From Leucothrix mucor DSM 2157 (GTDB lineage: Bacteria; Pseudomonadota; Gammaproteobacteria; Thiotrichales; Thiotrichaceae): 64,000 nucleotides of DNA. The translations under genes were made by a program, and so were the position numbers. The notes beneath the pieces were generated by a model. That model was not told the DNA's origin. It ran no database searches and was given only the letters and a program-made list of their open reading frames with translations. The DNA lies in the NCBI RefSeq assembly GCF_000419525.1, contig NZ_ATTE01000001.1, positions 62,001 to 126,000 of the forward strand, given 5' to 3'. Positions 1-64,000 of this stretch are shown one piece after another (the first letter of the stretch is position 1; every line of letters starts with the position of its first letter).

Positions 1-554
<554 letters not shown>

Positions 555-592
555 TTAAATAATGCAGGATTGTAGCGCGAAACGGTTATCGG

Positions 593-1135
593 CTAAACAG
601 TTTCTGAGCGCCAAAGGCCATTGTCGAGGCCATCAATAGTCCATGAGCCAACCCGATATCGGATTAGCCTTAGAGTGGGTAGACCTACTGCGGAAGTCAT
701 TCGGCGCACTTGTCGGTTGCGACCTTCGCTGATGGTGATTTCAATCCAATGATCCGGCACACTTTTGCGCTCTCTCACTGGTGGGGTACGCGGCCATAAG
801 ATGTGTGGTTCTGCCATAAGGCGTGCTTTGGCTGGGCGTGTCATACCGTCTTTAAGTAAAACGCCGTCGCGTAATTGCTGAAGTGCAGTCTCATCCGGTG
901 CACCCTCAACTTGCACCCAGTAACATTTCGACATCTTTTTTGCAGGGTTGGCGATGCGGTGCTGTAACTTGCCGTCATCAGTGAGCAGTAATAAACCTTC
1001 GCTGTCTTTATCTAGTCTTCCCGCAGGATAGCAGCCGGGAGCCTCGATAAAATCTGCTAAGCTGTTAACACCCTCTTCAGCGGTAAACTGAGAGAGAACC
1101 CCATAAGGTTTATTAAATAAAATCAGTTGTGCCAT
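593..1135 (-). CDS. rluE: 23S rRNA pseudouridine synthase, RluE/RsuA family
   Basis: Likely isomerises one uridine of 23S rRNA to pseudouridine (U2457 in E. coli RluE). The 180-residue protein has the RsuA/RluB/E/F catalytic domain without the N-terminal S4 domain, as in RluE. Visible motifs are [15 protein letters not shown] near the N-terminus, [17 protein letters not shown] around residues 40-56 (catalytic Asp in RLD), KCYWVQVEG, and [10 protein letters not shown] around residues 137-146. It starts at the ATG at 1133-1135, 10 bp downstream of a SPOR-domain gene on the same strand and about 65 bp upstream of gmk, so the three may be cotranscribed. The subfamily (RluE rather than RluF or RsuA) rests on the short length. 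Confidence 0.88.
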
Positions 1136-1145
1136 GGTACTTGTC

Positions 1146-1529
1146 TCATAATTTCTTTTTCACAATGGCGTCTTTTAAAAAGCCATATTGTGGATACTGA
1201 TGAATAACTCGCAGCTTGGCGTTACTCGCCTTAAAGTGTGAGTTGAATGGGCCGATCTGTACTTGATAGAGGGAGGTGCCTTGTGAGTCATGGGTTTTTA
1301 CAAAGGCGGGAAAGCCATGCATCATTAAGGTGTTTTTTATGCCCTCTGCCTTCTCAGCGCTCTGGCTGGAAAGAAATTGCACAACGTGACTTTTCATCAA
1401 CTGCGGAGACAGTTTTGTTGAGGTATAAGGTGGGTTGGACTTTACGGTTTGCCAGTTAGCTTGTGTAGCAGAGTTAATAAGTAGTGACAGACATATGATT
1501 GCTGTTATTTTAAAAGGGATGTTATTCAT
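1146..1529 (-). CDS. Secreted SPOR-domain protein
   Basis: A 127-residue protein with an N-terminal hydrophobic signal ([17 protein letters not shown], residues about 8-24) followed by a C-terminal SPOR-like module. That module runs from about residue 46 ([20 protein letters not shown]) to the LYQVQIGPF motif at about 87-95 and the following helix. SPOR domains bind denuded septal peptidoglycan, so a periplasmic cell-division or envelope role is plausible, but nothing specific is shown. It lies 10 bp upstream of rluE on the same strand. A second small SPOR protein with a membrane anchor occurs at 16083-16718. Confidence 0.7.
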
Positions 1530-1820
1530 CCGACTATTCCTCGAGATTACAACGGAAGTGGTCCGGCCTTTAATGGCTCTTTTTAGTGATCAGTGTAACA
1601 CTTGAACAGAGAAAGGTCGTTCAATCGTTAAGTTGAAGGCCTTTGCCTGATACTAATTTACCGCTAATAGGTTGCGATAGTTTTGTGCTATTTTTGCTTG
1701 ATAATAGTACGATGAGTATGTTTTTTTGGTAAGTTATATGGCTGTTTTACTGGTAATCTAGTCCTGTTGGTTGCGTAGGAGGCGATTGCTGACAATGTGC
1801 TATTTATAGCGGAATAGTTT

Positions 1821-1849
1821 TTGTTTGCATTTAAGGTTATATCTATAAA
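1821..1849 (+). promoter_or_regulatory. Candidate sigma70 promoter for the tandem TPR genes
   Basis: TTGTTT (1821-1826) and TATAAA (1844-1849) are separated by 17 bp in the 442-bp non-coding stretch 1530-1971. They point at the TPR gene starting at 1972 and would give a 5' leader of about 115 nt. I see no other clear element in this AT-rich gap. Confidence 0.45.
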
Positions 1850-1971
1850 ATAGCCGACATTAATAAACCAGCCACGGGCTTGTCGCGACGAATGATAAGC
1901 GTCTTTTCATGCCCCTCAGGCCTGCTGGTATTTTCTAATAAAAGAGCAGCGTTTAGCTGAAAAATCCGTCA

Positions 1972-3435
1972 ATGATGATAGATGAATTTCACTTGTCCAA
2001 AGAAATGGATTTTCTTTGTGCATCCAGTTGGTTTTCCAATAAGCCACAAATGAAGCGTTTGCTAAGCCACTTAGTGAGTCATGCGCTGAATAAAGATGAG
2101 AAGCCGTTTGATCAGCGTGCGATAGCCGTGGAAGGGTTGGGAAGAGGTTTTGATTTCGATCCGGCTGAAAACCCATTGGTGCGTATCGAAGTAGGGCGCT
2201 TAAGGCGTCTATTGAATGATTTTTACGTTACTAATCAAGAACGTCCATTTAGGATCACCATTCCACTACGTCAGTACCGACCAGAAATAATCCCATTATT
2301 ACCTGACTCCACCCCTAATCCAGCTTTACCAAGCTTGCAGTCATTGGTCGTAAAAGAAGAGCGTCTCTCTGTGCTGCTGCAGTTTTCTACTGAAGGCGGT
2401 GAAAGTGCTGAACTCTATTTATTGCGTCACCAGATTCGGATTGGCCTGACGCTTCAGCTTAAGCAGCTGGAAGAGATTAGGTTGATTATTGCGATACCTT
2501 CCGCAGCAGGAATGGTTGCCGCTAAAGCCGATATTGTTATAAAAGTAACATTAAGCACGGTGGAGCAGCAGTATCATGCTCAAGCGCAAGCCTCTTGGAT
2601 GGGCGAGGATAGGCCTTTTTTTGAGTCTAAGCTATCGCTGCCGTTGATATATGAGGCGCAGAGTCTGGAGCAAAAGCTACTGCATTGGGTTTCTGGTCTG
2701 TTTGATATTGAGATGGGTTTGGCTTGGGGGAAGTGGATTCAGGCAAATGGTGACTATCGCGACACCCCATACCCTAGTCTTGGTAAAGCCATTTTACTGT
2801 ACTTGAGTTTTCTTCGGGATGGTGGTGAGCGGTCATTCTTGGCAGCCTTAGCTGCAGCAAAGGCGGTTGTTGAGCACTATCAAAACCCCAGAATCGCTAA
2901 ATGTATTTTGGCAGACTTACATTATCAGGGAGTATTGCGTGGTTATGGTGTCGTCGAGCATTTGCTGGGATCGGGGCTAGGATATGCCGGAGAGGCGCTA
3001 CGTACTCATCCAGCCTGTCCCAGAATGCATATGACTTTAGCATCGCTTAGCTACTTCTTAGGTCAGGATAGTTTAGCTGAGCTGCAATTTCGCAATCCCG
3101 TCGAGAATGAGAATAGGATCTACTCGATTGGATTTCATCGAAATGTTTTAAAGAGCTTGGCTTTTGACTGGAAGCAAGGGTTTAAGAGCATTGATGAGTT
3201 AGTCGAGGCTTTTGATTATTACCCTGATTTATATCCGGTGATGGCTTATATCAATGTCTTTTTGGGGTCAGACCTACAGGCTAAGCAGTATTGGCGCTCA
3301 AAAGTGTTGAAGTTAGGCTCTGAGCGCAGTGTTCAGCAGTTCGTCAAGCTGATCCGAGACCCAGAGCAATTAGGTTGGGCCGGTGGGCGCGATGAGCTAG
3401 GTGCTCTGATGGCTGAAGATTTGGTTGCCAAGTGA
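1972..3435 (+). CDS. TPR-type protein with FDP-VRIE-RLRRLL N-terminal domain (paralogue 1)
   Basis: A 487-residue cytoplasmic protein with no signal peptide or membrane segment. Residues about 8-105 form a domain with the signature QRAIAVEGLGRGFDFDP, then NPLVRIEVGRLRRLLNDFY and an IPLRQYRP end. Proteins with this block, often mis-annotated as adenylate cyclases or plain TPR proteins, usually carry helical repeats behind it. Here the C-terminal half is helical and repeat-like (a TPR-like segment at about 270-470). I cannot assign a function; a signalling or regulatory role is inference. ATG occurs at 1972 and 1975 without a strong Shine-Dalgarno; an in-frame stop at 1954 bars earlier starts. 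It overlaps the next gene, a paralogue, by 4 bp (GTGA), implying translational coupling. Confidence 0.72.
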   Translation: MMIDEFHLSKEMDFLCASSWFSNKPQMKRLLSHLVSHALNKDEKPFDQRAIAVEGLGRGFDFDPAENPLVRIEVGRLRRLLNDFYVTNQERPFRITIPLRQYRPEIIPLLPDSTPNPALPSLQSLVVKEERLSVLLQFSTEGGESAELYLLRHQIRIGLTLQLKQLEEIRLIIAIPSAAGMVAAKADIVIKVTLSTVEQQYHAQAQASWMGEDRPFFESKLSLPLIYEAQSLEQKLLHWVSGLFDIEMGLAWGKWIQANGDYRDTPYPSLGKAILLYLSFLRDGGERSFLAALAAAKAVVEHYQNPRIAKCILADLHYQGVLRGYGVVEHLLGSGLGYAGEALRTHPACPRMHMTLASLSYFLGQDSLAELQFRNPVENENRIYSIGFHRNVLKSLAFDWKQGFKSIDELVEAFDYYPDLYPVMAYINVFLGSDLQAKQYWRSKVLKLGSERSVQQFVKLIRDPEQLGWAGGRDELGALMAEDLVAK

Positions 3436-4973
3436 TTACTGAGGATCGAGTTGAGCGAACACTGCGCTTAGTTAGCCAAAGTGACTTATTTCGTGAAAAG
3501 CTTCAAATGATTCGTCTGCTAGGCTACTTGTCCAGGCATAGTCGCAATGAGCGATCGACGGCTTTACAGCAGCGGGAAATTGCCATTAATTGCTTGGGAC
3601 GAAGTGAGACTTTTGACCCAAATAAAGACCCCATTGTTCGGATTGAAGCGGCAAGGCTAAGAAAGCTACTAGATACGTTTTACGAAACACCCGATGCTAA
3701 GCAAGCCTGCTGCCGTATCTTGATGCCATTAGGCGGTTATCGACTTGAATTTTCGGAGTATCTGAACCGACATCAGAGCACCGGCTTGAGCATGCTACTC
3801 ATTTGCCAAAGTCATGAAGGTGCTCCTAGGGCGCTAAGCCAGTTGGCTTTGGAAATACGTCAAACCTTGTCGTTGCGTCTTCCTCAGTTTGAGCACATTA
3901 ACTTAAGTGTTGATTTTTTGGAGCAGCATCAAGCTGTAGAGATGGGGGTCGCCCATCTATTGACGGACGAGGCACATGACTACATTCTCCGGATAGAAGT
4001 GGTTGACGACTTGGATCTTAATTTCTTGATTAGTAGTGTCCTGATTCATCGGGCGACACAAGAGATTATTTGGAGCCAATGCGCCGACTTGCCCAAGCAA
4101 TATAATGAGGCGGAAGCGGAAGGCTTTTATCGAGGTTTGATTGCTCCTGTAGCGGGGGATGCGTTTGGTGTAGTCGGGCAGCATTGGTCGGATCGGCATT
4201 GGAAGCTGGGTATTGAGCAAATTGATGCTCGATTTCAGGCATTCGTATGTTTAATTCAGGTCGTTAGATTTCCAACCCTTAAGAACTGCCAGCAGGCGGT
4301 TAATTTGCTTCAAGAGCACCTAAAGCAGAACCCTAATGATATTCACGCACACTTTTGCTATCTGTCGATGGGGTGTATTGGCGATATATTGAATTATAAA
4401 TTGGTGGATGGCGATTCAGGTAATCAACTGACCAAGTGTTTGAACCTGATGGCCTTTGCTCCAGATCATGCTGGTATCGTCGCCCTGCTGGGATTCTGTT
4501 ACTTCAAGTCGGGAGATAACGAGAAAGCATCTTTGTATTTAGTGGATGCAATGCGCTTATGTCCTGACAGTGGTTTGCTGAAATTTATGTACAGTGCCTT
4601 TTGTTTACAAGAGGGGTGTGCAGCTGAAGGGATTGAGCTGATTAATGAGCTGTTGCAATACAATGAAAACCCGCCCGCGCTGTACTATATTCCTCTGTTT
4701 TTCTCGCACATCGGTGCAGGACGCTTATCAGAGGCTGCTTTTTTAGCGACAAAGGTTGTTAATGTCGATGGTCTCAGTGACTTGTCTGAGTTGCTCATCG
4801 CGATTGAGGTTGGCAGTGTAAAGTTTGACTCTGGAAGTTTGAGGCAGGGAGTAAAGCAGGGTGATACCAATCATCAGATACTTCCTGACTGGATAGAAAG
4901 TGATCTACTGAATAAATACCCTGATATGAAGCAGAAAGTTAAGGGCTTACTAATGATGCGACAGAGCTTGTAA
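3432..4973 (+). CDS. TPR-type protein with FDP-VRIE-RLRKLL N-terminal domain (paralogue 2)
   Basis: A 513-residue cytoplasmic protein paralogous to the upstream gene. The N-terminal domain (about 1-110) keeps the same signature: QQREIAINCLGRSETFDP, DPIVRIEAARLRKLLDTFY, then a MPLGGYRLEF end. The C-terminal part (about 290-460) looks like tetratricopeptide helices, for example the segments around AFAPDHAGIVALLGFCYFKS and LKFMYSAFCLQEG. It starts with GTG at 3432 inside the stop of its neighbour. The two genes are therefore probably coexpressed and may form a heteromer. The middle part (about 115-270) is divergent between the paralogues. Function is unknown; I see no classical helix-turn-helix or catalytic motif. 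Confidence 0.72.
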   Translation: MITEDRVERTLRLVSQSDLFREKLQMIRLLGYLSRHSRNERSTALQQREIAINCLGRSETFDPNKDPIVRIEAARLRKLLDTFYETPDAKQACCRILMPLGGYRLEFSEYLNRHQSTGLSMLLICQSHEGAPRALSQLALEIRQTLSLRLPQFEHINLSVDFLEQHQAVEMGVAHLLTDEAHDYILRIEVVDDLDLNFLISSVLIHRATQEIIWSQCADLPKQYNEAEAEGFYRGLIAPVAGDAFGVVGQHWSDRHWKLGIEQIDARFQAFVCLIQVVRFPTLKNCQQAVNLLQEHLKQNPNDIHAHFCYLSMGCIGDILNYKLVDGDSGNQLTKCLNLMAFAPDHAGIVALLGFCYFKSGDNEKASLYLVDAMRLCPDSGLLKFMYSAFCLQEGCAAEGIELINELLQYNENPPALYYIPLFFSHIGAGRLSEAAFLATKVVNVDGLSDLSELLIAIEVGSVKFDSGSLRQGVKQGDTNHQILPDWIESDLLNKYPDMKQKVKGLLMMRQSL

Positions 4974-4994
4974 GTAGATTACAGGCTCTGTCGC
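4958..4994. terminator. 10-bp hairpin between convergent genes
   Basis: GCGACAGAGC (4958-4967) and GCTCTGTCGC (4985-4994) form a perfect inverted repeat that includes the last codons of the plus-strand TPR gene. There is no T-run on either side, so this is only a possible factor-dependent end or a stabilising 3' hairpin. Confidence 0.35.
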
Positions 4995-5002
4995 TCAGCA
5001 AA

Positions 5003-6340
5003 TTAAATCACAAATGGTTGACGGTAAGTGTTAATTCTCACAGTCCAGCCGCGCATCCAACGGTTTTCATTGCGAGCAGGGTTCGAGTTATTAACACGAC
5101 GCTGCAAAGTTTGAATCGCTGAGTCTGCAAAGTTGTTCAGTGCCATTTGGCCTGGTTGGCTAGGGCGCATATTTTCCAGAACCTGTAACAAGCCCCAGTT
5201 TTGTCCTTTATAACCACCACTGCGATTCAGGCCTTCACCTTTAAAGTTCACGTAATCAATTAATGCATACCAGCCACCACGTGTGTTAGCCACGGCGTTT
5301 AGGTTTTGTGCCACAAGCGGGCGCAAATGTGGTGGTGCGGTTTTAACCAGTTTTGGCATTGCACGTTTTGCACGCTCAAAGATATAGCTAGCTTGCAAAT
5401 CACGTGTTTGATACAGCAAGTTTTGGAAGTCTTTGATCTGAGCTGAGGCTTTGGCATTGCCCAGTTCACCTTTAGTGCGCCATGGTGCTCCCTGATGACG
5501 AGCTCTCTGAACCCATACTGGCAAGTTGACGCCATTTGCTTTCAAATGATCCAGCAAGCCGGGGAAGGTATTTCCATAGCGAGTTCTGCGGCCAGCTGGG
5601 TACCAAGTGAAATGGCCAATACCCATTGAGGCAAAGTTCTCACCATCATTCCAATGCACCAACTTATTGATGTCACCACCGCTCTCATTTAGGAAAATTT
5701 TGTCACCGATTGCACGCATTTCAGCCTGAGATAAGCCTGAAATACCGGTGTTTCTGCTTTGTGGTGCCTGTTGTGGACGCTGCTGTAATAGCATCGCGTA
5801 TTGCTGTGCCTGTTGGCGCGCCGCTAGTTGCTGTTGTTGAGCACGTTGTTGGGCCTGCTGTTGTGCAAGCTGCTGAGCTTGTTGCTGGGCTCTTTGTTGT
5901 GCAATCTGGCGAGCCTGTTGCTGCTGCCAAACATTGCGGGCGTGTTGTTTTTGCTGAATTTGTGCTTGTGCCTGAGCCGCTAACTGCATCGTGCGATTTT
6001 GCTCGGCGGCCTGCTTCTGTGCTTGCTGTTGAGCTTGCCAATTACGGTGATACATCTGGCGTTGCTGTTCTTTTTGGCGGGCTGCTGCAGCCGTTTGTTG
6101 CTGTTTTTTGAGTTGCTGCTGTTTAGCATAACTGTTTGATGCGGTATTGATTTTCGATTGCGCCGCCTGAGCTTGCGGCGCATTCTGCCTTGTTGCATAG
6201 CGTGGTTTAGATGATTTAGTAACCTGCTTGGCTGCCGGTTTTACACTGCTATAGGCTTTCGTATTACGTGGCTGATTGCTGCAGGCAGAAAGGCCAAACA
6301 GCGCAATAAGCGATAAGCTGATCAAGGCTTTATTATTCAT
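5003..6340 (-). CDS. Q/A-rich lipoprotein with C-terminal lysozyme-like domain
   Basis: A 445-residue predicted lipoprotein. The signal ends in a lipobox (LFGLSAC, Cys at about 20) followed by Ser, which in gammaproteobacteria favours Lol transport to the outer membrane. Residues about 50-190 are extremely rich in Gln and Ala, low complexity and probably a long helix or coiled coil. The C-terminal part (about 205-445) begins IGDKIFLNESGGDINKLVHW and continues SMGIGHFTWYPAG. The Glu in NESGG followed by GIGHF resembles lysozyme-like folds with a catalytic Glu, so a peptidoglycan-acting role is plausible but unproven. It is convergent with the TPR pair. No strong ribosome-binding site precedes the ATG at 6338-6340. 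Confidence 0.65.
   Translation of the reverse strand: MNNKALISLSLIALFGLSACSNQPRNTKAYSSVKPAAKQVTKSSKPRYATRQNAPQAQAAQSKINTASNSYAKQQQLKKQQQTAAAARQKEQQRQMYHRNWQAQQQAQKQAAEQNRTMQLAAQAQAQIQQKQHARNVWQQQQARQIAQQRAQQQAQQLAQQQAQQRAQQQQLAARQQAQQYAMLLQQRPQQAPQSRNTGISGLSQAEMRAIGDKIFLNESGGDINKLVHWNDGENFASMGIGHFTWYPAGRRTRYGNTFPGLLDHLKANGVNLPVWVQRARHQGAPWRTKGELGNAKASAQIKDFQNLLYQTRDLQASYIFERAKRAMPKLVKTAPPHLRPLVAQNLNAVANTRGGWYALIDYVNFKGEGLNRSGGYKGQNWGLLQVLENMRPSQPGQMALNNFADSAIQTLQRRVNNSNPARNENRWMRGWTVRINTYRQPFVI
5770..6190 (-). repeat. Q/A-codon low-complexity tract inside the lipoprotein gene
   Basis: Dense CAG/CAA/GCN codons (seen as TTGCTG, TTGTTG and similar on the plus strand) encode the Gln/Ala-rich segment. 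The codons are mixed rather than a pure triplet array, so it is a degenerate repeat, but a likely place for length variation between strains. Confidence 0.75.
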
Positions 6341-6401
6341 ATTTTTATTGCCATTTTGTGTAGTTATTATTTTTTTTATGGGAATCTGAACCCGAGATTT
6401 T

Positions 6402-6998
6402 TTACGTTCCCCTTATGCGCCACCAGATTCTTTCCAGGAATAGTAGCGTAACGATGACCGCGTAGATGAGCGGTTCTGTCGTGTCAGATTTAACCAGCAA
6501 CCAAAAGTGTAGCACGCTGAATATGACTGTAGGATAAACGAGTAAGTGAATTAATCCCCAAATCTTGCCCAGTTGTCGCATTTGAGCGCGGGTAGAGGTC
6601 ATAACAAGCGGAATCAGGAATACGAAAGCAGCAAAGCCAAATGTGATAAACGGGCGATCAATAACGTCTTCGATGAGAAATTCAAGTACAAAGCTGAGGT
6701 CGAACCAGAAGTAGCAAATAAAGTGCAAGCTGGTGTAGTAGAAGGTAAATAAGCCGAACATGCGGCGTAATGAAAGCAGTTGGGGCCAGTCTAATAAGCG
6801 ACGAATTGGCGAAATCATTAGTCCCATGACCAATATACGCAGCGCCCAGTCTCCAGTAATCCGTAGAATGGCTTCGGGTGGGTTTGCACCCAAAGTGTTG
6901 GTATAGACTCCCCAAATAATGCTGACAACCGGCAGCATCAATAGCAAAAAGGCTATCGGTGCTAAGATGTTCTCGAAGATTTTTTCTTTGATTTGCAC
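6402..6998 (-). CDS. msrQ: MsrQ, heme-binding membrane subunit of the MsrPQ methionine sulfoxide reductase
   Basis: An inner-membrane b-type heme protein that passes electrons to periplasmic MsrP, which repairs oxidised methionines. The protein is almost all hydrophobic helices with conserved histidines, for example in TFYYTSLHFICYFWFDL and the GLIHLLVYPTVIFSVLHFWL region, typical of the ferric-reductase-like fold of YedZ/MsrQ. The open frame extends upstream into msrP; I place the start at the GTG at 6996-6998, giving 198 residues (E. coli 211) and a start 7 bp after the msrP stop. An upstream ATG inside msrP is less likely. It forms an operon with msrP. Confidence 0.88.
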   Translation of the reverse strand: MQIKEKIFENILAPIAFLLLMLPVVSIIWGVYTNTLGANPPEAILRITGDWALRILVMGLMISPIRRLLDWPQLLSLRRMFGLFTFYYTSLHFICYFWFDLSFVLEFLIEDVIDRPFITFGFAAFVFLIPLVMTSTRAQMRQLGKIWGLIHLLVYPTVIFSVLHFWLLVKSDTTEPLIYAVIVTLLFLERIWWRIRGT

Positions 6999-7005
6999 GG
7001 TGTGA

Positions 7006-7938
7006 TTAGAAGTAGCGTGCCAAGTCCATTCCGGTATACATTCCGGCGACCTGCTCAGCATAACCATTAAACATTTCTGTTTTACGCTTTCTAAACTCCC
7101 CAATGCGGCGCTCTCTGCTTTGGCTCCAGCGAGGGTGTGGTACTTCCGGATTTACATTGGCATAAAAGCCGTACTCTGTTGGCGATGACATCTGCCAGGA
7201 ATTCAGTGGCTGCGTTTCGCTAAACACAATGCGCACAATGCTTTTGATACTTTTAAAGCCGTATTTCCATGGCACGACTAAGCGTAGCGGCGCGCCGTTC
7301 TGGTTGAGTAACTCTTTGCCATACAGTCCGGTGGAAAAGAGTGTCAGCGGGTTCATTGCCTCATCCATTCTCAGGCCTTCCATGTAGGGCCATTCCAGCT
7401 CATCAGTGCGCTGTCCGGGCATGACGTCAGGATCGTAAAGTGTTTCAAAGCCAACGTATTTGGCATTGGAGTTTGGCTTCATACGTTTGATTAATTCCGC
7501 TAGCGGGAAGCCCATCCAAGGAATAACCATCGACCAGCCTTCGACACAGCGTAGTCGGTAAATTCGCTCTTCAATGGTGACTGATTTGAGAAGGTCTTCT
7601 AGAAGGTAAGTGCCGGGATTATCGCATTCGCCGTCGATATCAATTGTCCACGGTGTTGTGATCATTGATTTGGCGTGCTTGGCAGGATCTTTCTTGGAGG
7701 TTCCGAATTCGTAAAAATTACAGTAACTTGTGATGTCTTTGTATTTAGTGAGCTTGTCGCCAGGCATTATTATTGGTGTGGGATTCTCGGCTTTGGCGCT
7801 GAGGTGGTGGGTGGCAAGGCCGGTTGTCGCAATAATGCCAACTCCCGCAGCAGTTTTCATGAAGCGCCGACGGTCTTTATAGATTTCGTAATCGGTTACA
7901 TCATTCTCGGTAAGATCATTTTTTTTGGAAAAATGCAT
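7006..7938 (-). CDS. msrP: MsrP, periplasmic molybdopterin methionine sulfoxide reductase
   Basis: Reduces free and protein-bound methionine sulfoxide in the periplasm using a Mo-molybdopterin cofactor. A twin-arginine signal is visible at about residues 22-30 (DRRRFMKTAAG), so export is folded and via Tat. The oxidoreductase domain contains RCVEGWSMVIPWMGFPL, whose Cys ligates molybdenum, and PLRLVVPWKYGFKSIKSI. I chose the ATG at 7936-7938 (MHFSKKNDL), preceded by a G-rich Shine-Dalgarno-like GGGGG, rather than a start 51 bp upstream. That gives 310 residues, close to E. coli MsrP (334). msrQ follows immediately. Confidence 0.92.
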   Translation of the reverse strand: MHFSKKNDLTENDVTDYEIYKDRRRFMKTAAGVGIIATTGLATHHLSAKAENPTPIIMPGDKLTKYKDITSYCNFYEFGTSKKDPAKHAKSMITTPWTIDIDGECDNPGTYLLEDLLKSVTIEERIYRLRCVEGWSMVIPWMGFPLAELIKRMKPNSNAKYVGFETLYDPDVMPGQRTDELEWPYMEGLRMDEAMNPLTLFSTGLYGKELLNQNGAPLRLVVPWKYGFKSIKSIVRIVFSETQPLNSWQMSSPTEYGFYANVNPEVPHPRWSQSRERRIGEFRKRKTEMFNGYAEQVAGMYTGMDLARYF

Positions 7939-8087
7939 AATTTGCCCCCGGGTATGCAGTCTCAGCTCGGGATCGAGAAATCCCAGCAATCGAATATACC
8001 GCGTTATTGATTTACAGCAGCTTAAGTGGTCTTTTAGTTATTATGCTTAGGCTTACGTTTACACGATTCAATATGAATGCGCCTTAA

Positions 8088-8160
8088 GCTCGCCACTATG
8101 TTTATCGTTATAGTGGCGAGCCTTTGGTTTTGACACATGATGGAGTGTGGTGTTCCATCA
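8088..8160 (-). terminator. Two hairpins between lspA and msrP
   Basis: A perfect 12-bp stem (GCTCGCCACTAT at 8088-8099 with ATAGTGGCGAGC at 8110-8121) and a 7-bp stem (TGATGGA 8138-8144 with TCCATCA 8154-8160) lie after the lspA stop and upstream of msrP. Neither has a good U-tract on the minus strand. They probably mark the end of the ileS-lspA transcript or an RNA boundary. Confidence 0.5.
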
Positions 8161-8180
8161 TTTTACTTTTTTATAGTCGA

Positions 8181-8711
8181 TCAGGTTTTTGGTGAGTCTT
8201 CGTTACTGGCATCAGTATCCGGTAGGAACAGGCTCATTACCACCAGCAAAATCGCGCCCAGAGTAATGGCAATATCTGCGATATTAAAGATCGCAAAATG
8301 GCCGTTATTCAAGAAGAACAGATCCATATCAACATAGAGGTCGATAAAGTCAGTTACCCGTCCGCTGATCAAGCGGTCTATGCCGTTACCGAGTGCGCCA
8401 CCTAAAACCAGCGCTAGCGCAATGGCTGTCCAGCGCTCGGAACGATCCAGCTTCTTCAACCAGTACAGAATGTACGCACTCACCAAAAATGACAGCACGA
8501 CAAAGAACCAGCGCTGCCAGCCACCTTGGTCACCCAAGAAGCTAAATGCAGCGCCGTAGTTATAAGCCAGTGTCATATTCAGGTGAGGGATGACCGCAAT
8601 AGGAGTGCCCATATCGAGGTTCGCGACAGCGACCCACTTGGTGAGCTGGTCCAGAATCACGGTCACAATGGAAATCCATACCCACTTAAGCACAGTGTCG
8701 TACCTCACCAT
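8181..8711 (-). CDS. lspA: Lipoprotein signal peptidase (signal peptidase II)
   Basis: An inner-membrane aspartyl protease that removes signal peptides from diacylglyceryl-modified prolipoproteins. The 176-residue protein has four hydrophobic segments and the family motifs VILDQLTKW (N-terminal), [30 protein letters not shown] and [12 protein letters not shown]. The last two carry the catalytic aspartates (NGIDR and IAD). The ATG at 8709-8711 is chosen; GTG codons at 8717 and 8714 are alternatives. The start lies inside the 3' end of ileS (26-bp overlap), the widely conserved ileS-lspA arrangement, so expression is probably coupled. Confidence 0.95.
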
Positions 8712-11523
8712 CACCACTGACGTTGCTTACACAGCGTCCACAAAGTTCAGGATGCTCAGGGTCAATGCCAATATCTGGCTGATGATGCCAGCAGCGCACA
8801 CATTTCTCATCGGTAGAGGCTTGTGACTCAATCCAGATGCCGGGCAACTCATTAATGGCCACCGCATTTTCCGGAGCAGAGTCCGCTTCGACAAGCGTAG
8901 CGCCAGAGGTAATCAGCACAAAGCGTAGCTCTTGTTGCAGCTTGCTTAGGCTGGCGAAGTGCTCGCCTGAAGCATAAACCGTTACAGCGGCATCCAAAGA
9001 TGAGCCGATTTTGCCTTCGCCACGCAGAGTTTCAAGTTGCTTACTGACTGCTTCGCGTACTTTGAATAAGGTCGCCCACTCGTCATTGCTGAGTAAGTCA
9101 TTGTCATTCAAGGTAAACAGCTGATCAGACCATAAGCTGAATTGCGCATAAGGCAGGGTTTTATCCGCCGCATTGTGCGGCATTTCCTTCCAGATTTCTT
9201 CTGCAGTGAAGGTGGTGATCGGTGTCATCCAGCGTACTAGTGCGTGCAAAATCAGGTAAGCCGCTGTTTGTGCTGAGCGACGTGGCTGTGAGTCTGCAGG
9301 CATGGTGTACTGGCGATCTTTGGTGATATCCAGGAATAGGCTGCCCATTTCAATGGAGCAGAAGTGCAGCATTTCCTGATAAACCAAATGGAACTGCATT
9401 TTGGCATAAGCATCGGTAATGCGCGCTTGTACTTCGGCTGCTTTAGCAACAGCCCAGCGATCCAATGGCAACATATCTTCCGGAGCCAATACGTCGGTTT
9501 CCGGATTAAAATCACTTAAGTTCGATAGCAGGTAACGCGCCGTATTACGAATTCGGCGGTAAGCATCCGCAGAACGGTTGATGATTTCATCCGATACAGT
9601 GATTTCACGGCTGTAATCTGATGATGAAATCCATAAACGCAGGATATCCGCGCCCAGCTTGTTGATGACGTTTTGCGGTGCGATCGTATTACCGATCGAC
9701 TTCGACATCTTCTTGCCTTTAGCATCCACAGTAAAGCCGTGAGTTAACACGTTCTTATAGGGTGGTACGCCGTTCATTGCCATTGACGTCAGCAATGAAG
9801 ACTGGAACCAGCCGCGATGCTGATCCGAACCTTCCAGATACATATCAGCTGGGAATGATAGTTCCTCACGGGTGCGCAGTACAGACTCATGCGTGGTGCC
9901 AGAGTCAAACCACACATCAAGCGTGTCCATCGCCTTTTCGTAGTCATCAGCGTCATCGCCAATAAGCTCTTTAGCGTCAACACTATGCCAGTACTCAATG
10001 CCCTCTTTTTCCATGCCTTGAGCGACTTTTTCCATAATCGCTAAGGTGTCAGGATGCAGCTGCTGCGTTTCTTTGTGTACGAACAAAGAAATCGGCACAC
10101 CCCAGAAACGTTGGCGCGAGATACACCAGTCAGGACGTGACTCGATCATCTTGTAGATGCGATCGATACCCCAGCCTGGAATCCACTGAACTGTTTTGAT
10201 AGCTTCCAATGTTTTCTGGCGAAGGCCTTGTTTTTCCATGCTGATAAACCACTGAGGTGTCGCACGGAAAATGATCGGCGTTTTGTGGCGCCAGCAATGA
10301 GGGTAGCTGTGACGGATTTTTGTGGTATTCAACAATTGTCCGTTTTCTTCCAGCAATGCAATGATCGCTTTGTTGGCTTGGTAGATATCTAAGCCTGCAA
10401 ACAGTGGGGTGTCTGGTAAGAACTTACCGTCACCGCCGACTGGGTTGTAAACTTCAAGCTTGTACTTTTGGCCAACCACGTAGTCGTCCGCACCGTGAGC
10501 AGGTGCGGTATGTACTTCACCAGTACCACCTTCGGTTGTTACATGATCGCCCAAGATGATCGGTAATACGCGATCATAAAATGGGTGTGCCAGCTGAACT
10601 AAGTCCAGATCTTGGCCTAAGCAGCTACCAACCACTTCGGCAGACTCAATGCCATAACGCTCCAAAGAGCTCCGTTGCAGAGACGGCTCTAAAATCAGGT
10701 AGCCACGCTCAGTTTTTACCAAGTTATAGGTAAAGTCCGGGTGAACCGTTACAGCCATGCTGGCAGGTAGTGTCCAAGGCGTTGTGGTCCAGATCACGGC
10801 TGAGATATCGCCATCAACCGTTGCGCCAAATTTAGCGGCGACCGCTTGGGTATCAACCACGTTGTATTTCACATCAACTGTTGGAGAGGTCTTCTCTTCG
10901 TAGTCCACTTCGGCTTCAGCCAATGAAGAACCACAGTCGATACACCAGTTGACTGGCTTCTCGCCTTTCATCAAGTGGCCTTTATCGATGATCTTAGCCA
11001 GTGAGCGAACGATGTTCGCTTCAGTTTCGAAGTTCATCGTCAGGTAAGGATTGTCCCAGTCACCGAGTACGCCCATGCGCTTAAAGTCATTACGCTGACC
11101 ATCAATCTGCGTTAGCGCAAACTCACGGCACAGTTGGCGAAACTTTTTGGCGTCTACTTTAACGCCGACTTTGCCAACTTTCTGCTCAACCTTTTGCTCG
11201 ATCGGCAAACCGTGGCAGTCCCAGCCCGGTACGTAAGCCGCATCAAATCCCGCAAGATTCTTACTTTTGGTAATCATGTCTTTCAGGATTTTATTTACAG
11301 CATGTCCAATGTGTAAATCGCCGTTAGCGTAAGGAGGGCCATCGTGCAGCACGTAACGTGGCCGTCCGGCAGCATGCTTGCGCATTGCCTGATATAACCC
11401 ATCGTCGGCCCATTGGCGCAACATGTCCGGCTCACGCTTTGCAAGGTTTCCACGCATTGGGAAACCTGTGCTTGGCAGATTAAGCGTCGCTTTGTAGTCG
11501 GTCGTTTTTTCTGTCACCGTCAA
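8686..11523 (-). CDS. ileS: Isoleucine-tRNA ligase
   Basis: Charges tRNA-Ile with isoleucine and edits valine. The 945-residue protein has class I signatures: HIGHA in the N-terminal ATP site ([20 protein letters not shown]), the KMSKS loop ([10 protein letters not shown] at about 605), the CP1 editing domain between them ([16 protein letters not shown]), [11 protein letters not shown], and a C-terminal zinc finger (EKCVRCWHH and [10 protein letters not shown]). It is full length for the gammaproteobacterial type (E. coli 938). lspA follows with overlap. ribF, which often precedes ileS, is at 41 kb here. Confidence 0.98.
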
Positions 11524-12004
11524 TTACCTGAATGATCTTTTTCTGAACGGTGGAGAATATCAAGTTTTCACCGAAAAACCGATATCTATTAATGCATTGA
11601 ATTTGTTCGAGCTATATTTTTAAGCAATTGGCGATTAATGGCGCTGTATTTGGTCTGTGGCGGAGTCTTTATCTGTTAAGTGGGGATGGTGTGGTGCTAA
11701 GTCTTCACTTCAGAGGCTGAGATAGTCTTTGGTAATCGAGTCGGCATCACTCTAATCGTCATTATTCAGCCAATGCGTTAGCTCGATTTAATGATAATTA
11801 ATGATCAGCCATTATTAACGGTATTAATCGGCCGATAGGATGATGGTCTGGAGTAAAAAACTGGATGAGTGGGCGCTTTTGGAAATGGATAGGTTGCGAT
11901 AATAAATCTCGTAAGCCCGCTTCGAATAGTCATCCCGACATTGGATTGTCAGGATATAAAAAGGTGAGATAAAAAGGCTCGCCGAACGCCATAGGAAAAA
12001 CAAT
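11524..12004. other. 481-bp intergenic region between ileS and the Ig-repeat gene
   Basis: This AT-rich, divergent gap must hold promoters for ileS (minus) and the Ig-repeat gene (plus). TATAAA at about 11955 and the AT-rich cluster TTAATGATAATTAATGATCA around 11790 are the only suggestive blocks. I see no confident promoter pair, RNA gene, repeat or small ORF. Confidence 0.4.
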
Positions 12005-13816
12005 ATGTTCTCCCCAGATAACAAGAAATTTGTCACACGGTTGGTACTGCCCATTACTTTTAGCTCGTTAGCCTGTGCTTCTGCACAAGCGGCGGTCTTT
12101 CCGGTTGCTGTTGCTGATAGTTATACGACGACTTCCGGTCAAACACTTCAGATTAAACCGCTTGAGAATGATACGGGCGAAGGCTTGTTCATTGAAGAAA
12201 TTAATTCACCAAGACCATTTGGTTCAGGGGCAACGGTACTGGTTGATGGTTCCACGTTGACCTATACCGCACCTGATGGCTTTGTTGGTACTACTGAGTT
12301 TAACTATGGCATTAAAGATGTCGATGGCCAGATTACCAGTGCACTTATTACAGTCGAAGTAACCGCAGGCTCTGGTGTGAGCTTTCCAGTTACGGTAGCG
12401 GACGCTGCGACCACCACGAAAGGCCAGCCAGTCACTATCGATGTGCTAGCCAATGACAGTGGTAGCAATCTGTTTATCGAAGAAGTCGATTCACCACGTC
12501 CGTATGGCACAGGTACGAATGCGATTTTGAATAACAAGGTTGTATACACGCCGCCGGTAGGTTTTACTGGAACGAGTCAATTTCATTATGGTGTGAAAGA
12601 TTCTGCCGGACAAATTAATAGCGCTGAAGTCACAATTACCGTGACTGAGCCTGTTTCCACCTCTCCTTGGCCAACGGCTGGTGCTGATTACGCGACCACA
12701 ACTTCAGGCACTATCATCTATATCAACCCATTGTGGAATGATACGGGTAGTGGTTTGCGAGTAACGGATGTGAACTCAGTAACTACCTTAGGTGGCTCTG
12801 CTTCAATCGATAACAATCAACTGGTTTTCACTCCATCTGTTTACTCAAAGGGTGAGGATAGCTTCTGGTATCAGATTACCGATGATCAGGGGCGTACTAA
12901 TGCCGCGAAGGTTACGGTAACCGTTAATGGTGCGGTAGTCGATATGGGGCCATACCCAACGGCTGGCTCTGATACATACACCGTCAATAAAAATTCTTCT
13001 GATAATGTATTCGCAGTGTTTGCGAATGATACCGGTTCCGGTTTGTCGTTCCATGAGACTTATGCTTATTCGCAGAAGGGTGGCAAAACAACGCCAACAA
13101 GTGGAACGATAGTGTATAGCGCACCAGCTCAGTTTGTAGGAACAGATGAGTTTTGGTATGCGATGAAAGATGCTTATGGTCGCACTAATGCCGCTAAAGT
13201 AACGATCAATGTTGTCGACAATGAGCCCGGCCCAAATACTGAGCCAGATGCGGTTGAGGATATCTTCCAAAAGTCTATAAATGGTGCTGAGAGTCGTTTA
13301 GATGTGTTGGCAAATGATGTTGATGCAGATGGAGATACCTTGGTCGTTGATAGTGTTGGCGCAGCAACCTTTGGCTCTGTTCGACTGAGTGGAGCAGGCC
13401 GGGTGTTTTATACGCCGCCATCCACTCCAGTGAGTGATTCATTTAGTTATGAGATCTCTGATGGTAATGGTGGTACGGCAACCGCAGTCGCAACAATTAG
13501 TGTGACAGACCCTAACGATGGCAATGTCAGCTATCCAACTATTACCGGTGAGTTTGTAACGGTTGCTCCAGGTGCTACGGTTCTGATCAAGGTGCTTGAT
13601 AACGACTTTGACTCCGATGGCGATACGCTGGTGTTAGATCAGGTAACGAGTGGCTCGCAGGGTGGTACTACGAAAGTGGCTGATAATAATGGTGAGTTAC
13701 TTTGGGTTGAGTATACGGCCTTGTCAACAGCAACAGGCACTGATGAGTTTTACTATGGTGTGCATGATGGTCGTGGTTTGAATGGCTCAGGTAAAGTAAC
13801 CGTTACTTTCGAATAA
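12005..13816 (+). CDS. Secreted protein with six tandem Ig-like (cadherin-like, tandem-95 type) repeats
   Basis: A 603-residue protein with a Sec signal (ITFSSLACASAQAA, cleavage near residue 30) followed only by repeats of about 86-95 residues. They start at roughly residues 32, 127, 223, 317, 411 and 510. Each has the pattern ...ND.GSGL..., TPP or APA..F.GT..F.Y...D..G....A.VT..V. Repeats 1-4 carry NDTGSGL-type turns; repeats 5 and 6 carry NDVDADGDTL and NDFDSDGDTL, the acidic calcium-type motif of VCBS/cadherin-like repeats. No anchor, lipobox, sorting signal or type I secretion tail is visible, so it may be periplasmic or released. An adhesin or matrix role is inference. It stands alone between promoter gap and terminator. 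Confidence 0.75.
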   Translation: MFSPDNKKFVTRLVLPITFSSLACASAQAAVFPVAVADSYTTTSGQTLQIKPLENDTGEGLFIEEINSPRPFGSGATVLVDGSTLTYTAPDGFVGTTEFNYGIKDVDGQITSALITVEVTAGSGVSFPVTVADAATTTKGQPVTIDVLANDSGSNLFIEEVDSPRPYGTGTNAILNNKVVYTPPVGFTGTSQFHYGVKDSAGQINSAEVTITVTEPVSTSPWPTAGADYATTTSGTIIYINPLWNDTGSGLRVTDVNSVTTLGGSASIDNNQLVFTPSVYSKGEDSFWYQITDDQGRTNAAKVTVTVNGAVVDMGPYPTAGSDTYTVNKNSSDNVFAVFANDTGSGLSFHETYAYSQKGGKTTPTSGTIVYSAPAQFVGTDEFWYAMKDAYGRTNAAKVTINVVDNEPGPNTEPDAVEDIFQKSINGAESRLDVLANDVDADGDTLVVDSVGAATFGSVRLSGAGRVFYTPPSTPVSDSFSYEISDGNGGTATAVATISVTDPNDGNVSYPTITGEFVTVAPGATVLIKVLDNDFDSDGDTLVLDQVTSGSQGGTTKVADNNGELLWVEYTALSTATGTDEFYYGVHDGRGLNGSGKVTVTFE

Positions 13817-13836
13817 GTCAGAATAGCTCCACCAAT

Positions 13837-13883
13837 AAAGGCCGAGGCTTGTCCGGTAACTCCGGATAGGTCGCGGCCTTTTT
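13837..13883 (+). terminator. Rho-independent terminator after the Ig-repeat gene
   Basis: AAAGGCCG (13837-13844) pairs with CGGCC(TTTTT) at 13875-13883, and an inner stem GTCCGG/CCGGAT lies in the loop. The run of five T follows directly. It ends the monocistronic Ig-repeat transcript 21 bp after its stop. Confidence 0.8.
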
Positions 13884-13970
13884 GCGTGCTATTGTCAGCG
13901 GGTTTTATGCTAGTATTCTGCTGGATAGTCTCTGATTAGACTTAATAGGCACGTGGGGGTGCTGCGGCAA

Positions 13971-14546
13971 ATGGCGCAAACGGTAGTGAAAAAACGGAAA
14001 ACAAGCTGGTCACGGCTGCTGGTAGAATTGCTGCTGATTGTAGCGATCGTACTCGGTGTACGCATGTGGTTTCAGCGTGATATGCCCTCTGGCCCGGCTC
14101 CAGACTTTCAAGCAGTTACAATGGATGGCAAGTTGGTTAATCTTCAGGACTACCGAGGCGAGCCATTATTGCTTCACTTCTGGGCTAGCTGGTGTGACTT
14201 CTGCCAATTTAGTGAGAAAAGTATTACCGGTATCAGTCAGGATTGGCCAGTGCTGAGTGTGGCTTATCAGTCTGGAGATAAGGCTGAAGTATCTGAGTAT
14301 ATTAAGTCGCATGGACTTGAAGGGTGGACGACAATTCCTGATGAAGATGGCCGTTTGGCTGAGTTGTTTGGGGTCTCTGCTGTACCTGCCAGCTATGTCA
14401 TCGATGGTAAGGGGAATATCCGAATCAAAGAAGTGGGCTTAACCACTGGCTGGGGCTTAAGAGTGAGGCTTTGGTATGCCAAAAATGTCGATAGCTTAGG
14501 TGGTCTTTTCGGCTTTCCGTCCGCTGTTGCAGGCGATAATAAATAA
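13971..14546 (+). CDS. Membrane-anchored thioredoxin-like protein (TlpA/ScsD type)
   Basis: A 191-residue periplasmic disulfide oxidoreductase with one N-terminal membrane segment (LLVELLLIVAIVLGVRMWF). The thioredoxin-like domain contains PAPDFQAVTMDGKLVNLQDY, the active site FWASWCDFCQFSE (CxxC = CDFC), and the cis-Pro loop SAVPASYVIDGKG. It resembles AhpC/TSA-TlpA proteins that reduce periplasmic disulfides, or ScsD-like proteins; the substrate is unknown. The ATG at 13971 is chosen, with a G-rich SD-like stretch at 13955-13959. An in-frame GTG at 13953 would add 6 residues. It begins a plus-strand run toward birA and coaX. Confidence 0.8.
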   Translation: MAQTVVKKRKTSWSRLLVELLLIVAIVLGVRMWFQRDMPSGPAPDFQAVTMDGKLVNLQDYRGEPLLLHFWASWCDFCQFSEKSITGISQDWPVLSVAYQSGDKAEVSEYIKSHGLEGWTTIPDEDGRLAELFGVSAVPASYVIDGKGNIRIKEVGLTTGWGLRVRLWYAKNVDSLGGLFGFPSAVAGDNK

Positions 14547-14566
14547 TAACGACTCAGGCGTTGCCA

Positions 14567-15331
14567 ATGCAATCTGAACGAATTAGCGCAGAATTTTTAA
14601 TACAAAATAGCCGCCAGCAATGGGCGGATATTCAGGTGCTTGATCGCATCGACTCGACTAATAATTACCTTAAAAATAAATCGGAAGCTCGCTTGGTATG
14701 CCTTGCTGAGCAGCAAACTGGTGGCCGTGGTCGACATGGAAATCAATGGCGATCGCCAGATGCGCAAAATATCTACCTTTCCTATAGCTGGGAGTTTGAA
14801 ACTCCACCAGACCATTTGGGTTTATTGAGCCTTTGGGTGGGTATTGTGCTGGCTAAGACGCTCGAAACATTCGGCTTAAGCGAGCATGGAATTAAGTGGC
14901 CCAACGATGTGTACTGGCGACAGCAAAAAATGGGCGGCATTCTGATTGAAGGAAGTAATCTATCGCCGGTTTTGGTGGTTGGTATTGGCCTCAATATTAA
15001 TATGCAAAATGGGGCTGGGATTGATCAGCCGTGGGTTAGTTTAAGTGAAGCACTTGATAAGCCGGTCAACCGTAATCATTTATTGATTGCGATGTTAGAC
15101 GCACTTTATGAGGCGATGGAGGAGTTTGGGCATATGTCGCCAGCAGACCTTTTACGAGACTGGCGTCGATGGGATCTGATCCGAGATCATGCTGTCAGTT
15201 TTATGGATAACCAGGAATTACTTCAGGGCAAGGCGCGCGGCGTTAGTGCTGATGGTAAGCTGTTGGTCGAGTTGCCTTCCGGTGAAGTAAGGCCATTCAG
15301 TACCGCCATTAATACGGTGCGTTGGAAATGA
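14567..15331 (+). CDS. birA: Biotin-[acetyl-CoA-carboxylase] ligase, catalytic-only form
   Basis: Attaches biotin to the BCCP subunit of acetyl-CoA carboxylase through biotinyl-AMP. The N-terminus goes almost straight into the catalytic domain: DRIDSTNNYL, then QQTGGRGRHGNQW (GRGRxG biotinyl-AMP loop, about residues 50-63), KWPNDVYW and KMGGILIEG, with a C-terminal SH3-like segment (ARGVSADGKLLVELPSGEVR). At 254 residues it lacks the N-terminal winged helix of E. coli BirA (321 residues), so it should not act as bio-operon repressor. The ATG at 14567, with AGG 8 bp upstream, is preferred over TTG at 14561. Its stop overlaps coaX (ATGA). Confidence 0.93.
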   Translation: MQSERISAEFLIQNSRQQWADIQVLDRIDSTNNYLKNKSEARLVCLAEQQTGGRGRHGNQWRSPDAQNIYLSYSWEFETPPDHLGLLSLWVGIVLAKTLETFGLSEHGIKWPNDVYWRQQKMGGILIEGSNLSPVLVVGIGLNINMQNGAGIDQPWVSLSEALDKPVNRNHLLIAMLDALYEAMEEFGHMSPADLLRDWRRWDLIRDHAVSFMDNQELLQGKARGVSADGKLLVELPSGEVRPFSTAINTVRWK

Positions 15332-16083
15332 TTCTGCTGGTGGATATGGGGAATAGCCGGTTGAAGTCAGCGGTCTACAGCGCAAGTGGTCTATCCGACT
15401 TTCACTCTGAACCTTATGATGGACGTAAAGCCATAGAGTGCCTGAATGAGCACTTGCTGCAGCATAGTGATGTGACTGATTTAGCCTTAGTTTCAGTGCG
15501 TGGCAAAGGATTTGAGGCGGATGTTCGCGAGCTTTGTCAGCAAAGCGGCATCAAGCTGCACTGGGCGGGCTCAGTTGCAGAGGCACATGGGGTTAAGAAC
15601 CAATATCGACTGCCTGAGACTCTAGGTAGTGATCGCTTTGTTGCGCTGGTTGGTGCGCATCATTTATTGCCTAATGAGCATTGCATTGTTGTCGATTGTG
15701 GAACGGCAGTCACCATTGATGGTTTAACCGCTGACGGTGAGTTTAGTGGCGGCGTCATTATCCCTGGCCTGCGGCTTTGGGGGGATAGCCTGATACAGCG
15801 TGCAGATCAGCTCAATGAGCACCGCCTACAGCATCCTGAAGTTTTTGCTAAAGACACTGCACAAGCGATCGGTAGTGGAAGTTTGTACGGATTAGTGGGT
15901 GCAATAGAAGGCATCTGTCAGCGCATGCAAGATCAGCTTGAAGCCCGCTTTGGCTCAGAGATTCATGTTACCCGTATCTTGTGCGGCGGTGATGCTGAGT
16001 TGATTGCGGAGCACGCGCAGTCCAAATTCCAGTTACAGCCACATCTGGTTTTGCAGGGCTTGGCCCAATTTGTGGACTGCTAA
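15328..16083 (+). CDS. coaX: Type III pantothenate kinase
   Basis: Phosphorylates pantothenate, the first step of coenzyme A synthesis. CoaX enzymes are feedback-resistant, unlike CoaA. Visible motifs are the N-terminal LVDMGNSRLKSAVY (phosphate-binding), PETLGSDRFVALVGA, VVDCGTAVTIDGL and GGVIIPGLRLWGDSL. At 251 residues it is normal length. The ATG at 15328 overlaps the birA stop as ATGA; an in-frame TTG at 15322 is less likely. The next gene starts within its stop codon (TAATG), so birA, coaX and the SPOR gene are probably one operon. birA-coaX-SPOR is a recurrent order in gammaproteobacteria. Confidence 0.95.
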   Translation: MILLVDMGNSRLKSAVYSASGLSDFHSEPYDGRKAIECLNEHLLQHSDVTDLALVSVRGKGFEADVRELCQQSGIKLHWAGSVAEAHGVKNQYRLPETLGSDRFVALVGAHHLLPNEHCIVVDCGTAVTIDGLTADGEFSGGVIIPGLRLWGDSLIQRADQLNEHRLQHPEVFAKDTAQAIGSGSLYGLVGAIEGICQRMQDQLEARFGSEIHVTRILCGGDAELIAEHAQSKFQLQPHLVLQGLAQFVDC

Positions 16084-16718
16084 TGCGCATTCTGATCATC
16101 ACACTTATCACGCTAAATATTCTCTATTTTGTTGGAGTGTATTTATTTAGCTTGGTATTTGATCAGCGCCCACCAATTAACGAGCCTAATATTCCAACGA
16201 TTACCTTGCTAAGCTCGGGTAATGAGAATGATTTGGGTAAAGTGGTTGATACGCAGTGCTTCACCGTTGGCCCCTTCAGTGTTGAAAAGACCGCACGCTT
16301 AGTGGCGGATAGGCTCTCAGATGCCGGCTTTGCTGTTAATATTCGTCGACAGCAAACTGATCAAATTCAACAATATCTGGTGTTCTTACCGCAACTAAAG
16401 AGCCGTGAAGCGGCTGAAAAAGTGGTTGCCGATATTAAAACTCACAACATCAAAGATTACTCGATTATTGCCAGTGGGCCTTATAAAAACGCCATTGCAC
16501 TGGGTGTGTTTAGTAATCTGGATAAGGCGCGGCGACATGCAGAGTATGTGCGGTATTTGGGTTACGATGCCCGATATACCGAGCAGCGTCAGCGGGCGGT
16601 GGTGTACTGGATTGGCTATGATGAGCCATTTGGCGAGCCAGCTCCGGTGCTTAAGTGGGCAAAAGAGGTTGATCCGAAGGTCAGTGTGCAAAAAATTCCT
16701 GAAGCCTGCGAGTTCTGA
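16083..16718 (+). CDS. Membrane-anchored SPOR-domain protein
   Basis: A 211-residue protein with an N-terminal membrane segment (IITLITLNILYFVGVYLFSLVF) and a periplasmic part. A SPOR-like module covers about residues 58-135 (CFTVGPFSVEKTARLVADRL, then YLVFLPQLKSREAAE), and a second similar half begins around GPYKNAIALGVFSNLDKARR. It starts in the coaX stop codon and is followed 3 bp later by cbiX. Similar proteins sit behind coaX in Pseudomonas relatives. Septal peptidoglycan binding is the family role; the specific function is unknown. Confidence 0.75.
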   Translation: MRILIITLITLNILYFVGVYLFSLVFDQRPPINEPNIPTITLLSSGNENDLGKVVDTQCFTVGPFSVEKTARLVADRLSDAGFAVNIRRQQTDQIQQYLVFLPQLKSREAAEKVVADIKTHNIKDYSIIASGPYKNAIALGVFSNLDKARRHAEYVRYLGYDARYTEQRQRAVVYWIGYDEPFGEPAPVLKWAKEVDPKVSVQKIPEACEF

Positions 16719-16721
16719 TCT

Positions 16722-17093
16722 ATGAAAACCTTGTTATTGGTTGCCCATGGCAGCCGAAAAGTTTCATCTAATGCCGCGATTGAAGCTTTAACTGAAAAAC
16801 TTCGCCAGCGCTTGGCGGGAACCGATTTTTCTGCGATTACTCATGCATTCTTAGAATTAACAGAGCCTTCTATTCCGCAAGGTATTGCCAATTTAGTCGA
16901 TGGCGGTGCGAAGCAAGTTGTGATTATGCCTTATTTTTTGGCACCGGGTACCCACGTAGTGGATGATGTGCCAGAGCTGGTTAGTGAGGCGAGATCCCGA
17001 TACCCTGAGATTGAGTTCACTATTATGCCGTACTTAGGGGAAACAGAAGGGATCATCGACCTGATACTGCTGAGTGCAGCTCAGGCCGATTAG
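16722..17093 (+). CDS. Small CbiX/SirB-type sirohydrochlorin chelatase
   Basis: A 123-residue single-domain chelatase. The N-terminal MKTLLLVAHGSRKVSSN has the metal-binding His of class II chelatases, and PYFLAPGTHVVDDVPELV carries the second His. Members insert cobalt, nickel or iron into sirohydrochlorin or related tetrapyrroles; the length matches CbiXS. No siroheme or cobalamin genes are nearby, so the metal is unresolved. It starts 3 bp after the SPOR gene. A 6S RNA on the opposite strand ends a few bases after its stop. Confidence 0.85.
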   Translation: MKTLLLVAHGSRKVSSNAAIEALTEKLRQRLAGTDFSAITHAFLELTEPSIPQGIANLVDGGAKQVVIMPYFLAPGTHVVDDVPELVSEARSRYPEIEFTIMPYLGETEGIIDLILLSAAQAD

Positions 17094-17099
17094 AATTAG

Positions 17100-17287
17100 G
17101 TGGATGCAACCAAGTCGCCGTTGTAACTCATTGTCCTTGAACCAACGGTTCAAGTGGGAGCCATGAGAGTGATATTAGGCTTACCGAAAAACGGTCATGC
17201 GCACAGCCACTCCACAAGTGCTCCCGGGTAGCATAATTAGGCTCAAGGGAAACCCGAGCACTGACAAATGACCCAGTAGACATCCGT
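17100..17287 (-). ncRNA. ssrS: 6S RNA
   Basis: Read on the minus strand, this 188-nt segment aligns by eye with E. coli 6S RNA (184 nt): CCCTTGAGCC near the 5' half, then GCGCATG.CCG, AAGCCTAA, and CTTGAACC-N3-GGTTCAAGG followed by GTTACA and GGCGAC near the 3' end. The termini pair: GGATG near the 5' end (17281-17285) with CATCC at 17102-17106, as expected for the closing stem. A near-consensus promoter sits just upstream. 6S RNA sequesters sigma70 RNA polymerase in stationary phase. It lies between cbiX and lexA, not between zapA and ygfA. Ends are estimated to a few bases. Confidence 0.85.
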
Positions 17288-17293
17288 ATATTT

Positions 17294-17322
17294 AATATAA
17301 TCTATCTGAGCAGTTTTGTTAA
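17294..17322 (-). promoter_or_regulatory. sigma70 promoter of 6S RNA
   Basis: On the minus strand TTAACA (17322-17317) and TATATT (17299-17294) are 17 bp apart, which puts transcription start at about 17287, exactly where the 6S terminal stem begins. It is divergent from the lexA promoter. Confidence 0.75.
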
Positions 17323-17332
17323 GTACTCTCTA

Positions 17333-17350
17333 TCTAAAATAAAATTTAGA
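17333..17350. promoter_or_regulatory. TCTAAA-N6-TTTAGA palindrome between ssrS and lexA promoters
   Basis: A perfect 6+6 inverted repeat, almost symmetric in its AT-rich centre, lies between the -35 elements of the two divergent promoters. It is the best operator-like sequence in the region; the binding protein is unknown (LexA autoregulation is one possibility). No CTGT-N8-ACAG box is visible. Confidence 0.35.
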
Positions 17351-17379
17351 GTAAATAGTTAGCAGATATTGATGAGTGC

Positions 17380-17408
17380 TTGAAAGTTTTCTTTTTGTTC
17401 GCTATAAC
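17380..17408 (+). promoter_or_regulatory. sigma70 promoter of lexA
   Basis: TTGAAA (17380-17385), a 17-bp spacer and TATAAC (17403-17408) predict a start near 17415, 24 nt before the lexA ATG. Its position also excludes the upstream in-frame start codon at 17376. Confidence 0.65.
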
Positions 17409-17438
17409 TTTTGCAGGGGCAAACTTAAGGAAACAATC

Positions 17439-18038
17439 ATGTTAACGAATAAGCAGCAAAATGTGTTGATGGTTATTCAGGAATTTATCCGAAACAACCA
17501 GCGTCAGCCTACATTAGAAGAGGTTGGAGATCATCTGGGGATCGGTCGCAGCACAGTTCATAAGCATGTGCATGCATTAATTCGTGCGGGTAAGTTGTTT
17601 GAGTCATCAGGCAAGGCAGCTTATGAATATGTCGATGATGACGAAGATGTTGGTACATTGCCGTATCTTGGTCGCATCGCAGCGGGTAAGCCAATTGAGG
17701 CAGTGCTGGATCAGAAGCAGGTTAATCTCGCGAAATTCTTCTGCGGAGCGGGGCGTTACGTGCTTCGCATTAGTGGTGATTCGATGGTCGACGCGGGTAT
17801 TTTTGACGAGGACTATGTGGTCATTCGCAAGCAGGAGACTGCACGCCCGGGGAGTATTATTGTGGCCTTAGTGCAGCAGCGCGAGGCTACGCTCAAATAC
17901 TATCACCCTCACGATACTGGGGTGATTGAGCTACGCCCTGCAAACGCTAATGTAAAAAGCATGTACTACCCCGCTGATCAAGTTGTGATCCAAGGCGTAC
18001 TGATTGGCGTATTTCGGGATTATCAGGCAGTTGCTTGA
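17439..18038 (+). CDS. lexA: LexA repressor with divergent DNA-binding helix
   Basis: SOS-type repressor that self-cleaves when stimulated by RecA filaments. With the ATG at 17439 (AAGGAAAC upstream is a good ribosome site) it is 199 residues, like E. coli LexA (202). The winged helix covers about 1-65. The peptidase has its cleavage site at Ala82-Gly83 (GRIAAGKPIEA), catalytic Ser115 (SGDSMVDAGI) and Lys153 (EATLKYY), so autoproteolysis should work. The recognition helix (GIGRSTVHKHVHAL) differs from the RSPNAAEEHLKAL type, so its operator is probably not the E. coli SOS box. It is divergent from 6S RNA. A LexA-like phage-type repressor is a remote alternative. Confidence 0.85.
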   Translation: MLTNKQQNVLMVIQEFIRNNQRQPTLEEVGDHLGIGRSTVHKHVHALIRAGKLFESSGKAAYEYVDDDEDVGTLPYLGRIAAGKPIEAVLDQKQVNLAKFFCGAGRYVLRISGDSMVDAGIFDEDYVVIRKQETARPGSIIVALVQQREATLKYYHPHDTGVIELRPANANVKSMYYPADQVVIQGVLIGVFRDYQAVA

Positions 18039-18042
18039 ATGT

Positions 18043-18070
18043 GTCGGCCGTTTTCTCACGAGCGGCCGGC
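18043..18070 (+). terminator. GC-rich hairpin after lexA
   Basis: GTCGGCCG (18043-18050) and CGGCCGGC (18063-18070) form a strong stem 4 bp after the lexA stop. There is no T-run, so termination efficiency is uncertain. Confidence 0.45.
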
Positions 18071-18171
18071 ACTATCTGTATCATTAATGTTCAGATGGCA
18101 GAGAACTATACACATACGGTTTCAATATAAGCTACACTAACAGGCTCGATTTCACAGTTTGGGGACTGAAG

Positions 18172-19122
18172 ATGTTATCGCGATATTTCAGTTTTATTAC
18201 GGTGATGGGTGTTGCGCCTGTTGCTATGTTTGTCACTATGGGTATGAGCTTTCCTGCTTATGCTAACGCTAATGTCTTGCTGGATACCAATGGGAATCCT
18301 TTGCCTAATGACTTTGGAGCTCTAATTGAGTTGCTGGACTCTGCCAGCGCAGAACAAAAACGTAAATTGCTTGGTACTAGCGCGGTCAGTGCTCCAAGAT
18401 CGGTTACGCCTGAGCCCGCGTCTGCTACTAAAAGTACTCCGGCAGCATCTGCTGAGGCTGTAGAGCCAGAAGTTACTGAAAAACAGAAAAATCCTGCTTT
18501 TTATAATCCTGAGTTAGCCAAGCGTTTGTATGATGCTTTGGATGTCGGTGACGCTGCGCGTTCTAAGTGGTTGCTGGATTCCGGGGCGGGTAATAAATAC
18601 GTCACTGAAAAAGGTGACACCAGCTTACGGTTGGCGATTCGTAAGCGTTGGGCATCTGTTGTGCGCGTTCTATTAGAACGTGATCCTGATTTAACTCAAA
18701 TGGATACAGGTAAAGTTAGTTTGTTGCATGAGGCCAGTGCGCGTGGTGCTTACGATATCGCTAAGATGTTGATTGATGCAGGACTTGATCCGCACGCTAA
18801 GACGGCTAAAAACTGGACCAACTTGCACTTGGCGGCACGCTTCGGCCATGCGGATATGGTGCGTTACTATTTGCAGATTGGTTTAGACCCGAATGCCAGA
18901 AACTCTGAGGGAAATACCGCTCATTGGTTGGCAATGCATCTGAGGCATTATCAGGCGGGTGCTTATTTGGCTCCACATACCAGTGCCACATCACACCAAA
19001 GTTTTGGTGATGAGAAGAGTAAAAAAGGGAGTTCTAAGCGCTCCAGGCGATCTACCCAGAAGTCAAAGCCAGCAAGAGGATTCTCACCGGCTGAGCTTGA
19101 AATGCTGAGATCTATCCAGTAA
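18172..19122 (+). CDS. Periplasmic ankyrin-repeat protein
   Basis: A 316-residue protein with an N-terminal signal peptide (GVAPVAMFVTMGMSFPAYANA, cleavage around 31-33). A linker rich in Ala, Ser, Pro and Glu (about 60-105) follows. Roughly four ankyrin repeats span about 115-260, for example GKVSLLHEASARGAYDIAKM, LIDAGLDPHAK and NWTNLHLAARFGHADMVRYY. The C-terminus is basic (KKGSSKRSRRSTQKSK). Ankyrin repeats bind proteins; the partner is unknown. It stands alone between lexA and the convergent coaD. Confidence 0.78.
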   Translation: MLSRYFSFITVMGVAPVAMFVTMGMSFPAYANANVLLDTNGNPLPNDFGALIELLDSASAEQKRKLLGTSAVSAPRSVTPEPASATKSTPAASAEAVEPEVTEKQKNPAFYNPELAKRLYDALDVGDAARSKWLLDSGAGNKYVTEKGDTSLRLAIRKRWASVVRVLLERDPDLTQMDTGKVSLLHEASARGAYDIAKMLIDAGLDPHAKTAKNWTNLHLAARFGHADMVRYYLQIGLDPNARNSEGNTAHWLAMHLRHYQAGAYLAPHTSATSHQSFGDEKSKKGSSKRSRRSTQKSKPARGFSPAELEMLRSIQ

Positions 19123-19129
19123 TTGATTT

Positions 19130-19650
<521 letters not shown>

Positions 19651-19674
19651 CTATGGGGTCTTGAGTAGGAAATG

Positions 19675-21804
19675 TTACATGGGTCTTGAAACGGACAGTA
19701 CCAGATCAAGTTCCTGTAATTTATGAGCAACGCTGTGCAGGTGCTCAGTATCGAGTACTTCAATGACAATATAGAAAACTTTCGTGTCATTGTCGCCGCT
19801 AATATGCATTTCTTCAGTGTTTATTCCAAGGTCGTGCAAGGTATTACTTACACTGGAAAGCGCTCCCACTCTGTTGCTGACTTCGATCGAGAGTGCAGCA
19901 GGGTAGGTTTGTGTTTGGTTGGGTGCCCAGGATATTTTGAGCGGGCGGCTATTGGCATGCTTAAGATTGGGGCAGTTGGCGCGATGTATTGCCATGCCTT
20001 TATTTTTCTCTAGCTGAGCCACGATAATATCGCCGGGGACTGGGTAGCAGCAGGGTTGCAAGTCTACGGCTAAGCCTTCGGTGCCTTTAATCAGAATAGG
20101 GCGCCCCAAGTCTTCATCGCGAGTCTTTACGAGGTTATCTTCATCGATTAAGCGTCTTGCGACTAGCTTTGAGCACTGCTCTCCATTAGCGATTAAGCGA
20201 TAAAGCGTCTCATTGGAGTCTAGCTTTAGATTTTTCAGGGTTTTCAAAAACTGTTTTTTCGGTAAGTCTTCCAGTTTAATACTATGAGATTCTAGCGCTT
20301 GTTCCAGTAGTTTTTTGCCAAGAGCGATGAATTCACTGTCTTTGCGGTTTTTCACCCACTGACGAATCGCCGAGCGCGCTTTTCCCGTGGCAACATAGCT
20401 TAGCCATGCAGGCTGTGGTGTTGAATTTTCATCTGAGTAAATTCTGACGGTGGAGCCATTTTTCAGCTGTGTACTTAACGGGACGCGTCGGTGATCAACA
20501 ACGGCAACCTTGCAATGATTGCCAAGGTCGGTATGGATATCATAAGCGAAGTCGATGGGTGTTGAGCCAACCGGTAAGGTTTTGATGTCACCGCGAGGCG
20601 TATAAACCTGTATTTCCTGTAGGAACAAATCAGAGCTAATGTCTTCCATGAACTCAGAAGGACTGCCGCTGGTGCGCTGAATATCTGCAACTTGTTTAAT
20701 CCAGCGATCCAGATAGATCTTGGAAAAATCGGTTGGAGACATTGAGTTCGGGTAGCGGTAATGCGATGTGACGCCGTATTGCGAAATATGGTACATCTGC
20801 TTAGTTTGTATTTTTACTTTGAGTAGCAGACGTTCATAAGTGATTAGTTCGGTTTGTAGCGCCTGATAGCCATAAGCTTTTCTGGCAGCAATGAAGTCTT
20901 TGAATTTGCCATCTTTTGGGCTGTATAGCTGGTGGATCAAGCCTAGCGCTAGATAACACTCTGGTGTCTTATCAACTAATATCCGGATTTCAACAACGTC
21001 TGACTCGTGGCTCAGGTATTTATTATTGCGATGGTGAAGCGCTTCCTGATGAACCCGGTATAGGTTTTTTTCCCAAAGGAATACCGAGCTTTCGACGTGC
21101 TGATTACGCAATGCCTTGGTGATGTCGTCTAATATACGTTCGTGCGTGACATGGTTTTGCTCAAGATTCGCATCGATTGCTTTGAGCATGATCTTGTAGC
21201 GCCAAGGGTGTAGGTGGCTTAGGCAAAGCAGCTGAAGTTCTTTACGAAACTTATTCATGCCCATGCGTCTGGCAAGTGGGGCGTGAATAGAGAGTGTTTC
21301 GTTGGCTATGCGGCGTTTTTTCTCGGCAGGCATGGAGCCAAGAGTGCGCATATTGTGTAAGCGGTCTGCCAATTTAATCAACACAACCCGGTAATCCTGA
21401 GTCATGGCGATCATCATTTTTTGGAAGCTGGCTTCTGAGGCCTCAGTGCGGGAGGTGAAGTGGTTGCCGGCAAGCTTGGTGACGCCGTCTACCTGATTGG
21501 CAACGACTGAACCAAAACGGCTTTCTATATAAGCTTTATCGTAATCTGTGTCTTCGATGACATCATGAAGTAGGGCGGCGCAAATGGTTTCGACATCCAT
21601 ATGCAAGTCCGCCAGGATTCGGGCAACTTCCAGAGGATGATGAATATAAAGTTCGCCAGACTTGCGGCGCACTCCACCGTGAGCCTCTGCCGCTAAAGTA
21701 TACGCTTTGCGGGTAGTCTCAACGTCTTCGGGTGACTGGTATCGCTGAACTATGCGATACAAGTCTGTCGCTCCGAACTCCGGTGCCGCCTGATCCGCGG
21801 ACAT
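19675..21804 (-). CDS. spoT: SpoT-type (p)ppGpp hydrolase with degenerate synthetase domain
   Basis: RelA/SpoT homologue of 709 residues with the ATG at 21802-21804, just after the rpoZ stop; an earlier start would lie inside rpoZ. The hydrolase domain is intact: YIHHP, His80-Asp81 in LLHDVIEDT, and DGVTKL. The synthetase domain looks broken. The usual E-x-Q-I-R-T is KVKIQT, with catalytic Glu replaced by Lys329, and the GYQSLHT motif is GYQALQT (His lost); the DxxxxR strand (DVVEIRI) remains. TGS (PRGDIKTLPVGSTPIDFAYD) and C-terminal ACT domains are present. The prediction is a mainly or only hydrolytic enzyme paired with RelA at 53.4 kb. The rpoZ-spoT order is standard. Confidence 0.9.
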   Translation of the reverse strand: MSADQAAPEFGATDLYRIVQRYQSPEDVETTRKAYTLAAEAHGGVRRKSGELYIHHPLEVARILADLHMDVETICAALLHDVIEDTDYDKAYIESRFGSVVANQVDGVTKLAGNHFTSRTEASEASFQKMMIAMTQDYRVVLIKLADRLHNMRTLGSMPAEKKRRIANETLSIHAPLARRMGMNKFRKELQLLCLSHLHPWRYKIMLKAIDANLEQNHVTHERILDDITKALRNQHVESSVFLWEKNLYRVHQEALHHRNNKYLSHESDVVEIRILVDKTPECYLALGLIHQLYSPKDGKFKDFIAARKAYGYQALQTELITYERLLLKVKIQTKQMYHISQYGVTSHYRYPNSMSPTDFSKIYLDRWIKQVADIQRTSGSPSEFMEDISSDLFLQEIQVYTPRGDIKTLPVGSTPIDFAYDIHTDLGNHCKVAVVDHRRVPLSTQLKNGSTVRIYSDENSTPQPAWLSYVATGKARSAIRQWVKNRKDSEFIALGKKLLEQALESHSIKLEDLPKKQFLKTLKNLKLDSNETLYRLIANGEQCSKLVARRLIDEDNLVKTRDEDLGRPILIKGTEGLAVDLQPCCYPVPGDIIVAQLEKNKGMAIHRANCPNLKHANSRPLKISWAPNQTQTYPAALSIEVSNRVGALSSVSNTLHDLGINTEEMHISGDNDTKVFYIVIEVLDTEHLHSVAHKLQELDLVLSVSRPM

Positions 21805-21808
21805 GGTG

Positions 21809-22060
21809 TTAACCTGCGATACGGATTTCGATCGCTTCGTTGTCTTTGCTGACAAGAAGCTCATCCATTGAATCATTCGCTTTGGCAACTGCTTGTTCTG
21901 CGATTTCGCGCAAAGCAATTACGGTAGGCTTGTCGTTATCGCGATCTACCAAAGGCTCAGCACCTTCTGCGATAGCGCGTGCGCGCTTAGAAGCCTGCAG
22001 TACGAGAGCATAGTTGCTTTCTACGTGTTTTAAACAATCTTCGACCGTTACTCGGGCCAT
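21809..22060 (-). CDS. rpoZ: RNA polymerase omega subunit
   Basis: An 83-residue subunit that assists RNA polymerase assembly and contributes to the ppGpp site. It starts [20 protein letters not shown] and has the family core [11 protein letters not shown] and [15 protein letters not shown], near identical in layout to E. coli RpoZ (91). spoT follows after 4 bp. gmk, usually just upstream, is elsewhere (1-527). Confidence 0.96.
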
Positions 22061-22173
22061 AGTTTTACCTAATCAAAATCATACAAGGGACATTGATTAT
22101 AGACGGATGCTCGTTAATTACCACCATAAATGGTAGTAGGGTGACGAATATCCCTTGTCCTTAATGATAAATA

Positions 22174-22201
22174 TTGGCAGCTTGAGCGACTGTGGTATTC
22201 T
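22174..22201 (+). promoter_or_regulatory. Candidate hemH promoter
   Basis: TTGGCA (22174-22179), a 16-bp spacer and TATTCT (22196-22201) predict a start near 22208, 50 nt before the hemH ATG. The site overlaps an upstream in-frame start at 22192, arguing against that start. Confidence 0.5.
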
Positions 22202-22260
22202 GCGGTGCAACAGAAACCGGTGATTACTGGTTATTAAGGTATAAAAAACGGATCAAAATA

Positions 22261-23373
22261 ATGAGTCGATACAGTCACGATGAGCAGTTTTTCCATGGTA
22301 AAGCGGAAAGTCTGGGTGTTTTAATAGTTAACCTTGGTACACCAGATGAGCCAACCACGCCATCGGTACGCCGCTATTTAAAACAGTTTTTATCCGACGA
22401 ACGAGTGGTCGAAATACCTCGTGCTATTTGGTGGTTTATCCTAAATGGCGTCATTCTGCGTCGTCGTCCGGCAGCCAGTGCCAAATTGTATGAATCCGTT
22501 TGGGAAAAAGATGGTTCGCCATTGCTGAGTATCAGCAAGCAACAGCAGCAAGCTTTGCAGCAAGAAATGTCTGTCCGCTTTAATGGCCCGGTGCATGTTG
22601 AGTTGGCGATGCGCTATGGTAATCCTTCAATGTTAAAAGGCTTACAGGCACTACGCAGTAAGGGTGCGCAGCGCTTACTAGTGTTCCCGCTGTATCCGCA
22701 ATATTCTGCAGCAACCACTGCCACTTCTTATGATGCTGTGAGTGCTGAAATGAAGCGCTGGCGCTGGATTCCTGAAATTCGTTTTATCAATCACTATCAT
22801 GACCATCCCCGTTATATTAAAGCACTTGCACAAAGTGTGAAGGCGCACTGGGAGAAGCATGGTCGTAATGAAAAGCTAATGATGTCGTTTCATGGTTTGC
22901 CTAAGCGCAACTTGGAGCTAGGCGACCCGTACCACTGCCAGTGCCATAAAACAGGGCGTTTGCTGGCAGAAGAGTTAGGGCTTAAGAAAGAGGAGTGGGT
23001 GTTAACCTTCCAATCCCGCTTTGGGCGTGCAGAGTGGCTCAAGCCATATACTGATAAAACATTGGAGTCATTAGCCAAATCAGGCGTTAAGGGCGTTGAT
23101 GTAGTGTGTCCTGGTTTCTCTGTGGATTGTCTGGAAACGTTGCAGGAAATTGCGCTAGAGAATAAAGAAGTTTTTGAAGAGGCAGGCGGCAAGCAATACA
23201 GCTACATTCCTGCGCTAAATGCAGATGGTGAGCATATCCAGGTACTGGCTGACTTAATTCAGCAGCACACCCAAGGCTGGCCAGAAACGGATAAAGGCTG
23301 GAGCGAAGCCGTGCAGGAAACAAATAACCAAAAGACTCAGGCTCTGGCAAAGGCCTGCGGCGCAAAACTTTAA
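22261..23373 (+). CDS. hemH: Ferrochelatase
   Basis: Inserts ferrous iron into protoporphyrin IX, the last step of heme synthesis. The 370-residue protein shows LGVLIVNLGTPDEPTTPSVR at the N-terminus, ELAMRYGNPS, FPLYPQYSAATTATSYD, SFHGLPKR with the active-site His, CQCHKTGRLLAE, FQSRFGRAEWLKPYT and VVCPGFSVDCLETLQEI. I chose the ATG at 22261 (MSRYSHDE). It is 6 bp from the acyltransferase gene downstream and divergent from rpoZ. Confidence 0.96.
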   Translation: MSRYSHDEQFFHGKAESLGVLIVNLGTPDEPTTPSVRRYLKQFLSDERVVEIPRAIWWFILNGVILRRRPAASAKLYESVWEKDGSPLLSISKQQQQALQQEMSVRFNGPVHVELAMRYGNPSMLKGLQALRSKGAQRLLVFPLYPQYSAATTATSYDAVSAEMKRWRWIPEIRFINHYHDHPRYIKALAQSVKAHWEKHGRNEKLMMSFHGLPKRNLELGDPYHCQCHKTGRLLAEELGLKKEEWVLTFQSRFGRAEWLKPYTDKTLESLAKSGVKGVDVVCPGFSVDCLETLQEIALENKEVFEEAGGKQYSYIPALNADGEHIQVLADLIQQHTQGWPETDKGWSEAVQETNNQKTQALAKACGAKL

Positions 23374-23379
23374 GTAGCT

Positions 23380-24315
23380 ATGGCATCAACTGATTATCCA
23401 GACGTTCCATTTCAAACGAGCATGTTACATCCTCGCTATTGGCCGACGTGGCTAGGTTTGGCATTTGCCAGTTTGCTGGTTCAGCTACCGTTGTCTTGGC
23501 GGCATAAGTTGGGCGATAAGCTTGGTGCCTATTTGTATCGGCAAAGTGATAAACGACGAAATATTGCACGAGTTAATTTAAGGCAGGCATTTCCGGTGCT
23601 ATCAGAGGCTGAGCTGGAGCTAAAAGTAAAAGCGCATCTTCGATGGTATGGGCGCGGCTTAATTGATTACAGTGTGTTTTTCTTCTCCGGTCGCCAGCGT
23701 TTACTGGAGCAGGTTGAGATTGAGGGAGGTGAAGTTCTTGAGCAGGCCCACTCTCAGCAGCAGCCGATCATTTTGTTGCTGGCTCACAGTGTAATGTTGG
23801 AGTTTGCCGTTATCGCGCTGTCGACTCGTTATGAAAGCTTTGGCTCGTATAAAAGCTCGAATAATCCGGTGTTAGATTGGATGATTGCTCGCAGTCGTTG
23901 CCGCTTTGCTGATTTTGTCGTGCCTCGTGACGCAGGGCTGCGACCATTGGTTCGGGCGATTCAATCTAAGCGCATTATGATTTTCTTGCCTGATGAAGAT
24001 TTGGGCTTGGAAAATGCGGTATTTGCGCCATTTTTTGAGCGTCAAAAAGCGACATTAACAACACCTGCTCGTTTAACTAAGCTTGGTAAAGCGCAGGCGA
24101 TTGCCGGATTTGTGGCATTTGATGAGTCCAGGAAGCGCTATGTACTCAAATTAAAAGCAATGCCGGAAAATTATCCTACGGGTGAGTTAGAAGCGGATGC
24201 AGTGTCGTTAAATAAAGCATTAGAAGCACTGGTTTCAGAGTCTCCTGAGCAGTATATGTGGCTAATGAAATGGTACAAAACCACTGCTGAGGGTGACGAG
24301 TATTTATATGGCTAG
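23380..24315 (+). CDS. Lipid A biosynthesis acyltransferase (LpxL/LpxM family)
   Basis: A membrane-associated acyltransferase that adds a secondary acyl chain to Kdo-lipid A. The 311-residue protein has an N-terminal hydrophobic stretch, the HX4E catalytic motif (LLLAHSVMLEFA, His and Glu), FLPDEDLGLENAVFAPFF, TTPARLTKLGKAQ and the C-terminal PEQYMWLMKWYKT typical of LpxL/LpxM. Which acyl position it serves cannot be told. It begins 6 bp after hemH, so the two are probably cotranscribed. Confidence 0.9.
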   Translation: MASTDYPDVPFQTSMLHPRYWPTWLGLAFASLLVQLPLSWRHKLGDKLGAYLYRQSDKRRNIARVNLRQAFPVLSEAELELKVKAHLRWYGRGLIDYSVFFFSGRQRLLEQVEIEGGEVLEQAHSQQQPIILLLAHSVMLEFAVIALSTRYESFGSYKSSNNPVLDWMIARSRCRFADFVVPRDAGLRPLVRAIQSKRIMIFLPDEDLGLENAVFAPFFERQKATLTTPARLTKLGKAQAIAGFVAFDESRKRYVLKLKAMPENYPTGELEADAVSLNKALEALVSESPEQYMWLMKWYKTTAEGDEYLYG

Positions 24316-24415
24316 TCTTGAACTACCCGTTCGTCATATTGACTCGGCGGGCTTATAGGGCTAACCTAGGCAGTAGAACTAAAAATAAAAACAATCGCCT
24401 GTAGTGAGTTGCCTT

Positions 24416-25303
24416 ATGTCCACCCTTTTCTCAAAAAAAGCTGAATCAAGCCCGTTATTTAAAAGTTTACCGGTTGCCGTGTTTATTCACGGAGCGCTTA
24501 TCTTTGGTACTGGTTTTATGATTCCGGAGCCAAATGCGGTCCGTCAGGGCGCATTGCTGGATATTACGCTGGTAAATACCTTCTCAGATATTGAACCGGA
24601 AGATGCTGACTTTTTGGCGCAGTCTAATCAGCAGGGCGGCGGATCACTTGAGGAAAAGGCGCGAATTACCAGCAAGATGGCTTCTGAAAACCCCAACGAT
24701 ACCGATGGGGAGCAGAGTTTTGCCAGTGAGGAATCCGCACCAGAGATTGTTCAAAGGCCTAAGCCAAAAGTATTGACCACCAAAGGCGCGACTAATAAAC
24801 GCATTAAGAAAGAGCCTGAAGAGGAAGAGGTTGAAGAAACCAAGGTCGTTGATAACGAGCTTTCTGAAAAGGCGGATGAAATTGCCATGCTCATGGCGGA
24901 AATGAATAAGGACGAGCAGCGCTACGCTAAGCGTCCCCGAATTCATTTTATTGACTCGATCAGTGCTAAAAGTGCGGTTGAAGCACAATACATCTCGAAC
25001 TGGGCTAGAAAACTGGAACGAATTGGTAATATTAACTTTCCAGATGAAGCAATTCGCCTGAGTTTGAGTGGTACTTTGATCCTGAATGCAACATTGGATC
25101 GTGCCGGACGTGTTGTTGAGATGCAGATTACTGTATCATCAGGATCTAAGATCTTAGATAAAGCGGCCTTACGCAGCGTGAAGCTAGCGGCTCCTTATGA
25201 GCCATTGCCTCCTGAGATCCGTAAAAAATACGACCGCCTCAACATCACACGTTCTATTGTGTTTCATAAGGAGAATGGTAAGGCGGCTTTTTACACCAAT
25301 TAA
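24416..25303 (+). CDS. tonB: TonB-family energy transducer
   Basis: Couples the proton motive force to outer-membrane receptors. A 295-residue protein with a single N-terminal membrane anchor (LPVAVFIHGALIFGTGFMIP), a long acidic and basic linker with KPKVLTTK and KKEPEEEEVEET in place of the usual Pro-Lys repeats, and a C-terminal TonB domain (NFPDEAIRLSLSGTLILNAT, LDRAGRVVEM, LDKAALRSVKLAAPYEPLPP). exbB and exbD are not here. ATG at 24416 is preferred over GTG at 24404. The tonB-yqgE-ruvX-pyrR order matches Pseudomonas. Confidence 0.88.
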   Translation: MSTLFSKKAESSPLFKSLPVAVFIHGALIFGTGFMIPEPNAVRQGALLDITLVNTFSDIEPEDADFLAQSNQQGGGSLEEKARITSKMASENPNDTDGEQSFASEESAPEIVQRPKPKVLTTKGATNKRIKKEPEEEEVEETKVVDNELSEKADEIAMLMAEMNKDEQRYAKRPRIHFIDSISAKSAVEAQYISNWARKLERIGNINFPDEAIRLSLSGTLILNATLDRAGRVVEMQITVSSGSKILDKAALRSVKLAAPYEPLPPEIRKKYDRLNITRSIVFHKENGKAAFYTN

Positions 25304-25331
25304 GGTGATAGTCTATTCAGGTCAATAATCT

Positions 25332-25898
25332 ATGCAGGTGACATCGTCTAATTTGCGTAACCAGCTCTTAATCGCGATGCCGGGAATGGAAGACCCCATG
25401 TTTTCACGAACCGTTACGCTGATCTGTGAACATAATGATGAAGGCTGTTTTGGTGTAACCATCAACCGGCCCATAGATATTACGCTGGGTGACCTGTTTA
25501 AACAGCTCGATATTGATTGTGTAGAACAAGACTGGCTAGATAGCACTGCTGTAAAAGGTGGTCCGGTACAGCCCGGTCAAGGCTTTGTCATTCACGACAC
25601 TTCCCGTTCTTGGGAAGGGACTCTCCAAATCGATGATAACCTTGCGATTACTTCTTCGCGCGATATCCTGGATGACATTGCCACAGGGCAGGGGCCTGAA
25701 CACTTCCTGCTGGCCTTAGGCTGTTCAAGCTGGACGGCTGGACAAGTTGAAGAAGAGCTGCTGCAAAATGCGTGGTTGACCTGTCCGGTTGACCCTCAGA
25801 TTCTGTTTGAAACCCCTTTTGATCAGCGTTGGTCAAGTGCCGCTAGCACGCTTGGTATTGACCTAAACCTTATTAGCGACGTCGCAGGGCACGCCTGA
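25332..25898 (+). CDS. yqgE: YqgE/AlgH family protein
   Basis: A 188-residue DUF179 protein of uncertain molecular role (AlgH was named for an alginate-related phenotype in Pseudomonas). Family motifs are LRNQLLIAMPGMEDPMFSRT, VTLICEHNDEGCFGVTINRP, VKGGPVQPGQGFVIH and LLALGCSSWTAGQVEEEL. It is 3 bp from ruvX, as in most gammaproteobacteria. Confidence 0.93.
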   Translation: MQVTSSNLRNQLLIAMPGMEDPMFSRTVTLICEHNDEGCFGVTINRPIDITLGDLFKQLDIDCVEQDWLDSTAVKGGPVQPGQGFVIHDTSRSWEGTLQIDDNLAITSSRDILDDIATGQGPEHFLLALGCSSWTAGQVEEELLQNAWLTCPVDPQILFETPFDQRWSSAASTLGIDLNLISDVAGHA

Positions 25899-25901
25899 AT
25901 T

Positions 25902-26321
25902 ATGTCAACCGTTCTTGTGTTTGATTTTGGCATGCAGCGCACCGGCGTGGCTGTGGGTAACACCATTGTTGGTACTGCCTCGACTCTAACAACCCTCCAA
26001 AGTATTAATCAAAAGCCTGACTGGGAGGGGATCACTCGTTTAATTAATGAGTGGCGACCTTCATTGTTGGTGGTTGGCGTGCCGCGCAATTTAGATGGTG
26101 AAGATGTGCCCATCACGCCGATTGTTGAGAAGTTTTGTAATCAGCTGCGTGGTCGTTATAATTTGCCGGTCGATGAAGCGAACGAGCAATTTACATCCAT
26201 CGAGGCAGGTCGCCGTTTAAAAGAAGTGCGGCAAGCAGGTCGGAAGCGTAAAGTCAGGAAAGAAGAGGTTGATCAGGTATCAGCCGTTATTATTTTTGAA
26301 AACTGGTATCAAAACCAGTAG
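25902..26321 (+). CDS. ruvX: Putative pre-16S rRNA nuclease / Holliday junction resolvase homologue YqgF
   Basis: A 139-residue RNase H-fold nuclease. It shows LVFDFGMQRTGVAVGNTIVG (first acidic residue), LLVVGVPRNLDGED, NEQFTSIEAGRRL and the C-terminal KEEVDQVSAVIIFENW with the last Asp. The family matures 16S rRNA 5' ends in E. coli. The gene sits between yqgE and pyrR. Confidence 0.93.
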   Translation: MSTVLVFDFGMQRTGVAVGNTIVGTASTLTTLQSINQKPDWEGITRLINEWRPSLLVVGVPRNLDGEDVPITPIVEKFCNQLRGRYNLPVDEANEQFTSIEAGRRLKEVRQAGRKRKVRKEEVDQVSAVIIFENWYQNQ

Positions 26322-26363
26322 TGTCATTTCCCCGAAAACATTAGTCCGGAAGCTCCCAGAATC

Positions 26364-26879
26364 ATGGAATACGATAACGAACGCGTTAATCAAATGCTGC
26401 AGAAAATGCAGGCAGATCTTGAACAACATATGCAACAAGCGAATATCACCTCACCGTTAATGGTCGGGATTCATTCTGGTGGTGTTTGGGTAGCGCAGCG
26501 CTTGCATGAAATGATGGGCTTTGATGAGCCATTGTCTGCTTTAAACAGTGGATTCTATCGGGATGATTTCTCAAGCAATGGTTTGCAGGCGCAACTTAAG
26601 CCATCGCAAATGCCACTGAGTATAGAGGATCGCCATATTATTCTGGTTGATGATGTATTATACACGGGCAGAACGACCCGGGCGGCGATGAATGAGCTGT
26701 TCGATTATGGTCGTCCTGCCAGTATTACGTTGGTCGTATTGATAGATCGCGGGCATCGTGAGCTGCCGATTGAGGCGCAAGTGGTTGGCGTAAAGCATGA
26801 GCTGGCTCTAGAAGATTACTTGCAGGTCTCAGGCCCTGATCAACTGGAAATGAGTATAATTCGTCGTGAACCTCACTAA
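26364..26879 (+). CDS. pyrR: PyrR, pyrimidine regulatory protein / uracil phosphoribosyltransferase
   Basis: A 171-residue phosphoribosyltransferase-fold protein with the PRPP loop [20 protein letters not shown] (about 90-109), [14 protein letters not shown] and [18 protein letters not shown]. In Bacillus it is an attenuation factor; in Pseudomonas it regulates pyrimidine genes by another, less clear route. I see no attenuator hairpin with a U-run before pyrB, and pyrB starts inside pyrR (14-bp overlap), so leader attenuation between them is not possible. Confidence 0.93.
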
Positions 26880-27870
26880 TGCCTATTTAGCGCCCGGCCC
26901 GCTCCCGGCCTCGCTGCAACTCACACCGGATGGCAAGTTAAAACACTTCCTAACCGTTGAAGGTTTATCCCGTGACTTGCTAAACGAAATTCTTGATCGT
27001 GCCGAGCAATTTGTCACCTTGCCCAGCAAGGCACAGAAGAAATTCCCGCTGTTGCGCGGTAAAACTGTGATGAATTTGTTCTTCGAAAACTCCACTCGTA
27101 CCCGTATTACCTTTGAATTAGCCGCTCAGCGCTTGTCAGCTGATGTGGTGAATTTGGATATTCGCAATTCCTCTGCCTCAAAAGGGGAGAGTTTGCTGGA
27201 TACCATTCGTAATTTGGAAGCCATGAACTGCGACATGTTTGTGGTGCGCCATCATCACAGTAGTGCGCCGCATTTCATTGCTCGTTACTGCGCGCCACAC
27301 ATTAGTGTGCTGAATGCAGGTGATGGTAATCACGCACATCCTACGCAAGCGATGTTGGATATGTTGACGATTCGTCAGCACAAGCCTGATTTCACTGCAC
27401 TCACGGTAGCGATTACGGGCGATATCATGCACTCACGGGTTGCGCGTTCACAGATTCATGCGCTGAAAACGTTAGGTGCTCATGAAATTCGGGTGATTGG
27501 TCCGCGGACTCTGATTCCGATGGGCATTGAGCAGATGGGCGTAAAAGTCTTTCATGTTATGGAGGAAGGGCTGCGGGATGCGGACGTAGTGGTGATGTTA
27601 CGCCTTCAAAAAGAGCGCATGCAGGGGGCATTATTGCCCTCAGAGCGAGAGTATTTCTCCATGTACGGACTCACAGAAAAACGCTTGAAGCTGGCAAAGC
27701 CGGATGCGATGGTTATGCATCCCGGTCCAGTAAATCGCGGCGTGGAAATTGATTCCTACGTAGCAGACGGGCCTCAGTCGGTGATTATGCAGCAGGTGAC
27801 TAATGGTATTGCGGTGCGTATGGCGGTGATGTCGATGGTAATGGGTGCGCAATCGGAGAGGGGAGTCTAA
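26866..27870 (+). CDS. pyrB: Aspartate carbamoyltransferase catalytic chain
   Basis: Condenses carbamoyl phosphate and aspartate, the first committed step of pyrimidine synthesis. Motifs are [20 protein letters not shown] (carbamoyl phosphate site), [39 protein letters not shown] and [13 protein letters not shown]. The start is GTG at 26866 within the end of pyrR. The 334-residue length includes the short N-terminal extension of the Pseudomonas-type (class A) enzyme. No pyrI is present; instead the stop overlaps the pseudo-dihydroorotase gene (TAATG). Confidence 0.96.
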
Positions 27871-29162
27871 TGCCTAAAGTATTAATTCAGCAGGGGCGCT
27901 TAATCGACCCTGTCAGCAATACTGATCAGATCTGCGATATTCTAATTGAGCAGGGAAAAGTCAGCCGGATTGCAGCTTCGATTACGGATGTGCAGGATGC
28001 CGATGTGGTTGATGCAACCGGCCACTGGATACTGCCAGGTGTTGTAGATATTGGTGTGTATGTGCGTCACCAAGAGCGTAAAGCCACGGTTGAAACTGAG
28101 TCGGTTGCGGCCGTGAATGCAGGTATTACGCGGCTGTGTTGTATGCCAGAGCTGGCGAAGCCGATTGATTCCACTGCAGAAGTGAATTTGATTAAAGATC
28201 AGGCATCTCGTACCGGACGAGTTTGGTTTGAAATTATCGGTGGTATTACTGATGGCCTGCAAGGTGAGCAACTGACTAATATGGGGGGCTTGAAAAAAGC
28301 CGGCTGTGTGGCGGTAAGTCAGGGGCATCATCCTTTTATTAGTTTGGATGTCATGCGAAAAGCCATGGAATATGCCCATACCTGCGGCTTACCATTGTTT
28401 TTACATCCGGTGGAATACGGCTTGATTGGGCGTGGTTGTGTGCATGAAGGCGCTATTGCGACACGTATTGGTTTGCCCGGTATTCCGGTGGCTGCTGAAA
28501 CAGTTGGCTTATCCCAAATTTTATTGCTGGCTGAGCAGGCTCAGGCACAAATTCACTTTTGCCGCGTATCCAGTGCCGCAGGTGTTGAGCTAATTGCTCG
28601 TGCCAAGCAGCAAGGCTTGTCGGTGACTGCAGATGTTGCTGCGCACCAGCTATACCTGAGTGAGCAAGATATTCAAGACTACAACCCACTCTGTCATACC
28701 ATGCCGCCATTGCGGAGTATGGCAGACCGTGAAGCGCTGAGGAAAGCGGTCAGTGATGGTGTCATTGATGCGATCTGCTCTGATCATCAGCCGCACGATA
28801 TTGATGCAAAATTGGCACCGTTTCAAGAGTCTAGTCCCGGTATCTCGTCACTGGAAACTCTGATCCCATTAACTATGAAGTTGGTTGATGAAGGTGTGCT
28901 GACAGTGATGCAAGCGGTTGCGAAGTTGAGCAGTGGCCCTGCTGATATTATTGATCGACCAACAGGGCGATTATCTGTTGGTTCAGTGGCCGACTTGCTG
29001 ATTTACGATCCGCAAAAGCAGTGGGTATTTGAAGTAGAAAAGATGCGAAGCACTGGCAAAAACACCCCATTTGGCGGCTGGCCATTTACCGGTAAAGTCG
29101 TGCAAACCTATATTCGTGGCCAACGCGCTGATAATCAGCTGCATTTTGAGGAGATTGCATGA
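27870..29162 (+). CDS. pyrC': Dihydroorotase-like protein lacking the metal-binding HxH (PyrC')
   Basis: A 430-residue member of the dihydroorotase family. The N-terminal PGxxDxHVHxR zinc motif reads PGVVDIGVYVRHQ: both histidines are lost (Gly62 and Tyr64). In Pseudomonas the homologous inactive PyrC' assembles with PyrB into the dodecameric transcarbamoylase, and a separate active dihydroorotase exists elsewhere; the same is inferred here. Parts of the fold are conserved, for example ICSDHQPHDIDAK. It overlaps pyrB by 1 bp and yicC by 4 bp (ATGA), so it is tightly coupled. Confidence 0.9.
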   Translation: MPKVLIQQGRLIDPVSNTDQICDILIEQGKVSRIAASITDVQDADVVDATGHWILPGVVDIGVYVRHQERKATVETESVAAVNAGITRLCCMPELAKPIDSTAEVNLIKDQASRTGRVWFEIIGGITDGLQGEQLTNMGGLKKAGCVAVSQGHHPFISLDVMRKAMEYAHTCGLPLFLHPVEYGLIGRGCVHEGAIATRIGLPGIPVAAETVGLSQILLLAEQAQAQIHFCRVSSAAGVELIARAKQQGLSVTADVAAHQLYLSEQDIQDYNPLCHTMPPLRSMADREALRKAVSDGVIDAICSDHQPHDIDAKLAPFQESSPGISSLETLIPLTMKLVDEGVLTVMQAVAKLSSGPADIIDRPTGRLSVGSVADLLIYDPQKQWVFEVEKMRSTGKNTPFGGWPFTGKVVQTYIRGQRADNQLHFEEIA

Positions 29163-30028
29163 TCCATAGCATGACTGCTTTTGCCCGGGGTGATGATGCC
29201 AATCATGCCGGTTCGCTGACTTGGGAAATTCGCAGCGTTAATCACCGCTATCTCGATACCTCAATGCGTTTGCCGGATGGTTTTCGAAGTATGGAAAATG
29301 ACTTTAAAGAAATTGTTCGTAAAAACGTTGCGCGTGGAAAGGTTGATGCAACACTGCGATTTGAGCTGGATGGTGCAGAAAAGCAAACCACGATCTCTTT
29401 GGATGATGCGCGCATTCAGGCATTGATGACGGCTCAATCACAGGTTCAGTCTCAGTCTCCAGATGCTACGCCATTAACAGTCTCACAAATTCTTGCTTGG
29501 CCGGGTGTGGTCAAGGCTGAAGAAACCGATTATGAAGAGCTTTTTGATTCAGCTCGAAAGTTGTTGGTAGAAACTCTGGCTGAGTTGGTAGAAGGTCGAG
29601 CGCGAGAAGGTGCCCGTTTGGTAGCGTTTATTGAGCAGCGTTGCGACCAAATTGAAAGCATCGTGTCTGAGGTGACTGAGCGGCGAGAAGTAGTCGTAGA
29701 TGGCGCTCGTGCGCGCTTAATGCAGCGTATTGAAGGCTTAGATCTTGAGTTTGATCCGCAGCGCTTAGAGCAGGAGTTGGCGATTCAGGCGCAACGTCTG
29801 GATGTCACTGAAGAATTGGATCGCTTAGGAGCGCACCTTGCAGAGTTACGTCAGATTTTGAGTAGTGGCAAAGCGGTTGGTCGGCGACTGGATTTTTTGA
29901 TGCAGGAGCTGAATCGTGAAGCCAATACCTTGGGCTCTAAATCCAATGATGCGATTACTACGCGATTCTCTATGGACCTAAAAGTACTGATCGAGCAAAT
30001 GCGCGAACAGATTCAGAATATAGAATAA
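29159..30028 (+). CDS. yicC: YicC family protein
   Basis: A 289-residue cytoplasmic YicC/YloC protein; E. coli YicC is linked to RNA degradation. The N-terminus is MIHSMTAFARGDDANHAGSL followed by EIRSVNHRYLD, and the C-terminal DUF1732-type segment reads LDFLMQELNREANTLGSKSN. The start overlaps the PyrC' stop (ATGA). yicC is usually next to gmk; here it follows the pyrimidine genes. A hairpin follows its stop. Confidence 0.93.
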   Translation: MIHSMTAFARGDDANHAGSLTWEIRSVNHRYLDTSMRLPDGFRSMENDFKEIVRKNVARGKVDATLRFELDGAEKQTTISLDDARIQALMTAQSQVQSQSPDATPLTVSQILAWPGVVKAEETDYEELFDSARKLLVETLAELVEGRAREGARLVAFIEQRCDQIESIVSEVTERREVVVDGARARLMQRIEGLDLEFDPQRLEQELAIQAQRLDVTEELDRLGAHLAELRQILSSGKAVGRRLDFLMQELNREANTLGSKSNDAITTRFSMDLKVLIEQMREQIQNIE

Positions 30029-30040
30029 TGAGTCGCTAAG

Positions 30041-30064
30041 AATGGGTGGAAGCATCCGCCCATT
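30041..30064 (+). terminator. Hairpin after yicC
   Basis: AATGGGTGGA (30041-30050) pairs with TCCGCCCATT (30055-30064) with one G-T pair and an AGCA loop, 12 bp after the yicC stop. Only TTTG follows, so it is a weak terminator candidate for the tonB-to-yicC transcript. Confidence 0.5.
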
Positions 30065-30186
30065 TGCTATTCACCGTTAAAACCACATTATTTACCCTTG
30101 TAATTGGCGCATTGCGTCGCCATTTTAGGTGCATCTGTGGCTGCTTTAAGCGGCCTATCTATATTGAATAAGGTAAGCGTAAATTC

Positions 30187-31053
30187 ATGGAATACAAAGA
30201 CTATTATAAAGTTTTAGGCTTGGATAAGACGGCTGACCAGGATGCAATTCGTAAAAGTTATAAGCGTTTGGCACGAAAATACCATCCCGATGTGAGCAAA
30301 GAGCCTAATGCTGAGGCAAAGTTTAAGGATGTCAGCGAGGCCTACGAAGTGCTGAGCGATAAAACTAAGCGTGCACAGTATGATCAGATGGGAAGAACAG
30401 GTTATCGCAATGCTGATCCGTTTAGCCAAGGTGGAGGCTATGCGTCGGGTGGCTTTGGCGGAAGCGCTTCTGGTTTCGGTGACTTTTTCGATACTTTCTT
30501 TAACGGTGGCGGCCGGTCAGCAGGAGGTGGGCGTCGACCTCCACCGAAAAAGCCTGAGTCACAAACAGCCACTGTTTATCTGGATTTAGAAGATGTGTTT
30601 GCCGGTGCGAATAAGCGTATCCGCGTTCAAACAGGCTCTAGTATTGAGGTAAAAATTCCTCGGGGTATTGAGGAAGGCAAAAAGATCCGTTTAGCAGGTA
30701 AAGCCAGTAATGGTGGTGATTTACTACTGGAGATTAAGCTGAATCCGCATCCAAAATTCCGCGCGGAAGGTAAAGACATTTATGTGGATTTGCCGATTGC
30801 GCCATGGGAGGCAGCATTAGGCGGTAGTGTGACGGTACCTACTTTAAATGGTAGTATTAAATTAACGATTCCGGAGGGCTCAAAGTCCGGAGGTAAGATG
30901 CGGTTAAAGGGCAGGGGGTTGCCAGGAACTGTACCGGGTGATCAGTATGTGGTGTTGAAGGTGGTGGTGCCTGAAGCAAAAACAGCTGAGCAGCGGGATT
31001 TTTACCAGAAAATGCAAACATTATTCGATTGGGATCCTCGTCAATCAGTATAA
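30187..31053 (+). CDS. cbpA: DnaJ-type co-chaperone without zinc finger (CbpA-like)
   Basis: A 288-residue type II J-protein that stimulates DnaK. The J-domain (about 1-72) contains YYKVLGLDKTADQDAIRKSY and the HPD motif (KYHPDVS). A Gly/Phe-rich region follows (about 80-118). The client-binding domains (from about residue 125) lack CxxCxGxG repeats, so this is not canonical DnaJ. CbpA is the closest label; the nucleoid-binding role of E. coli CbpA cannot be inferred. degQ-like follows 60 bp downstream; no cbpM partner is visible. Confidence 0.88.
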   Translation: MEYKDYYKVLGLDKTADQDAIRKSYKRLARKYHPDVSKEPNAEAKFKDVSEAYEVLSDKTKRAQYDQMGRTGYRNADPFSQGGGYASGGFGGSASGFGDFFDTFFNGGGRSAGGGRRPPPKKPESQTATVYLDLEDVFAGANKRIRVQTGSSIEVKIPRGIEEGKKIRLAGKASNGGDLLLEIKLNPHPKFRAEGKDIYVDLPIAPWEAALGGSVTVPTLNGSIKLTIPEGSKSGGKMRLKGRGLPGTVPGDQYVVLKVVVPEAKTAEQRDFYQKMQTLFDWDPRQSV

Positions 31054-31112
31054 CGCGGGAGCGCCTTTTTGTGCTCTGCAGAAAAGCTAATGCGTCAGAG
31101 TAGGAATAGGGC

Positions 31113-32243
31113 ATGGGAAAGTCAGTAGTAAGGTGGTACCAGAAAAACATCAAGCGCGTTTGTGGTGTGGCTTTGATGTGTATGCTGGTGCAAAGTGGCG
31201 CCTCAGTTGCAGCGCTGCCAAGCTCGGTTAATGGGCAAGCCTTACCATCGCTGGCTGACATGCTGGAGAAAGTGATGCCTGCGGTGGTCGATATTGTGAC
31301 CGAAGGCTCAGCGTCTGAGGCTGCGGATGGTAATTACCAGCGCTTATTTGGCGGAGAGCTACCAGAGCGTGGTCGTGGTACTGGCTCTGGAATCATTATT
31401 GATGCCCAAAATGGTTATGTCGTCACCAATGCGCATGTTGTTAATGGTGCGCAAAAAATAAAAATAACCTTAACGGATGGCCGTGAGCTGGAAGCCGAAT
31501 TAGTCGGTGAAGATGCTGGTGCCGATGTTAGTGTGCTGCAGGTTAAGCCGGAGCGACTGGTTGCGTTAAAGTTAGCTGATAGCGATAAGTTGCGGGTTGG
31601 CGATTTCGTGGTCGCAGTAGGTAATCCCTTCGGCTTAGGCCAAACCGCTACTTCAGGAATTGTGAGTGCACTAGGGCGTTCCGGCCTTGGTATCGAATCC
31701 TATGAAAACTTTATTCAAACTGATGCGCCGATTAATCCGGGTAACTCCGGCGGCGCTTTAGTTAACTTACGTGGTGAGTTAATTGGCATCAATACGGCTA
31801 TTTTAGGTGGCCGTGGCGGCGGAAGCGTCGGTATTGGTTTTGCCATTCCATCGAATATGGTCGGCAATATCAAAGACCAGCTCATTAATTTTGGTGAAGT
31901 CAGGCGTGGTCAGCTCGGGGTCGAAATCCAAAACTTAGAGCCAAATATGCTTGAGGCCTTGTCGATGAGTAATGCCGAAGGTGCCTTTATTTCCCGAGTT
32001 GTAATCAACTCGCCAGCAGATCAGGCAGGCTTGCAAAGCGGTGATGTGATTGTTCAGGCGAATGGCAGCCGAGTTCGTAATAGCGTTAGCCTCCGCAATA
32101 TCATTGGCAATCTGCCGATTGGTACGCGGGCTGCGATTGAGTTTGTTCGGGATGGGCGTGCTTTAATTACAGTTGCTGAAGTGAGCAAAGTAGACAGCCG
32201 CAGTGGTTTCAGGCCACAGCATAAAAAAATATTCCCTCAGTGA
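31113..32243 (+). CDS. Periplasmic trypsin-like serine protease, DegP/DegQ/DegS family (one PDZ)
   Basis: Envelope quality-control protease of 376 residues. An N-terminal hydrophobic segment (VCGVALMCMLVQSGASVAAL) is a signal peptide or anchor. The catalytic triad is visible: His in YVVTNAHVVNGA, Asp in AGADVSVLQV, Ser in INPGNSGGALVN. A single PDZ domain follows (about 270-365; QAGLQSGDVIVQANGSRVRN). One PDZ and about 375 residues fit DegS-like or AlgW-like enzymes better than two-PDZ DegP. If so it could cleave RseA to release sigmaE, but a DegQ-type role cannot be excluded. Confidence 0.88.
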   Translation: MGKSVVRWYQKNIKRVCGVALMCMLVQSGASVAALPSSVNGQALPSLADMLEKVMPAVVDIVTEGSASEAADGNYQRLFGGELPERGRGTGSGIIIDAQNGYVVTNAHVVNGAQKIKITLTDGRELEAELVGEDAGADVSVLQVKPERLVALKLADSDKLRVGDFVVAVGNPFGLGQTATSGIVSALGRSGLGIESYENFIQTDAPINPGNSGGALVNLRGELIGINTAILGGRGGGSVGIGFAIPSNMVGNIKDQLINFGEVRRGQLGVEIQNLEPNMLEALSMSNAEGAFISRVVINSPADQAGLQSGDVIVQANGSRVRNSVSLRNIIGNLPIGTRAAIEFVRDGRALITVAEVSKVDSRSGFRPQHKKIFPQ

Positions 32244-32410
32244 TAGAAAATCGGAATGTAGTTCGAGGGTGACAAACGGTAGCTGATGTAATAGTATCAA
32301 GTCATAGTTTGTTGAGGCGGTTTTCGTTCGTCTGGAATCAGTCGTTCAGCTAAGGTTCAGTTTGAGCTTTCGCAAAACAAGAATCCGTTCAATAAGTCGT
32401 AACCAGTTTT

Positions 32411-32547
32411 CCGCTGTATGGGAAAGGTAAGTTATAGATGCTTAAGCCCGGTGTCTTTACCTTTCTTAGCGGACGCAGATTTGGTGTCCCCAATCCAAGT
32501 CTGTTCTTTAGCCCTTTCAATGGACCCCCTGTTGATTGGGCTTTTTT
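32411..32547 (+). ncRNA. Candidate Spot 42/ErsA-like small RNA
   Basis: This part of the 333-bp gap between degQ and engB folds strongly on the plus strand. A long stem pairs CCGCT (32411-32415) plus GAAAGGTAA (32422-32430) with TTACCTTTC (32457-32465) plus AGCGG (32468-32472). A second stem is CAGATTTGG (32476-32484) with CCAAGTCTG (32495-32503). AGCCC (32510-32514) then pairs with GGGCT (32538-32542), followed by TTTTT. The segment GTATGGGAAAGGTAAG and the later GATTTGG resemble the 5' part and the GGATTTGG of E. coli Spot 42. Spot 42 and ErsA lie next to engB in the same orientation. I found no convincing promoter, so the 5' end is uncertain. Confidence 0.5.
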
Positions 32548-32569
32548 ATGCGCGCCCAATCAACAGGGG
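32526..32569. repeat. 15-bp perfect inverted repeat flanking the T-run
   Basis: CCCCTGTTGATTGGG (32526-32540) and its exact reverse complement (32555-32569) enclose a 14-bp loop that holds the T-run of the plus-strand terminator. On the minus strand it is a very stable hairpin 8 bp after the engB stop and probably ends or protects that transcript. Confidence 0.7.
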
Positions 32570-32576
32570 CTACTAA

Positions 32577-33185
32577 TTACTCTTCAATAACAGGGTTCAT
32601 CCAGGTATCTAGCTGCTTTGCCAGATCTTCCACGCCTAAGCGCTTTAATGATGAGAATGTTTGAACCGTTGCAGGTAAGTCGTATTCTTTAAGTGCCTTG
32701 CGAGTATCGTTCAGGGCTTGCGTCATTGCGCCACGTTTTAACTTATCTGACTTATTCAAGATAATATGCACGGGTAATTGGCGTGATTCCGCCCATTCCA
32801 GCATAATATGATCGTAGTCAAGCATGGGTCGTCGAATATCCATGATAATGACCATGCCGACTAGTGTCGTGCGCCCGATCAGGTAGCTTTCGATAAACGC
32901 TTGCCACTCCAGTTTCATGTGTTCCGGAACTTTTGCGTAGCCATAACCTGGAAGATCGACCAGTGCATTGCCGTTAGGTAGCTCAAAGAAATTGATTAAC
33001 TGAGTACGGCCTGGTGTCTTACTGACTCGTGCCAGTGATTTTTGTTCACAAAGACAATTAAGCGTGCTGGATTTCCCGGAGTTTGAACGGCCAGCGAAAG
33101 CGACTTCTAAACCATGCTCCGGAGGGAGAGTTTTGGTCGTTGTGGCGCTGGATAAAAAGCGGGCATTTCGGTAAATCGAACTCAT
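32577..33185 (-). CDS. engB: Ribosome-biogenesis GTPase EngB (YsxC/YihA)
   Basis: An essential small GTPase needed for 50S assembly. The 202-residue protein has EVAFAGRSNSGKSSTLNCL (G1), TPGRTQLINFF (G2), LVDLPGYGYAKVP (G3), ILNKSDKLKRGA (G4) and a G5-like TFSSLKRLGVEDL. It is monocistronic on the minus strand, with cytochrome c4 and dsbA divergent upstream, the same neighbourhood as in Pseudomonas. Confidence 0.96.
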   Translation of the reverse strand: MSSIYRNARFLSSATTTKTLPPEHGLEVAFAGRSNSGKSSTLNCLCEQKSLARVSKTPGRTQLINFFELPNGNALVDLPGYGYAKVPEHMKLEWQAFIESYLIGRTTLVGMVIIMDIRRPMLDYDHIMLEWAESRQLPVHIILNKSDKLKRGAMTQALNDTRKALKEYDLPATVQTFSSLKRLGVEDLAKQLDTWMNPVIEE

Positions 33186-33415
33186 GGTTTAATTGTCTCT
33201 TTTTGGATTCGGTGTTTTGCAGAACTGATGGAAACTGTGTTATAAACTGCGGCTAGTTAATGATGCACGTTCGAGGCCTTTCGCTGCCTGTTCATGCGAT
33301 CGAATTCGAGTGCGGTACAGACTAGGCGGGGTTGTGCCGTTTTGCAAGCATTGTGTGTGATGTCGCAATGTTGTGCCTAGTAGCAGCATTTATTTGGTAT
33401 TTTTGGAGCACGTAA

Positions 33416-34030
33416 ATGAAAAAAGCATTGGTAGTAGTTTTAGCGAGTTTGGCGATGATGGCCTCTGCCGTTAGTTTCGCTAAAGGAGACCCTGTTAAGG
33501 GTAAAGAGTTATCAGCAACATGCGCTGCGTGTCATGGTGCCGATGGTAATAGTGTTAACCCCGAGTGGCCTCGGCTCGCTGGTCAGAATGAGTCTTATCT
33601 GATCAAGCAACTCAATGATTATCGTAGTAAAAATCGCGTTAACGCGGTAATGAGTGCTCAGGCTATGCTGATCGCATCGGATGAAGATGTTGAGCATTTA
33701 GCGGCTTATTTTGCTTCTCAGCAAGCTAAACCAGGCGCTGCTGATGAGACAAAAGTAAACGAAGGGATGCTGCTGTATAAAGGCGGAAAAATCTCTACAA
33801 AGGTAACTGCTTGTGCGGCTTGTCATGGTCCTACCGGTATTGGTAATGAGGCGGCTAAGTTCCCAAGACTGGCGTCACAGCATCCGAAGTACCTGATTGA
33901 TCAGTTAAAGCTATTCAGATCTGGTGCACGTGCTAACGATGCAGGTCAGATGATGCGCAATATCGCTAGCAAAATGTCAGATACTGATATGGAAGCGGTT
34001 GCTGAATACATCTCAGGTTTGAAAGAATAA
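33416..34030 (+). CDS. Diheme cytochrome c4
   Basis: Periplasmic electron carrier of 204 residues with a cleavable signal (MKKALVVVLASLAMMASAVS, cut after SFA). Two class I heme domains each have a CxxCH: CAACHG near 38-43 and CAACHG near 139-144. Axial Met candidates lie in VNAVMSAQAM and AGQMMRNIASKM. The two-domain layout is that of cytochrome c4, which feeds terminal oxidases. The site AGC-ACGTAA before the ATG supports the start (GGAGC 8 bp upstream). dsbA follows, as in Pseudomonas. Confidence 0.93.
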   Translation: MKKALVVVLASLAMMASAVSFAKGDPVKGKELSATCAACHGADGNSVNPEWPRLAGQNESYLIKQLNDYRSKNRVNAVMSAQAMLIASDEDVEHLAAYFASQQAKPGAADETKVNEGMLLYKGGKISTKVTACAACHGPTGIGNEAAKFPRLASQHPKYLIDQLKLFRSGARANDAGQMMRNIASKMSDTDMEAVAEYISGLKE

Positions 34031-34093
34031 TCAGCAAAAAGCCTAATGATTAGTTAATATCAATTATTAGAGTTTTGATGATCTATTCCCAGA

Positions 34094-34121
34094 CAAAAGG
34101 TAGCTTAATGCTGCCTTTTGT
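34094..34121 (+). terminator. Terminator between cytochrome c4 and dsbA
   Basis: CAAAAGGTAGC (34094-34104) and GCTGCCTTTTG (34110-34120) form an 11-bp stem with a U-rich 3' arm. It may terminate or attenuate read-through from cytochrome c4 into dsbA. Confidence 0.6.
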
Positions 34122-34201
34122 GCGTTTGGTGCATCCAAACTCCGAACTTTCCAGTATTATGTAGGTCATTGAATTAACGTTTCTCAATAGGATAAAACTA
34201 A

Positions 34202-34999
34202 ATGAATACGCAAATTTCTCTACTAGCCTCCAGTCTGGTAGTGCTAACACTTGTATTAGCTGGCTGTGATTCAGCAACTGCAACAAACGATAAGAAAGCG
34301 GTAGAGTCTAAAGTTGAGGTTGCTGAAAAAACAGTAGCTGCAGCTGCGACACCTGTTGCTGAGACGGCTCCTGCTGAAGTGGCTAAAGCTGAAGAAGCTG
34401 CGCCAACTGAAACTCAGGCGGTAGTGAACAAGACCGAATTTAAAGAAGGTGTTCACTATTTCGAAATTTTCCCACAGATGCAAACAGATGCACCAGCAGG
34501 AAAAGTTGAGGTGGTTGAGTTGATGTGGCTGGGTTGCCCTCATTGCTTTAATCTTGAGCCAACAATCGAACAGTACAAAAAGAGTCTTCCTGACTACGTT
34601 GCGTTCAAACAGGTTCCAGCAATGCTGAATCCACGTTGGGCTGCCGATGCTAAAACATTCTACATTGCCGAGTTGCTTGATCCGACGGGTGAGAAGAAGC
34701 TGATTCCAAAGATCTTCAATGCAATTCACGTGCAGCGTCGCGCCAGAATGTCTGATCCAGGCGTGGTAAAAGATTACCTGCTACAGCAAGGTATCAGCGA
34801 AAAGGATTATGATAATGCCGTTAACTCTATGGCATTACAGGCTAAATTAAGCCGTGCACAGCAAATCAGTGCAGATTCTCAAGCACAATCAGTACCTAGC
34901 ATCATTATCGATGGTAAGTACCGCACCAGCCCTTATGCGGCGGGTGATGAGAAGAAGTTGCTTGAAGTCATTGATATGCTGACAGAGCGTTCTAAGTAA
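34202..34999 (+). CDS. dsbA: DsbA-type thiol:disulfide oxidoreductase, lipoprotein form
   Basis: Introduces disulfide bonds into exported proteins. Here the N-terminus is a lipoprotein signal (LVLTLVLAGC, Cys at about 22) with Asp at +2 (CDSA), which in gammaproteobacteria favours retention in the inner membrane. An Ala/Glu/Val-rich linker (about 30-80) separates it from the thioredoxin fold. The active site is LGCPHCFNLEP (CPHC as in E. coli DsbA) and the cis-Pro loop is AQSVPSIIIDGKY. Classical DsbA is soluble, so a membrane-tethered version is notable. coq7 follows 17 bp downstream. No dsbB is visible. Confidence 0.88.
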   Translation: MNTQISLLASSLVVLTLVLAGCDSATATNDKKAVESKVEVAEKTVAAAATPVAETAPAEVAKAEEAAPTETQAVVNKTEFKEGVHYFEIFPQMQTDAPAGKVEVVELMWLGCPHCFNLEPTIEQYKKSLPDYVAFKQVPAMLNPRWAADAKTFYIAELLDPTGEKKLIPKIFNAIHVQRRARMSDPGVVKDYLLQQGISEKDYDNAVNSMALQAKLSRAQQISADSQAQSVPSIIIDGKYRTSPYAAGDEKKLLEVIDMLTERSK

Positions 35000-35016
35000 G
35001 AAATATTGAGGTTGTT

Positions 35017-35661
35017 ATGCGCCATTTAAGTTTGCTCGATAAGTTATTGGTTGAAGTTGATCAGTCACTGCGCACCGTGTACGCCACGGCGCCGTTATCG
35101 GGTAGGCCATTGCCCACTGACGACATGCAGTCAGTCGGCTCGCTAACCGATGCTGAGAAGCGCACAGCGGCAAGTTTGATGCGAATCAACCATGCTGGCG
35201 AAGTCGCTGCGCAGGGTTTGTATCGCGGGCAGGCGCTTAATGCGAAGAGTGCTGAAGTTAAAGCTCAGATGGCAGAGTCTGCTGCTGAGGAGAATGATCA
35301 CTTGAACTGGTGTGAAGCTCGCATTAAAGCCTTGGGGAGTCATAAAAGCTACCTAGGGCCGTTTTGGTACTGGGGCTCCTATAGTTTAGGCGCTATTGCT
35401 GGCGCTGCGGGAGATCGCTGGAGTCTGGGCTTTGTGAAAGAGACTGAAGATCAAGTGACTCGTCATATTGATCAGCATTTGCAAAAGTTACCACCTGCGG
35501 ATAAAGCCAGTCATGCTGTTCTGCTGCAGATGAAGCAGGATGAGCAGCATCATGCTGAGGTTGCTCAACAAGCTGGTGCGGCGCGCCTACCTTGGCCTGT
35601 GCGTAAGATCTTTATGCCTTTAACGTCAAAAGTGATGACAGGTCTTTCCTCAAAGATTTAA
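35017..35661 (+). CDS. coq7: Demethoxyubiquinone hydroxylase (Coq7)
   Basis: Di-iron monooxygenase that hydroxylates demethoxyubiquinone in ubiquinone synthesis. The 214-residue protein has the ferritin-like iron ligands: RINHAGEVAAQGLYRGQ with Glu, SAAEENDHLNWCEARI (E..H), and KETEDQVTRHID and DEQHHAEVAQQ further on. It replaces UbiF in non-enteric gammaproteobacteria. A bidirectional terminator follows. Confidence 0.95.
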   Translation: MRHLSLLDKLLVEVDQSLRTVYATAPLSGRPLPTDDMQSVGSLTDAEKRTAASLMRINHAGEVAAQGLYRGQALNAKSAEVKAQMAESAAEENDHLNWCEARIKALGSHKSYLGPFWYWGSYSLGAIAGAAGDRWSLGFVKETEDQVTRHIDQHLQKLPPADKASHAVLLQMKQDEQHHAEVAQQAGAARLPWPVRKIFMPLTSKVMTGLSSKI

Positions 35662-35684
35662 TCGCTCAAGAATGTAACACATAT

Positions 35685-35712
35685 AAAAAGCCTCATTACT
35701 GAGGCTTTTTTA
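35685..35712. terminator. Bidirectional Rho-independent terminator
   Basis: AAAAAGCCTC, loop ATTACT, GAGGCTTTTTT between the convergent coq7 (plus) and Sel1 gene (minus). A-run and T-run on the two sides fit termination in both directions. Confidence 0.9.
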
Positions 35713-35733
35713 TTGTCTAGGATTTGAGGCTTG

Positions 35734-36927
35734 CTACTGCTGAGCCATTTTATCCAGCTGCTCTAGTGCCGTGCGTGCTCTAGGTAAGCCCTGCTTGGCG
35801 GCTCTTTGGAACCATGCTTTAGCTTGATTAAGGTCTTGCTTGACGCCGAAGCCATTGGCATACAGTGCGCCAACGCTATACTCTGCCATGGGTAGTCCTT
35901 GGTTGGCGGCTTTGCGATACCAGTTCATGGCTAGCTGATAGTTTTTGGCTTTAACGCCGATACCATCAACATAAAGATCACCCAATAGGAATTGCGAGTT
36001 CGCGAGTCCTTTCTGAGCTGATTTATTAAGCCAGTTAAAAGCCATTCCCGGGTTCTTTGCTGTGCCTTGGCCTTGTAGGTACATCAGTCCCAAGTTGTGC
36101 TGTGCCAGTGGGATATTTTTCTTAGCGGCCAGATCAAACATTTTAAAGGCCAATTGCTCATTGGCCTTGGTGCCTACGCCCTGTAAATACATGGCACCCA
36201 AGCTGTACTGTGCAGAAGGCATTCCTTTGTCGGCGGCAATTTTCATATTCCGGAAGGCTAGCTGCGGGTTCTTTCTAGTGCCTTCGCCGGTGGCGTACAT
36301 CAGGCCCAGCAAGTAGTTTGCTTCAATGGCTTTTGACTGTGCGGCTTTGTTCGCAAAGGCAAATGCTTTGGCTGGATTCTTCTTGGTACCAATACCGTTG
36401 AGGTAGCGCTCTGCCAGCATCATTTGTACATCAACCATGCCTGCATTCGCGGCTTTTTCATACCAGCCCATTGCGGCGCCTATATTCTTGGTGATGCCAT
36501 CACCTTTTTCGTACATCACACCAAGGCTGCGAAATGCATCGGGTACGCCACGCTGTGAAGCACGGTTAAACCAAAGCTGGGCTTGGTTCATGTCTTTTCG
36601 CGTGCCTTCGCCTGTGGCATAGAGTGTTCCAATTGCGAACTGTGCCAGTGGGTGGTGTTGATCAGCTGCTTTTTTGAGCCAGCTAAATGCAATCGCTGGG
36701 TTCTTTTGAACGCCGCGACCATTTAAATAGAGCTGCCCGAGAATGTATTGCCCTGCAGCATCACCTTTTTTCGCGTAATCGGATGAAATGCTGAATACTT
36801 TACGAAAGTCTTTGCTTTGATAGGCTTCTTTAAGGGCGCTATTGGGGTCTTGTCCAGCACTTATGGCATTGCCGCTTAATAGGAATAAGCTGCACACGGT
36901 GGCTGCAAGAATAATAATTTTTTTCAT
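35734..36927 (-). CDS. Periplasmic Sel1-repeat protein
   Basis: A 397-residue protein with signal peptide (IIILAATVCSLFLLSGNAIS, cut after ISA) and about nine consecutive Sel1-like repeats of 36 residues. Each has the form A.Y.LG.MY..G.GT.KN...A..W..KAA..G, from about residue 55 to 385. Such alpha-solenoids scaffold protein complexes in the envelope; some affect polysaccharide secretion or signalling. No partner can be named. It is monocistronic, 60 bp upstream of nothing obvious, with ubiK upstream on the same strand. Confidence 0.85.
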   Translation of the reverse strand: MKKIIILAATVCSLFLLSGNAISAGQDPNSALKEAYQSKDFRKVFSISSDYAKKGDAAGQYILGQLYLNGRGVQKNPAIAFSWLKKAADQHHPLAQFAIGTLYATGEGTRKDMNQAQLWFNRASQRGVPDAFRSLGVMYEKGDGITKNIGAAMGWYEKAANAGMVDVQMMLAERYLNGIGTKKNPAKAFAFANKAAQSKAIEANYLLGLMYATGEGTRKNPQLAFRNMKIAADKGMPSAQYSLGAMYLQGVGTKANEQLAFKMFDLAAKKNIPLAQHNLGLMYLQGQGTAKNPGMAFNWLNKSAQKGLANSQFLLGDLYVDGIGVKAKNYQLAMNWYRKAANQGLPMAEYSVGALYANGFGVKQDLNQAKAWFQRAAKQGLPRARTALEQLDKMAQQ

Positions 36928-36987
36928 AATAAAGTCTGCTGTAAAAGGCCGTTAATATTTATTTTGCTATTGTTTTTAGGCGTTCTT

Positions 36988-37239
36988 TCAAGAGGATGAC
37001 TTTGATGCCTCAAGTTCGCTGACGCGTTGCTCCAGTTGCTCAAGTTTTTCTCTTGTACGTCTTAGGACAGCAGTCTGAACATCAAATTCCTCACGAGTGA
37101 CTAAATTCATTTTGCGCAATCCACTTTCAAGTCCCGACTTTAAGTTGGACTCGATATCTTTTTGAGTGGCTTGTAGCGGTTCTGGAATAAGGGAGGCGAG
37201 GCGTTTACTGAGTTGGTCTAGCTGATCAAGAGGATCCAT
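36988..37239 (-). CDS. ubiK: Ubiquinone biosynthesis accessory factor UbiK (YqiC family)
   Basis: An 83-residue coiled-coil protein: amphipathic N-terminus (LDQLDQLSKRLASLIPEPLQ) and a C-terminal coiled coil (REEFDVQTAVLRRTREKLEQ, LEQRVSELEA), the BMFP domain. UbiK trimers assist the UbiJ-containing ubiquinone-synthesis complex. It lies a short distance from coq7 (35 kb). The start is the ATG at 37237-37239, with a Shine-Dalgarno-like GGAAC nearby. Confidence 0.88.
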   Translation of the reverse strand: MDPLDQLDQLSKRLASLIPEPLQATQKDIESNLKSGLESGLRKMNLVTREEFDVQTAVLRRTREKLEQLEQRVSELEASKSSS

Positions 37240-37328
37240 CGAAGTTGTTCCAAAGTTATTTTTTTAACAGTGGCATTCTAAAGGGAATCAGCTGGATAAT
37301 GAAATGAGATTTTCGTAATGCGGGAATT

Positions 37329-37372
37329 TTAAGCTCAACCCGATCAACAGAAAGTGATCAGGTTGAGCTTAA
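37329..37372 (-). terminator. Long hairpin after the outer-membrane protein gene
   Basis: TTAAGCTCAACC (37329-37340) with GGTTGAGCTTAA (37361-37372), extended by GATCA/TGATC, makes a stem of about 17 bp with one bulge, 8 bp after the stop at 37380. A U-tract is lacking; an AAAATT stretch follows. Confidence 0.55.
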
Positions 37373-37379
37373 TGTGGCG

Positions 37380-37940
37380 TTAAAGCATTTTAACGCGGGT
37401 GAATAAACGAGTTTCAGTTTGGTCACCATCGCTTGCGAGTCCAGCACCGACTTGAATCTTTTCATCAATATCGTAAAGTGCGCTTGCTGTTCCGCTAACG
37501 CCAGTGCCTTCGTCCGCATTGGAAAATAGCAGATCAATGCCGCCTTCCAGTTCAATGGCATCACTTAATTGGAAGCGAGCGCCAAAGCCCACGTTAACCG
37601 TTTGGTGTGAACCGCTGTCATCTTTTCCATGTTTGAAGCCAGCACGAGAGTAGTAGTCCATATCTTCGGAGCTTGGCTTGTAAGCGCCAATTCCGACACT
37701 GATCTCATTAGCAGTCGCATTGCTGGTGATATCGGTTTTAACGCCACCGGTGATGTAGTGATTGTTGTTTATTTCCATTGAGCCACTAGCGGCAAGACTA
37801 GTGTAGGATTCATCATCTTCATTAGTGGATGAAATTCCGACTTCATAAAAGTCGTAATTAAAATTGCTTTCGGCCATGGCGATAGGGCTTAAAAGGGCGC
37901 CCGCCAGCATGGCGCTTAGTACAGTATTTTTCGAGGGCAT
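37380..37940 (-). CDS. Small outer-membrane beta-barrel-like protein
   Basis: A 186-residue protein with a clear signal (MPSKNTVLSAMLAGALLSPI, cut after AMA). The rest alternates hydrophobic and polar residues in short strands, for example EVGISSTNEDDESYTSLAAS, QTVNVGFGARFQLSDAIELE, and ends in KML after RLFTRV. This pattern suggests an eight-stranded barrel of the YfaZ or OmpA-like kind. I cannot assign a family. The ATG at 37938-37940, with AAGG upstream, is preferred over an ATG 24 bp upstream. Confidence 0.65.
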   Translation of the reverse strand: MPSKNTVLSAMLAGALLSPIAMAESNFNYDFYEVGISSTNEDDESYTSLAASGSMEINNNHYITGGVKTDITSNATANEISVGIGAYKPSSEDMDYYSRAGFKHGKDDSGSHQTVNVGFGARFQLSDAIELEGGIDLLFSNADEGTGVSGTASALYDIDEKIQVGAGLASDGDQTETRLFTRVKML

Positions 37941-38060
37941 TAGGTCGTACCTTTTTGTTATCATTGTCGAGGTATGACCTAATCATAGCCAGTTTCGTTC
38001 GCTGGCTGCACTTATTTGTGGATAAGTGGCTGCACCGTATAACCGAAATCTGGGGATTTA

Positions 38061-39278
38061 CTAAGCTTTGTAAGTGCGCTCTACGTAGTCTTCTACTAGC
38101 TTCTGGAACTCTTGGGCGATGTGCTCCCCTTTAAGGGTCACAGTCTTCACGCCATCCTCATAGACCGGTGCGACCGGGCTTTCGCCAGTGCCGGGTAGGC
38201 TGATGCCAATGTTAGCGTGCTTGCTTTCACCAGGGCCATTGACTACGCAGCCCATCACCGCGACAGACATGCTTTCAACACCAGGGTGGTCAGCTTTCCA
38301 GTGGGGCATTTGGTGGCGCAAGTAGGACTGGATGTCTTCAGCTAAATGCTGAAAATATTCGCTGGAAGTTCGGCCGCAGCCTGGGCAAGCAACTACTTGT
38401 GGAGTAAATGAGCGCAGTCCCATGCTTTGCAGGATTTCCTGACCAACAATGACTTCTTTCTCACGCGGCGCGCCAGGTTCCGGTGTTAGTGAGATGCGAA
38501 TGGTGTCGCCGATACCTTCCTGTAGCAGCACTGAGAGGGCAGCTGTGGAGGCGACAATGCCTTTACTGCCCATGCCTGCTTCAGTAAGGCCGAGATGTAG
38601 TGGGTAGTCGCAGAGCCTAGATAAGTCTCTATATGTGTGAATCAAGCCTTGTACACCGCTGAGCTTGCAGGAAATGATAATTTTATCGTTAGCTAATCCG
38701 TAGGACTCCGCTTTGCGAGCACTGCCAAGTGCAGACTCGATCAATGCGTCATGCTGAACTGCCATTAAATCACGTGGTGTTGCCAGTTTGGCATTTTCAT
38801 CCAGCATACGCGCTAACAGCTCTTGGTCTAGCGAGCCCCAATTCACACCAATGCGAACCGGTTTGTCGTACTTGCAGGCAAATTCGATCATGCTGGCAAA
38901 CTGCTCATCGCGCTTTTTACCACGGCCTACATTGCCGGGATTAATCCGAAATTTTGATAAAGCCTGTGCGCATTCTGGTACTGCAGTTAAGAGCTTGTGA
39001 CCATTGAAGTGGAAGTCTCCCACCAGTGGCACATCGCAATTGATCTTATCCAAGCGCTCGCGAATTTCCGGAACTGCTTGGGCAGACTCCAGATTATTCA
39101 CGGTAATCCTAACCAGTTCCGAGCCTGCTTTAGCAAGTTCAGCGATCTGCTTTACCGTTCTGACAACATCCGCTGTATCAGTATTGGTCATCGACTGAAC
39201 AACGACTGGCGCATCGCCACCAACAGTGACGTTGCCGATCATGACAGGAACAGTTTTATGGCGCTGGATAGAGTGCAT
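38061..39278 (-). CDS. ispG: 4-hydroxy-3-methylbut-2-en-1-yl diphosphate synthase (IspG)
   Basis: Iron-sulfur enzyme of the MEP isoprenoid pathway. The 405-residue protein has the two-domain bacterial form: an N-terminal TIM-barrel region ([48 protein letters not shown]) and the C-terminal cluster domain with [12 protein letters not shown] and [18 protein letters not shown]. It is 6 bp from the tolC-like gene upstream. The supplier of isoprenoids for ubiquinone (coq7, ubiK) is thus nearby. Confidence 0.97.
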
Positions 39279-39284
39279 ATTAAA

Positions 39285-40649
39285 TTATTCTGCTGGTTTC
39301 AGTGGTGCAAAAGTGGTGCTGCTGGAGCGATTCAGAATGCGTGATAGCGATGCTAAATCTTGCTCTGACAAAGTGCCCGCCGCTTGCTTTAAGCGAATAG
39401 TATTTAGTAAAAAGGTGTAGCGTGCCGAGGAGTAATTACGCTGTGCGCTATAGGTGCCGCGTAAAGAGTTTAATACGTCAACCGCTGTTCTGGTACCAAC
39501 CCGGAATCCTTCCTGAGTTGCTTTGTCCGCGACTTCATTGGACTCTAAAGAGCGCTTCAGGGCTTGGAGCTGGGATAAGCCCGTGATGATATTTAGGTAG
39601 TAAGTGCGAACGCTCTGAGTCGCTGTGCGTTTACTTGATTCGAGTTCTTGTAGTGCCTTGTGGAAGTTATAACGCGCTTCGCGAATTGCAGCATCGGCAT
39701 TACCTGCATCGTATAATGACATACTGAATTGGATGCCAAGACTGGCACTTACAGATTCTGAGTCGGAGGTGTTTTTACCTCGGGAGATGCTGCCATCATG
39801 ATTGGCAAAGAAATCCAGTGTTGGTTTTTTTCCGGCACGAGCGATATCGACGCTTTTCTGGGCGATCTCAACGGCATACTGTGCCACTTTGATGCTTTTA
39901 TTGTTTTGTAGTGCTGCATCGGTCCAAGCTTTGATGTCCTTGGGGGCAGGCACAACCAGTGGCGTGTTGTCTGATGCGCCACGTAAAATCTTATAATAGC
40001 GCCCAGTCAGTGTTTGTAAGCTTTCCAGTGCGATTTCGACGTTTTGGTCAGCAAGCGCTACATTGGCTCGTGCTTCGTCGTATCTTGCTTGCGACTCTTT
40101 CACGTCGGTGATGGCTGAGCGTCCAGCTTCGAAGTACGCTTTAACCTGATTGTACTGTCGCTCAATGGCTACTGCTTCTGAGCGTGAAAACTCGGCAGAA
40201 TCACGAGCATTTAAATAGCTAAAATACGCTTCGGCAACTCGGGAGATAAGATTTTGTTGTTGCGCTAGCAATGACTCTTGAGCTTGGGCAATAACAATAT
40301 CGGTTTGTGCAATTTGTTCATTAATCTGGCGGCGGTACAGCGGCTTGGTCAGGCTCAGCGAATAAGCTGAGTTCGCAAGTCCTGCGCCAGTGTCAGTGTA
40401 GTTAGTCCAAGACTGACTTAATGTGTAACTTGAGCTGCCCGATAACTTAACAGATGGCCTTAAGGCGGCAAGAGCCTGAGGGCGTTTTTCCAAGGTGGCC
40501 AGGTAGCCGGCTTCAGCAGCACTAATTTGCGGGTCGCTTTCTTTAGCCTGCATGTACACGGTTAATAAGTCTTCAGCGTTAGCCGTTTGGGCAAGAGAAA
40601 TCGTAAGCAGGCCTAATGCAGCCAGTCCGATTCTGAGGTTTATTGTCAT
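39285..40649 (-). CDS. tolC: TolC-family outer-membrane channel protein
   Basis: An outer-membrane efflux/type I secretion channel. The 454-residue protein has a signal peptide (IGLAALGLLTISLAQTANAE) and the two OEP-type coiled-coil repeats: KPLYRRQINEQIAQTDIVIA, AYFEAGRSAITDVKESQARY and, in the second half, YNFHKALQELESSKRTATQS and GFRVGTRTAVDVLNSLRGTY. This is the TolC subtype rather than the lipoprotein NodT subtype. No inner-membrane pump or adaptor adjoins it. ATG at 40647-40649 is preferred to TTG at 40679. Confidence 0.92.
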   Translation of the reverse strand: MTINLRIGLAALGLLTISLAQTANAEDLLTVYMQAKESDPQISAAEAGYLATLEKRPQALAALRPSVKLSGSSSYTLSQSWTNYTDTGAGLANSAYSLSLTKPLYRRQINEQIAQTDIVIAQAQESLLAQQQNLISRVAEAYFSYLNARDSAEFSRSEAVAIERQYNQVKAYFEAGRSAITDVKESQARYDEARANVALADQNVEIALESLQTLTGRYYKILRGASDNTPLVVPAPKDIKAWTDAALQNNKSIKVAQYAVEIAQKSVDIARAGKKPTLDFFANHDGSISRGKNTSDSESVSASLGIQFSMSLYDAGNADAAIREARYNFHKALQELESSKRTATQSVRTYYLNIITGLSQLQALKRSLESNEVADKATQEGFRVGTRTAVDVLNSLRGTYSAQRNYSSARYTFLLNTIRLKQAAGTLSEQDLASLSRILNRSSSTTFAPLKPAE

Positions 40650-40809
40650 TGTCTGAACACCATTTTTGAATAATTCCAACTACTTTGGGGGAGTACCTTA
40701 GGTAATTGCGAAGAAATTGCAAACCGATTTTACTGGATCTTTACATCGAGTAAACATATTTATGATAACGGGCACATTACAGAAAGTTGTGTTTTGGCTA
40801 GATTTTTCG

Positions 40810-41730
40810 CTAGTGCAGCAATTCTCTGGCCAGTGTGGCATCTTTTTGTATCTGCTCTCGAAGTGCCGAGAAGTCGGCAAACCGTTGCTCAGGTCGGATG
40901 AATGTTTCTAGCTCCACTTCAATATGCCGGCCATATACCGACTCATCAAAGTCAAAAACATGAACTTCCAAGCGCGTTTCAGTGCCGCCAACCGTTGGGC
41001 GATTGCCAAGGTTAGCAACACCTTTGAGGATCTGGTTGTTGATTCCATGTAGTTTGATCGCGTAGACGCCTTTGGCCGCCGCGATATTGTCTTGAATGCG
41101 TAAATTCATAGTTGGGAAGTTGATGGTGCGCCCTAGCTTATTGCCATGACGAACCCGGCCACTTAATGTGTAGCTACGTCCGAGCAGTTTGCGGGCAGCT
41201 TCCATTTCCCCTTGCTGTAAGTGGTGCCTGATTCGGGTGCTGCTAATGCGTCCCTGTTCATCACTGCAAGTTTGGTTGTTACTTACCAGCATGCCGTGTT
41301 TGCTGCCCATGGATTGTAGTAATTCGTAATTACCTTGTCGGTTGCTACCAAAGCAAAAATCATCGCCAACAACTAATGAGCGAACTTTGAAGTGATTAAT
41401 GAGCGCATCCTGTACAAATGGCTCCGGTGGCATATTTGCAAATGCTTCGTTAAATCTTAAACATAGGAAGTGATCGATTCCAAGCTGCTCCAGCTGTTTC
41501 ACTTTGTCACGAAAAGGGGAGATGCGCAGAGCTTTCTCCGCAGAGAAGTGCTCAATCGGCAGCGGTTCAAAGCTAATGATCACCTTCGGGAGTTGGTGCT
41601 GCGTTGCTTGCTCAGTCAGCTGCTGAATAATACGTTGATGCCCCAAATGCAGGCCATCGAAGTTACCAATGGTTGCTACACAGCCATTCTCAAGTGACTC
41701 AATGGATGTAATGTCGCGTGTCAGATGCAT
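40810..41730 (-). CDS. ribF: Bifunctional riboflavin kinase / FAD synthetase
   Basis: Makes FMN and FAD from riboflavin. The N-terminal nucleotidyltransferase domain has VATIGNFDGLHLGHQRIIQQ, GDDFCFGSNRQGNYELL and SSTRIRHHLQQGEM; the C-terminal riboflavin kinase domain has GRVRHGNKLGRTINFPTMNL and GVANLGNRPTVGG. 306 residues is typical. trmL lies 9 bp upstream on the same strand. A FMN riboswitch leader is not visible. Confidence 0.96.
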   Translation of the reverse strand: MHLTRDITSIESLENGCVATIGNFDGLHLGHQRIIQQLTEQATQHQLPKVIISFEPLPIEHFSAEKALRISPFRDKVKQLEQLGIDHFLCLRFNEAFANMPPEPFVQDALINHFKVRSLVVGDDFCFGSNRQGNYELLQSMGSKHGMLVSNNQTCSDEQGRISSTRIRHHLQQGEMEAARKLLGRSYTLSGRVRHGNKLGRTINFPTMNLRIQDNIAAAKGVYAIKLHGINNQILKGVANLGNRPTVGGTETRLEVHVFDFDESVYGRHIEVELETFIRPEQRFADFSALREQIQKDATLARELLH

Positions 41731-41739
41731 GGGATCAGT

Positions 41740-42204
41740 TTACCGTAATCCAGAAAAATTGTGTTGTCTGAGTGCTTCATAGGTCGCAATAGCGACTGTA
41801 TTTGACAGATTAAGGCTGCGGCTGCCGGCTATCATCGGGAGCCTGAGTAGCTGCTCTGAGGGTAGGGTGTCCATCACTGGCTCTGGAATGCCACGAGTTT
41901 CAGGTCCAAATAGCAGGACATCATTTGCCTGAAACTTGGCATCACTGTAGTTAAGTGTCGCCTTGGTGCTGAAAGCAAAAATGCGACTGGCTTGATGCTC
42001 TTGGTAGAAGCTCTCCCAAGATTCATGCTCGCGCACTTGCATTAAATCCCGATAATCCAGACCCGCGCGGCGCAGCTGTTTTGTTTCCATGCTGAAGCCC
42101 AGTGGGTGAATCAAGTGTAAAATGCAGCCGGTATTAGCACACAGGCGAATAATATTGCCGGTGTTGGGGGGAATCTCGGGCTGATATAAGGCGATTTGAA
42201 ACAT
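41740..42204 (-). CDS. trmL: tRNA (cytidine(34)-2'-O)-methyltransferase
   Basis: Methylates the ribose of the wobble base in tRNA-Leu isoacceptors. The 154-residue SPOUT enzyme has [54 protein letters not shown] and [20 protein letters not shown], the trefoil-knot S-adenosylmethionine site. It is upstream of ribF in the same direction. Confidence 0.96.
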
Positions 42205-42320
42205 GGTTATCCGGTCAGTTTAATGCAGGTGGCTAGCATACAGGATTTTTTGTGAGAGACATAAAACCTGAGTGACTTTGACGCTAGGATAATTAAATCA
42301 AAAATAATTGAAAAATTTTA

Positions 42321-42349
42321 TTGACAGATCCTCGGATAAACGTTTTAAT
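42321..42349 (+). promoter_or_regulatory. Promoter of tRNA-Phe
   Basis: TTGACA (42321-42326), 17 bp, TTTAAT (42344-42349), then the GC-rich AGCGCC discriminator before the start. Consensus -35 and GC discriminator are typical of stringently controlled stable-RNA promoters. Confidence 0.75.
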
Positions 42350-42364
42350 AGCGCCTCTTTTGCG

Positions 42365-42440
<76 letters not shown>

Positions 42441-42665
42441 AAAGAAAATCTCGCAAAATTTCTTACACCAGTTCTGGTTGTCACACGTTATCTCCATCTA
42501 GTTTCATCAAATAACTAAGAATCAATTTCTTAGTAAATAATCACCACTTATCGCCAATTCACTTCAATAAATCACTGCATTCGTTTGGATGCTGTTGAAT
42601 TTCATGGCAATATCGTCTCTATTTGATGCTCACAAAAACCAAAGCTTTATTGGTTCGGAGAATAA

Positions 42666-44876
42666 ATGCAACTTACACAAACACTCTCATCTAAATTATT
42701 GATGGCTTGCCTGCTATTGGGTTTTGCCGGACAGGCTGCTGCAAAGTACGACCCTAATCCTCGGCTTGGTTCTAATGTGGGTAGTCCGGATAAAATGACG
42801 GCGTCCATTCCATTTACCGATATCTTCAAAAGCGCTACTGGTTGGTATACCTCCTGTGAATTTGATTGGCGCCAAAAAGTAGGCATCGATCCGGGTTGTA
42901 CGCAACAGATGGCGTTTAATACCCGTGAGCAAAAGCTTCTGGACTTAGATCCAAATGGCTGGGTTCGCTCGTTACCAACACCAGAACAATCACCAATTTT
43001 TACTAGTGTTACGAGTAGCTGGAATTTGCCGGATAGTTTTCCGACAGGTCGCTATGTGGTGCTATATGAAGGGCAGGGTGTTATCAAGCTAACTGGTGAC
43101 CTCAAAGTTGTTGCGAACCATCAGGGGCGAATGGTCTTTGATTTGGCATCACCGAAGCGTAACTTGCGCTTGAATATTTCACAGATTAATCCTGCTAATT
43201 ACTTGCGCAATCTTAAAATTGTCCCGATTCAGTATGAGGCAACTCACGCGCGGACAATTTTTAATCCAGACTATATTGCGCGTATGGCACCATTTCATTC
43301 CTTGCGTTACATGCCATGGACTAACCCTCGCGGCAATGATGCTGAAGAATGGAATCAGCGCGTACCGCTAGGGAATGCGCATTACACCGGACCAAAGGGT
43401 GTACCTGCTGAGCGCATGATTGACCTGTCGAATGCAACTGATACTGCGCCTTGGATTAGTGTGCCTTATAAGGCCAGCGATGATTATATGCGTCAGTACG
43501 CGCGCATGGTGAAGTCACGCTTGCGTCGTAATCAGAAGGTTTATCTCGAATACTCCAATGAAATGTGGAATGTGATCTTCCCTGGTACGACTTATGCCGC
43601 ACGTAAGGCGGATAAGCTTTGGAATTTCCCCTACAAAGAAAAGAACTCCTACCAGCGCCGTGTATCAATGGCTGCTAACTGGTATGCAAAGCGTACTGTT
43701 GAAATGTGTCAAATCTGGAAGAAGGAATTTGGCAATGAAAGTGGTCGGGTCGTGTGTATTTTGGCCTCTCAATCTTCTGCTCCTTGGGCGGGTAAAGAAA
43801 CTTTAGATTGTCCGCTTTGGAAAGAGGCGAATGGCTGCGGTCGTTATGTAGACGCCTATGCGATTGGTCCTTATTTCGGGGATTATATTGCCCGTAAAGA
43901 GCATCGTGAAACCGTTAAAAGCTGGTTGCGTGATCCGGATGGTGGCATGAATCGTCTATTTACCGAGATTGAGCGCGGAGGCATGGTTGATAAAGAAACC
44001 GGTGGTGGATCAGTTGCACTGACGATGAATTCTTACGTAAAGCAGAATGTGGCATTGGCGCAGAAGTATGGTTTACCACTAATGGCTTATGAGGCGGGGC
44101 AACATTTGATTCGTTTTGATCCGCCGCACACGGTAAAAGATCCTGCAGTGTTAAATCTGTTTATGAGTGCTCAGAAGCACCCAAGAATGCGCGCAGCATA
44201 CCAGCGTTATTTAAATGGCTGGAATCAGGCCACGCGTGGTGGTTTGATGATGCATTATTATGGTATCGGTGCGCCAACTCAGAAGAACTTCTTCTCAATG
44301 TTGGATCATTCTCGTCAGCCAAGTACGCCAAAGTATCAAGCGTTGATGGATTATCTGGGTGCGCCAGCAAACTATGCGCCAGTTGTGCGTACTGCGCCGG
44401 TGCCAATGGCTCCTGTGGCGCGTGCTCCCGCTCCAGCAGTGCGGGCTCCGGCACCTGTTCCCGTTGCGCCAGTAGTGCGTCGTCCGGCGGCTCCGCAGCA
44501 GCCTGTTGTGAGTGCGCCGGCGGCACCAGCAGGTGTTGCGATTAGTGGTACGGGTGTGCGTGGTTGGGCTATTACTGGTAATAGCGCTATCTCACCAGCG
44601 ATTAAGCTCAATGGAAATCGCCGTCACGAGCTGTCGGTGCTTTGGCAGTTTGCTAATCTGCAGTTAACGGGGCGTGAATACTTCCATATTTTTGCAATCG
44701 ATGTGCGTGGTGGTCGCAAATTGTTGATGAAGCAAACGACTACCGATATGGCTGAGGTTGGTGAAATGGCGCAGATTTATGTTGAAGACATCAGTCGTTA
44801 TGTGGGGCCGCCAATCCGATTGCAGCTTGAAGTAAGCCCAGGTTTGCAGGTTGTTGTTGAAGACGTTAATTTCTAA
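42666..44876 (+). CDS. Secreted glycosidase-like protein with Ala/Pro linker and C-terminal domain
   Basis: A 736-residue protein with a signal peptide (LLMACLLLGFAGQAAA, cut near 26). The body (about 30-565) looks like a TIM-barrel glycoside hydrolase. YLEYSNEMWN (Glu299, like the acid/base NE of clan GH-A enzymes) and PLMAYEAGQH (Glu476, candidate nucleophile) are at the expected ends of strands. A linker rich in Ala, Pro, Val and Arg (about 567-622) leads to a C-terminal domain of about 110 residues. GGAG before the ATG fits the start. I do not recognise a CAZy family; cellulose-like or other polysaccharide is a guess. It is monocistronic and ends in a strong terminator. Confidence 0.7.
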   Translation: MQLTQTLSSKLLMACLLLGFAGQAAAKYDPNPRLGSNVGSPDKMTASIPFTDIFKSATGWYTSCEFDWRQKVGIDPGCTQQMAFNTREQKLLDLDPNGWVRSLPTPEQSPIFTSVTSSWNLPDSFPTGRYVVLYEGQGVIKLTGDLKVVANHQGRMVFDLASPKRNLRLNISQINPANYLRNLKIVPIQYEATHARTIFNPDYIARMAPFHSLRYMPWTNPRGNDAEEWNQRVPLGNAHYTGPKGVPAERMIDLSNATDTAPWISVPYKASDDYMRQYARMVKSRLRRNQKVYLEYSNEMWNVIFPGTTYAARKADKLWNFPYKEKNSYQRRVSMAANWYAKRTVEMCQIWKKEFGNESGRVVCILASQSSAPWAGKETLDCPLWKEANGCGRYVDAYAIGPYFGDYIARKEHRETVKSWLRDPDGGMNRLFTEIERGGMVDKETGGGSVALTMNSYVKQNVALAQKYGLPLMAYEAGQHLIRFDPPHTVKDPAVLNLFMSAQKHPRMRAAYQRYLNGWNQATRGGLMMHYYGIGAPTQKNFFSMLDHSRQPSTPKYQALMDYLGAPANYAPVVRTAPVPMAPVARAPAPAVRAPAPVPVAPVVRRPAAPQQPVVSAPAAPAGVAISGTGVRGWAITGNSAISPAIKLNGNRRHELSVLWQFANLQLTGREYFHIFAIDVRGGRKLLMKQTTTDMAEVGEMAQIYVEDISRYVGPPIRLQLEVSPGLQVVVEDVNF

Positions 44877-44897
44877 ACGTCGCTAATCTGTAAGCAC

Positions 44898-44927
44898 AAA
44901 AAAGCCGACTTGATGTCGGCTTTTTTT
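44898..44927. terminator. Bidirectional Rho-independent terminator
   Basis: AAAAAAGCCGAC, loop TTGAT, GTCGGCTTTTTTT lies between the convergent glycosidase-like gene and sseB. Confidence 0.92.
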
Positions 44928-44947
44928 ATGCCTGAGAAAAGAGGTGT

Positions 44948-45739
44948 TTAGTGAAGCTGCGTGGTGGTGGCCACATAGAATGGCTTCACTTCTTCAGTCA
45001 GGAAGGTGCTAATGTCAGGATCTTCGTCTGTAATGGTAAAGAAGTCGAACATTTCGTATTCGCTGTCATTGTCCTCATCCAAAATGCGGTTCGCAGATGA
45101 TTCAATGGCTGCTTCTAGGTCGCCTATACCTTTGATGCCGACTAGCAAGTGTGGGTTAGGGTCTAGTGCAGGTTCGTGAATCACAGCCAGATAGGCTTCA
45201 GCAATTTCCGGGTACTCAGCAAAAACTTCACGCATTCTTTTACTAAGTGTTTCTGGCAGTTCTGTCAGTGTGTCCAGATAAGTTCCGTCATCAATTTCGC
45301 CGTCTTCACTATCAATTAGTTCGCTAAGGTCAGCATCCACATTGCCACTACCCAGTAGTGAAACGATATCTTCTGGTGAGAACTCCATGCCGTAATCGGT
45401 ATTTGGATTGAGCACCATTGGTACGCCTAGTGTCATGCGAAATAGTGCTTCGGCTGGTACTTCAAGGTAAGGCTCGTCTTCCGGAATTACTTTCTGCAGT
45501 GTTTGCAGTGAGGTAAAAAACGGAATAACCGGGCTCTTATCCTCATCGCTCTCCCAGTGATTGATCATCAGCTCATCATCTTCAGTCAGTGTGAAGTTGC
45601 TGTCGGTGATTTCTCTGGCGGGCTTGCCAAGAATGAAGACTCTTGATTCCATTAGTACAAGATAGAAGTCGACAACTTTTTTGTCATCAATCGCTGCATT
45701 GTGCAGGGCTTTTTCAAGGGGATTAGCAGGTAACAGCAT
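44948..45739 (-). CDS. sseB: SseB-family protein
   Basis: A 263-residue acidic cytoplasmic protein. The N-terminal SseB domain (about 5-130) contains NPLEKALHNAA, VIPFFTSLQTLQKV, ALFRMTLGVPMVLNPNTDYG and EFSPEDIVSLL; the C-terminal SseB domain has LSKRMREVFAEYPEIAEAYL and HLLVGIKGIGDLE. E. coli SseB is named for enhanced serine sensitivity when overexpressed; its biochemical role is not known. A Glu/Asp-rich insert (about 145-170) is present. It is monocistronic, on the minus strand. Confidence 0.85.
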   Translation of the reverse strand: MLLPANPLEKALHNAAIDDKKVVDFYLVLMESRVFILGKPAREITDSNFTLTEDDELMINHWESDEDKSPVIPFFTSLQTLQKVIPEDEPYLEVPAEALFRMTLGVPMVLNPNTDYGMEFSPEDIVSLLGSGNVDADLSELIDSEDGEIDDGTYLDTLTELPETLSKRMREVFAEYPEIAEAYLAVIHEPALDPNPHLLVGIKGIGDLEAAIESSANRILDEDNDSEYEMFDFFTITDEDPDISTFLTEEVKPFYVATTTQLH

Positions 45740-45813
45740 GGTAAAAATCCTGATTTTCTTAATTCGGTTCGTGTCAGTGTAGCAAGTGCAGGTGACAAGT
45801 CTTTAGTGTTTAC

Positions 45814-46857
45814 TTACAAAGTGTTGTCTTTTTGCAGGCAACTTAATAGTTTGTCCGCAGTATCTTGTAATAATTCCGGATAGCTTTGTGAGCTGATTGC
45901 GATATTTCTGCCTAACGGGTCTATTTGTGCGGTGTTTACCTTAAAGTCTTCGGTGAGCACTTTGAGGGTATCCAGTCTAAAGTTTGGCTCGGTGACTACG
46001 CAGGTCACGCCACTGCTGCGAATCATTTCACGAGCTTCTGAGATGGCTTTAGCGCTGGCTCGTAAGTCTTCTTGCAGAGTGACGCTGGACAGTTGATTGA
46101 GTTTGTAGTGCTTGCTGAAATACTGCCAGGCATCGTGCATTACAATAAATGGGCTGTCAGTAACGCCACTGAGTTGTTTGCTAATGGCTTCATCTTTCTG
46201 GGTGATGGCATCAATCAGTTGCTCAGCGTTTTTGGTGTATTGCTCTGTATTTTTAGCATCCATTTTGATGAGCTGGTCGCGAATCTGCTTCACCATGGCA
46301 ATGGCGTTGTTGGGATCTAACCAGAGATGGTAATCATTCTCGGCGGCATTCTCTGCTTCATGGTGCTCGTCGTGATTCTCCATAGCGTGACTATCATGAG
46401 TTTCATGCTCCTCGTGCCCTTCGTGGCTGTCATGAGTTTCATGTTCTTCATGGTCGGCATGTTCCTCATGGCTTTCGTGTTCGTCGTGAGTCTCGTGCTC
46501 ATCATGGGAGTGATTTGCTTTGAGTAGAACTAAGCCTTCCGAGTCCGATAGTGATACCAGCTTATCTTTGGTAATACTGGTCAGACTTTTATTGAGGAAT
46601 GACTCCATGTGCTCATCAATTCGAAACACTAAGTCTGCTTTGCTTAATCTGCGAAGGTCAGAGGGTTTAAAGCTGTAGCTATGGGGTGAGGCATAGTCCG
46701 GAATAATTTGAGCGGTATCCGCTGTATCTCCCGCAATGGCGCTAACCAAGGCGTGCACCGGCTTAATTGTAGAGAGCACCAAGCGCTTGTCGTCAGCCAG
46801 TAATGGTGATGTTTGGAGTGCTGCAATTACGGATAAAAAGAGTACAATGCGCTTCAT
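45814..46857 (-). CDS. znuA: ZnuA, periplasmic zinc-binding protein
   Basis: Zinc-uptake solute-binding protein. Signal MKRIVLFLSVIAALQTSPLL (cut near LADD) and cluster A-I fold motifs: STIKPVHALVSAIAGDTAD, PDYASPHSYSFKPSDLRRL (His ligand), YHLWLDPNNAI, FIVMHDAWQYFSKHYKL (His) and QIDPLGRNI. A very long His/Asp/Glu-rich loop (about residues 113-175) is present. The ATG at 46855-46857 is chosen because it gives a proper signal peptide; the open frame runs 73 codons further upstream, into znuC antisense. It is divergent from znuC with only one base between start codons. Confidence 0.95.
   Translation of the reverse strand: MKRIVLFLSVIAALQTSPLLADDKRLVLSTIKPVHALVSAIAGDTADTAQIIPDYASPHSYSFKPSDLRRLSKADLVFRIDEHMESFLNKSLTSITKDKLVSLSDSEGLVLLKANHSHDEHETHDEHESHEEHADHEEHETHDSHEGHEEHETHDSHAMENHDEHHEAENAAENDYHLWLDPNNAIAMVKQIRDQLIKMDAKNTEQYTKNAEQLIDAITQKDEAISKQLSGVTDSPFIVMHDAWQYFSKHYKLNQLSSVTLQEDLRASAKAISEAREMIRSSGVTCVVTEPNFRLDTLKVLTEDFKVNTAQIDPLGRNIAISSQSYPELLQDTADKLLSCLQKDNTL
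46331..46515 (-). repeat. His/Glu/Asp-rich repeat tract within znuA
   Basis: Reiterated codons of the form CAT/CAC with GAN and imperfect direct repeats (for example TCATGAGTTTCATG at two places on the plus strand) encode the expanded histidine loop, which is variable in ZnuA family proteins. Confidence 0.75.
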
Positions 46858-46858
46858 T

Positions 46859-47617
46859 ATGACGAACCCACAAAAAATAATTGCCGTATTAAAACATGTA
46901 AACCTGAGTCTCGGAAGCAGGCAAGTGTTACAGGATGTTAGCCTAAGCTTAGAAGCCGGTAAGGTGTTGACGATTATCGGCCCAAATGGTGCTGGAAAAT
47001 CAACGCTGTTACGTGTGCTTTTGGGCTTACAGGCGGTTGATTCCGGCGAAGTGATCATGAGCCCTAAATTGCGCATTGGCTATGTGCCGCAGTCGATTAC
47101 GATTGATAGCACGTTGCCATTAACCGTACAGCGCTTTGTTTCTTTAGGTGGTAAAGGTGATGTGTCGGTAACGCTTAAAGAGTTGCGTATCGAGCATTTG
47201 GCGCAATCCTCCATTCAGTCAATTTCTGGTGGTGAGTTTCAGCGTGTCTTGCTAGCTAGAGCGCTACTTCGTGAGCCGGATTTATTAGTGTTGGATGAGC
47301 CGGCTCAGGGCGTCGATATCATGGGGCAGGGCGAGCTATACGATCGGATTTCAAAGCTGCGACAACGCTACGGATTTGCTGTGATTATGGTGTCTCACGA
47401 TCTGCATCTGGTAATGGCTAAGACTGACCAAGTGCTGTGCTTAAATCAACACATCTGTTGCCAAGGGGTGCCGGATGATGTGAGTCGCCACCCTGAGTAT
47501 CAGCGTTTGTTTGGTGATATGCCGGATAGAGGTCTGGCGGTGTATACCCATCATCATGATCACGTACATGATTTACAAGGTAATGTCGTGCCAGAAGAGG
47601 GATGCAAGCATGGATGA
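46859..47617 (+). CDS. znuC: ZnuC, zinc ABC transporter ATP-binding protein
   Basis: ATPase of the high-affinity zinc importer. With the ATG at 46859, 252 residues; Walker A GPNGAGKSTLLRVLLG, signature SISGGEFQRVLLARALL, Walker B LLVLDEPAQGVD, switch His in VSHDLHLV. The C-terminus (TYMIY-like ends in other frames) is His-rich: HHHDHVHDLQG. The start codon is one base from that of znuA on the opposite strand. znuB overlaps its end by 8 bp. No zur gene is present. Confidence 0.95.
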   Translation: MTNPQKIIAVLKHVNLSLGSRQVLQDVSLSLEAGKVLTIIGPNGAGKSTLLRVLLGLQAVDSGEVIMSPKLRIGYVPQSITIDSTLPLTVQRFVSLGGKGDVSVTLKELRIEHLAQSSIQSISGGEFQRVLLARALLREPDLLVLDEPAQGVDIMGQGELYDRISKLRQRYGFAVIMVSHDLHLVMAKTDQVLCLNQHICCQGVPDDVSRHPEYQRLFGDMPDRGLAVYTHHHDHVHDLQGNVVPEEGCKHG

Positions 47618-48401
47618 GTTTTTAATTCGGGCATTGCTGGCCGGGTTCTTGGTTGCCTCTGTCGCAGGCTTGCTCGGCGTGTTTGTGGTGTGGCGGCGTA
47701 TGGCTTTTTTTGGCGATACGATGTCGCATTCGGCGTTGTTGGGTGTGGCCTTAGGGATTTTGCTAAATATTGGTTTTATGTTTGGTGTAATGATGTCGTC
47801 GCTATTGATTGGCTTTATTTTGTACGCCTTTCAGCGCCAGAAGAAAGTTGCAAATGATGCTCTGCTGGGGATCTTAGCGCATGCAGGCTTATCTCTGGGA
47901 CTTATCGCGCTCAGTTTTGTAAAAAATCAGAATGTGAATCTTGAGAGTTGGCTGTTCGGGGATATTCTGTCGGTAACTTGGGAGGATATCGGGATTATTG
48001 CAGTTGTCATGGTAGTAATCGTACTAGTGCTCTGGCGGATTTGGTCGCCTTTATTAACCTTGACGATTCATGATGAGTTGGCGCGTGTGGAAGGGGTGAA
48101 TGTGAATCGCATTAACCTGATTTTTGTTCTGCTGATTGCGCTATTGGTCGCGACCTCAATGAAGATTGTAGGTGCATTGCTAATTACCGCTTTATTGATT
48201 ATTCCAGCATCCGCTGCGCGCAGCTTATCTAAGACGCCTGAGCAGATGGCTTTGCTGTCTGCGGTTGTGGGGTTGGTGTCGGTGGTTCTGGGCGTTACGC
48301 TGTCTGCATTTGTCGATACTCCGGCAGGGCCTTCGATCATTGTTTCAGCGACGCTGATTTTCTTCTTAAGTCAATTAACAATGCTTTGGCAGCGTAATTA
48401 G
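47610..48401 (+). CDS. znuB: ZnuB, zinc ABC transporter permease
   Basis: Inner-membrane permease with about eight hydrophobic helices. The 263-residue protein has AGFLVASVAGLLGVFVVWRR, FFGDTMSHSALLGVALGILL, FQRQKKVANDALLGILAHAG, DELARVEGVNV and LVATSMKIVGALLITALLII, typical of ABC-3 permeases. ATG at 47610 (GAGG upstream) overlaps znuC by 8 bp. The stop codon lies in a terminator hairpin. Confidence 0.95.
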   Translation: MDEFLIRALLAGFLVASVAGLLGVFVVWRRMAFFGDTMSHSALLGVALGILLNIGFMFGVMMSSLLIGFILYAFQRQKKVANDALLGILAHAGLSLGLIALSFVKNQNVNLESWLFGDILSVTWEDIGIIAVVMVVIVLVLWRIWSPLLTLTIHDELARVEGVNVNRINLIFVLLIALLVATSMKIVGALLITALLIIPASAARSLSKTPEQMALLSAVVGLVSVVLGVTLSAFVDTPAGPSIIVSATLIFFLSQLTMLWQRN

Positions 48402-48420
48402 CTACCAAAGCATTATTTTC
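48380..48420 (+). terminator. Terminator overlapping the znuB stop codon
   Basis: AATGCTTTGG (48380-48389) pairs with CCAAAGCATT (48405-48414), extended by AGC/GCT across a one-base mismatch; the loop contains the znuB stop. ATTTTC follows. The last three znuB codons are part of the stem. Confidence 0.7.
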
Positions 48421-48436
48421 TATCGCATATATCTGG

Positions 48437-49597
48437 TCAGACAAACATCACAGGACGATGTTGATTGCCCCATGGGCTTGGGCGTTTCCACCAGCGTTGC
48501 GCGATCGTGGCATAGATTTCTCTGAAGTCCGTGCTGTGTGCTAAGTCACCATTGATTAGTGCGTCTTCATTCAGGTTTGGATTGTCACCATACAGGCCGC
48601 CAGTAATTGCGCCGCCAAGTACCATATTCACTGAGCCAGAGCCGTGATCGGTTCCTGCGCTTCCATTTTCCTGCACCCGACGGCCGAACTCAGAGTAGGT
48701 CACAATCAGTACATTATTCCAAAGCTTGTGGTGCTTCATTGATTGCACGAAAGAAGCTAGGCCTTGGCCTAAGTGGTTCATTAGGTTGTTGTGTACGTCA
48801 CGCTGGTTAGCGTGGGTATCAAAGCCATCTAAGCTTACTTTGTAAACTGGTAGCTGCATGCCGTTAGTGATCATGCGCTCGATTTGAGAAAGCTGTCGGC
48901 CGAAGCTGCTGTTAGGGAAGCGAATTGGCGACGGTCTTGCGTTCTTGAGCTTATCTTCTAAAAGGTTAGCCGCGAGGTTTATCTGGTTTTGCACATTGAG
49001 CATGTGGCTCAGGGCGTCGTTACCAGTATCAAATGATTCCTTGTTTAAGTACTTGGTCTGTCGCAAGAACTCATCAGAATTCTTCATCGCTACCGAGCGG
49101 CCTTGCTCGCCAGCCATTGGGCCAAGGTTGTTATCACCTAGTACGATGCCGTTTAGATTCAGCTGATTGTTTTTCAGCGCTCTGGAAACCCAGCCTTGCT
49201 CATCGCGACCATCCAGATTGCCACTTTCCCAAATATCAGCGGAGTGGAAATGTGAGCGGCTTGCGTTCGGATAGCCGACGCCTTGTACCCAAGCCATGTC
49301 GCCTTCTTTCCAAAGCGGCAGTAATGCCTTCAGGTAAGGGTTCATGCCCATGTCATTTTTTAGCGGGATCGAGTTGTTAACGGCGATATTCGGACGTAGC
49401 TTGTAATATAGCTCGTCTTCGAATGGAATGAGGGTATTTAGCCCGTCATTGCCGCCTTTAAGTTCGACCATCAGAACAATCCGGTCCTGAGATTGTAGCG
49501 CTTGGTTTGCATTATTTTGATTATTGGCAAACACATTCGGTACTGAGCCAACCAGGGGAGCCAGGCTGGCGTATTGCATAAATTCACGACGGTTCAT
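48437..49597 (-). CDS. DUF1501 family Tat-exported protein
   Basis: A 386-residue protein of the DUF1501 group (sulfatase/alkaline-phosphatase-like fold). A twin-arginine signal MNRREFMQYASLAPLVGSVP is visible, so export is via Tat. Motifs are DRIVLMVELKGGNDGLNTLI (metal-site-like Asp-Gly-Asn), SRSHFHSADIWESG, SLDGFDTHANQRD and VTYSEFGRRVQENGSAGTDH, conserved in the family. ATG at 49595-49597 is preferred to TTG at 49618. The DUF1800 gene lies just upstream and the two are almost always paired; the substrate is unknown. Confidence 0.85.
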   Translation of the reverse strand: MNRREFMQYASLAPLVGSVPNVFANNQNNANQALQSQDRIVLMVELKGGNDGLNTLIPFEDELYYKLRPNIAVNNSIPLKNDMGMNPYLKALLPLWKEGDMAWVQGVGYPNASRSHFHSADIWESGNLDGRDEQGWVSRALKNNQLNLNGIVLGDNNLGPMAGEQGRSVAMKNSDEFLRQTKYLNKESFDTGNDALSHMLNVQNQINLAANLLEDKLKNARPSPIRFPNSSFGRQLSQIERMITNGMQLPVYKVSLDGFDTHANQRDVHNNLMNHLGQGLASFVQSMKHHKLWNNVLIVTYSEFGRRVQENGSAGTDHGSGSVNMVLGGAITGGLYGDNPNLNEDALINGDLAHSTDFREIYATIAQRWWKRPSPWGNQHRPVMFV

Positions 49598-49628
49598 AAG
49601 TTGGGTGTTCCTGTACAAGCAAAAAGCA

Positions 49629-50915
49629 TCACTTTAATTGGTATGCGGGGTCTAACACTAAGGCCTTAACCAAGCGTAGCTTGCCGGGGGTAGTTGGTAA
49701 GCTTAACGCGGGCTGCCGGGGTAGCAACCACTCAACGACTTTTTCGCCGTCAGTGTTTGGTAGGCTACGTTCAATGTGAGCGTCTGCTTTACTGTGACGC
49801 GTTGTTTGGTTCAGAAATGAGGTTCTGACCAGTAAAGTTTGTGTATCTATCCATGACTTACCGCCAGCCCAGCCTTTTACATTCGGTGGGTCAAACAAAT
49901 CTTGCCCAAGAAGCTGAGTAATACGAACCAGCTCTTCAGTCGGTGGGCGTAGATAGGGTAGGGTGCGTAATGTGCCGATGACTAAGTCAACAGGTGACTT
50001 GATCAGGCCACTACGGTATCGGTTATCCCAAAATTCATTACTGTTGAGTACTTCTTTCAATAATACCGAAATTTGATAGCCGGAAGTGCGGAAGTTATGT
50101 CCCCAGCGGCGAATAGTGCCAGCCGGTGGTGCATGGTAGCTAATAAACTCATGCCAAAACTTTTCAGCAATATGGTCCGCTGTGCGAGGGTGTTTCAAAA
50201 GTACGTCGATGACTTGGTCACCGCTCTCAACCCATTGGTTGAGGAATTTTACTTTTTTGCCTTCATTCTCGCTGGAATCATATGTAAAGACACCCTTAGC
50301 GCGGTCTGCACCCCAGCCAGTAAAGGCGATGGCGGCGGCTTTAATGTCTTTCTCGGTGTAGTGTCCGCGACCTAGTGTAAATAACTCCAATAGCTCGCGA
50401 GCAAAGTTTTCGTTTGGCTTGCCTTTTTTGTTCAGTGAGCCATCCAAGTAAACCAGCATTGCCGGGTCACGTGCAATCTTGCGCAGCATAACGGCAAAGT
50501 TACCCAAAGCATTATCGCGCAATAGTTGATTCTGCACGAGCATGATCTTGGGTTGCTCCACTTTTTCAAAAGAGGAGGTAAAGTGATTGTGCCAGAACAG
50601 AGTCATGCGTTCTTGAACAGGGGCTTTAGTTGTCAATAAATGTTGCAGCCACCACTGCTTCATTCGTACCGATTCGCGTCCCATTTGCATACGGGCATTG
50701 CGTTTGCCGGTATTGCTATGGTTGCTCATACCCATGATTTTATTCCATGGGGTCATCGGTGGTAGTGCTGGGGTTGGGTTAGCGGTTGTTTTTAACAATA
50801 TATTAACAGCGTCGGCACGAGTCCTGTTCTGTAATTGTTCCACGATGGACCACTCTTGTCCCAGCGCAGTTCGAGCAACTAAATGCCGTGCATCAGAAAA
50901 ATTGAGCCTTTGCAT
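49629..50915 (-). CDS. DUF1800 family protein
   Basis: A 428-residue member of DUF1800, partner of DUF1501. Family motifs are RMTLFWHNHFTSSFEKVEQP, DPAMLVYLDGSLNKKGKPNE, NFARELLELFTLGRGHYTE, EKFWHEFIS and DPPNVKGWAGGKSWIDTQTL. No signal peptide is visible from the ATG at 50913-50915, although its partner has a Tat signal. It lies about 30 bp upstream of the DUF1501 gene on the same strand. Function is unknown. Confidence 0.83.
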   Translation of the reverse strand: MQRLNFSDARHLVARTALGQEWSIVEQLQNRTRADAVNILLKTTANPTPALPPMTPWNKIMGMSNHSNTGKRNARMQMGRESVRMKQWWLQHLLTTKAPVQERMTLFWHNHFTSSFEKVEQPKIMLVQNQLLRDNALGNFAVMLRKIARDPAMLVYLDGSLNKKGKPNENFARELLELFTLGRGHYTEKDIKAAAIAFTGWGADRAKGVFTYDSSENEGKKVKFLNQWVESGDQVIDVLLKHPRTADHIAEKFWHEFISYHAPPAGTIRRWGHNFRTSGYQISVLLKEVLNSNEFWDNRYRSGLIKSPVDLVIGTLRTLPYLRPPTEELVRITQLLGQDLFDPPNVKGWAGGKSWIDTQTLLVRTSFLNQTTRHSKADAHIERSLPNTDGEKVVEWLLPRQPALSLPTTPGKLRLVKALVLDPAYQLK

Positions 50916-51099
50916 TAACTTCCCTACTGAGGTCTGCTTGCGATTAACATATAAGGGTGTCTGTAATTATAGTTATTTTTCTCTTATCTAATTTGTAAGA
51001 GTTTATCCCGAAAAAGCAGCGCACAAGGATGTGATCCCTTGTTTGGTAGAAGTTGTGCCTCCATTCCCCCGATTCAGTTGACCGTTAGGTGCTGATGAA

Positions 51100-51474
51100 A
51101 TGGAATCTACCATGGCTGAATTTTGGTCTTTAACACCCGAGCAGTCGGAATCTAATCACAGATTAATTATGAATTCAAGTTACATAGACGAGTTAGAACA
51201 GCGCCTGACAAGCTTTATGTCGGACTGGGAGGATGCCTTGAGAAAGCGAGTGATTCTCTGGCGTGTACGGTTATTGATCGGTGTTGTATTATCTTTAGTG
51301 CTTCCGCTGTTTATTCCGAGCTTTTATTGGTTATGGTTAGTAGTGATGGGTATGTCTGCAGGTTCATTGTTTTCATTACTAAAAATGAACGCCGACATGA
51401 GAAAACATGTAAGCATTTGTCGGGAGCATATTCGTAATGCGCGCATTTATGAAGGCTGCTCCGACCAGAAGTAG
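51100..51474 (+). CDS. Small two-helix membrane protein of unknown function
   Basis: A 124-residue protein. Residues about 25-50 look like a polar helix (SYIDELEQRLTSFMSDWEDA), followed by two hydrophobic segments (LLIGVVLSLVLPLFIPSFYW and LWLVVMGMSAGSLFSLL) separated by a short turn, and a basic C-terminal helix. AGGT about 10 bp before the ATG at 51100 fits. I do not recognise a family. It precedes bipA by 94 bp in the same direction but bipA has its own -10 element. Confidence 0.6.
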   Translation: MESTMAEFWSLTPEQSESNHRLIMNSSYIDELEQRLTSFMSDWEDALRKRVILWRVRLLIGVVLSLVLPLFIPSFYWLWLVVMGMSAGSLFSLLKMNADMRKHVSICREHIRNARIYEGCSDQK

Positions 51475-51531
51475 GCTGCCTGTAATGTTTTTGTAGTAAT
51501 ATTAATGGTGTAGTCCAGCCCCAAGTGTGCG

Positions 51532-51537
51532 TATAAT
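51532..51537 (+). promoter_or_regulatory. -10 element of bipA
   Basis: A perfect TATAAT lies 31 bp before the bipA GTG, with a TG pair upstream but no clear -35. It excludes the in-frame start at 51527 as the translation start. Confidence 0.5.
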
Positions 51538-51568
51538 CCGCGCCATTATCTTGTTTAGAGAAAAAGTT

Positions 51569-53386
51569 GTGATTGAGAATTTAAGAAATATTGCCATTAT
51601 CGCTCACGTTGATCATGGTAAGACGACGCTTGTTGATAAATTGTTGCAGCAGTCTGGTACTTTGGGTGATCGCGCTGAAATGGTTGAGCGCATGATGGAC
51701 TCCAATGATTTAGAGAAAGAGCGTGGTATTACGATTCTTTCGAAGAACACAGCATTGCGCTGGAAAGACTACCGCATCAATATCGTTGATACCCCAGGCC
51801 ACGCCGACTTCGGTGGTGAGGTTGAGCGTGTATTGTCGATGGTTGATTCAGTACTGTTGCTGGTTGACGCAGTTGATGGCCCAATGCCACAGACGCGTTT
51901 TGTAACCTCTAAAGCATTCGCGATGGGCTTCAAGCCGATCGTAGTAATCAATAAAATTGACCGTCCTGGCGCACGTCCTGACTGGGTATTGGATCAGACT
52001 TTCGAGCTGTTCGATAACTTGGGCGCGACTGATGAGCAGTTGGACTTCCCGGTTGTTTACGCTTCTGCTCTGAACGGTTATGCCGGTATGGATGCAGACG
52101 TACGCGAAGGTGATATGACGCCATTGTTCCAGGCAATTATCGATAACGTATCTCACCCTGATGTTGAGCCGAACGCTCCATTCCAGTTACAGGTGAGCTC
52201 GTTGGACTATAACTCTTACGTTGGTCTGATCGGTATCGGTCGTATCAAGCAAGGTAAGGTTACCAAGAACACTGCGGTTAAAGTTATCGATATCGACGGT
52301 AACATCCGCACGGGTCGTGTATTGCAGCCACTGGGTTTTAACGGTTTGGATCGTGTGCCAGTTGATGTCGCTCAAGCGGGTGATATCATTGCATTCACGG
52401 GTATGGATAAGCTGAATATCTCTGACACCTTGTGTGATCCTGATCATGTTGCTGCACTTCCTCCGTTGACGGTTGATGAGCCAACAGTAAGCATGACTTT
52501 CGTGGTGAATAACTCTCCATTCGCAGGTAAGGAAGGTAAGTATGTTACTTCGCGTAACATTTATGACCGTCTGCAAGAAGAGCTGTTACACAACGTTGCA
52601 CTGCGTGTTGAGCCAACTGAAGATCCTGAGAAGTTTAAAGTATCTGGTCGTGGTGAATTACACCTGGGTATCCTGATTGAAACCATGCGTCGTGAAGGTT
52701 TCGAATTGGCGGTTTCTCGCCCACAAGTTGTTGTGCGTGGTGAAGGTGCTGATCGCGAAGAGCCTTATGAAGCGTTGACCGTTGATGTGGAGGAGCAGCA
52801 TCAGGGTAGCATCATGGAGAAGCTGGGTGAGCGCCGTGGTGATCTGAAGAACATGGTTCCAGACGGAAAGGGTCGTGTACGTTTGGAGTATGTGATTCCA
52901 TCACGTGGTCTGATCGGCTTCCAAACTGAGTTCATGACGCTGACTTCTGGTACCGGTTTGCTGTATCACACATTTGATCATTACGGACCTTACCGTAACG
53001 AGAAAATCGGTCAGCGTATGAGTGGTGTTCTGATCTCTAGTACTACTGGTAAAGCATTGGCTTATGCATTGTTTAACTTGCAGGAACGCGGCAAGCTATT
53101 CATGGGTCACGCTGAAGAAGTATACGAAGGTATGGTTATCGGTATCCATAGTCGTAACAGCGACTTGGTTGTGAACCCAACTAAAGCTAAGCAGTTGACG
53201 AACATCCGTGCAGCCGGTACTGATGAGAACTTGGTTCTGGTTCGTCCGATTCGCATGACTTTGGAGCAAGCGCTGGAGTTCATCGATGATGATGAGCTGG
53301 TTGAAGTAACACCAAAGAGTATTCGTATTCGTAAGCGCTTCCTGTCTGAGAATGAGCGTAAACGCGCTTCTCGTTCTGGTGCTTAA
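51569..53386 (+). CDS. bipA: Ribosome-binding GTPase BipA/TypA
   Basis: Translational GTPase that helps 50S assembly at low temperature and stress. The 605-residue protein starts with GTG ([20 protein letters not shown], as in E. coli BipA). G-motifs: [39 protein letters not shown], then EF-Tu-like domain II, EF-G III/V-like parts and a BipA-specific C-terminal domain ([35 protein letters not shown]). RBS TAGAG lies upstream. relA is convergent behind a terminator. Confidence 0.97.
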
Positions 53387-53402
53387 GTAAAACGTTTAGA
53401 TC

Positions 53403-53434
53403 AAAAAAAGGAAGGCTTTTGCCTTCCTTTTTTT
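53403..53434. terminator. Bidirectional Rho-independent terminator
   Basis: AAAAAAAGGAAGGC, loop TTTT, GCCTTCCTTTTTTT separates convergent bipA and relA. Confidence 0.93.
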
Positions 53435-53445
53435 ATGCCTGCGAT

Positions 53446-55611
53446 TTAGTGATTAAGCCGTCTGGCGTCAAACACATTGGGCATTTGGGTGACTTTATCC
53501 AGTAAGTTGGATAGTTGTGTGACATTGCGGATTTGAATGCTAAGCGTCAGGTGTGAAGTCAGCTCTGTAGAGCCGCGGCGCGTAGATATGTTGGCCACAT
53601 TCACTTGCTCTTTGGCTAAGATGGTCGAGATATCACGTAATAAGCCGGGCTGGTTCAAGCCGTGGATTTGAATATCAACTTTATAGCTGGTGTCTTCCTC
53701 GCCCCAGTCAGCTTCCACCAGTCTGACCACTTGCTCTGGCATCAGGTTGTCTTCCTTGATGTTCGGGCAGTCAGTGCGGTGAATAGTGATCCCTCGTCCC
53801 ATTGTGATGTAACCAATAATGTCATCGCCGGGGACTGGTTTGCAGCAATTTGCGGTATCGACTAGTAGGTCACTGACGCCGCGAATTTGAATCCCGCTAC
53901 CTTTGCCTTGGTCTTTAACTTTGATGCGACGAAAGTGGACTTCGTCTTCATGGGTGTTGCTGTCATCTAGCGCATCAGTAAGTTGATTGGAGCTAATATC
54001 ACCCCGGCCAAGGCCGATTAGTAGCTCATTCTCTGACTGTATACTGAGGCGCTTACAAAGGCTTGCAAGGTCGATTTTCTTGAGACCTAGTCGCTGTTGT
54101 TCCTGCTCAAGTAACGCTAAGCCATCTTCGCGGTTTTTACCATGATCTTGTTGGCGGAACCACTGGCGGATTTTGCTGCGAGAACTGGAAGAGTTGGTAT
54201 AGCCAAGTGCTGGCTTGAGCCACTTAGGGTTTGGCCGCTCCTCTTTGCCGGTCAGGATTTCGATTTGCTCGCCATTACAAAGTGCGTAGGTTAGTGGGAC
54301 TATCTTGCCGTTAACTTTGGCGCCTTGGCAGCGGTGGCCAACTTTGGTATGGATTGCATAAGCAAAATCGATCGGGGTTGAGCCTTTGGATAGATCTAGT
54401 ACTTCGCCTTTTGGGGTCAGTACAAAGACTCTGTCCGGAAAGATTTCGGAGCGGAAGTCTTCCAGTAATTCTTCGCCGGATTCATCGTGATCCAGTAGGC
54501 GTCTTAGTGAAGCAACCGCACGCTCCATCGCCGAGTCATTAGCGCCGCCTTCTTTGTAGCGCCAGTGTGCTGCAACACCCAGTTCTGCAAAGGTGTGCAT
54601 GTCTTTGGTGCGAATCTGAATTTCAACATACTTGCCATCTGGTCCAATCACAACGGTATGCAGTGACTGGTAGCCATTTTGCTTGCGGTTGTTAATGTAG
54701 TCATCCAGCTCTGCCGGGACGTGTTTCCAGTTCATGTGAACCAGCCCCAGTACCTCGTAGCATTCGCGAACATTCTCAACAACCACTCGCACTGCGCGCA
54801 AGTCATACAGCTGGTCTATTGTCAGCTGCTTGCGTTGCATCTTTTTCCAGATGCTGTAAATGTGCTTAGGTCGCCCATAAACAATCGCATCAAAGCCTTC
54901 GTTATTTAAGATTTTTTGGAAGTCTTTGGTGAATCTTTCAAGGTATAGCTCGCGCTCAATGCGTCGATTGTCCAGAGACTTGGCAATCTTTTTATAAGTA
55001 GTCGGCTCAAGGTAGTGAAATGAGCGGTCTTCTAATTCCCATTTAAGCTGGCTGATACCTAAGCGGTTAGCCAGTGGGGCGAAGATGTCCATGGTCTCTT
55101 GAGCAATTGCCGTGCGCTCGTAGGCTTGCGCTGAGGATAGTACTCTCAAGTGTTGTAAGCGCCAGGCCAGCATAATCAAAACGGCTCTAACGTCGTCAAC
55201 CATCGCTAGCAGCATGCGTCGTAGTCTTTCTGCTTGCTCTGGCCCTGTCATGGCTTCGCCAGACGCGGGTGGCTTGAAGTTTTGCAGCCACTGAACATTT
55301 TTGACTAGGTTGGCAGCCGTTGGAGAGAACTCTTTTTCAATAACGTCAAGCGGGTAGGTTTTCTGAATTCTAAGGTCGCACAACAGAGTGGCAATCAGAG
55401 TAGGTTGGTCAACTTGAAGCCCACTCAGAATTTCAGCCACGTCAAGGCTGCTGGGGTTGGTGTTATCTTCCATATCATCTTTGGCGTCATGAATGGATGA
55501 GATAATACGTGCCAGTTGGTCTCTGTCTTCGGCAGAGTCAGTAATGTGTAAGTGGTTAACCCACTCTTGCTGGCCACGTTGGACCGTATCGCTCAATTGG
55601 CTATGCTGCAT
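53446..55611 (-). CDS. relA: RelA, (p)ppGpp synthetase
   Basis: Ribosome-activated alarmone synthetase of 721 residues. The N-terminal pseudo-hydrolase has lost the HD motif (TLIATLLCDLRIQ in place of LLHD). The synthetase is intact: YDLRAVRVVV, ELDDYINNRKQNGYQSLHTV (acidic ExDD version typical of RelA) and VEIQIRTKDMHTFAELGVAA with the catalytic Glu. TGS (TPKGEVLDLSKGSTPIDFAY), zinc-finger/helical part with ANCCKPVPGDDI, and ACT (C-terminal) follow. The opposite damage pattern is seen in SpoT (19.7 kb). Confidence 0.95.
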   Translation of the reverse strand: MQHSQLSDTVQRGQQEWVNHLHITDSAEDRDQLARIISSIHDAKDDMEDNTNPSSLDVAEILSGLQVDQPTLIATLLCDLRIQKTYPLDVIEKEFSPTAANLVKNVQWLQNFKPPASGEAMTGPEQAERLRRMLLAMVDDVRAVLIMLAWRLQHLRVLSSAQAYERTAIAQETMDIFAPLANRLGISQLKWELEDRSFHYLEPTTYKKIAKSLDNRRIERELYLERFTKDFQKILNNEGFDAIVYGRPKHIYSIWKKMQRKQLTIDQLYDLRAVRVVVENVRECYEVLGLVHMNWKHVPAELDDYINNRKQNGYQSLHTVVIGPDGKYVEIQIRTKDMHTFAELGVAAHWRYKEGGANDSAMERAVASLRRLLDHDESGEELLEDFRSEIFPDRVFVLTPKGEVLDLSKGSTPIDFAYAIHTKVGHRCQGAKVNGKIVPLTYALCNGEQIEILTGKEERPNPKWLKPALGYTNSSSSRSKIRQWFRQQDHGKNREDGLALLEQEQQRLGLKKIDLASLCKRLSIQSENELLIGLGRGDISSNQLTDALDDSNTHEDEVHFRRIKVKDQGKGSGIQIRGVSDLLVDTANCCKPVPGDDIIGYITMGRGITIHRTDCPNIKEDNLMPEQVVRLVEADWGEEDTSYKVDIQIHGLNQPGLLRDISTILAKEQVNVANISTRRGSTELTSHLTLSIQIRNVTQLSNLLDKVTQMPNVFDARRLNH

Positions 55612-55731
55612 GCTTGAATATCATGGTAGTTTGTTATGGATTGCTGACGGATTTTAGCCAGATGCTCGCAGCACTAATGGCTTGCGGTGGCTGCGGTAGC
55701 GTAGTTGGGTTTCGTAATATTATTGGCGTGG

Positions 55732-55740
55732 AGTATAGCA
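55732..55740 (-). promoter_or_regulatory. Extended -10 promoter candidate of relA
   Basis: On the minus strand TGC-TATACT matches an extended -10 element; the start would be about 55725, giving a leader of about 114 nt. No good -35 is present. A 10-bp inverted repeat (AGCATTCATT at 55737-55746 with AATGAATGCT at 55787-55796) begins within it. Confidence 0.4.
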
Positions 55741-55860
55741 TTCATTGGAGAGGATTGCCGTTGCTAGGGGTGAATATTCCGTAACGAATGAATGCTAACT
55801 AGACGCCGTCAAGATATGTTTTGCCTATTTGTGCTGTTATTTTTTACAATTATGTTGCTC

Positions 55861-58044
55861 TCAGGCGGGGCTTAGGTTGGCATAAGTAAGTACCAGCCAC
55901 TTGCTGCCAGCGTTCTCAAAGTTGACTTGCACTCTGGCGTGACTGCCTGAGCCTTCGGTGTCGGTGATGGTTCCGAGCCCGAACTTATTATGAGTAACCT
56001 GTTGGCCAATATGTAAACCTGTTTCGTTACTGCCGACATTGTTGGAGCGGGCAGTATTTGCGGGCCGGTAAGGCAGTGACCAGGAAGGCGCGCTGGTTGG
56101 TCTGACTGCTTCAACGAGCTTGTCCGGGATCTCATGAATAAAGCGCGATGGCACGCCGTAATTGGTTGTTCCATACAGGCGGCGTTGCTCTGCGTAGGAA
56201 AGGACCAGCTGTTTTTCCGCGCGAGTGATGCCGACATAGCAGAGGCGGCGTTCCTCTTCCATTCTTCCTAAGTCTTCGCCCGATTGTTGGCTAGGGAATA
56301 AGTCTTCCTCTAATCCCACTAAGCAAACCAGTGGGAATTCCAGTCCTTTGGATGCGTGTAGGGTCATTAGTTGCACACAATCGTTTCCGGCTTTGCTTTG
56401 GTTGTCGCCTGCTTCGAGAGAGGCATGAGATAAGAATGCGGATAGGAAGTCCATATTGGCATGCTCATCTTCCGGACGATATTCAAAGCCTTGTGCGGCC
56501 GAGACCAATTCGTTCAGATTTTCAATGCGCGCTTCGCCTTTGTCGCCCTTGTCTTTGTTTAGGTAGTGCTGCTTAAGTTGGGTGTGCTTGATGGTGTGAT
56601 CAACTTGTTCCTCAAGCGCTAAGCCTGAAATGCTTTCGGCCATTTCGCCGATCAGTCGAATGAAGTTGCTAACTGCATTGCCTGCTCGGGCAGTAAAGTA
56701 GTTTGATTCGAGTAGAGCGTGTGTGGCTTGCCATAGTGAGGATTGGCTGTCACGTGCATAGTCGCGAATCGCAGTCAGTGTCTTGTCACCAATACCGCGC
56801 GGTGGTTGGTTAATGACACGGTCGAAAGATGGGTCGTCGTGGCGGTTTGCAGTCAGGCGTAAATAGGCGAGGGCGTCTTTGATTTCAGCACGGTCAAAAA
56901 AGCGCTGGCCGCCATAGATTCGGTATGGAATGCCGGCTTCAATCAGGATGCTTTCAAAAACGCGTGACTGGGCGTTTGAACGGTACAGGATTGCGCATTC
57001 CTGGTGCGAATTGCCTTGCTGTACCCAGTTGCGAATACGTGAAACAACATGACGTGCCTCGTCGTTTTCATCGTTGGCAACGTATAGCTTGATTAGCTCG
57101 CCTTCGCCGGAGTCGGTCCATAGCTTCTTGCCTAGGCGCCCTTGGTTGTTATTAATCAGTGCGTTGGCCGCATCCAGAATGTTGCCGGTTGAACGGTAAT
57201 TTTGCTCTAGTCGAATTGTCGTGGTGTCGGGAAAATCCTTTGAAAAATTCTGAATGTTTTCAATTTTTGCGCCACGCCAGCCATAGATGGATTGGTCGTC
57301 GTCGCCCACCGCAAAGGGTTGTGCAGAGTCACCGGCAATCAGGCGTAACCACGCGTATTGCAGTGTATTGGTGTCTTGAAATTCGTCGATCAGTAGGTGT
57401 CTGAATCGCTGACGGTATTGTCTGAGAAGCTCAGGGTTGTCCCGTAAGAGCTCTAGTGAGCGCAATAGTAGCTCCGCAAAATCAACGACGCCGGACTGTT
57501 GGCAGTTGGTTTCATAGGCCTGATACAGCTCACGCATTTTCATGGTGTGAGGGTCGCCCTTATCTTCGATGTGCTGAGGGCGCTCGCCACGGTCTTTGCT
57601 AGCGTTAATAAACCATTGGGTTTGTCTGGCGGGCCAATGCGCTTCATCCAGTCCTAAGTTGCGTGAGATGCGCTTGATGAGCCTTAGTTGATCGTCACTG
57701 TCGATAATCTGGAAGAGTTGCGGCAAATTGGCTTCCTGCCAATGACGTCGCAATAAGCGATGCGACAGGCTGTGAAAGGTGCCTACCCACATGCCGCCCG
57801 CTGGTGTTTCCAGAAGCTGCTCAATACGGCCACGCATTTCGGCGGCGGCCTTATTGGTGAATGTCACCGCGAGTATGCCGAAAGGGGAGCACTGTTCAAC
57901 TTGTATTAGCCAAGCGATACGGTGCACCAAGACGCGGGTCTTACCACTACCGGCTCCGGCAAGGACTAAAATGGGCGAAGCGGGGGCAGAAACTGCCTGG
58001 CGCTGTGGCTTGTTGAGGCTATCGAGTAAGTGAGAAACATCCAT
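55861..58044 (-). CDS. uvrD: DNA helicase II (UvrD)
   Basis: Superfamily 1 3'-5' helicase for nucleotide excision and mismatch repair. The 727-residue protein shows Walker A LAGAGSGKTRVLVHRIAWLI, AVTFTNKAAAEM, GTFHSLSHRLLRRH, LIDEFQDTNTLQYAWLRLIA, VGDDDQSIYGWRGA, LEQNYRST, VQLMTLHASKGLEFPLVCLV and YVGITRAEKQLVLSYAEQR; a C-terminal tail ends in the UvrD-specific SHARVQVNFENAGSKWLVLT. Length matches E. coli UvrD (720). It is convergent with nothing; relA follows on the same strand after 249 bp. Confidence 0.96.
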   Translation of the reverse strand: MDVSHLLDSLNKPQRQAVSAPASPILVLAGAGSGKTRVLVHRIAWLIQVEQCSPFGILAVTFTNKAAAEMRGRIEQLLETPAGGMWVGTFHSLSHRLLRRHWQEANLPQLFQIIDSDDQLRLIKRISRNLGLDEAHWPARQTQWFINASKDRGERPQHIEDKGDPHTMKMRELYQAYETNCQQSGVVDFAELLLRSLELLRDNPELLRQYRQRFRHLLIDEFQDTNTLQYAWLRLIAGDSAQPFAVGDDDQSIYGWRGAKIENIQNFSKDFPDTTTIRLEQNYRSTGNILDAANALINNNQGRLGKKLWTDSGEGELIKLYVANDENDEARHVVSRIRNWVQQGNSHQECAILYRSNAQSRVFESILIEAGIPYRIYGGQRFFDRAEIKDALAYLRLTANRHDDPSFDRVINQPPRGIGDKTLTAIRDYARDSQSSLWQATHALLESNYFTARAGNAVSNFIRLIGEMAESISGLALEEQVDHTIKHTQLKQHYLNKDKGDKGEARIENLNELVSAAQGFEYRPEDEHANMDFLSAFLSHASLEAGDNQSKAGNDCVQLMTLHASKGLEFPLVCLVGLEEDLFPSQQSGEDLGRMEEERRLCYVGITRAEKQLVLSYAEQRRLYGTTNYGVPSRFIHEIPDKLVEAVRPTSAPSWSLPYRPANTARSNNVGSNETGLHIGQQVTHNKFGLGTITDTEGSGSHARVQVNFENAGSKWLVLTYANLSPA

Positions 58045-58211
58045 TTGCGAATTGTAGCGGTTTTGCGGTGTGATATGCCACGGTTGCGGCGTAATTAACT
58101 GATTTTGAATTTAAGTTTCTGTGTATCCGTTATGGCCTGTGGTAGGCTCATTCAGTTGTCACGGGTAGTCGCAAGGTTTGCCCGGTTTATTGAGCTAAGA
58201 GGTTTGTCAGA

Positions 58212-58631
58212 GTGGTAAAAATGTATCGGCATCTGGTGCATCAAGGGATTGTCTGGGTGCGGTATTTGCGGCGTATTAAGCCCGTTAAATACAGTTTTTT
58301 CGCGGTGTTGGTGCTGCTGATGGTGGCTGGTATTAAAGTGGCGACAATGCCATTGGAGTTTCCTGAAAGCCTTCAGCTCAATGATAAAGTTATCCACATC
58401 ATCGTTTTCTTTGGTTTTGCGGTGCTGGTGGATTTGGTTTCCTCGCGTGAGCCATTTTGGTTGTGGAAGGCTTTGCCGTTGATTGTTTACGGAATAGGGA
58501 TTGAGGTGCTTCAGTACTTTAGTCCGGACCGTAGTTTTTCAGTGCTTGATGCGATAGCGGATGTTGGTGGCGTGTTGCTGTATTGGCTTCTGAAGCAGAT
58601 TGTCTATTGGATGGATCGGCGCGGACTTTAA
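58212..58631 (+). CDS. VanZ-like small membrane protein
   Basis: A 139-residue protein with about four hydrophobic segments (YSFFAVLVLLMVAGIKVATM, VIHIIVFFGFAVLVDLVSSR, LPLIVYGIGIEVLQYFSPDR and VLLYWLLKQIVYW). The LNDKVIHIIVFFGFAVL and GIGIEVLQYFSPDRSFSVLD blocks are typical of the VanZ/YoaI-like family. VanZ was first linked to teicoplanin resistance in Enterococcus; the function in proteobacteria is unknown. GTG at 58212 (AGAGG 10 bp upstream) is preferred over ATG at 58221. It stands before the ATP synthase promoter. Confidence 0.75.
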   Translation: MVKMYRHLVHQGIVWVRYLRRIKPVKYSFFAVLVLLMVAGIKVATMPLEFPESLQLNDKVIHIIVFFGFAVLVDLVSSREPFWLWKALPLIVYGIGIEVLQYFSPDRSFSVLDAIADVGGVLLYWLLKQIVYWMDRRGL

Positions 58632-58780
58632 TCCCTATAAGTTGAGGGTAATTATTGGGCCTTGTAATACTTATTTTGCATGCCTTGTATTTGCTGGTTT
58701 GTGAGCTGTATTAATATGACAGAAATGTGTTGAAAGCGAGATTTGGCGGGCTTTGTAGTTGGTTCGCAGCAATTGTGTAG

Positions 58781-58809
58781 TTGACCGTCAAACGGCTTAT
58801 CTTTATACT
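58781..58809 (+). promoter_or_regulatory. Promoter of the atp operon
   Basis: TTGACC (58781-58786), 17 bp, TATACT (58804-58809) place the start near 58816, about 46 nt before atpI. A small GAACC/GGTTC hairpin lies in the leader. Confidence 0.7.
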
Positions 58810-58861
58810 GCGCTGACTATTTAGAACCTGTTTGGGTTCAATATCTATATCACTCTGAGGA

Positions 58862-59221
58862 ATGGACTTGCAACGACTGCTAACAATTCAGGCTAGCTTG
58901 GTACTGGTTGCTATCTTGGCAACACTTTACTCCTTGGGTGGCGACTCATTCACTGCAGCCTTATTCGGTGGCGCAGTAGCAATGGCAAATACTATTCTTC
59001 TATCACGACGTTTGAGCTCTGCCAGTGCGATGGCAGAAGACAGTCCTGATATTGGGGTGATGACTCTCTATGTTGGAGTGATCCAGCGATTTATTTTTGT
59101 GCTAGCGATGTTCGTGGTCGGCATGGGTTTGCTTAAGTTAAATCCAATCCCACTGCTAGGAACGTTTGCGTTGGCTCAGTTGGGATATATGATTGGCGGC
59201 GTACAGCAGTCCTCGAAATAG
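58862..59221 (+). CDS. atpI: ATP synthase protein I
   Basis: A 119-residue membrane protein with four hydrophobic stretches that assists c-ring assembly. It has the family's weak sequence conservation (LFGGAVAMANTILLSRRL, GLLKLNPIPLLGTFALAQLG). The ATG is only 2 bp behind AGGA, so the TTG at 58868 may be the real start. First gene of atpIBEFHAG. Confidence 0.85.
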   Translation: MDLQRLLTIQASLVLVAILATLYSLGGDSFTAALFGGAVAMANTILLSRRLSSASAMAEDSPDIGVMTLYVGVIQRFIFVLAMFVVGMGLLKLNPIPLLGTFALAQLGYMIGGVQQSSK

Positions 59222-59279
59222 GATTGCAGATGGTATGCGCAATGACAGAATTATTAACTTTTATAGAGGTGGGTAGATT

Positions 59280-60143
59280 GTGAGCGAAGCTAATGCGCCA
59301 GCAATTTCGAGCCCTGTTGAGTATATACAGCACCATTTGCAAAATGGAAGTATCGGAGGGAAGCCAGAGTCTTTGGTTGATTTCGGTGTTTTCTTTTGGG
59401 ATATCTTTTTGGTGACTGTAATTCTTGCAGGTATTTTTGCATTTGTTTCCTGGAAGGTCGGTAAAAATCTGGATCCAGATAAGCCAACAGGAATGCAGAA
59501 TATTCTCGAGCTAATCGTTGAGTTTGTTAATCAACAAGTGAAAGATATATTTCCTGACGCGGACAAGTGGATTGGTCCTCTGGCTATTACCATCTTCATT
59601 ATGGTTATCCTAATGAACACGATGGATATTATACCAGTAGACTTGATACCGTCCTTTGTTGCAGGTGTTGCCAGTATCTTTGGTGTTGACCCACATCACG
59701 TTTACTTCAAGGCCGTACCAACGACTAACTTGGATACAACATTTGCACTGGCTCTGATGGTGTTCTGCCTGATTATGTTTTACAACATCAAGAGCAAAGG
59801 TCTGGTTGGTTACCTGATGGTATTCCTGACTCACCCGTTCAGTGCTAAAGCGTTGCCCGTTAAAATCATTCTTGCCCCTGCGAATGTCATGATGACCATT
59901 ATTGAAGAGCTTGCTAAGCCGATCAGTATGGGCTTACGACTATTCGGAAACATGTTCGCGGGTGAGTTGTTGTTCTTGCTGATCGCACTATTGGGTGTGG
60001 GCTGGGCAATGCCAGGTCAGATCGTTCTTGGCTCACTATGGTCAATTTTCCACATCATGGTAATTATTCTGCAGGCATATATCTTTATGCTGCTGACAGT
60101 GATCTTCTTAGGTCTTGCCAGTCAGAAAGTTGAGCACCACTAA
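59280..60143 (+). CDS. atpB: ATP synthase subunit a
   Basis: Proton channel of F0. The 287-residue protein has several helices; the essential Arg is in KPISMGLRLFGNMFAGELLF, and the C-terminal half has FHIMVIILQAYIFMLLTVIF. The start is GTG at 59280 with AGGTGGG 8 bp upstream. It is followed by a U-rich leader for atpE. Confidence 0.96.
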   Translation: MSEANAPAISSPVEYIQHHLQNGSIGGKPESLVDFGVFFWDIFLVTVILAGIFAFVSWKVGKNLDPDKPTGMQNILELIVEFVNQQVKDIFPDADKWIGPLAITIFIMVILMNTMDIIPVDLIPSFVAGVASIFGVDPHHVYFKAVPTTNLDTTFALALMVFCLIMFYNIKSKGLVGYLMVFLTHPFSAKALPVKIILAPANVMMTIIEELAKPISMGLRLFGNMFAGELLFLLIALLGVGWAMPGQIVLGSLWSIFHIMVIILQAYIFMLLTVIFLGLASQKVEHH

Positions 60144-60193
60144 TCTTTTTTTGTTTTTAAGTTTTTTTATTTTATTGTTTTAGGAGTTTCACA
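60144..60193 (+). promoter_or_regulatory. U-rich translation-enhancer region of atpE
   Basis: The 50 nt between atpB and atpE are largely T (TCTTTTTTTG, GTTTTTTTATTTTATTG) before the strong TTAGGAG ribosome site. In E. coli a U-rich element before atpE boosts translation to reach the high c-subunit stoichiometry; this region looks equivalent. Confidence 0.6.
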
Positions 60194-60478
60194 ATGGATG
60201 CAACAGTAGTATCTGAAATCGTATCATCAACTGCATTAGTTGTAGGTATCGTTCTGGCAGCAGCAGCATTTGGTTCTGCGCTGGGTTGGGGTTTGATCTG
60301 TTCTAAGTTCATCGAAGGTATCGCTCGTCAGCCTGAGATGCGTGCTCAGTTAACTGGTCAGATGTTGTTCACTGGTGGTTTGATGGAAGCATTCCCAATG
60401 ATCGTATTGGGTATTTCAATGTGGTTTATCTTTGCAAACCCGTTCTTAGATGCAGCAAGAACAGCGATTGGCAGCTAA
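60194..60478 (+). CDS. atpE: ATP synthase subunit c
   Basis: A 94-residue hairpin membrane protein that forms the rotor ring. Helix 1 contains VVGIVLAAAAFGSALGWGLI, the polar loop ARQPEMRAQL, and helix 2 GGLMEAFPMIVLGISMWFIF with the ion-binding Glu in MEAFP. The residue after Glu is Ala rather than Ser/Thr, which argues for proton, not sodium, coupling. It has its own good ribosome site. Confidence 0.97.
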   Translation: MDATVVSEIVSSTALVVGIVLAAAAFGSALGWGLICSKFIEGIARQPEMRAQLTGQMLFTGGLMEAFPMIVLGISMWFIFANPFLDAARTAIGS

Positions 60479-60530
60479 TTACCCTTCCGTGTTAGAGAAG
60501 TTTAAAACTTAACATTCGGAGAGAGTAATT

Positions 60531-61001
60531 ATGAATGTCACAGCTACCCTGTTTGGACAGTTAATCGTATTTACTGTCCTAATCTGGTTCGTCAAGCAGT
60601 ATCTGTGGGAGCCTATAATCAACACGTTGGAAGATCGTAAGTCACGTGTTGCAGAAGGGTTGGCAGCTGCTGAAGAAGGTCATAAGTTCGAAGAACAAGC
60701 ACAGAAGCAAGTTGAGAAAGAGCTGGGTGCAGCAAAATCTCAATCAGCGGACTTGATTGTTCAAGCTCAGAAGCGTGCATCTGAAATCGTTGAAAAAGCG
60801 AAGGCAGATGCGGTCGGTGAAGCAAATCGCATTAAATCAGCTGCTGAAGCTGAGATTGCGATGGAGCGTAGCCGTGCGTCTGAAGAGCTTCGTTCTCAAG
60901 TGTCTTCATTAGCGATAAGCGGTGCTGAAAAGATCCTAGGTAAGGAAATTGACAGTAAAGTTCACGCTAAAGCGTTGGCTGATCTAGCTGCAAAAATTTA
61001 G
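60531..61001 (+). CDS. atpF: ATP synthase subunit b
   Basis: Peripheral stalk subunit of 156 residues, exactly the E. coli size. One N-terminal membrane helix (GQLIVFTVLIWFVKQYLWEP), then a long charged coiled-coil helix. AtpH follows 11 bp later. Confidence 0.96.
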   Translation: MNVTATLFGQLIVFTVLIWFVKQYLWEPIINTLEDRKSRVAEGLAAAEEGHKFEEQAQKQVEKELGAAKSQSADLIVQAQKRASEIVEKAKADAVGEANRIKSAAEAEIAMERSRASEELRSQVSSLAISGAEKILGKEIDSKVHAKALADLAAKI

Positions 61002-61012
61002 GTGGTGCCACA

Positions 61013-61546
61013 ATGTCTGAATTGACAACTGCTGCACGCCCATATGCTAAAGCTGTTTTTGAGATCGCTGAGGCGGCAGGTTCTTTAGACTCTTGGTCTG
61101 AACAGCTTGCAACCATGGCGTCGATTGTTTCTGCGGAGGGTTCAGCTAAACTGCTGAACAATCCTAAGACCAGTGCAAAACAGAAGATTGATACCTTTGT
61201 TGAGGTTGCCGACGGCAGCTTGAACGAGCAAGGTATCAACTTGCTGAAGTCACTTGGTGAGAACAATCGTTTCGCATTGTTACCGGACATATCTTTGATA
61301 TTTGAAGATATGAAGTCTGAAGCTCAAGGTGAGGTAGAGGTCAAGTTAATTGCCGCTGCTGAAGTTGGCCAAGAGCCCCACGATGCGATTGTCACAGCGT
61401 TAGAAAAGCGTTTGGGTCGTAAAGTTAAACTAATTACCAGTATCGATGAGTCCTTAATGGGCGGCGCGATTGTACGCGTAGGTGATTTGGTAATTGATGG
61501 TTCGCTTCAAGGTCGTTTTCACTCGCTGAAAGCTAGCTTGAGCTGA
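61013..61546 (+). CDS. atpH: ATP synthase subunit delta
   Basis: F1 subunit that links F1 to the b stalk. 177 residues, same as E. coli. Family regions are the N-terminal [20 protein letters not shown] and the C-terminal [20 protein letters not shown]. It is 16 bp from atpA. Confidence 0.96.
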
Positions 61547-61562
61547 TATAGAGGAATATCTA

Positions 61563-63104
61563 ATGCAACTGAACCCAACTGAAATCAGTGATCTGATTAA
61601 GAAGCGTATTGCTAGCTTCGAAGCAGACTCTGAAGCCCGTACAGAGGGTACGATCGTCTCTGTAATGGACGGTATCGTTCGCATCCATGGTCTCGGCGAT
61701 GTGATGTCTGGTGAGATGATTGAATTTTCGACAGGTACTTATGGTCTGGCGCTTAACTTAGAGCGTGATTCTGTCGGTGCGGTAGTCTTGGGTGACTACA
61801 AGAACATTAAAGAAGGCGATACAGTCAAATGTACTGGCCGTATTTTGGAAGTGCCAATCGGTCCTGAGCTAATGGGTCGCGTTGTTGACTCACTGGGTCA
61901 GCCAATCGATGGTAAAGGTGCAATTGAGACTAAGGCATTTGGTCCAATCGAGCGCGTTGCTCCTGGCGTTATCGACCGTAAGTCGGTTGATCAGCCAATG
62001 GAAACTGGTATCAAAGCATTGGATGCGATGGTTCCGGTTGGTCGTGGTCAGCGTGAGTTGATCATCGGTGACCGTCAGACTGGTAAGACTGCAATCGCTA
62101 TCGATGCAATCATCAACCAGAAAGGCAAAGGCGTTAAGTGTATTTATGTTGCTGTTGGCCAAAAGGCTTCATCAGTAGCAGGTATCGTCCGTAAGCTTGA
62201 AGAATACGGCGCGATGGATTACACAATCGTTGTTGCGGCCAACGCTTCTGACCCTGCGTCTATGCAGTATCTTGCGCCATACGCCGGTTGTGCGATGGGT
62301 GAGTACTTCCGTGACCGTGGTGAAGATGCGCTGATCATCTACGATGATTTGACTAAGCAAGCATGGGCTTACCGTCAGGTATCTTTGTTGCTACGTCGTC
62401 CGCCAGGTCGTGAAGCATATCCTGGAGACGTTTTCTATCTTCACTCCCGCCTACTTGAGCGTGCTGCTCGTGTTAACGCTGACTATGTTGAGCGTATGAC
62501 AAATGGTGAAGTGAAAGGTAAGACAGGTTCTTTGACTGCTTATCCAATCATCGAGACACAAGAAGGTGACGTATCTGCATTCGTTGCAACCAACGTTATC
62601 TCTATCACCGATGGTCAGATCTTCCTGGATACTGATTTGTTCAACTCAGGTAACCGCCCTGCGATTGATGCTGGTTTGTCAGTATCTCGTGTAGGTGGTG
62701 CTGCTCAGACTAAGATCATCAAGAAATTGGGTGGTGGTGTTCGTCTTGACTTGGCTCAGTATCGTGAATTGGCAGCTTTCTCTCAGTTTGCTTCTGATCT
62801 TGATGAAGGTACTCGTAAGCAGCTTGAGCGCGGTCAGCGTGTAACAGCTCTGATGAGTCAGCCTCAGTACTCTCCATTGAAAACGGGTGAGCTTGGTTTG
62901 GTGCTTTTTGCAGCGAACGAAGGTTTCTTGGATGATATCGAAGTAGCTAAGGTTGGTGATTTTGAGTCTGCACTACGTGCTTATGCTAACTCTGAAAAAT
63001 CAGACTTTATGGACTCTATAAACAAGTCCGGTAGTTACAGCGATGAAATTGCTGGTGAAATGCGTAGTTTGATTGAAGATTTTAAATCCAAAAGTACTTG
63101 GTAA
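61563..63104 (+). CDS. atpA: ATP synthase subunit alpha
   Basis: Regulatory nucleotide-binding F1 subunit of 513 residues (same as E. coli). Walker [16 protein letters not shown], Walker B region [34 protein letters not shown] and the signature [34 protein letters not shown]. Confidence 0.98.
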
Positions 63105-63120
63105 CGGGAGGTAACGTCCC

Positions 63121-63984
63121 ATGGCAGGTCTAAAGGAAATACGCTCTCAGATTGGTAGTATTCAAAATACCAAGAAGATCACCAAAGCAATGGAAATGGT
63201 TGCTGCGTCTAAGATGCGTCGCGCTAAAGAGCGTATGGAAGAATCTCGTCCATACGCCGATAAAATGCGGCAAGTTGTAGGGCATTTAGCGAATGGCCAC
63301 CTCGAATACCGTCACCCTTACGTCGTTGATCGTGAGCAAGTGAAGCGGGTTGGTTACATTATTATCTCTACAGATCGTGGTTTGTGTGGTGGTTTGAACG
63401 GAAACTTGTTCAAAAAAGCCTTTCAAGATATTGCGAACTGGAAAGAGCAGAACGTTGAGGTTGATATTGCAGTCCTCGGCGGAAAAGCACTTTCGGCATT
63501 TCGTCGTTACGGCGTTGTGGCAGAAAGAACCCATATGGGTGATAAGCCTGCGCTTACCGATATTATCGGTACGATTAAGGTGATGCTTGATGCTTATGAA
63601 GACGGCAAGATCGATCGCCTGTTTTTGGTAGAGAATAAATTCGTTAACAGCATGACACAAACGCCACAGGTAACGCAGTTGGTTCCTGTTGTGGCTGCTA
63701 AGCTTGATAAGGAAACTCAGTCTCACTGGGATTACCTTTATGAGCCAGAGTCACAAGTGGTTATTGATCGTCTGATGACTCGTTATATTGAGTCTTTGGT
63801 CTATCAAGGTGTCGTCGAGAACATCGCCTGCGAAATGTCGGCGCGTATGATTGCTATGAAGAGTGCATCTGATAATGCAGGAAATATTATCAATGACCTT
63901 AAATTAGCTTACAACAAGGCGCGTCAGGCTGCGATTACTCAGGAAATTTCCGAGATCGTTTCAGGTGCTGCGGCGGTTGGATAA
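63121..63984 (+). CDS. atpG: ATP synthase subunit gamma
   Basis: Rotating central shaft of F1. 287 residues, complete, with N-terminal [20 protein letters not shown] and [10 protein letters not shown], and the conserved C-terminus [20 protein letters not shown]. The last 16 bp of the window follow its stop; atpD and atpC are expected beyond the right edge. Confidence 0.97.
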
Positions 63985-64000
63985 ACCGCTGGCGACTGGC

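Follow-up and report, generated by a model that had tools for sequence, protein, structure and literature searches.

The window analysed here is a stretch of 64,000 nucleotides of Leucothrix mucor DSM 2157 (contig NZ_ATTE01000001.1, positions 62,001 to 126,000). Between a degQ-like gene and engB it contains an unannotated RNA at window positions 32408-32549 on the plus strand, about 142 nt long with predicted ends. The upstream neighbour (31113-32243, plus strand) encodes a serine protease with Pfam PDZ and trypsin domains, for which the best NCBIfam model is DegQ, below the cut-off. The gene engB (YihA/YsxC; 32577-33185, minus strand) was recognized by TIGR03598 with 230 bits, above the cut-off; it is convergent with the RNA, which lies beside it and points at it across a gap of 27 nt. 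It is followed by genes for a c4-like diheme cytochrome c (33416-34030, plus strand) and a dsbA-like protein (34202-34999, plus strand), both named by protein models. The order engB, cytochrome c, dsbA is therefore as an earlier, sequence-only reading of this DNA had given it. That reading was also correct that polA is replaced upstream by degQ and that the small RNA (sRNA) gene adjoins engB all the same: polA of this genome is found about 134 kb from the RNA, and the degQ-like gene occupies its place. The position and orientation of the RNA are those of ErsA, as had been proposed.

The predicted fold consists of three hairpins, the third of which is an intrinsic terminator. Hairpin 1 (32410-32473) has a long, variable stem and the apical loop UAAGCCC at 32443-32449. 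Hairpin 2 (32475-32504) has ten pairs and the apical loop UGUCCCCAAU at 32485-32494. Hairpin 3 (32510-32547) carries the inner loop ACCCC, with CCCCC at 32525-32529, and runs into a U-tract at 32542-32547. The fold of 32408-32549 has a z-score of -5.95, and none of 200 shuffled sequences was equally stable; the interval 32411-32569, chosen in the sequence-only reading, gives -6.86, again with 0/200. The two long stems and terminator seen there on the plus strand are thus confirmed. The extent of that interval is not, for the RNA probably ends at the U-tract in the modelled structure, 20 nt earlier.

The longer interval includes a perfect 16-bp inverted repeat (arms 32526-32541 and 32554-32569), which contributes to its fold and extends partly past the proposed end of the RNA. 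On the side of engB, the repeat duplicates a part of hairpin 3 together with its C-run. Inspection by eye did not reveal it in the six other genomes of the genus, so that here it resembles the product of a recent quasi-palindrome event, and it could place a copy of part of hairpin 3 in the 3' UTR of engB.

Conservation within the family

A DNA search of 57 genomes found homologues in 34 of the 36 genomes of the same family, the genome itself included (G031 and G033 gave no match), and in 0/21 genomes of other families. According to most of the named records, the family is Thiotrichaceae. An exact two-part pattern retrieved 51 stretches from named genomes. They come from Leucothrix, Cocleimonas, Thiothrix, Thiolinea and Thiofilum, from records under the label Thiotrichaceae, and in a few cases from records whose labels are less precise or unexpected. 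All match the family model except one from an Archangiaceae record, which looks like a chance occurrence. The RNA is convergent with engB in 42 of these 51 loci, and degQ lies upstream on the same strand as the RNA in 43.

Three C-rich apical loops, AAGCCC, UCCCCAAU and CCCCC, together with some stem letters, are fixed. AAGCCC in loop 1, UCCCCAAUCC in hairpin 2 and CCCCC in hairpin 3 are invariant in 34/34 aligned sequences. When the 34 family sequences were folded singly, with homologous ends, each gave three hairpins with C-rich loops and minor differences. In three loci (L026:1456-1604, L027:1469-1616 and L018) a repeated ATTAAG or GTTAA was seen by eye just upstream of hairpin 1; this repeat may form an extra small 5' hairpin.

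The sequence-only reading had named beforehand a lack of conserved stems in related genomes as a ground for giving up its proposal. The stems are kept. In an alignment of 50 sequences, which was fitted to the structure of the model and so favours the pairing score, 96.4% of the cells are paired and 26 of the 34 base pairs changed on both sides. None of 500 shuffles reached any of these measures, and slid structures were 31-49% paired. Hairpin 2 is paired in 99.6% of cells, and seven of the eight pairs of hairpin 3 show changes on both sides. Taken together, the fold, the homologues and the covariation give good support for a gene at 32408-32549.

Shared terminators are frequent between convergent genes, and it is important to consider whether the element acts only in cis, as a terminator region shared by degQ and engB with no trans-acting product. 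The terminator-like third hairpin and the additional 16-bp inverted repeat in this genome agree with such a role. However, two additional hairpins that combine invariant loops with covarying stems would not be required for termination, and the C-rich loops of related RNAs are kept whether degQ or polA lies upstream. We consider this explanation quite improbable.

No Rfam family reaches its gathering score at this place in the window, and none was found at E <= 1 in the five family loci scanned. On the window RNA, RF02232 (sX13; gathering score 50) scores 13.6 bits and RF02837 (anti-hemB; cut-off 49.5) scores 14.4 bits; neither model gave a match in the search of this genome. For RF01719 (ErsA; cut-off 50 bits) there was no match in the window or in this genome.

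The locus of Spot 42 adjoins engB, and the window RNA has the same engB side and orientation. In addition, the sequence-only reading saw a resemblance in two short segments. On this basis the RNA could be an orthologue of Spot 42 (RF00021), an Hfq-dependent regulator of carbon metabolism. The resemblance was not borne out. The Spot_42 covariance model gave no match of at least 80 bits in the window and none at E <= 10 in 32240-32640, and it matched 0/49 genomes, including this one, while the E. coli control was positive. The longer look-alike segment, GTATGGGAAAGGTAAG (32416-32431), makes up one side of a stem whose sequence differs even between members of the genus. The other segment, GATTTGG, lies within the 5' arm of hairpin 2, and its TTGG is invariant. 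The two RNAs share a place beside engB with no match of sequence or model, and orthology with Spot 42 is hardly credible. The polA side of the Spot 42 locus is described in a portion of the sX13 paper (PMC3771888). Part of a review (PMC8395346) terms ErsA a functional orthologue of Spot 42, and the pairing of these two names in the sequence-only reading may stem from that wording. Closer yardsticks for this RNA are sX13 and anti-hemB, which that reading did not mention.

Upstream elements and relatives in other families

A sigma-70-like promoter candidate, GTGACA - 17 nt - TAGTAT, is located at 32269-32297 on the plus strand; it has 9 of 12 consensus letters, with 0.4 chance sites of this quality expected in the stretch. 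GTGACAA is present in 7/7 genomes of the genus, and TANTAT follows 17 nt on in four of them. If the candidate is true, the transcript would be about 245 nt long with a leader of 100 nt, as judged from the sequence. Between this site and the RNA there is a direct repeat, GTTCAG-N5-GTTCAG (32344-32360, plus strand), which is possibly a regulator box. Such direct repeats are typical of OmpR-type regulators. It is the sole match in the window, and an exact one, in a search that allowed one mismatch (1.08 expected at that tolerance). The form GTTMAG-N5-GTTMAG occurs in six of the seven genomes of the genus, and the seventh has ATTCAG as its first half.

Outside the family the upstream region commonly contains a sigma-E-like pattern, GAAC[CT][TA]-N13-17-GTC, third A allowed. 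It was present in 17 of the 30 loci on which it was set. Widened by one letter, it was found in 12/19 held-out loci, parts of which had been inspected before the test, against about 1% in shuffles that kept single-letter composition; two of the 12 matches are unusually spaced, at 24 and 118 nt. Some loci with no match show GAACTT and a different second part. Within the window family the pattern was detected in one of 33 loci (L010) and in none from the window genus; Leucothrix keeps GTGACAA/TANTAT and the GTTMAG repeat instead.

The model of the window's own RNA family (R1), which contains no information on neighbouring genes, was applied to 369 genomes of the class. At E <= 0.001 it matched 36, and 33 of these belong to other families. 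Among the 27 of these 33 outside loci that were fetched, engB was present in 18, polA in 17 and cytochrome c4 in 13, and at least one of the three in 22. The remaining five are L046, L047 and L048, which lie no more than 0.8 kb from a contig end, and L050 and L051. The last two, from two genomes of one family, have a C-rich RNA that R1 matches and, with it, a sigma-E-like promoter pattern.

The anti-hemB model matches 18 of the 20 scanned outside R1 loci with 30-59 bits, five of them above 49.5. In the class it matches 167 of 369 genomes, 20 above the cut-off. Because it also gave matches below the cut-off in 3/14 control genomes, position counts more than score, and a C-rich composition can inflate model scores. 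Of the 150 anti-hemB matches listed, 58 could be compared with an engB match listed for the same genome. Among these, 45 are within 3 kb of engB, all 45 on its 3' side; 43 are on the opposite strand, 38 of these at a distance of 15-150 nt. The other 13 of the 58 are not near engB, most being on another contig. The window RNA has the same geometry as the matches near engB, and the same comparison for R1, again among the matches listed, gave 10/13. Six of 30 anti-hemB loci had no engB, polA or cytochrome c4. Several genomes contain three or four anti-hemB-type RNAs in tandem (G205:C33:13148-13886, G313:C8 and G297:C3); the first of these (L070) has four between engB and polA.

A survey of 30 engB loci, picked by protein score and made with no RNA model, gave 12 with at least two CCC apical loops facing engB and 0/30 with such loops on the engB strand, compared with 46/900 for dinucleotide shuffles; polA was in the locus in 13/30. 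Together with the fetched loci, the survey points to polA - sRNA - engB, with the RNA convergent to engB, as a common arrangement elsewhere.

The ErsA model produced 13 matches, one of them above the cut-off, and seven coincide with anti-hemB matches. Among the fetched ErsA-model loci, 11/12 have polA or engB. The sX13 model gave several false-looking matches below its cut-off, 6/15 loci having no engB, polA or cytochrome c4.

Two further covariance models were made in the opposite direction, from foreign RNAs; the E-values of R1, R2 and R3 are rough, owing to short calibrations. R2 was built from ten four-hairpin RNAs and found 34/34 family RNAs at E <= 1.6e-6. Its match in the window, at 32435-32548 on the plus strand (E 1.9e-7), is the only one there at E <= 10, and 400 kb of the same genome gave none at E <= 1. 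R2 is not an independent test, since its members were picked by eye for a hairpin of the AAGCCC type and seven of the ten genomes were also R1 matches. It weakly matches three sX13 loci (E 0.017-0.024) and the ErsA locus (E 0.048).

Because the selection for R2 was partly by eye, a third model, R3, was trained on RNAs from 17 of 30 anti-hemB loci, with no R1-matched genome; 16 of the 17 are beside engB, polA or cytochrome c4. R3 recovered 32/34 family RNAs at E <= 0.073, 28 of them at E <= 0.007, with each match inside the RNA, and missed two; the window RNA was matched at E 0.005. In 160 kb of the window's genome it gave one match, at E 0.82. It also found three sX13 loci (E 4.6e-5 to 4.5e-4) and the ErsA locus (E 8.5e-4). 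In the engB survey it matched 13 of the 16 loci tried, which had been chosen from the 30 as C-rich by eye or as matching ErsA. In contrast, four sX13-type loci all escaped R1 at E <= 0.1. The kinship with ErsA suggested in the sequence-only reading is thus supported only indirectly, by the matches of R3 to both the family RNAs and a genuine ErsA locus and by the coincidence of ErsA-model and anti-hemB matches; R2 reaches that locus only at E 0.048, and the ErsA model itself does not match the window RNA.

Proposed action

The position is conserved, the three hairpins covary, the C-rich loops are invariant, and the RNA is similar in sequence and structure to RNAs linked to engB and polA. From these observations we consider it likely that, in Leucothrix and the rest of its family, it is an sRNA that acts in trans and ends at an intrinsic terminator, a divergent member of a group with C-rich loops, linked to engB or polA, that includes sX13, ErsA and anti-hemB. 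The RNA would be transcribed, and its loops AAGCCC, GUCCCCAAU and ACCCCC could pair with G-rich sequence in or close to ribosome-binding sites. In this way the RNA may repress several mRNAs at the level of translation, an effect that has been demonstrated for sX13 in Xanthomonas. Pairing of the C-rich loops with G-rich starts is most likely, as a best guess by analogy, because the anatomy is the same as that of sX13. The hfq gene is present in this genome, so that either an Hfq-dependent or an Hfq-independent mode is possible.

Hexamers complementary to the loops were counted at the starts of 373 predicted genes from 464 kb. They are not clearly enriched there: TTGGGG occurs in 4/373 versus 12/1117 and GGGCTT in 0/373 versus 20/1117. 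Only GGGGAC (5/373 versus 3/1117) and GGGGGT (3/373 versus 2/1117) lean toward starts. For the hairpin 2 loop and its flanks (14 letters), the exact complement is present only at the RNA's own gene; with up to three mismatches it has 265 places, compared with 215 for the reversed control, and no clear target emerged. One candidate is an ankyrin-repeat gene (18172-19119), whose predicted start codon is preceded at a distance of 13 nt by TTGGGGAC, a complement of loop 2. A 6S RNA gene (17103-17282, minus strand; 79 bits) is located near this gene. Further candidates are a luxR-type and an Lrp-type gene, their classes assigned by eye. The gene miaA, upstream of hfq, has GGGGACA at its start and was rejected as a target: the motif is present in one of 22 family loci, that of the window's genome, with start positions approximate in several of the loci. 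The start of hfq has no GGGG.

The C-rich loops might instead bind a protein, or mimic the ribosome as anti-Shine-Dalgarno decoys. Related RNAs have CCUCCC loops, which resemble the anti-Shine-Dalgarno letters of 16S rRNA. A CU-rich double-hairpin RNA of Burkholderia, ncS27, slowed growth when overexpressed, as reported in part of PMC5688073. However, the window family has no CCUCCC hairpin, its invariant AAGCCC and UCCCCAAU are poorer anti-Shine-Dalgarno matches, and regulation by sX13 required the C motif and the G motif of the target together (PMC3771888, in part). A protein-binding or decoy RNA is unlikely, and we prefer base pairing with mRNAs.

Relation to known systems

The bridging sequences described above link sRNAs that have so far been described under separate names. 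It may be that ErsA, sX13, anti-hemB and the window RNA go back to a single ancient sRNA, which acted by base pairing in envelope stress, was located between polA and engB and was transcribed from a sigma-E promoter in the common ancestor of the beta- and gammaproteobacteria. In the Thiotrichaceae line, the proximity to polA, the anti-Shine-Dalgarno hairpin and the sigma-E control would later have disappeared. The case for this common origin appears to us evenly balanced. If it is true, what is one RNA now goes by several names that have not been connected, findings on ErsA and sX13 would be transferable, and the invariant loop letters would predict seeds directly. For Thiotrichaceae the RNA represents an unannotated sRNA family; among the openly licensed papers listed in our searches, at the level of titles and abstracts, we found no sRNA study and no description of this RNA in that family, and none that joins ErsA, sX13 and anti-hemB.

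ErsA (Pseudomon-1, RF01719) is likewise an intergenic sRNA, located between polA and engB as given in an excerpt of PMC8575079. The single over-threshold ErsA locus seen (L263) has C-rich loops, and ErsA, too, is matched by R3. ErsA depends on sigma-22 (PMC8395346, in part), whereas most members of the window family show no such promoter pattern.

Anti-hemB (RF02837; ncS04 of Burkholderia) has C-rich hairpins and a terminator and often lies convergent just downstream of engB, as does the window RNA. RNAs matched by this model usually have the CCUCCC hairpin. Compared with the relatives in other families, the window RNA keeps the AAGCCC, UCCCCAA and terminator loops but not this hairpin.

In sX13 (RF02232, Xanthomonadaceae) three stems carry C-rich apical loops, with five C in the third, as in the window RNA. 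The loops of sX13 have 4C, 4C and 5C, according to part of PMC3771888, while the first loop of the window RNA has CCC and not CCCC. The same source states that sX13 represses mRNAs with G-rich motifs near their starts, independently of Hfq; it compares the sX13 locus with those of Spot 42 and alpha-r7 and anticipates a search elsewhere. The sX13 loci are beside polA (L066-L068), whereas the window RNA occupies a related site beside engB with no polA. The two differ also in that the sX13 model scores so low on the window RNA and R1 misses the sX13 loci, yet both are matched by R3.
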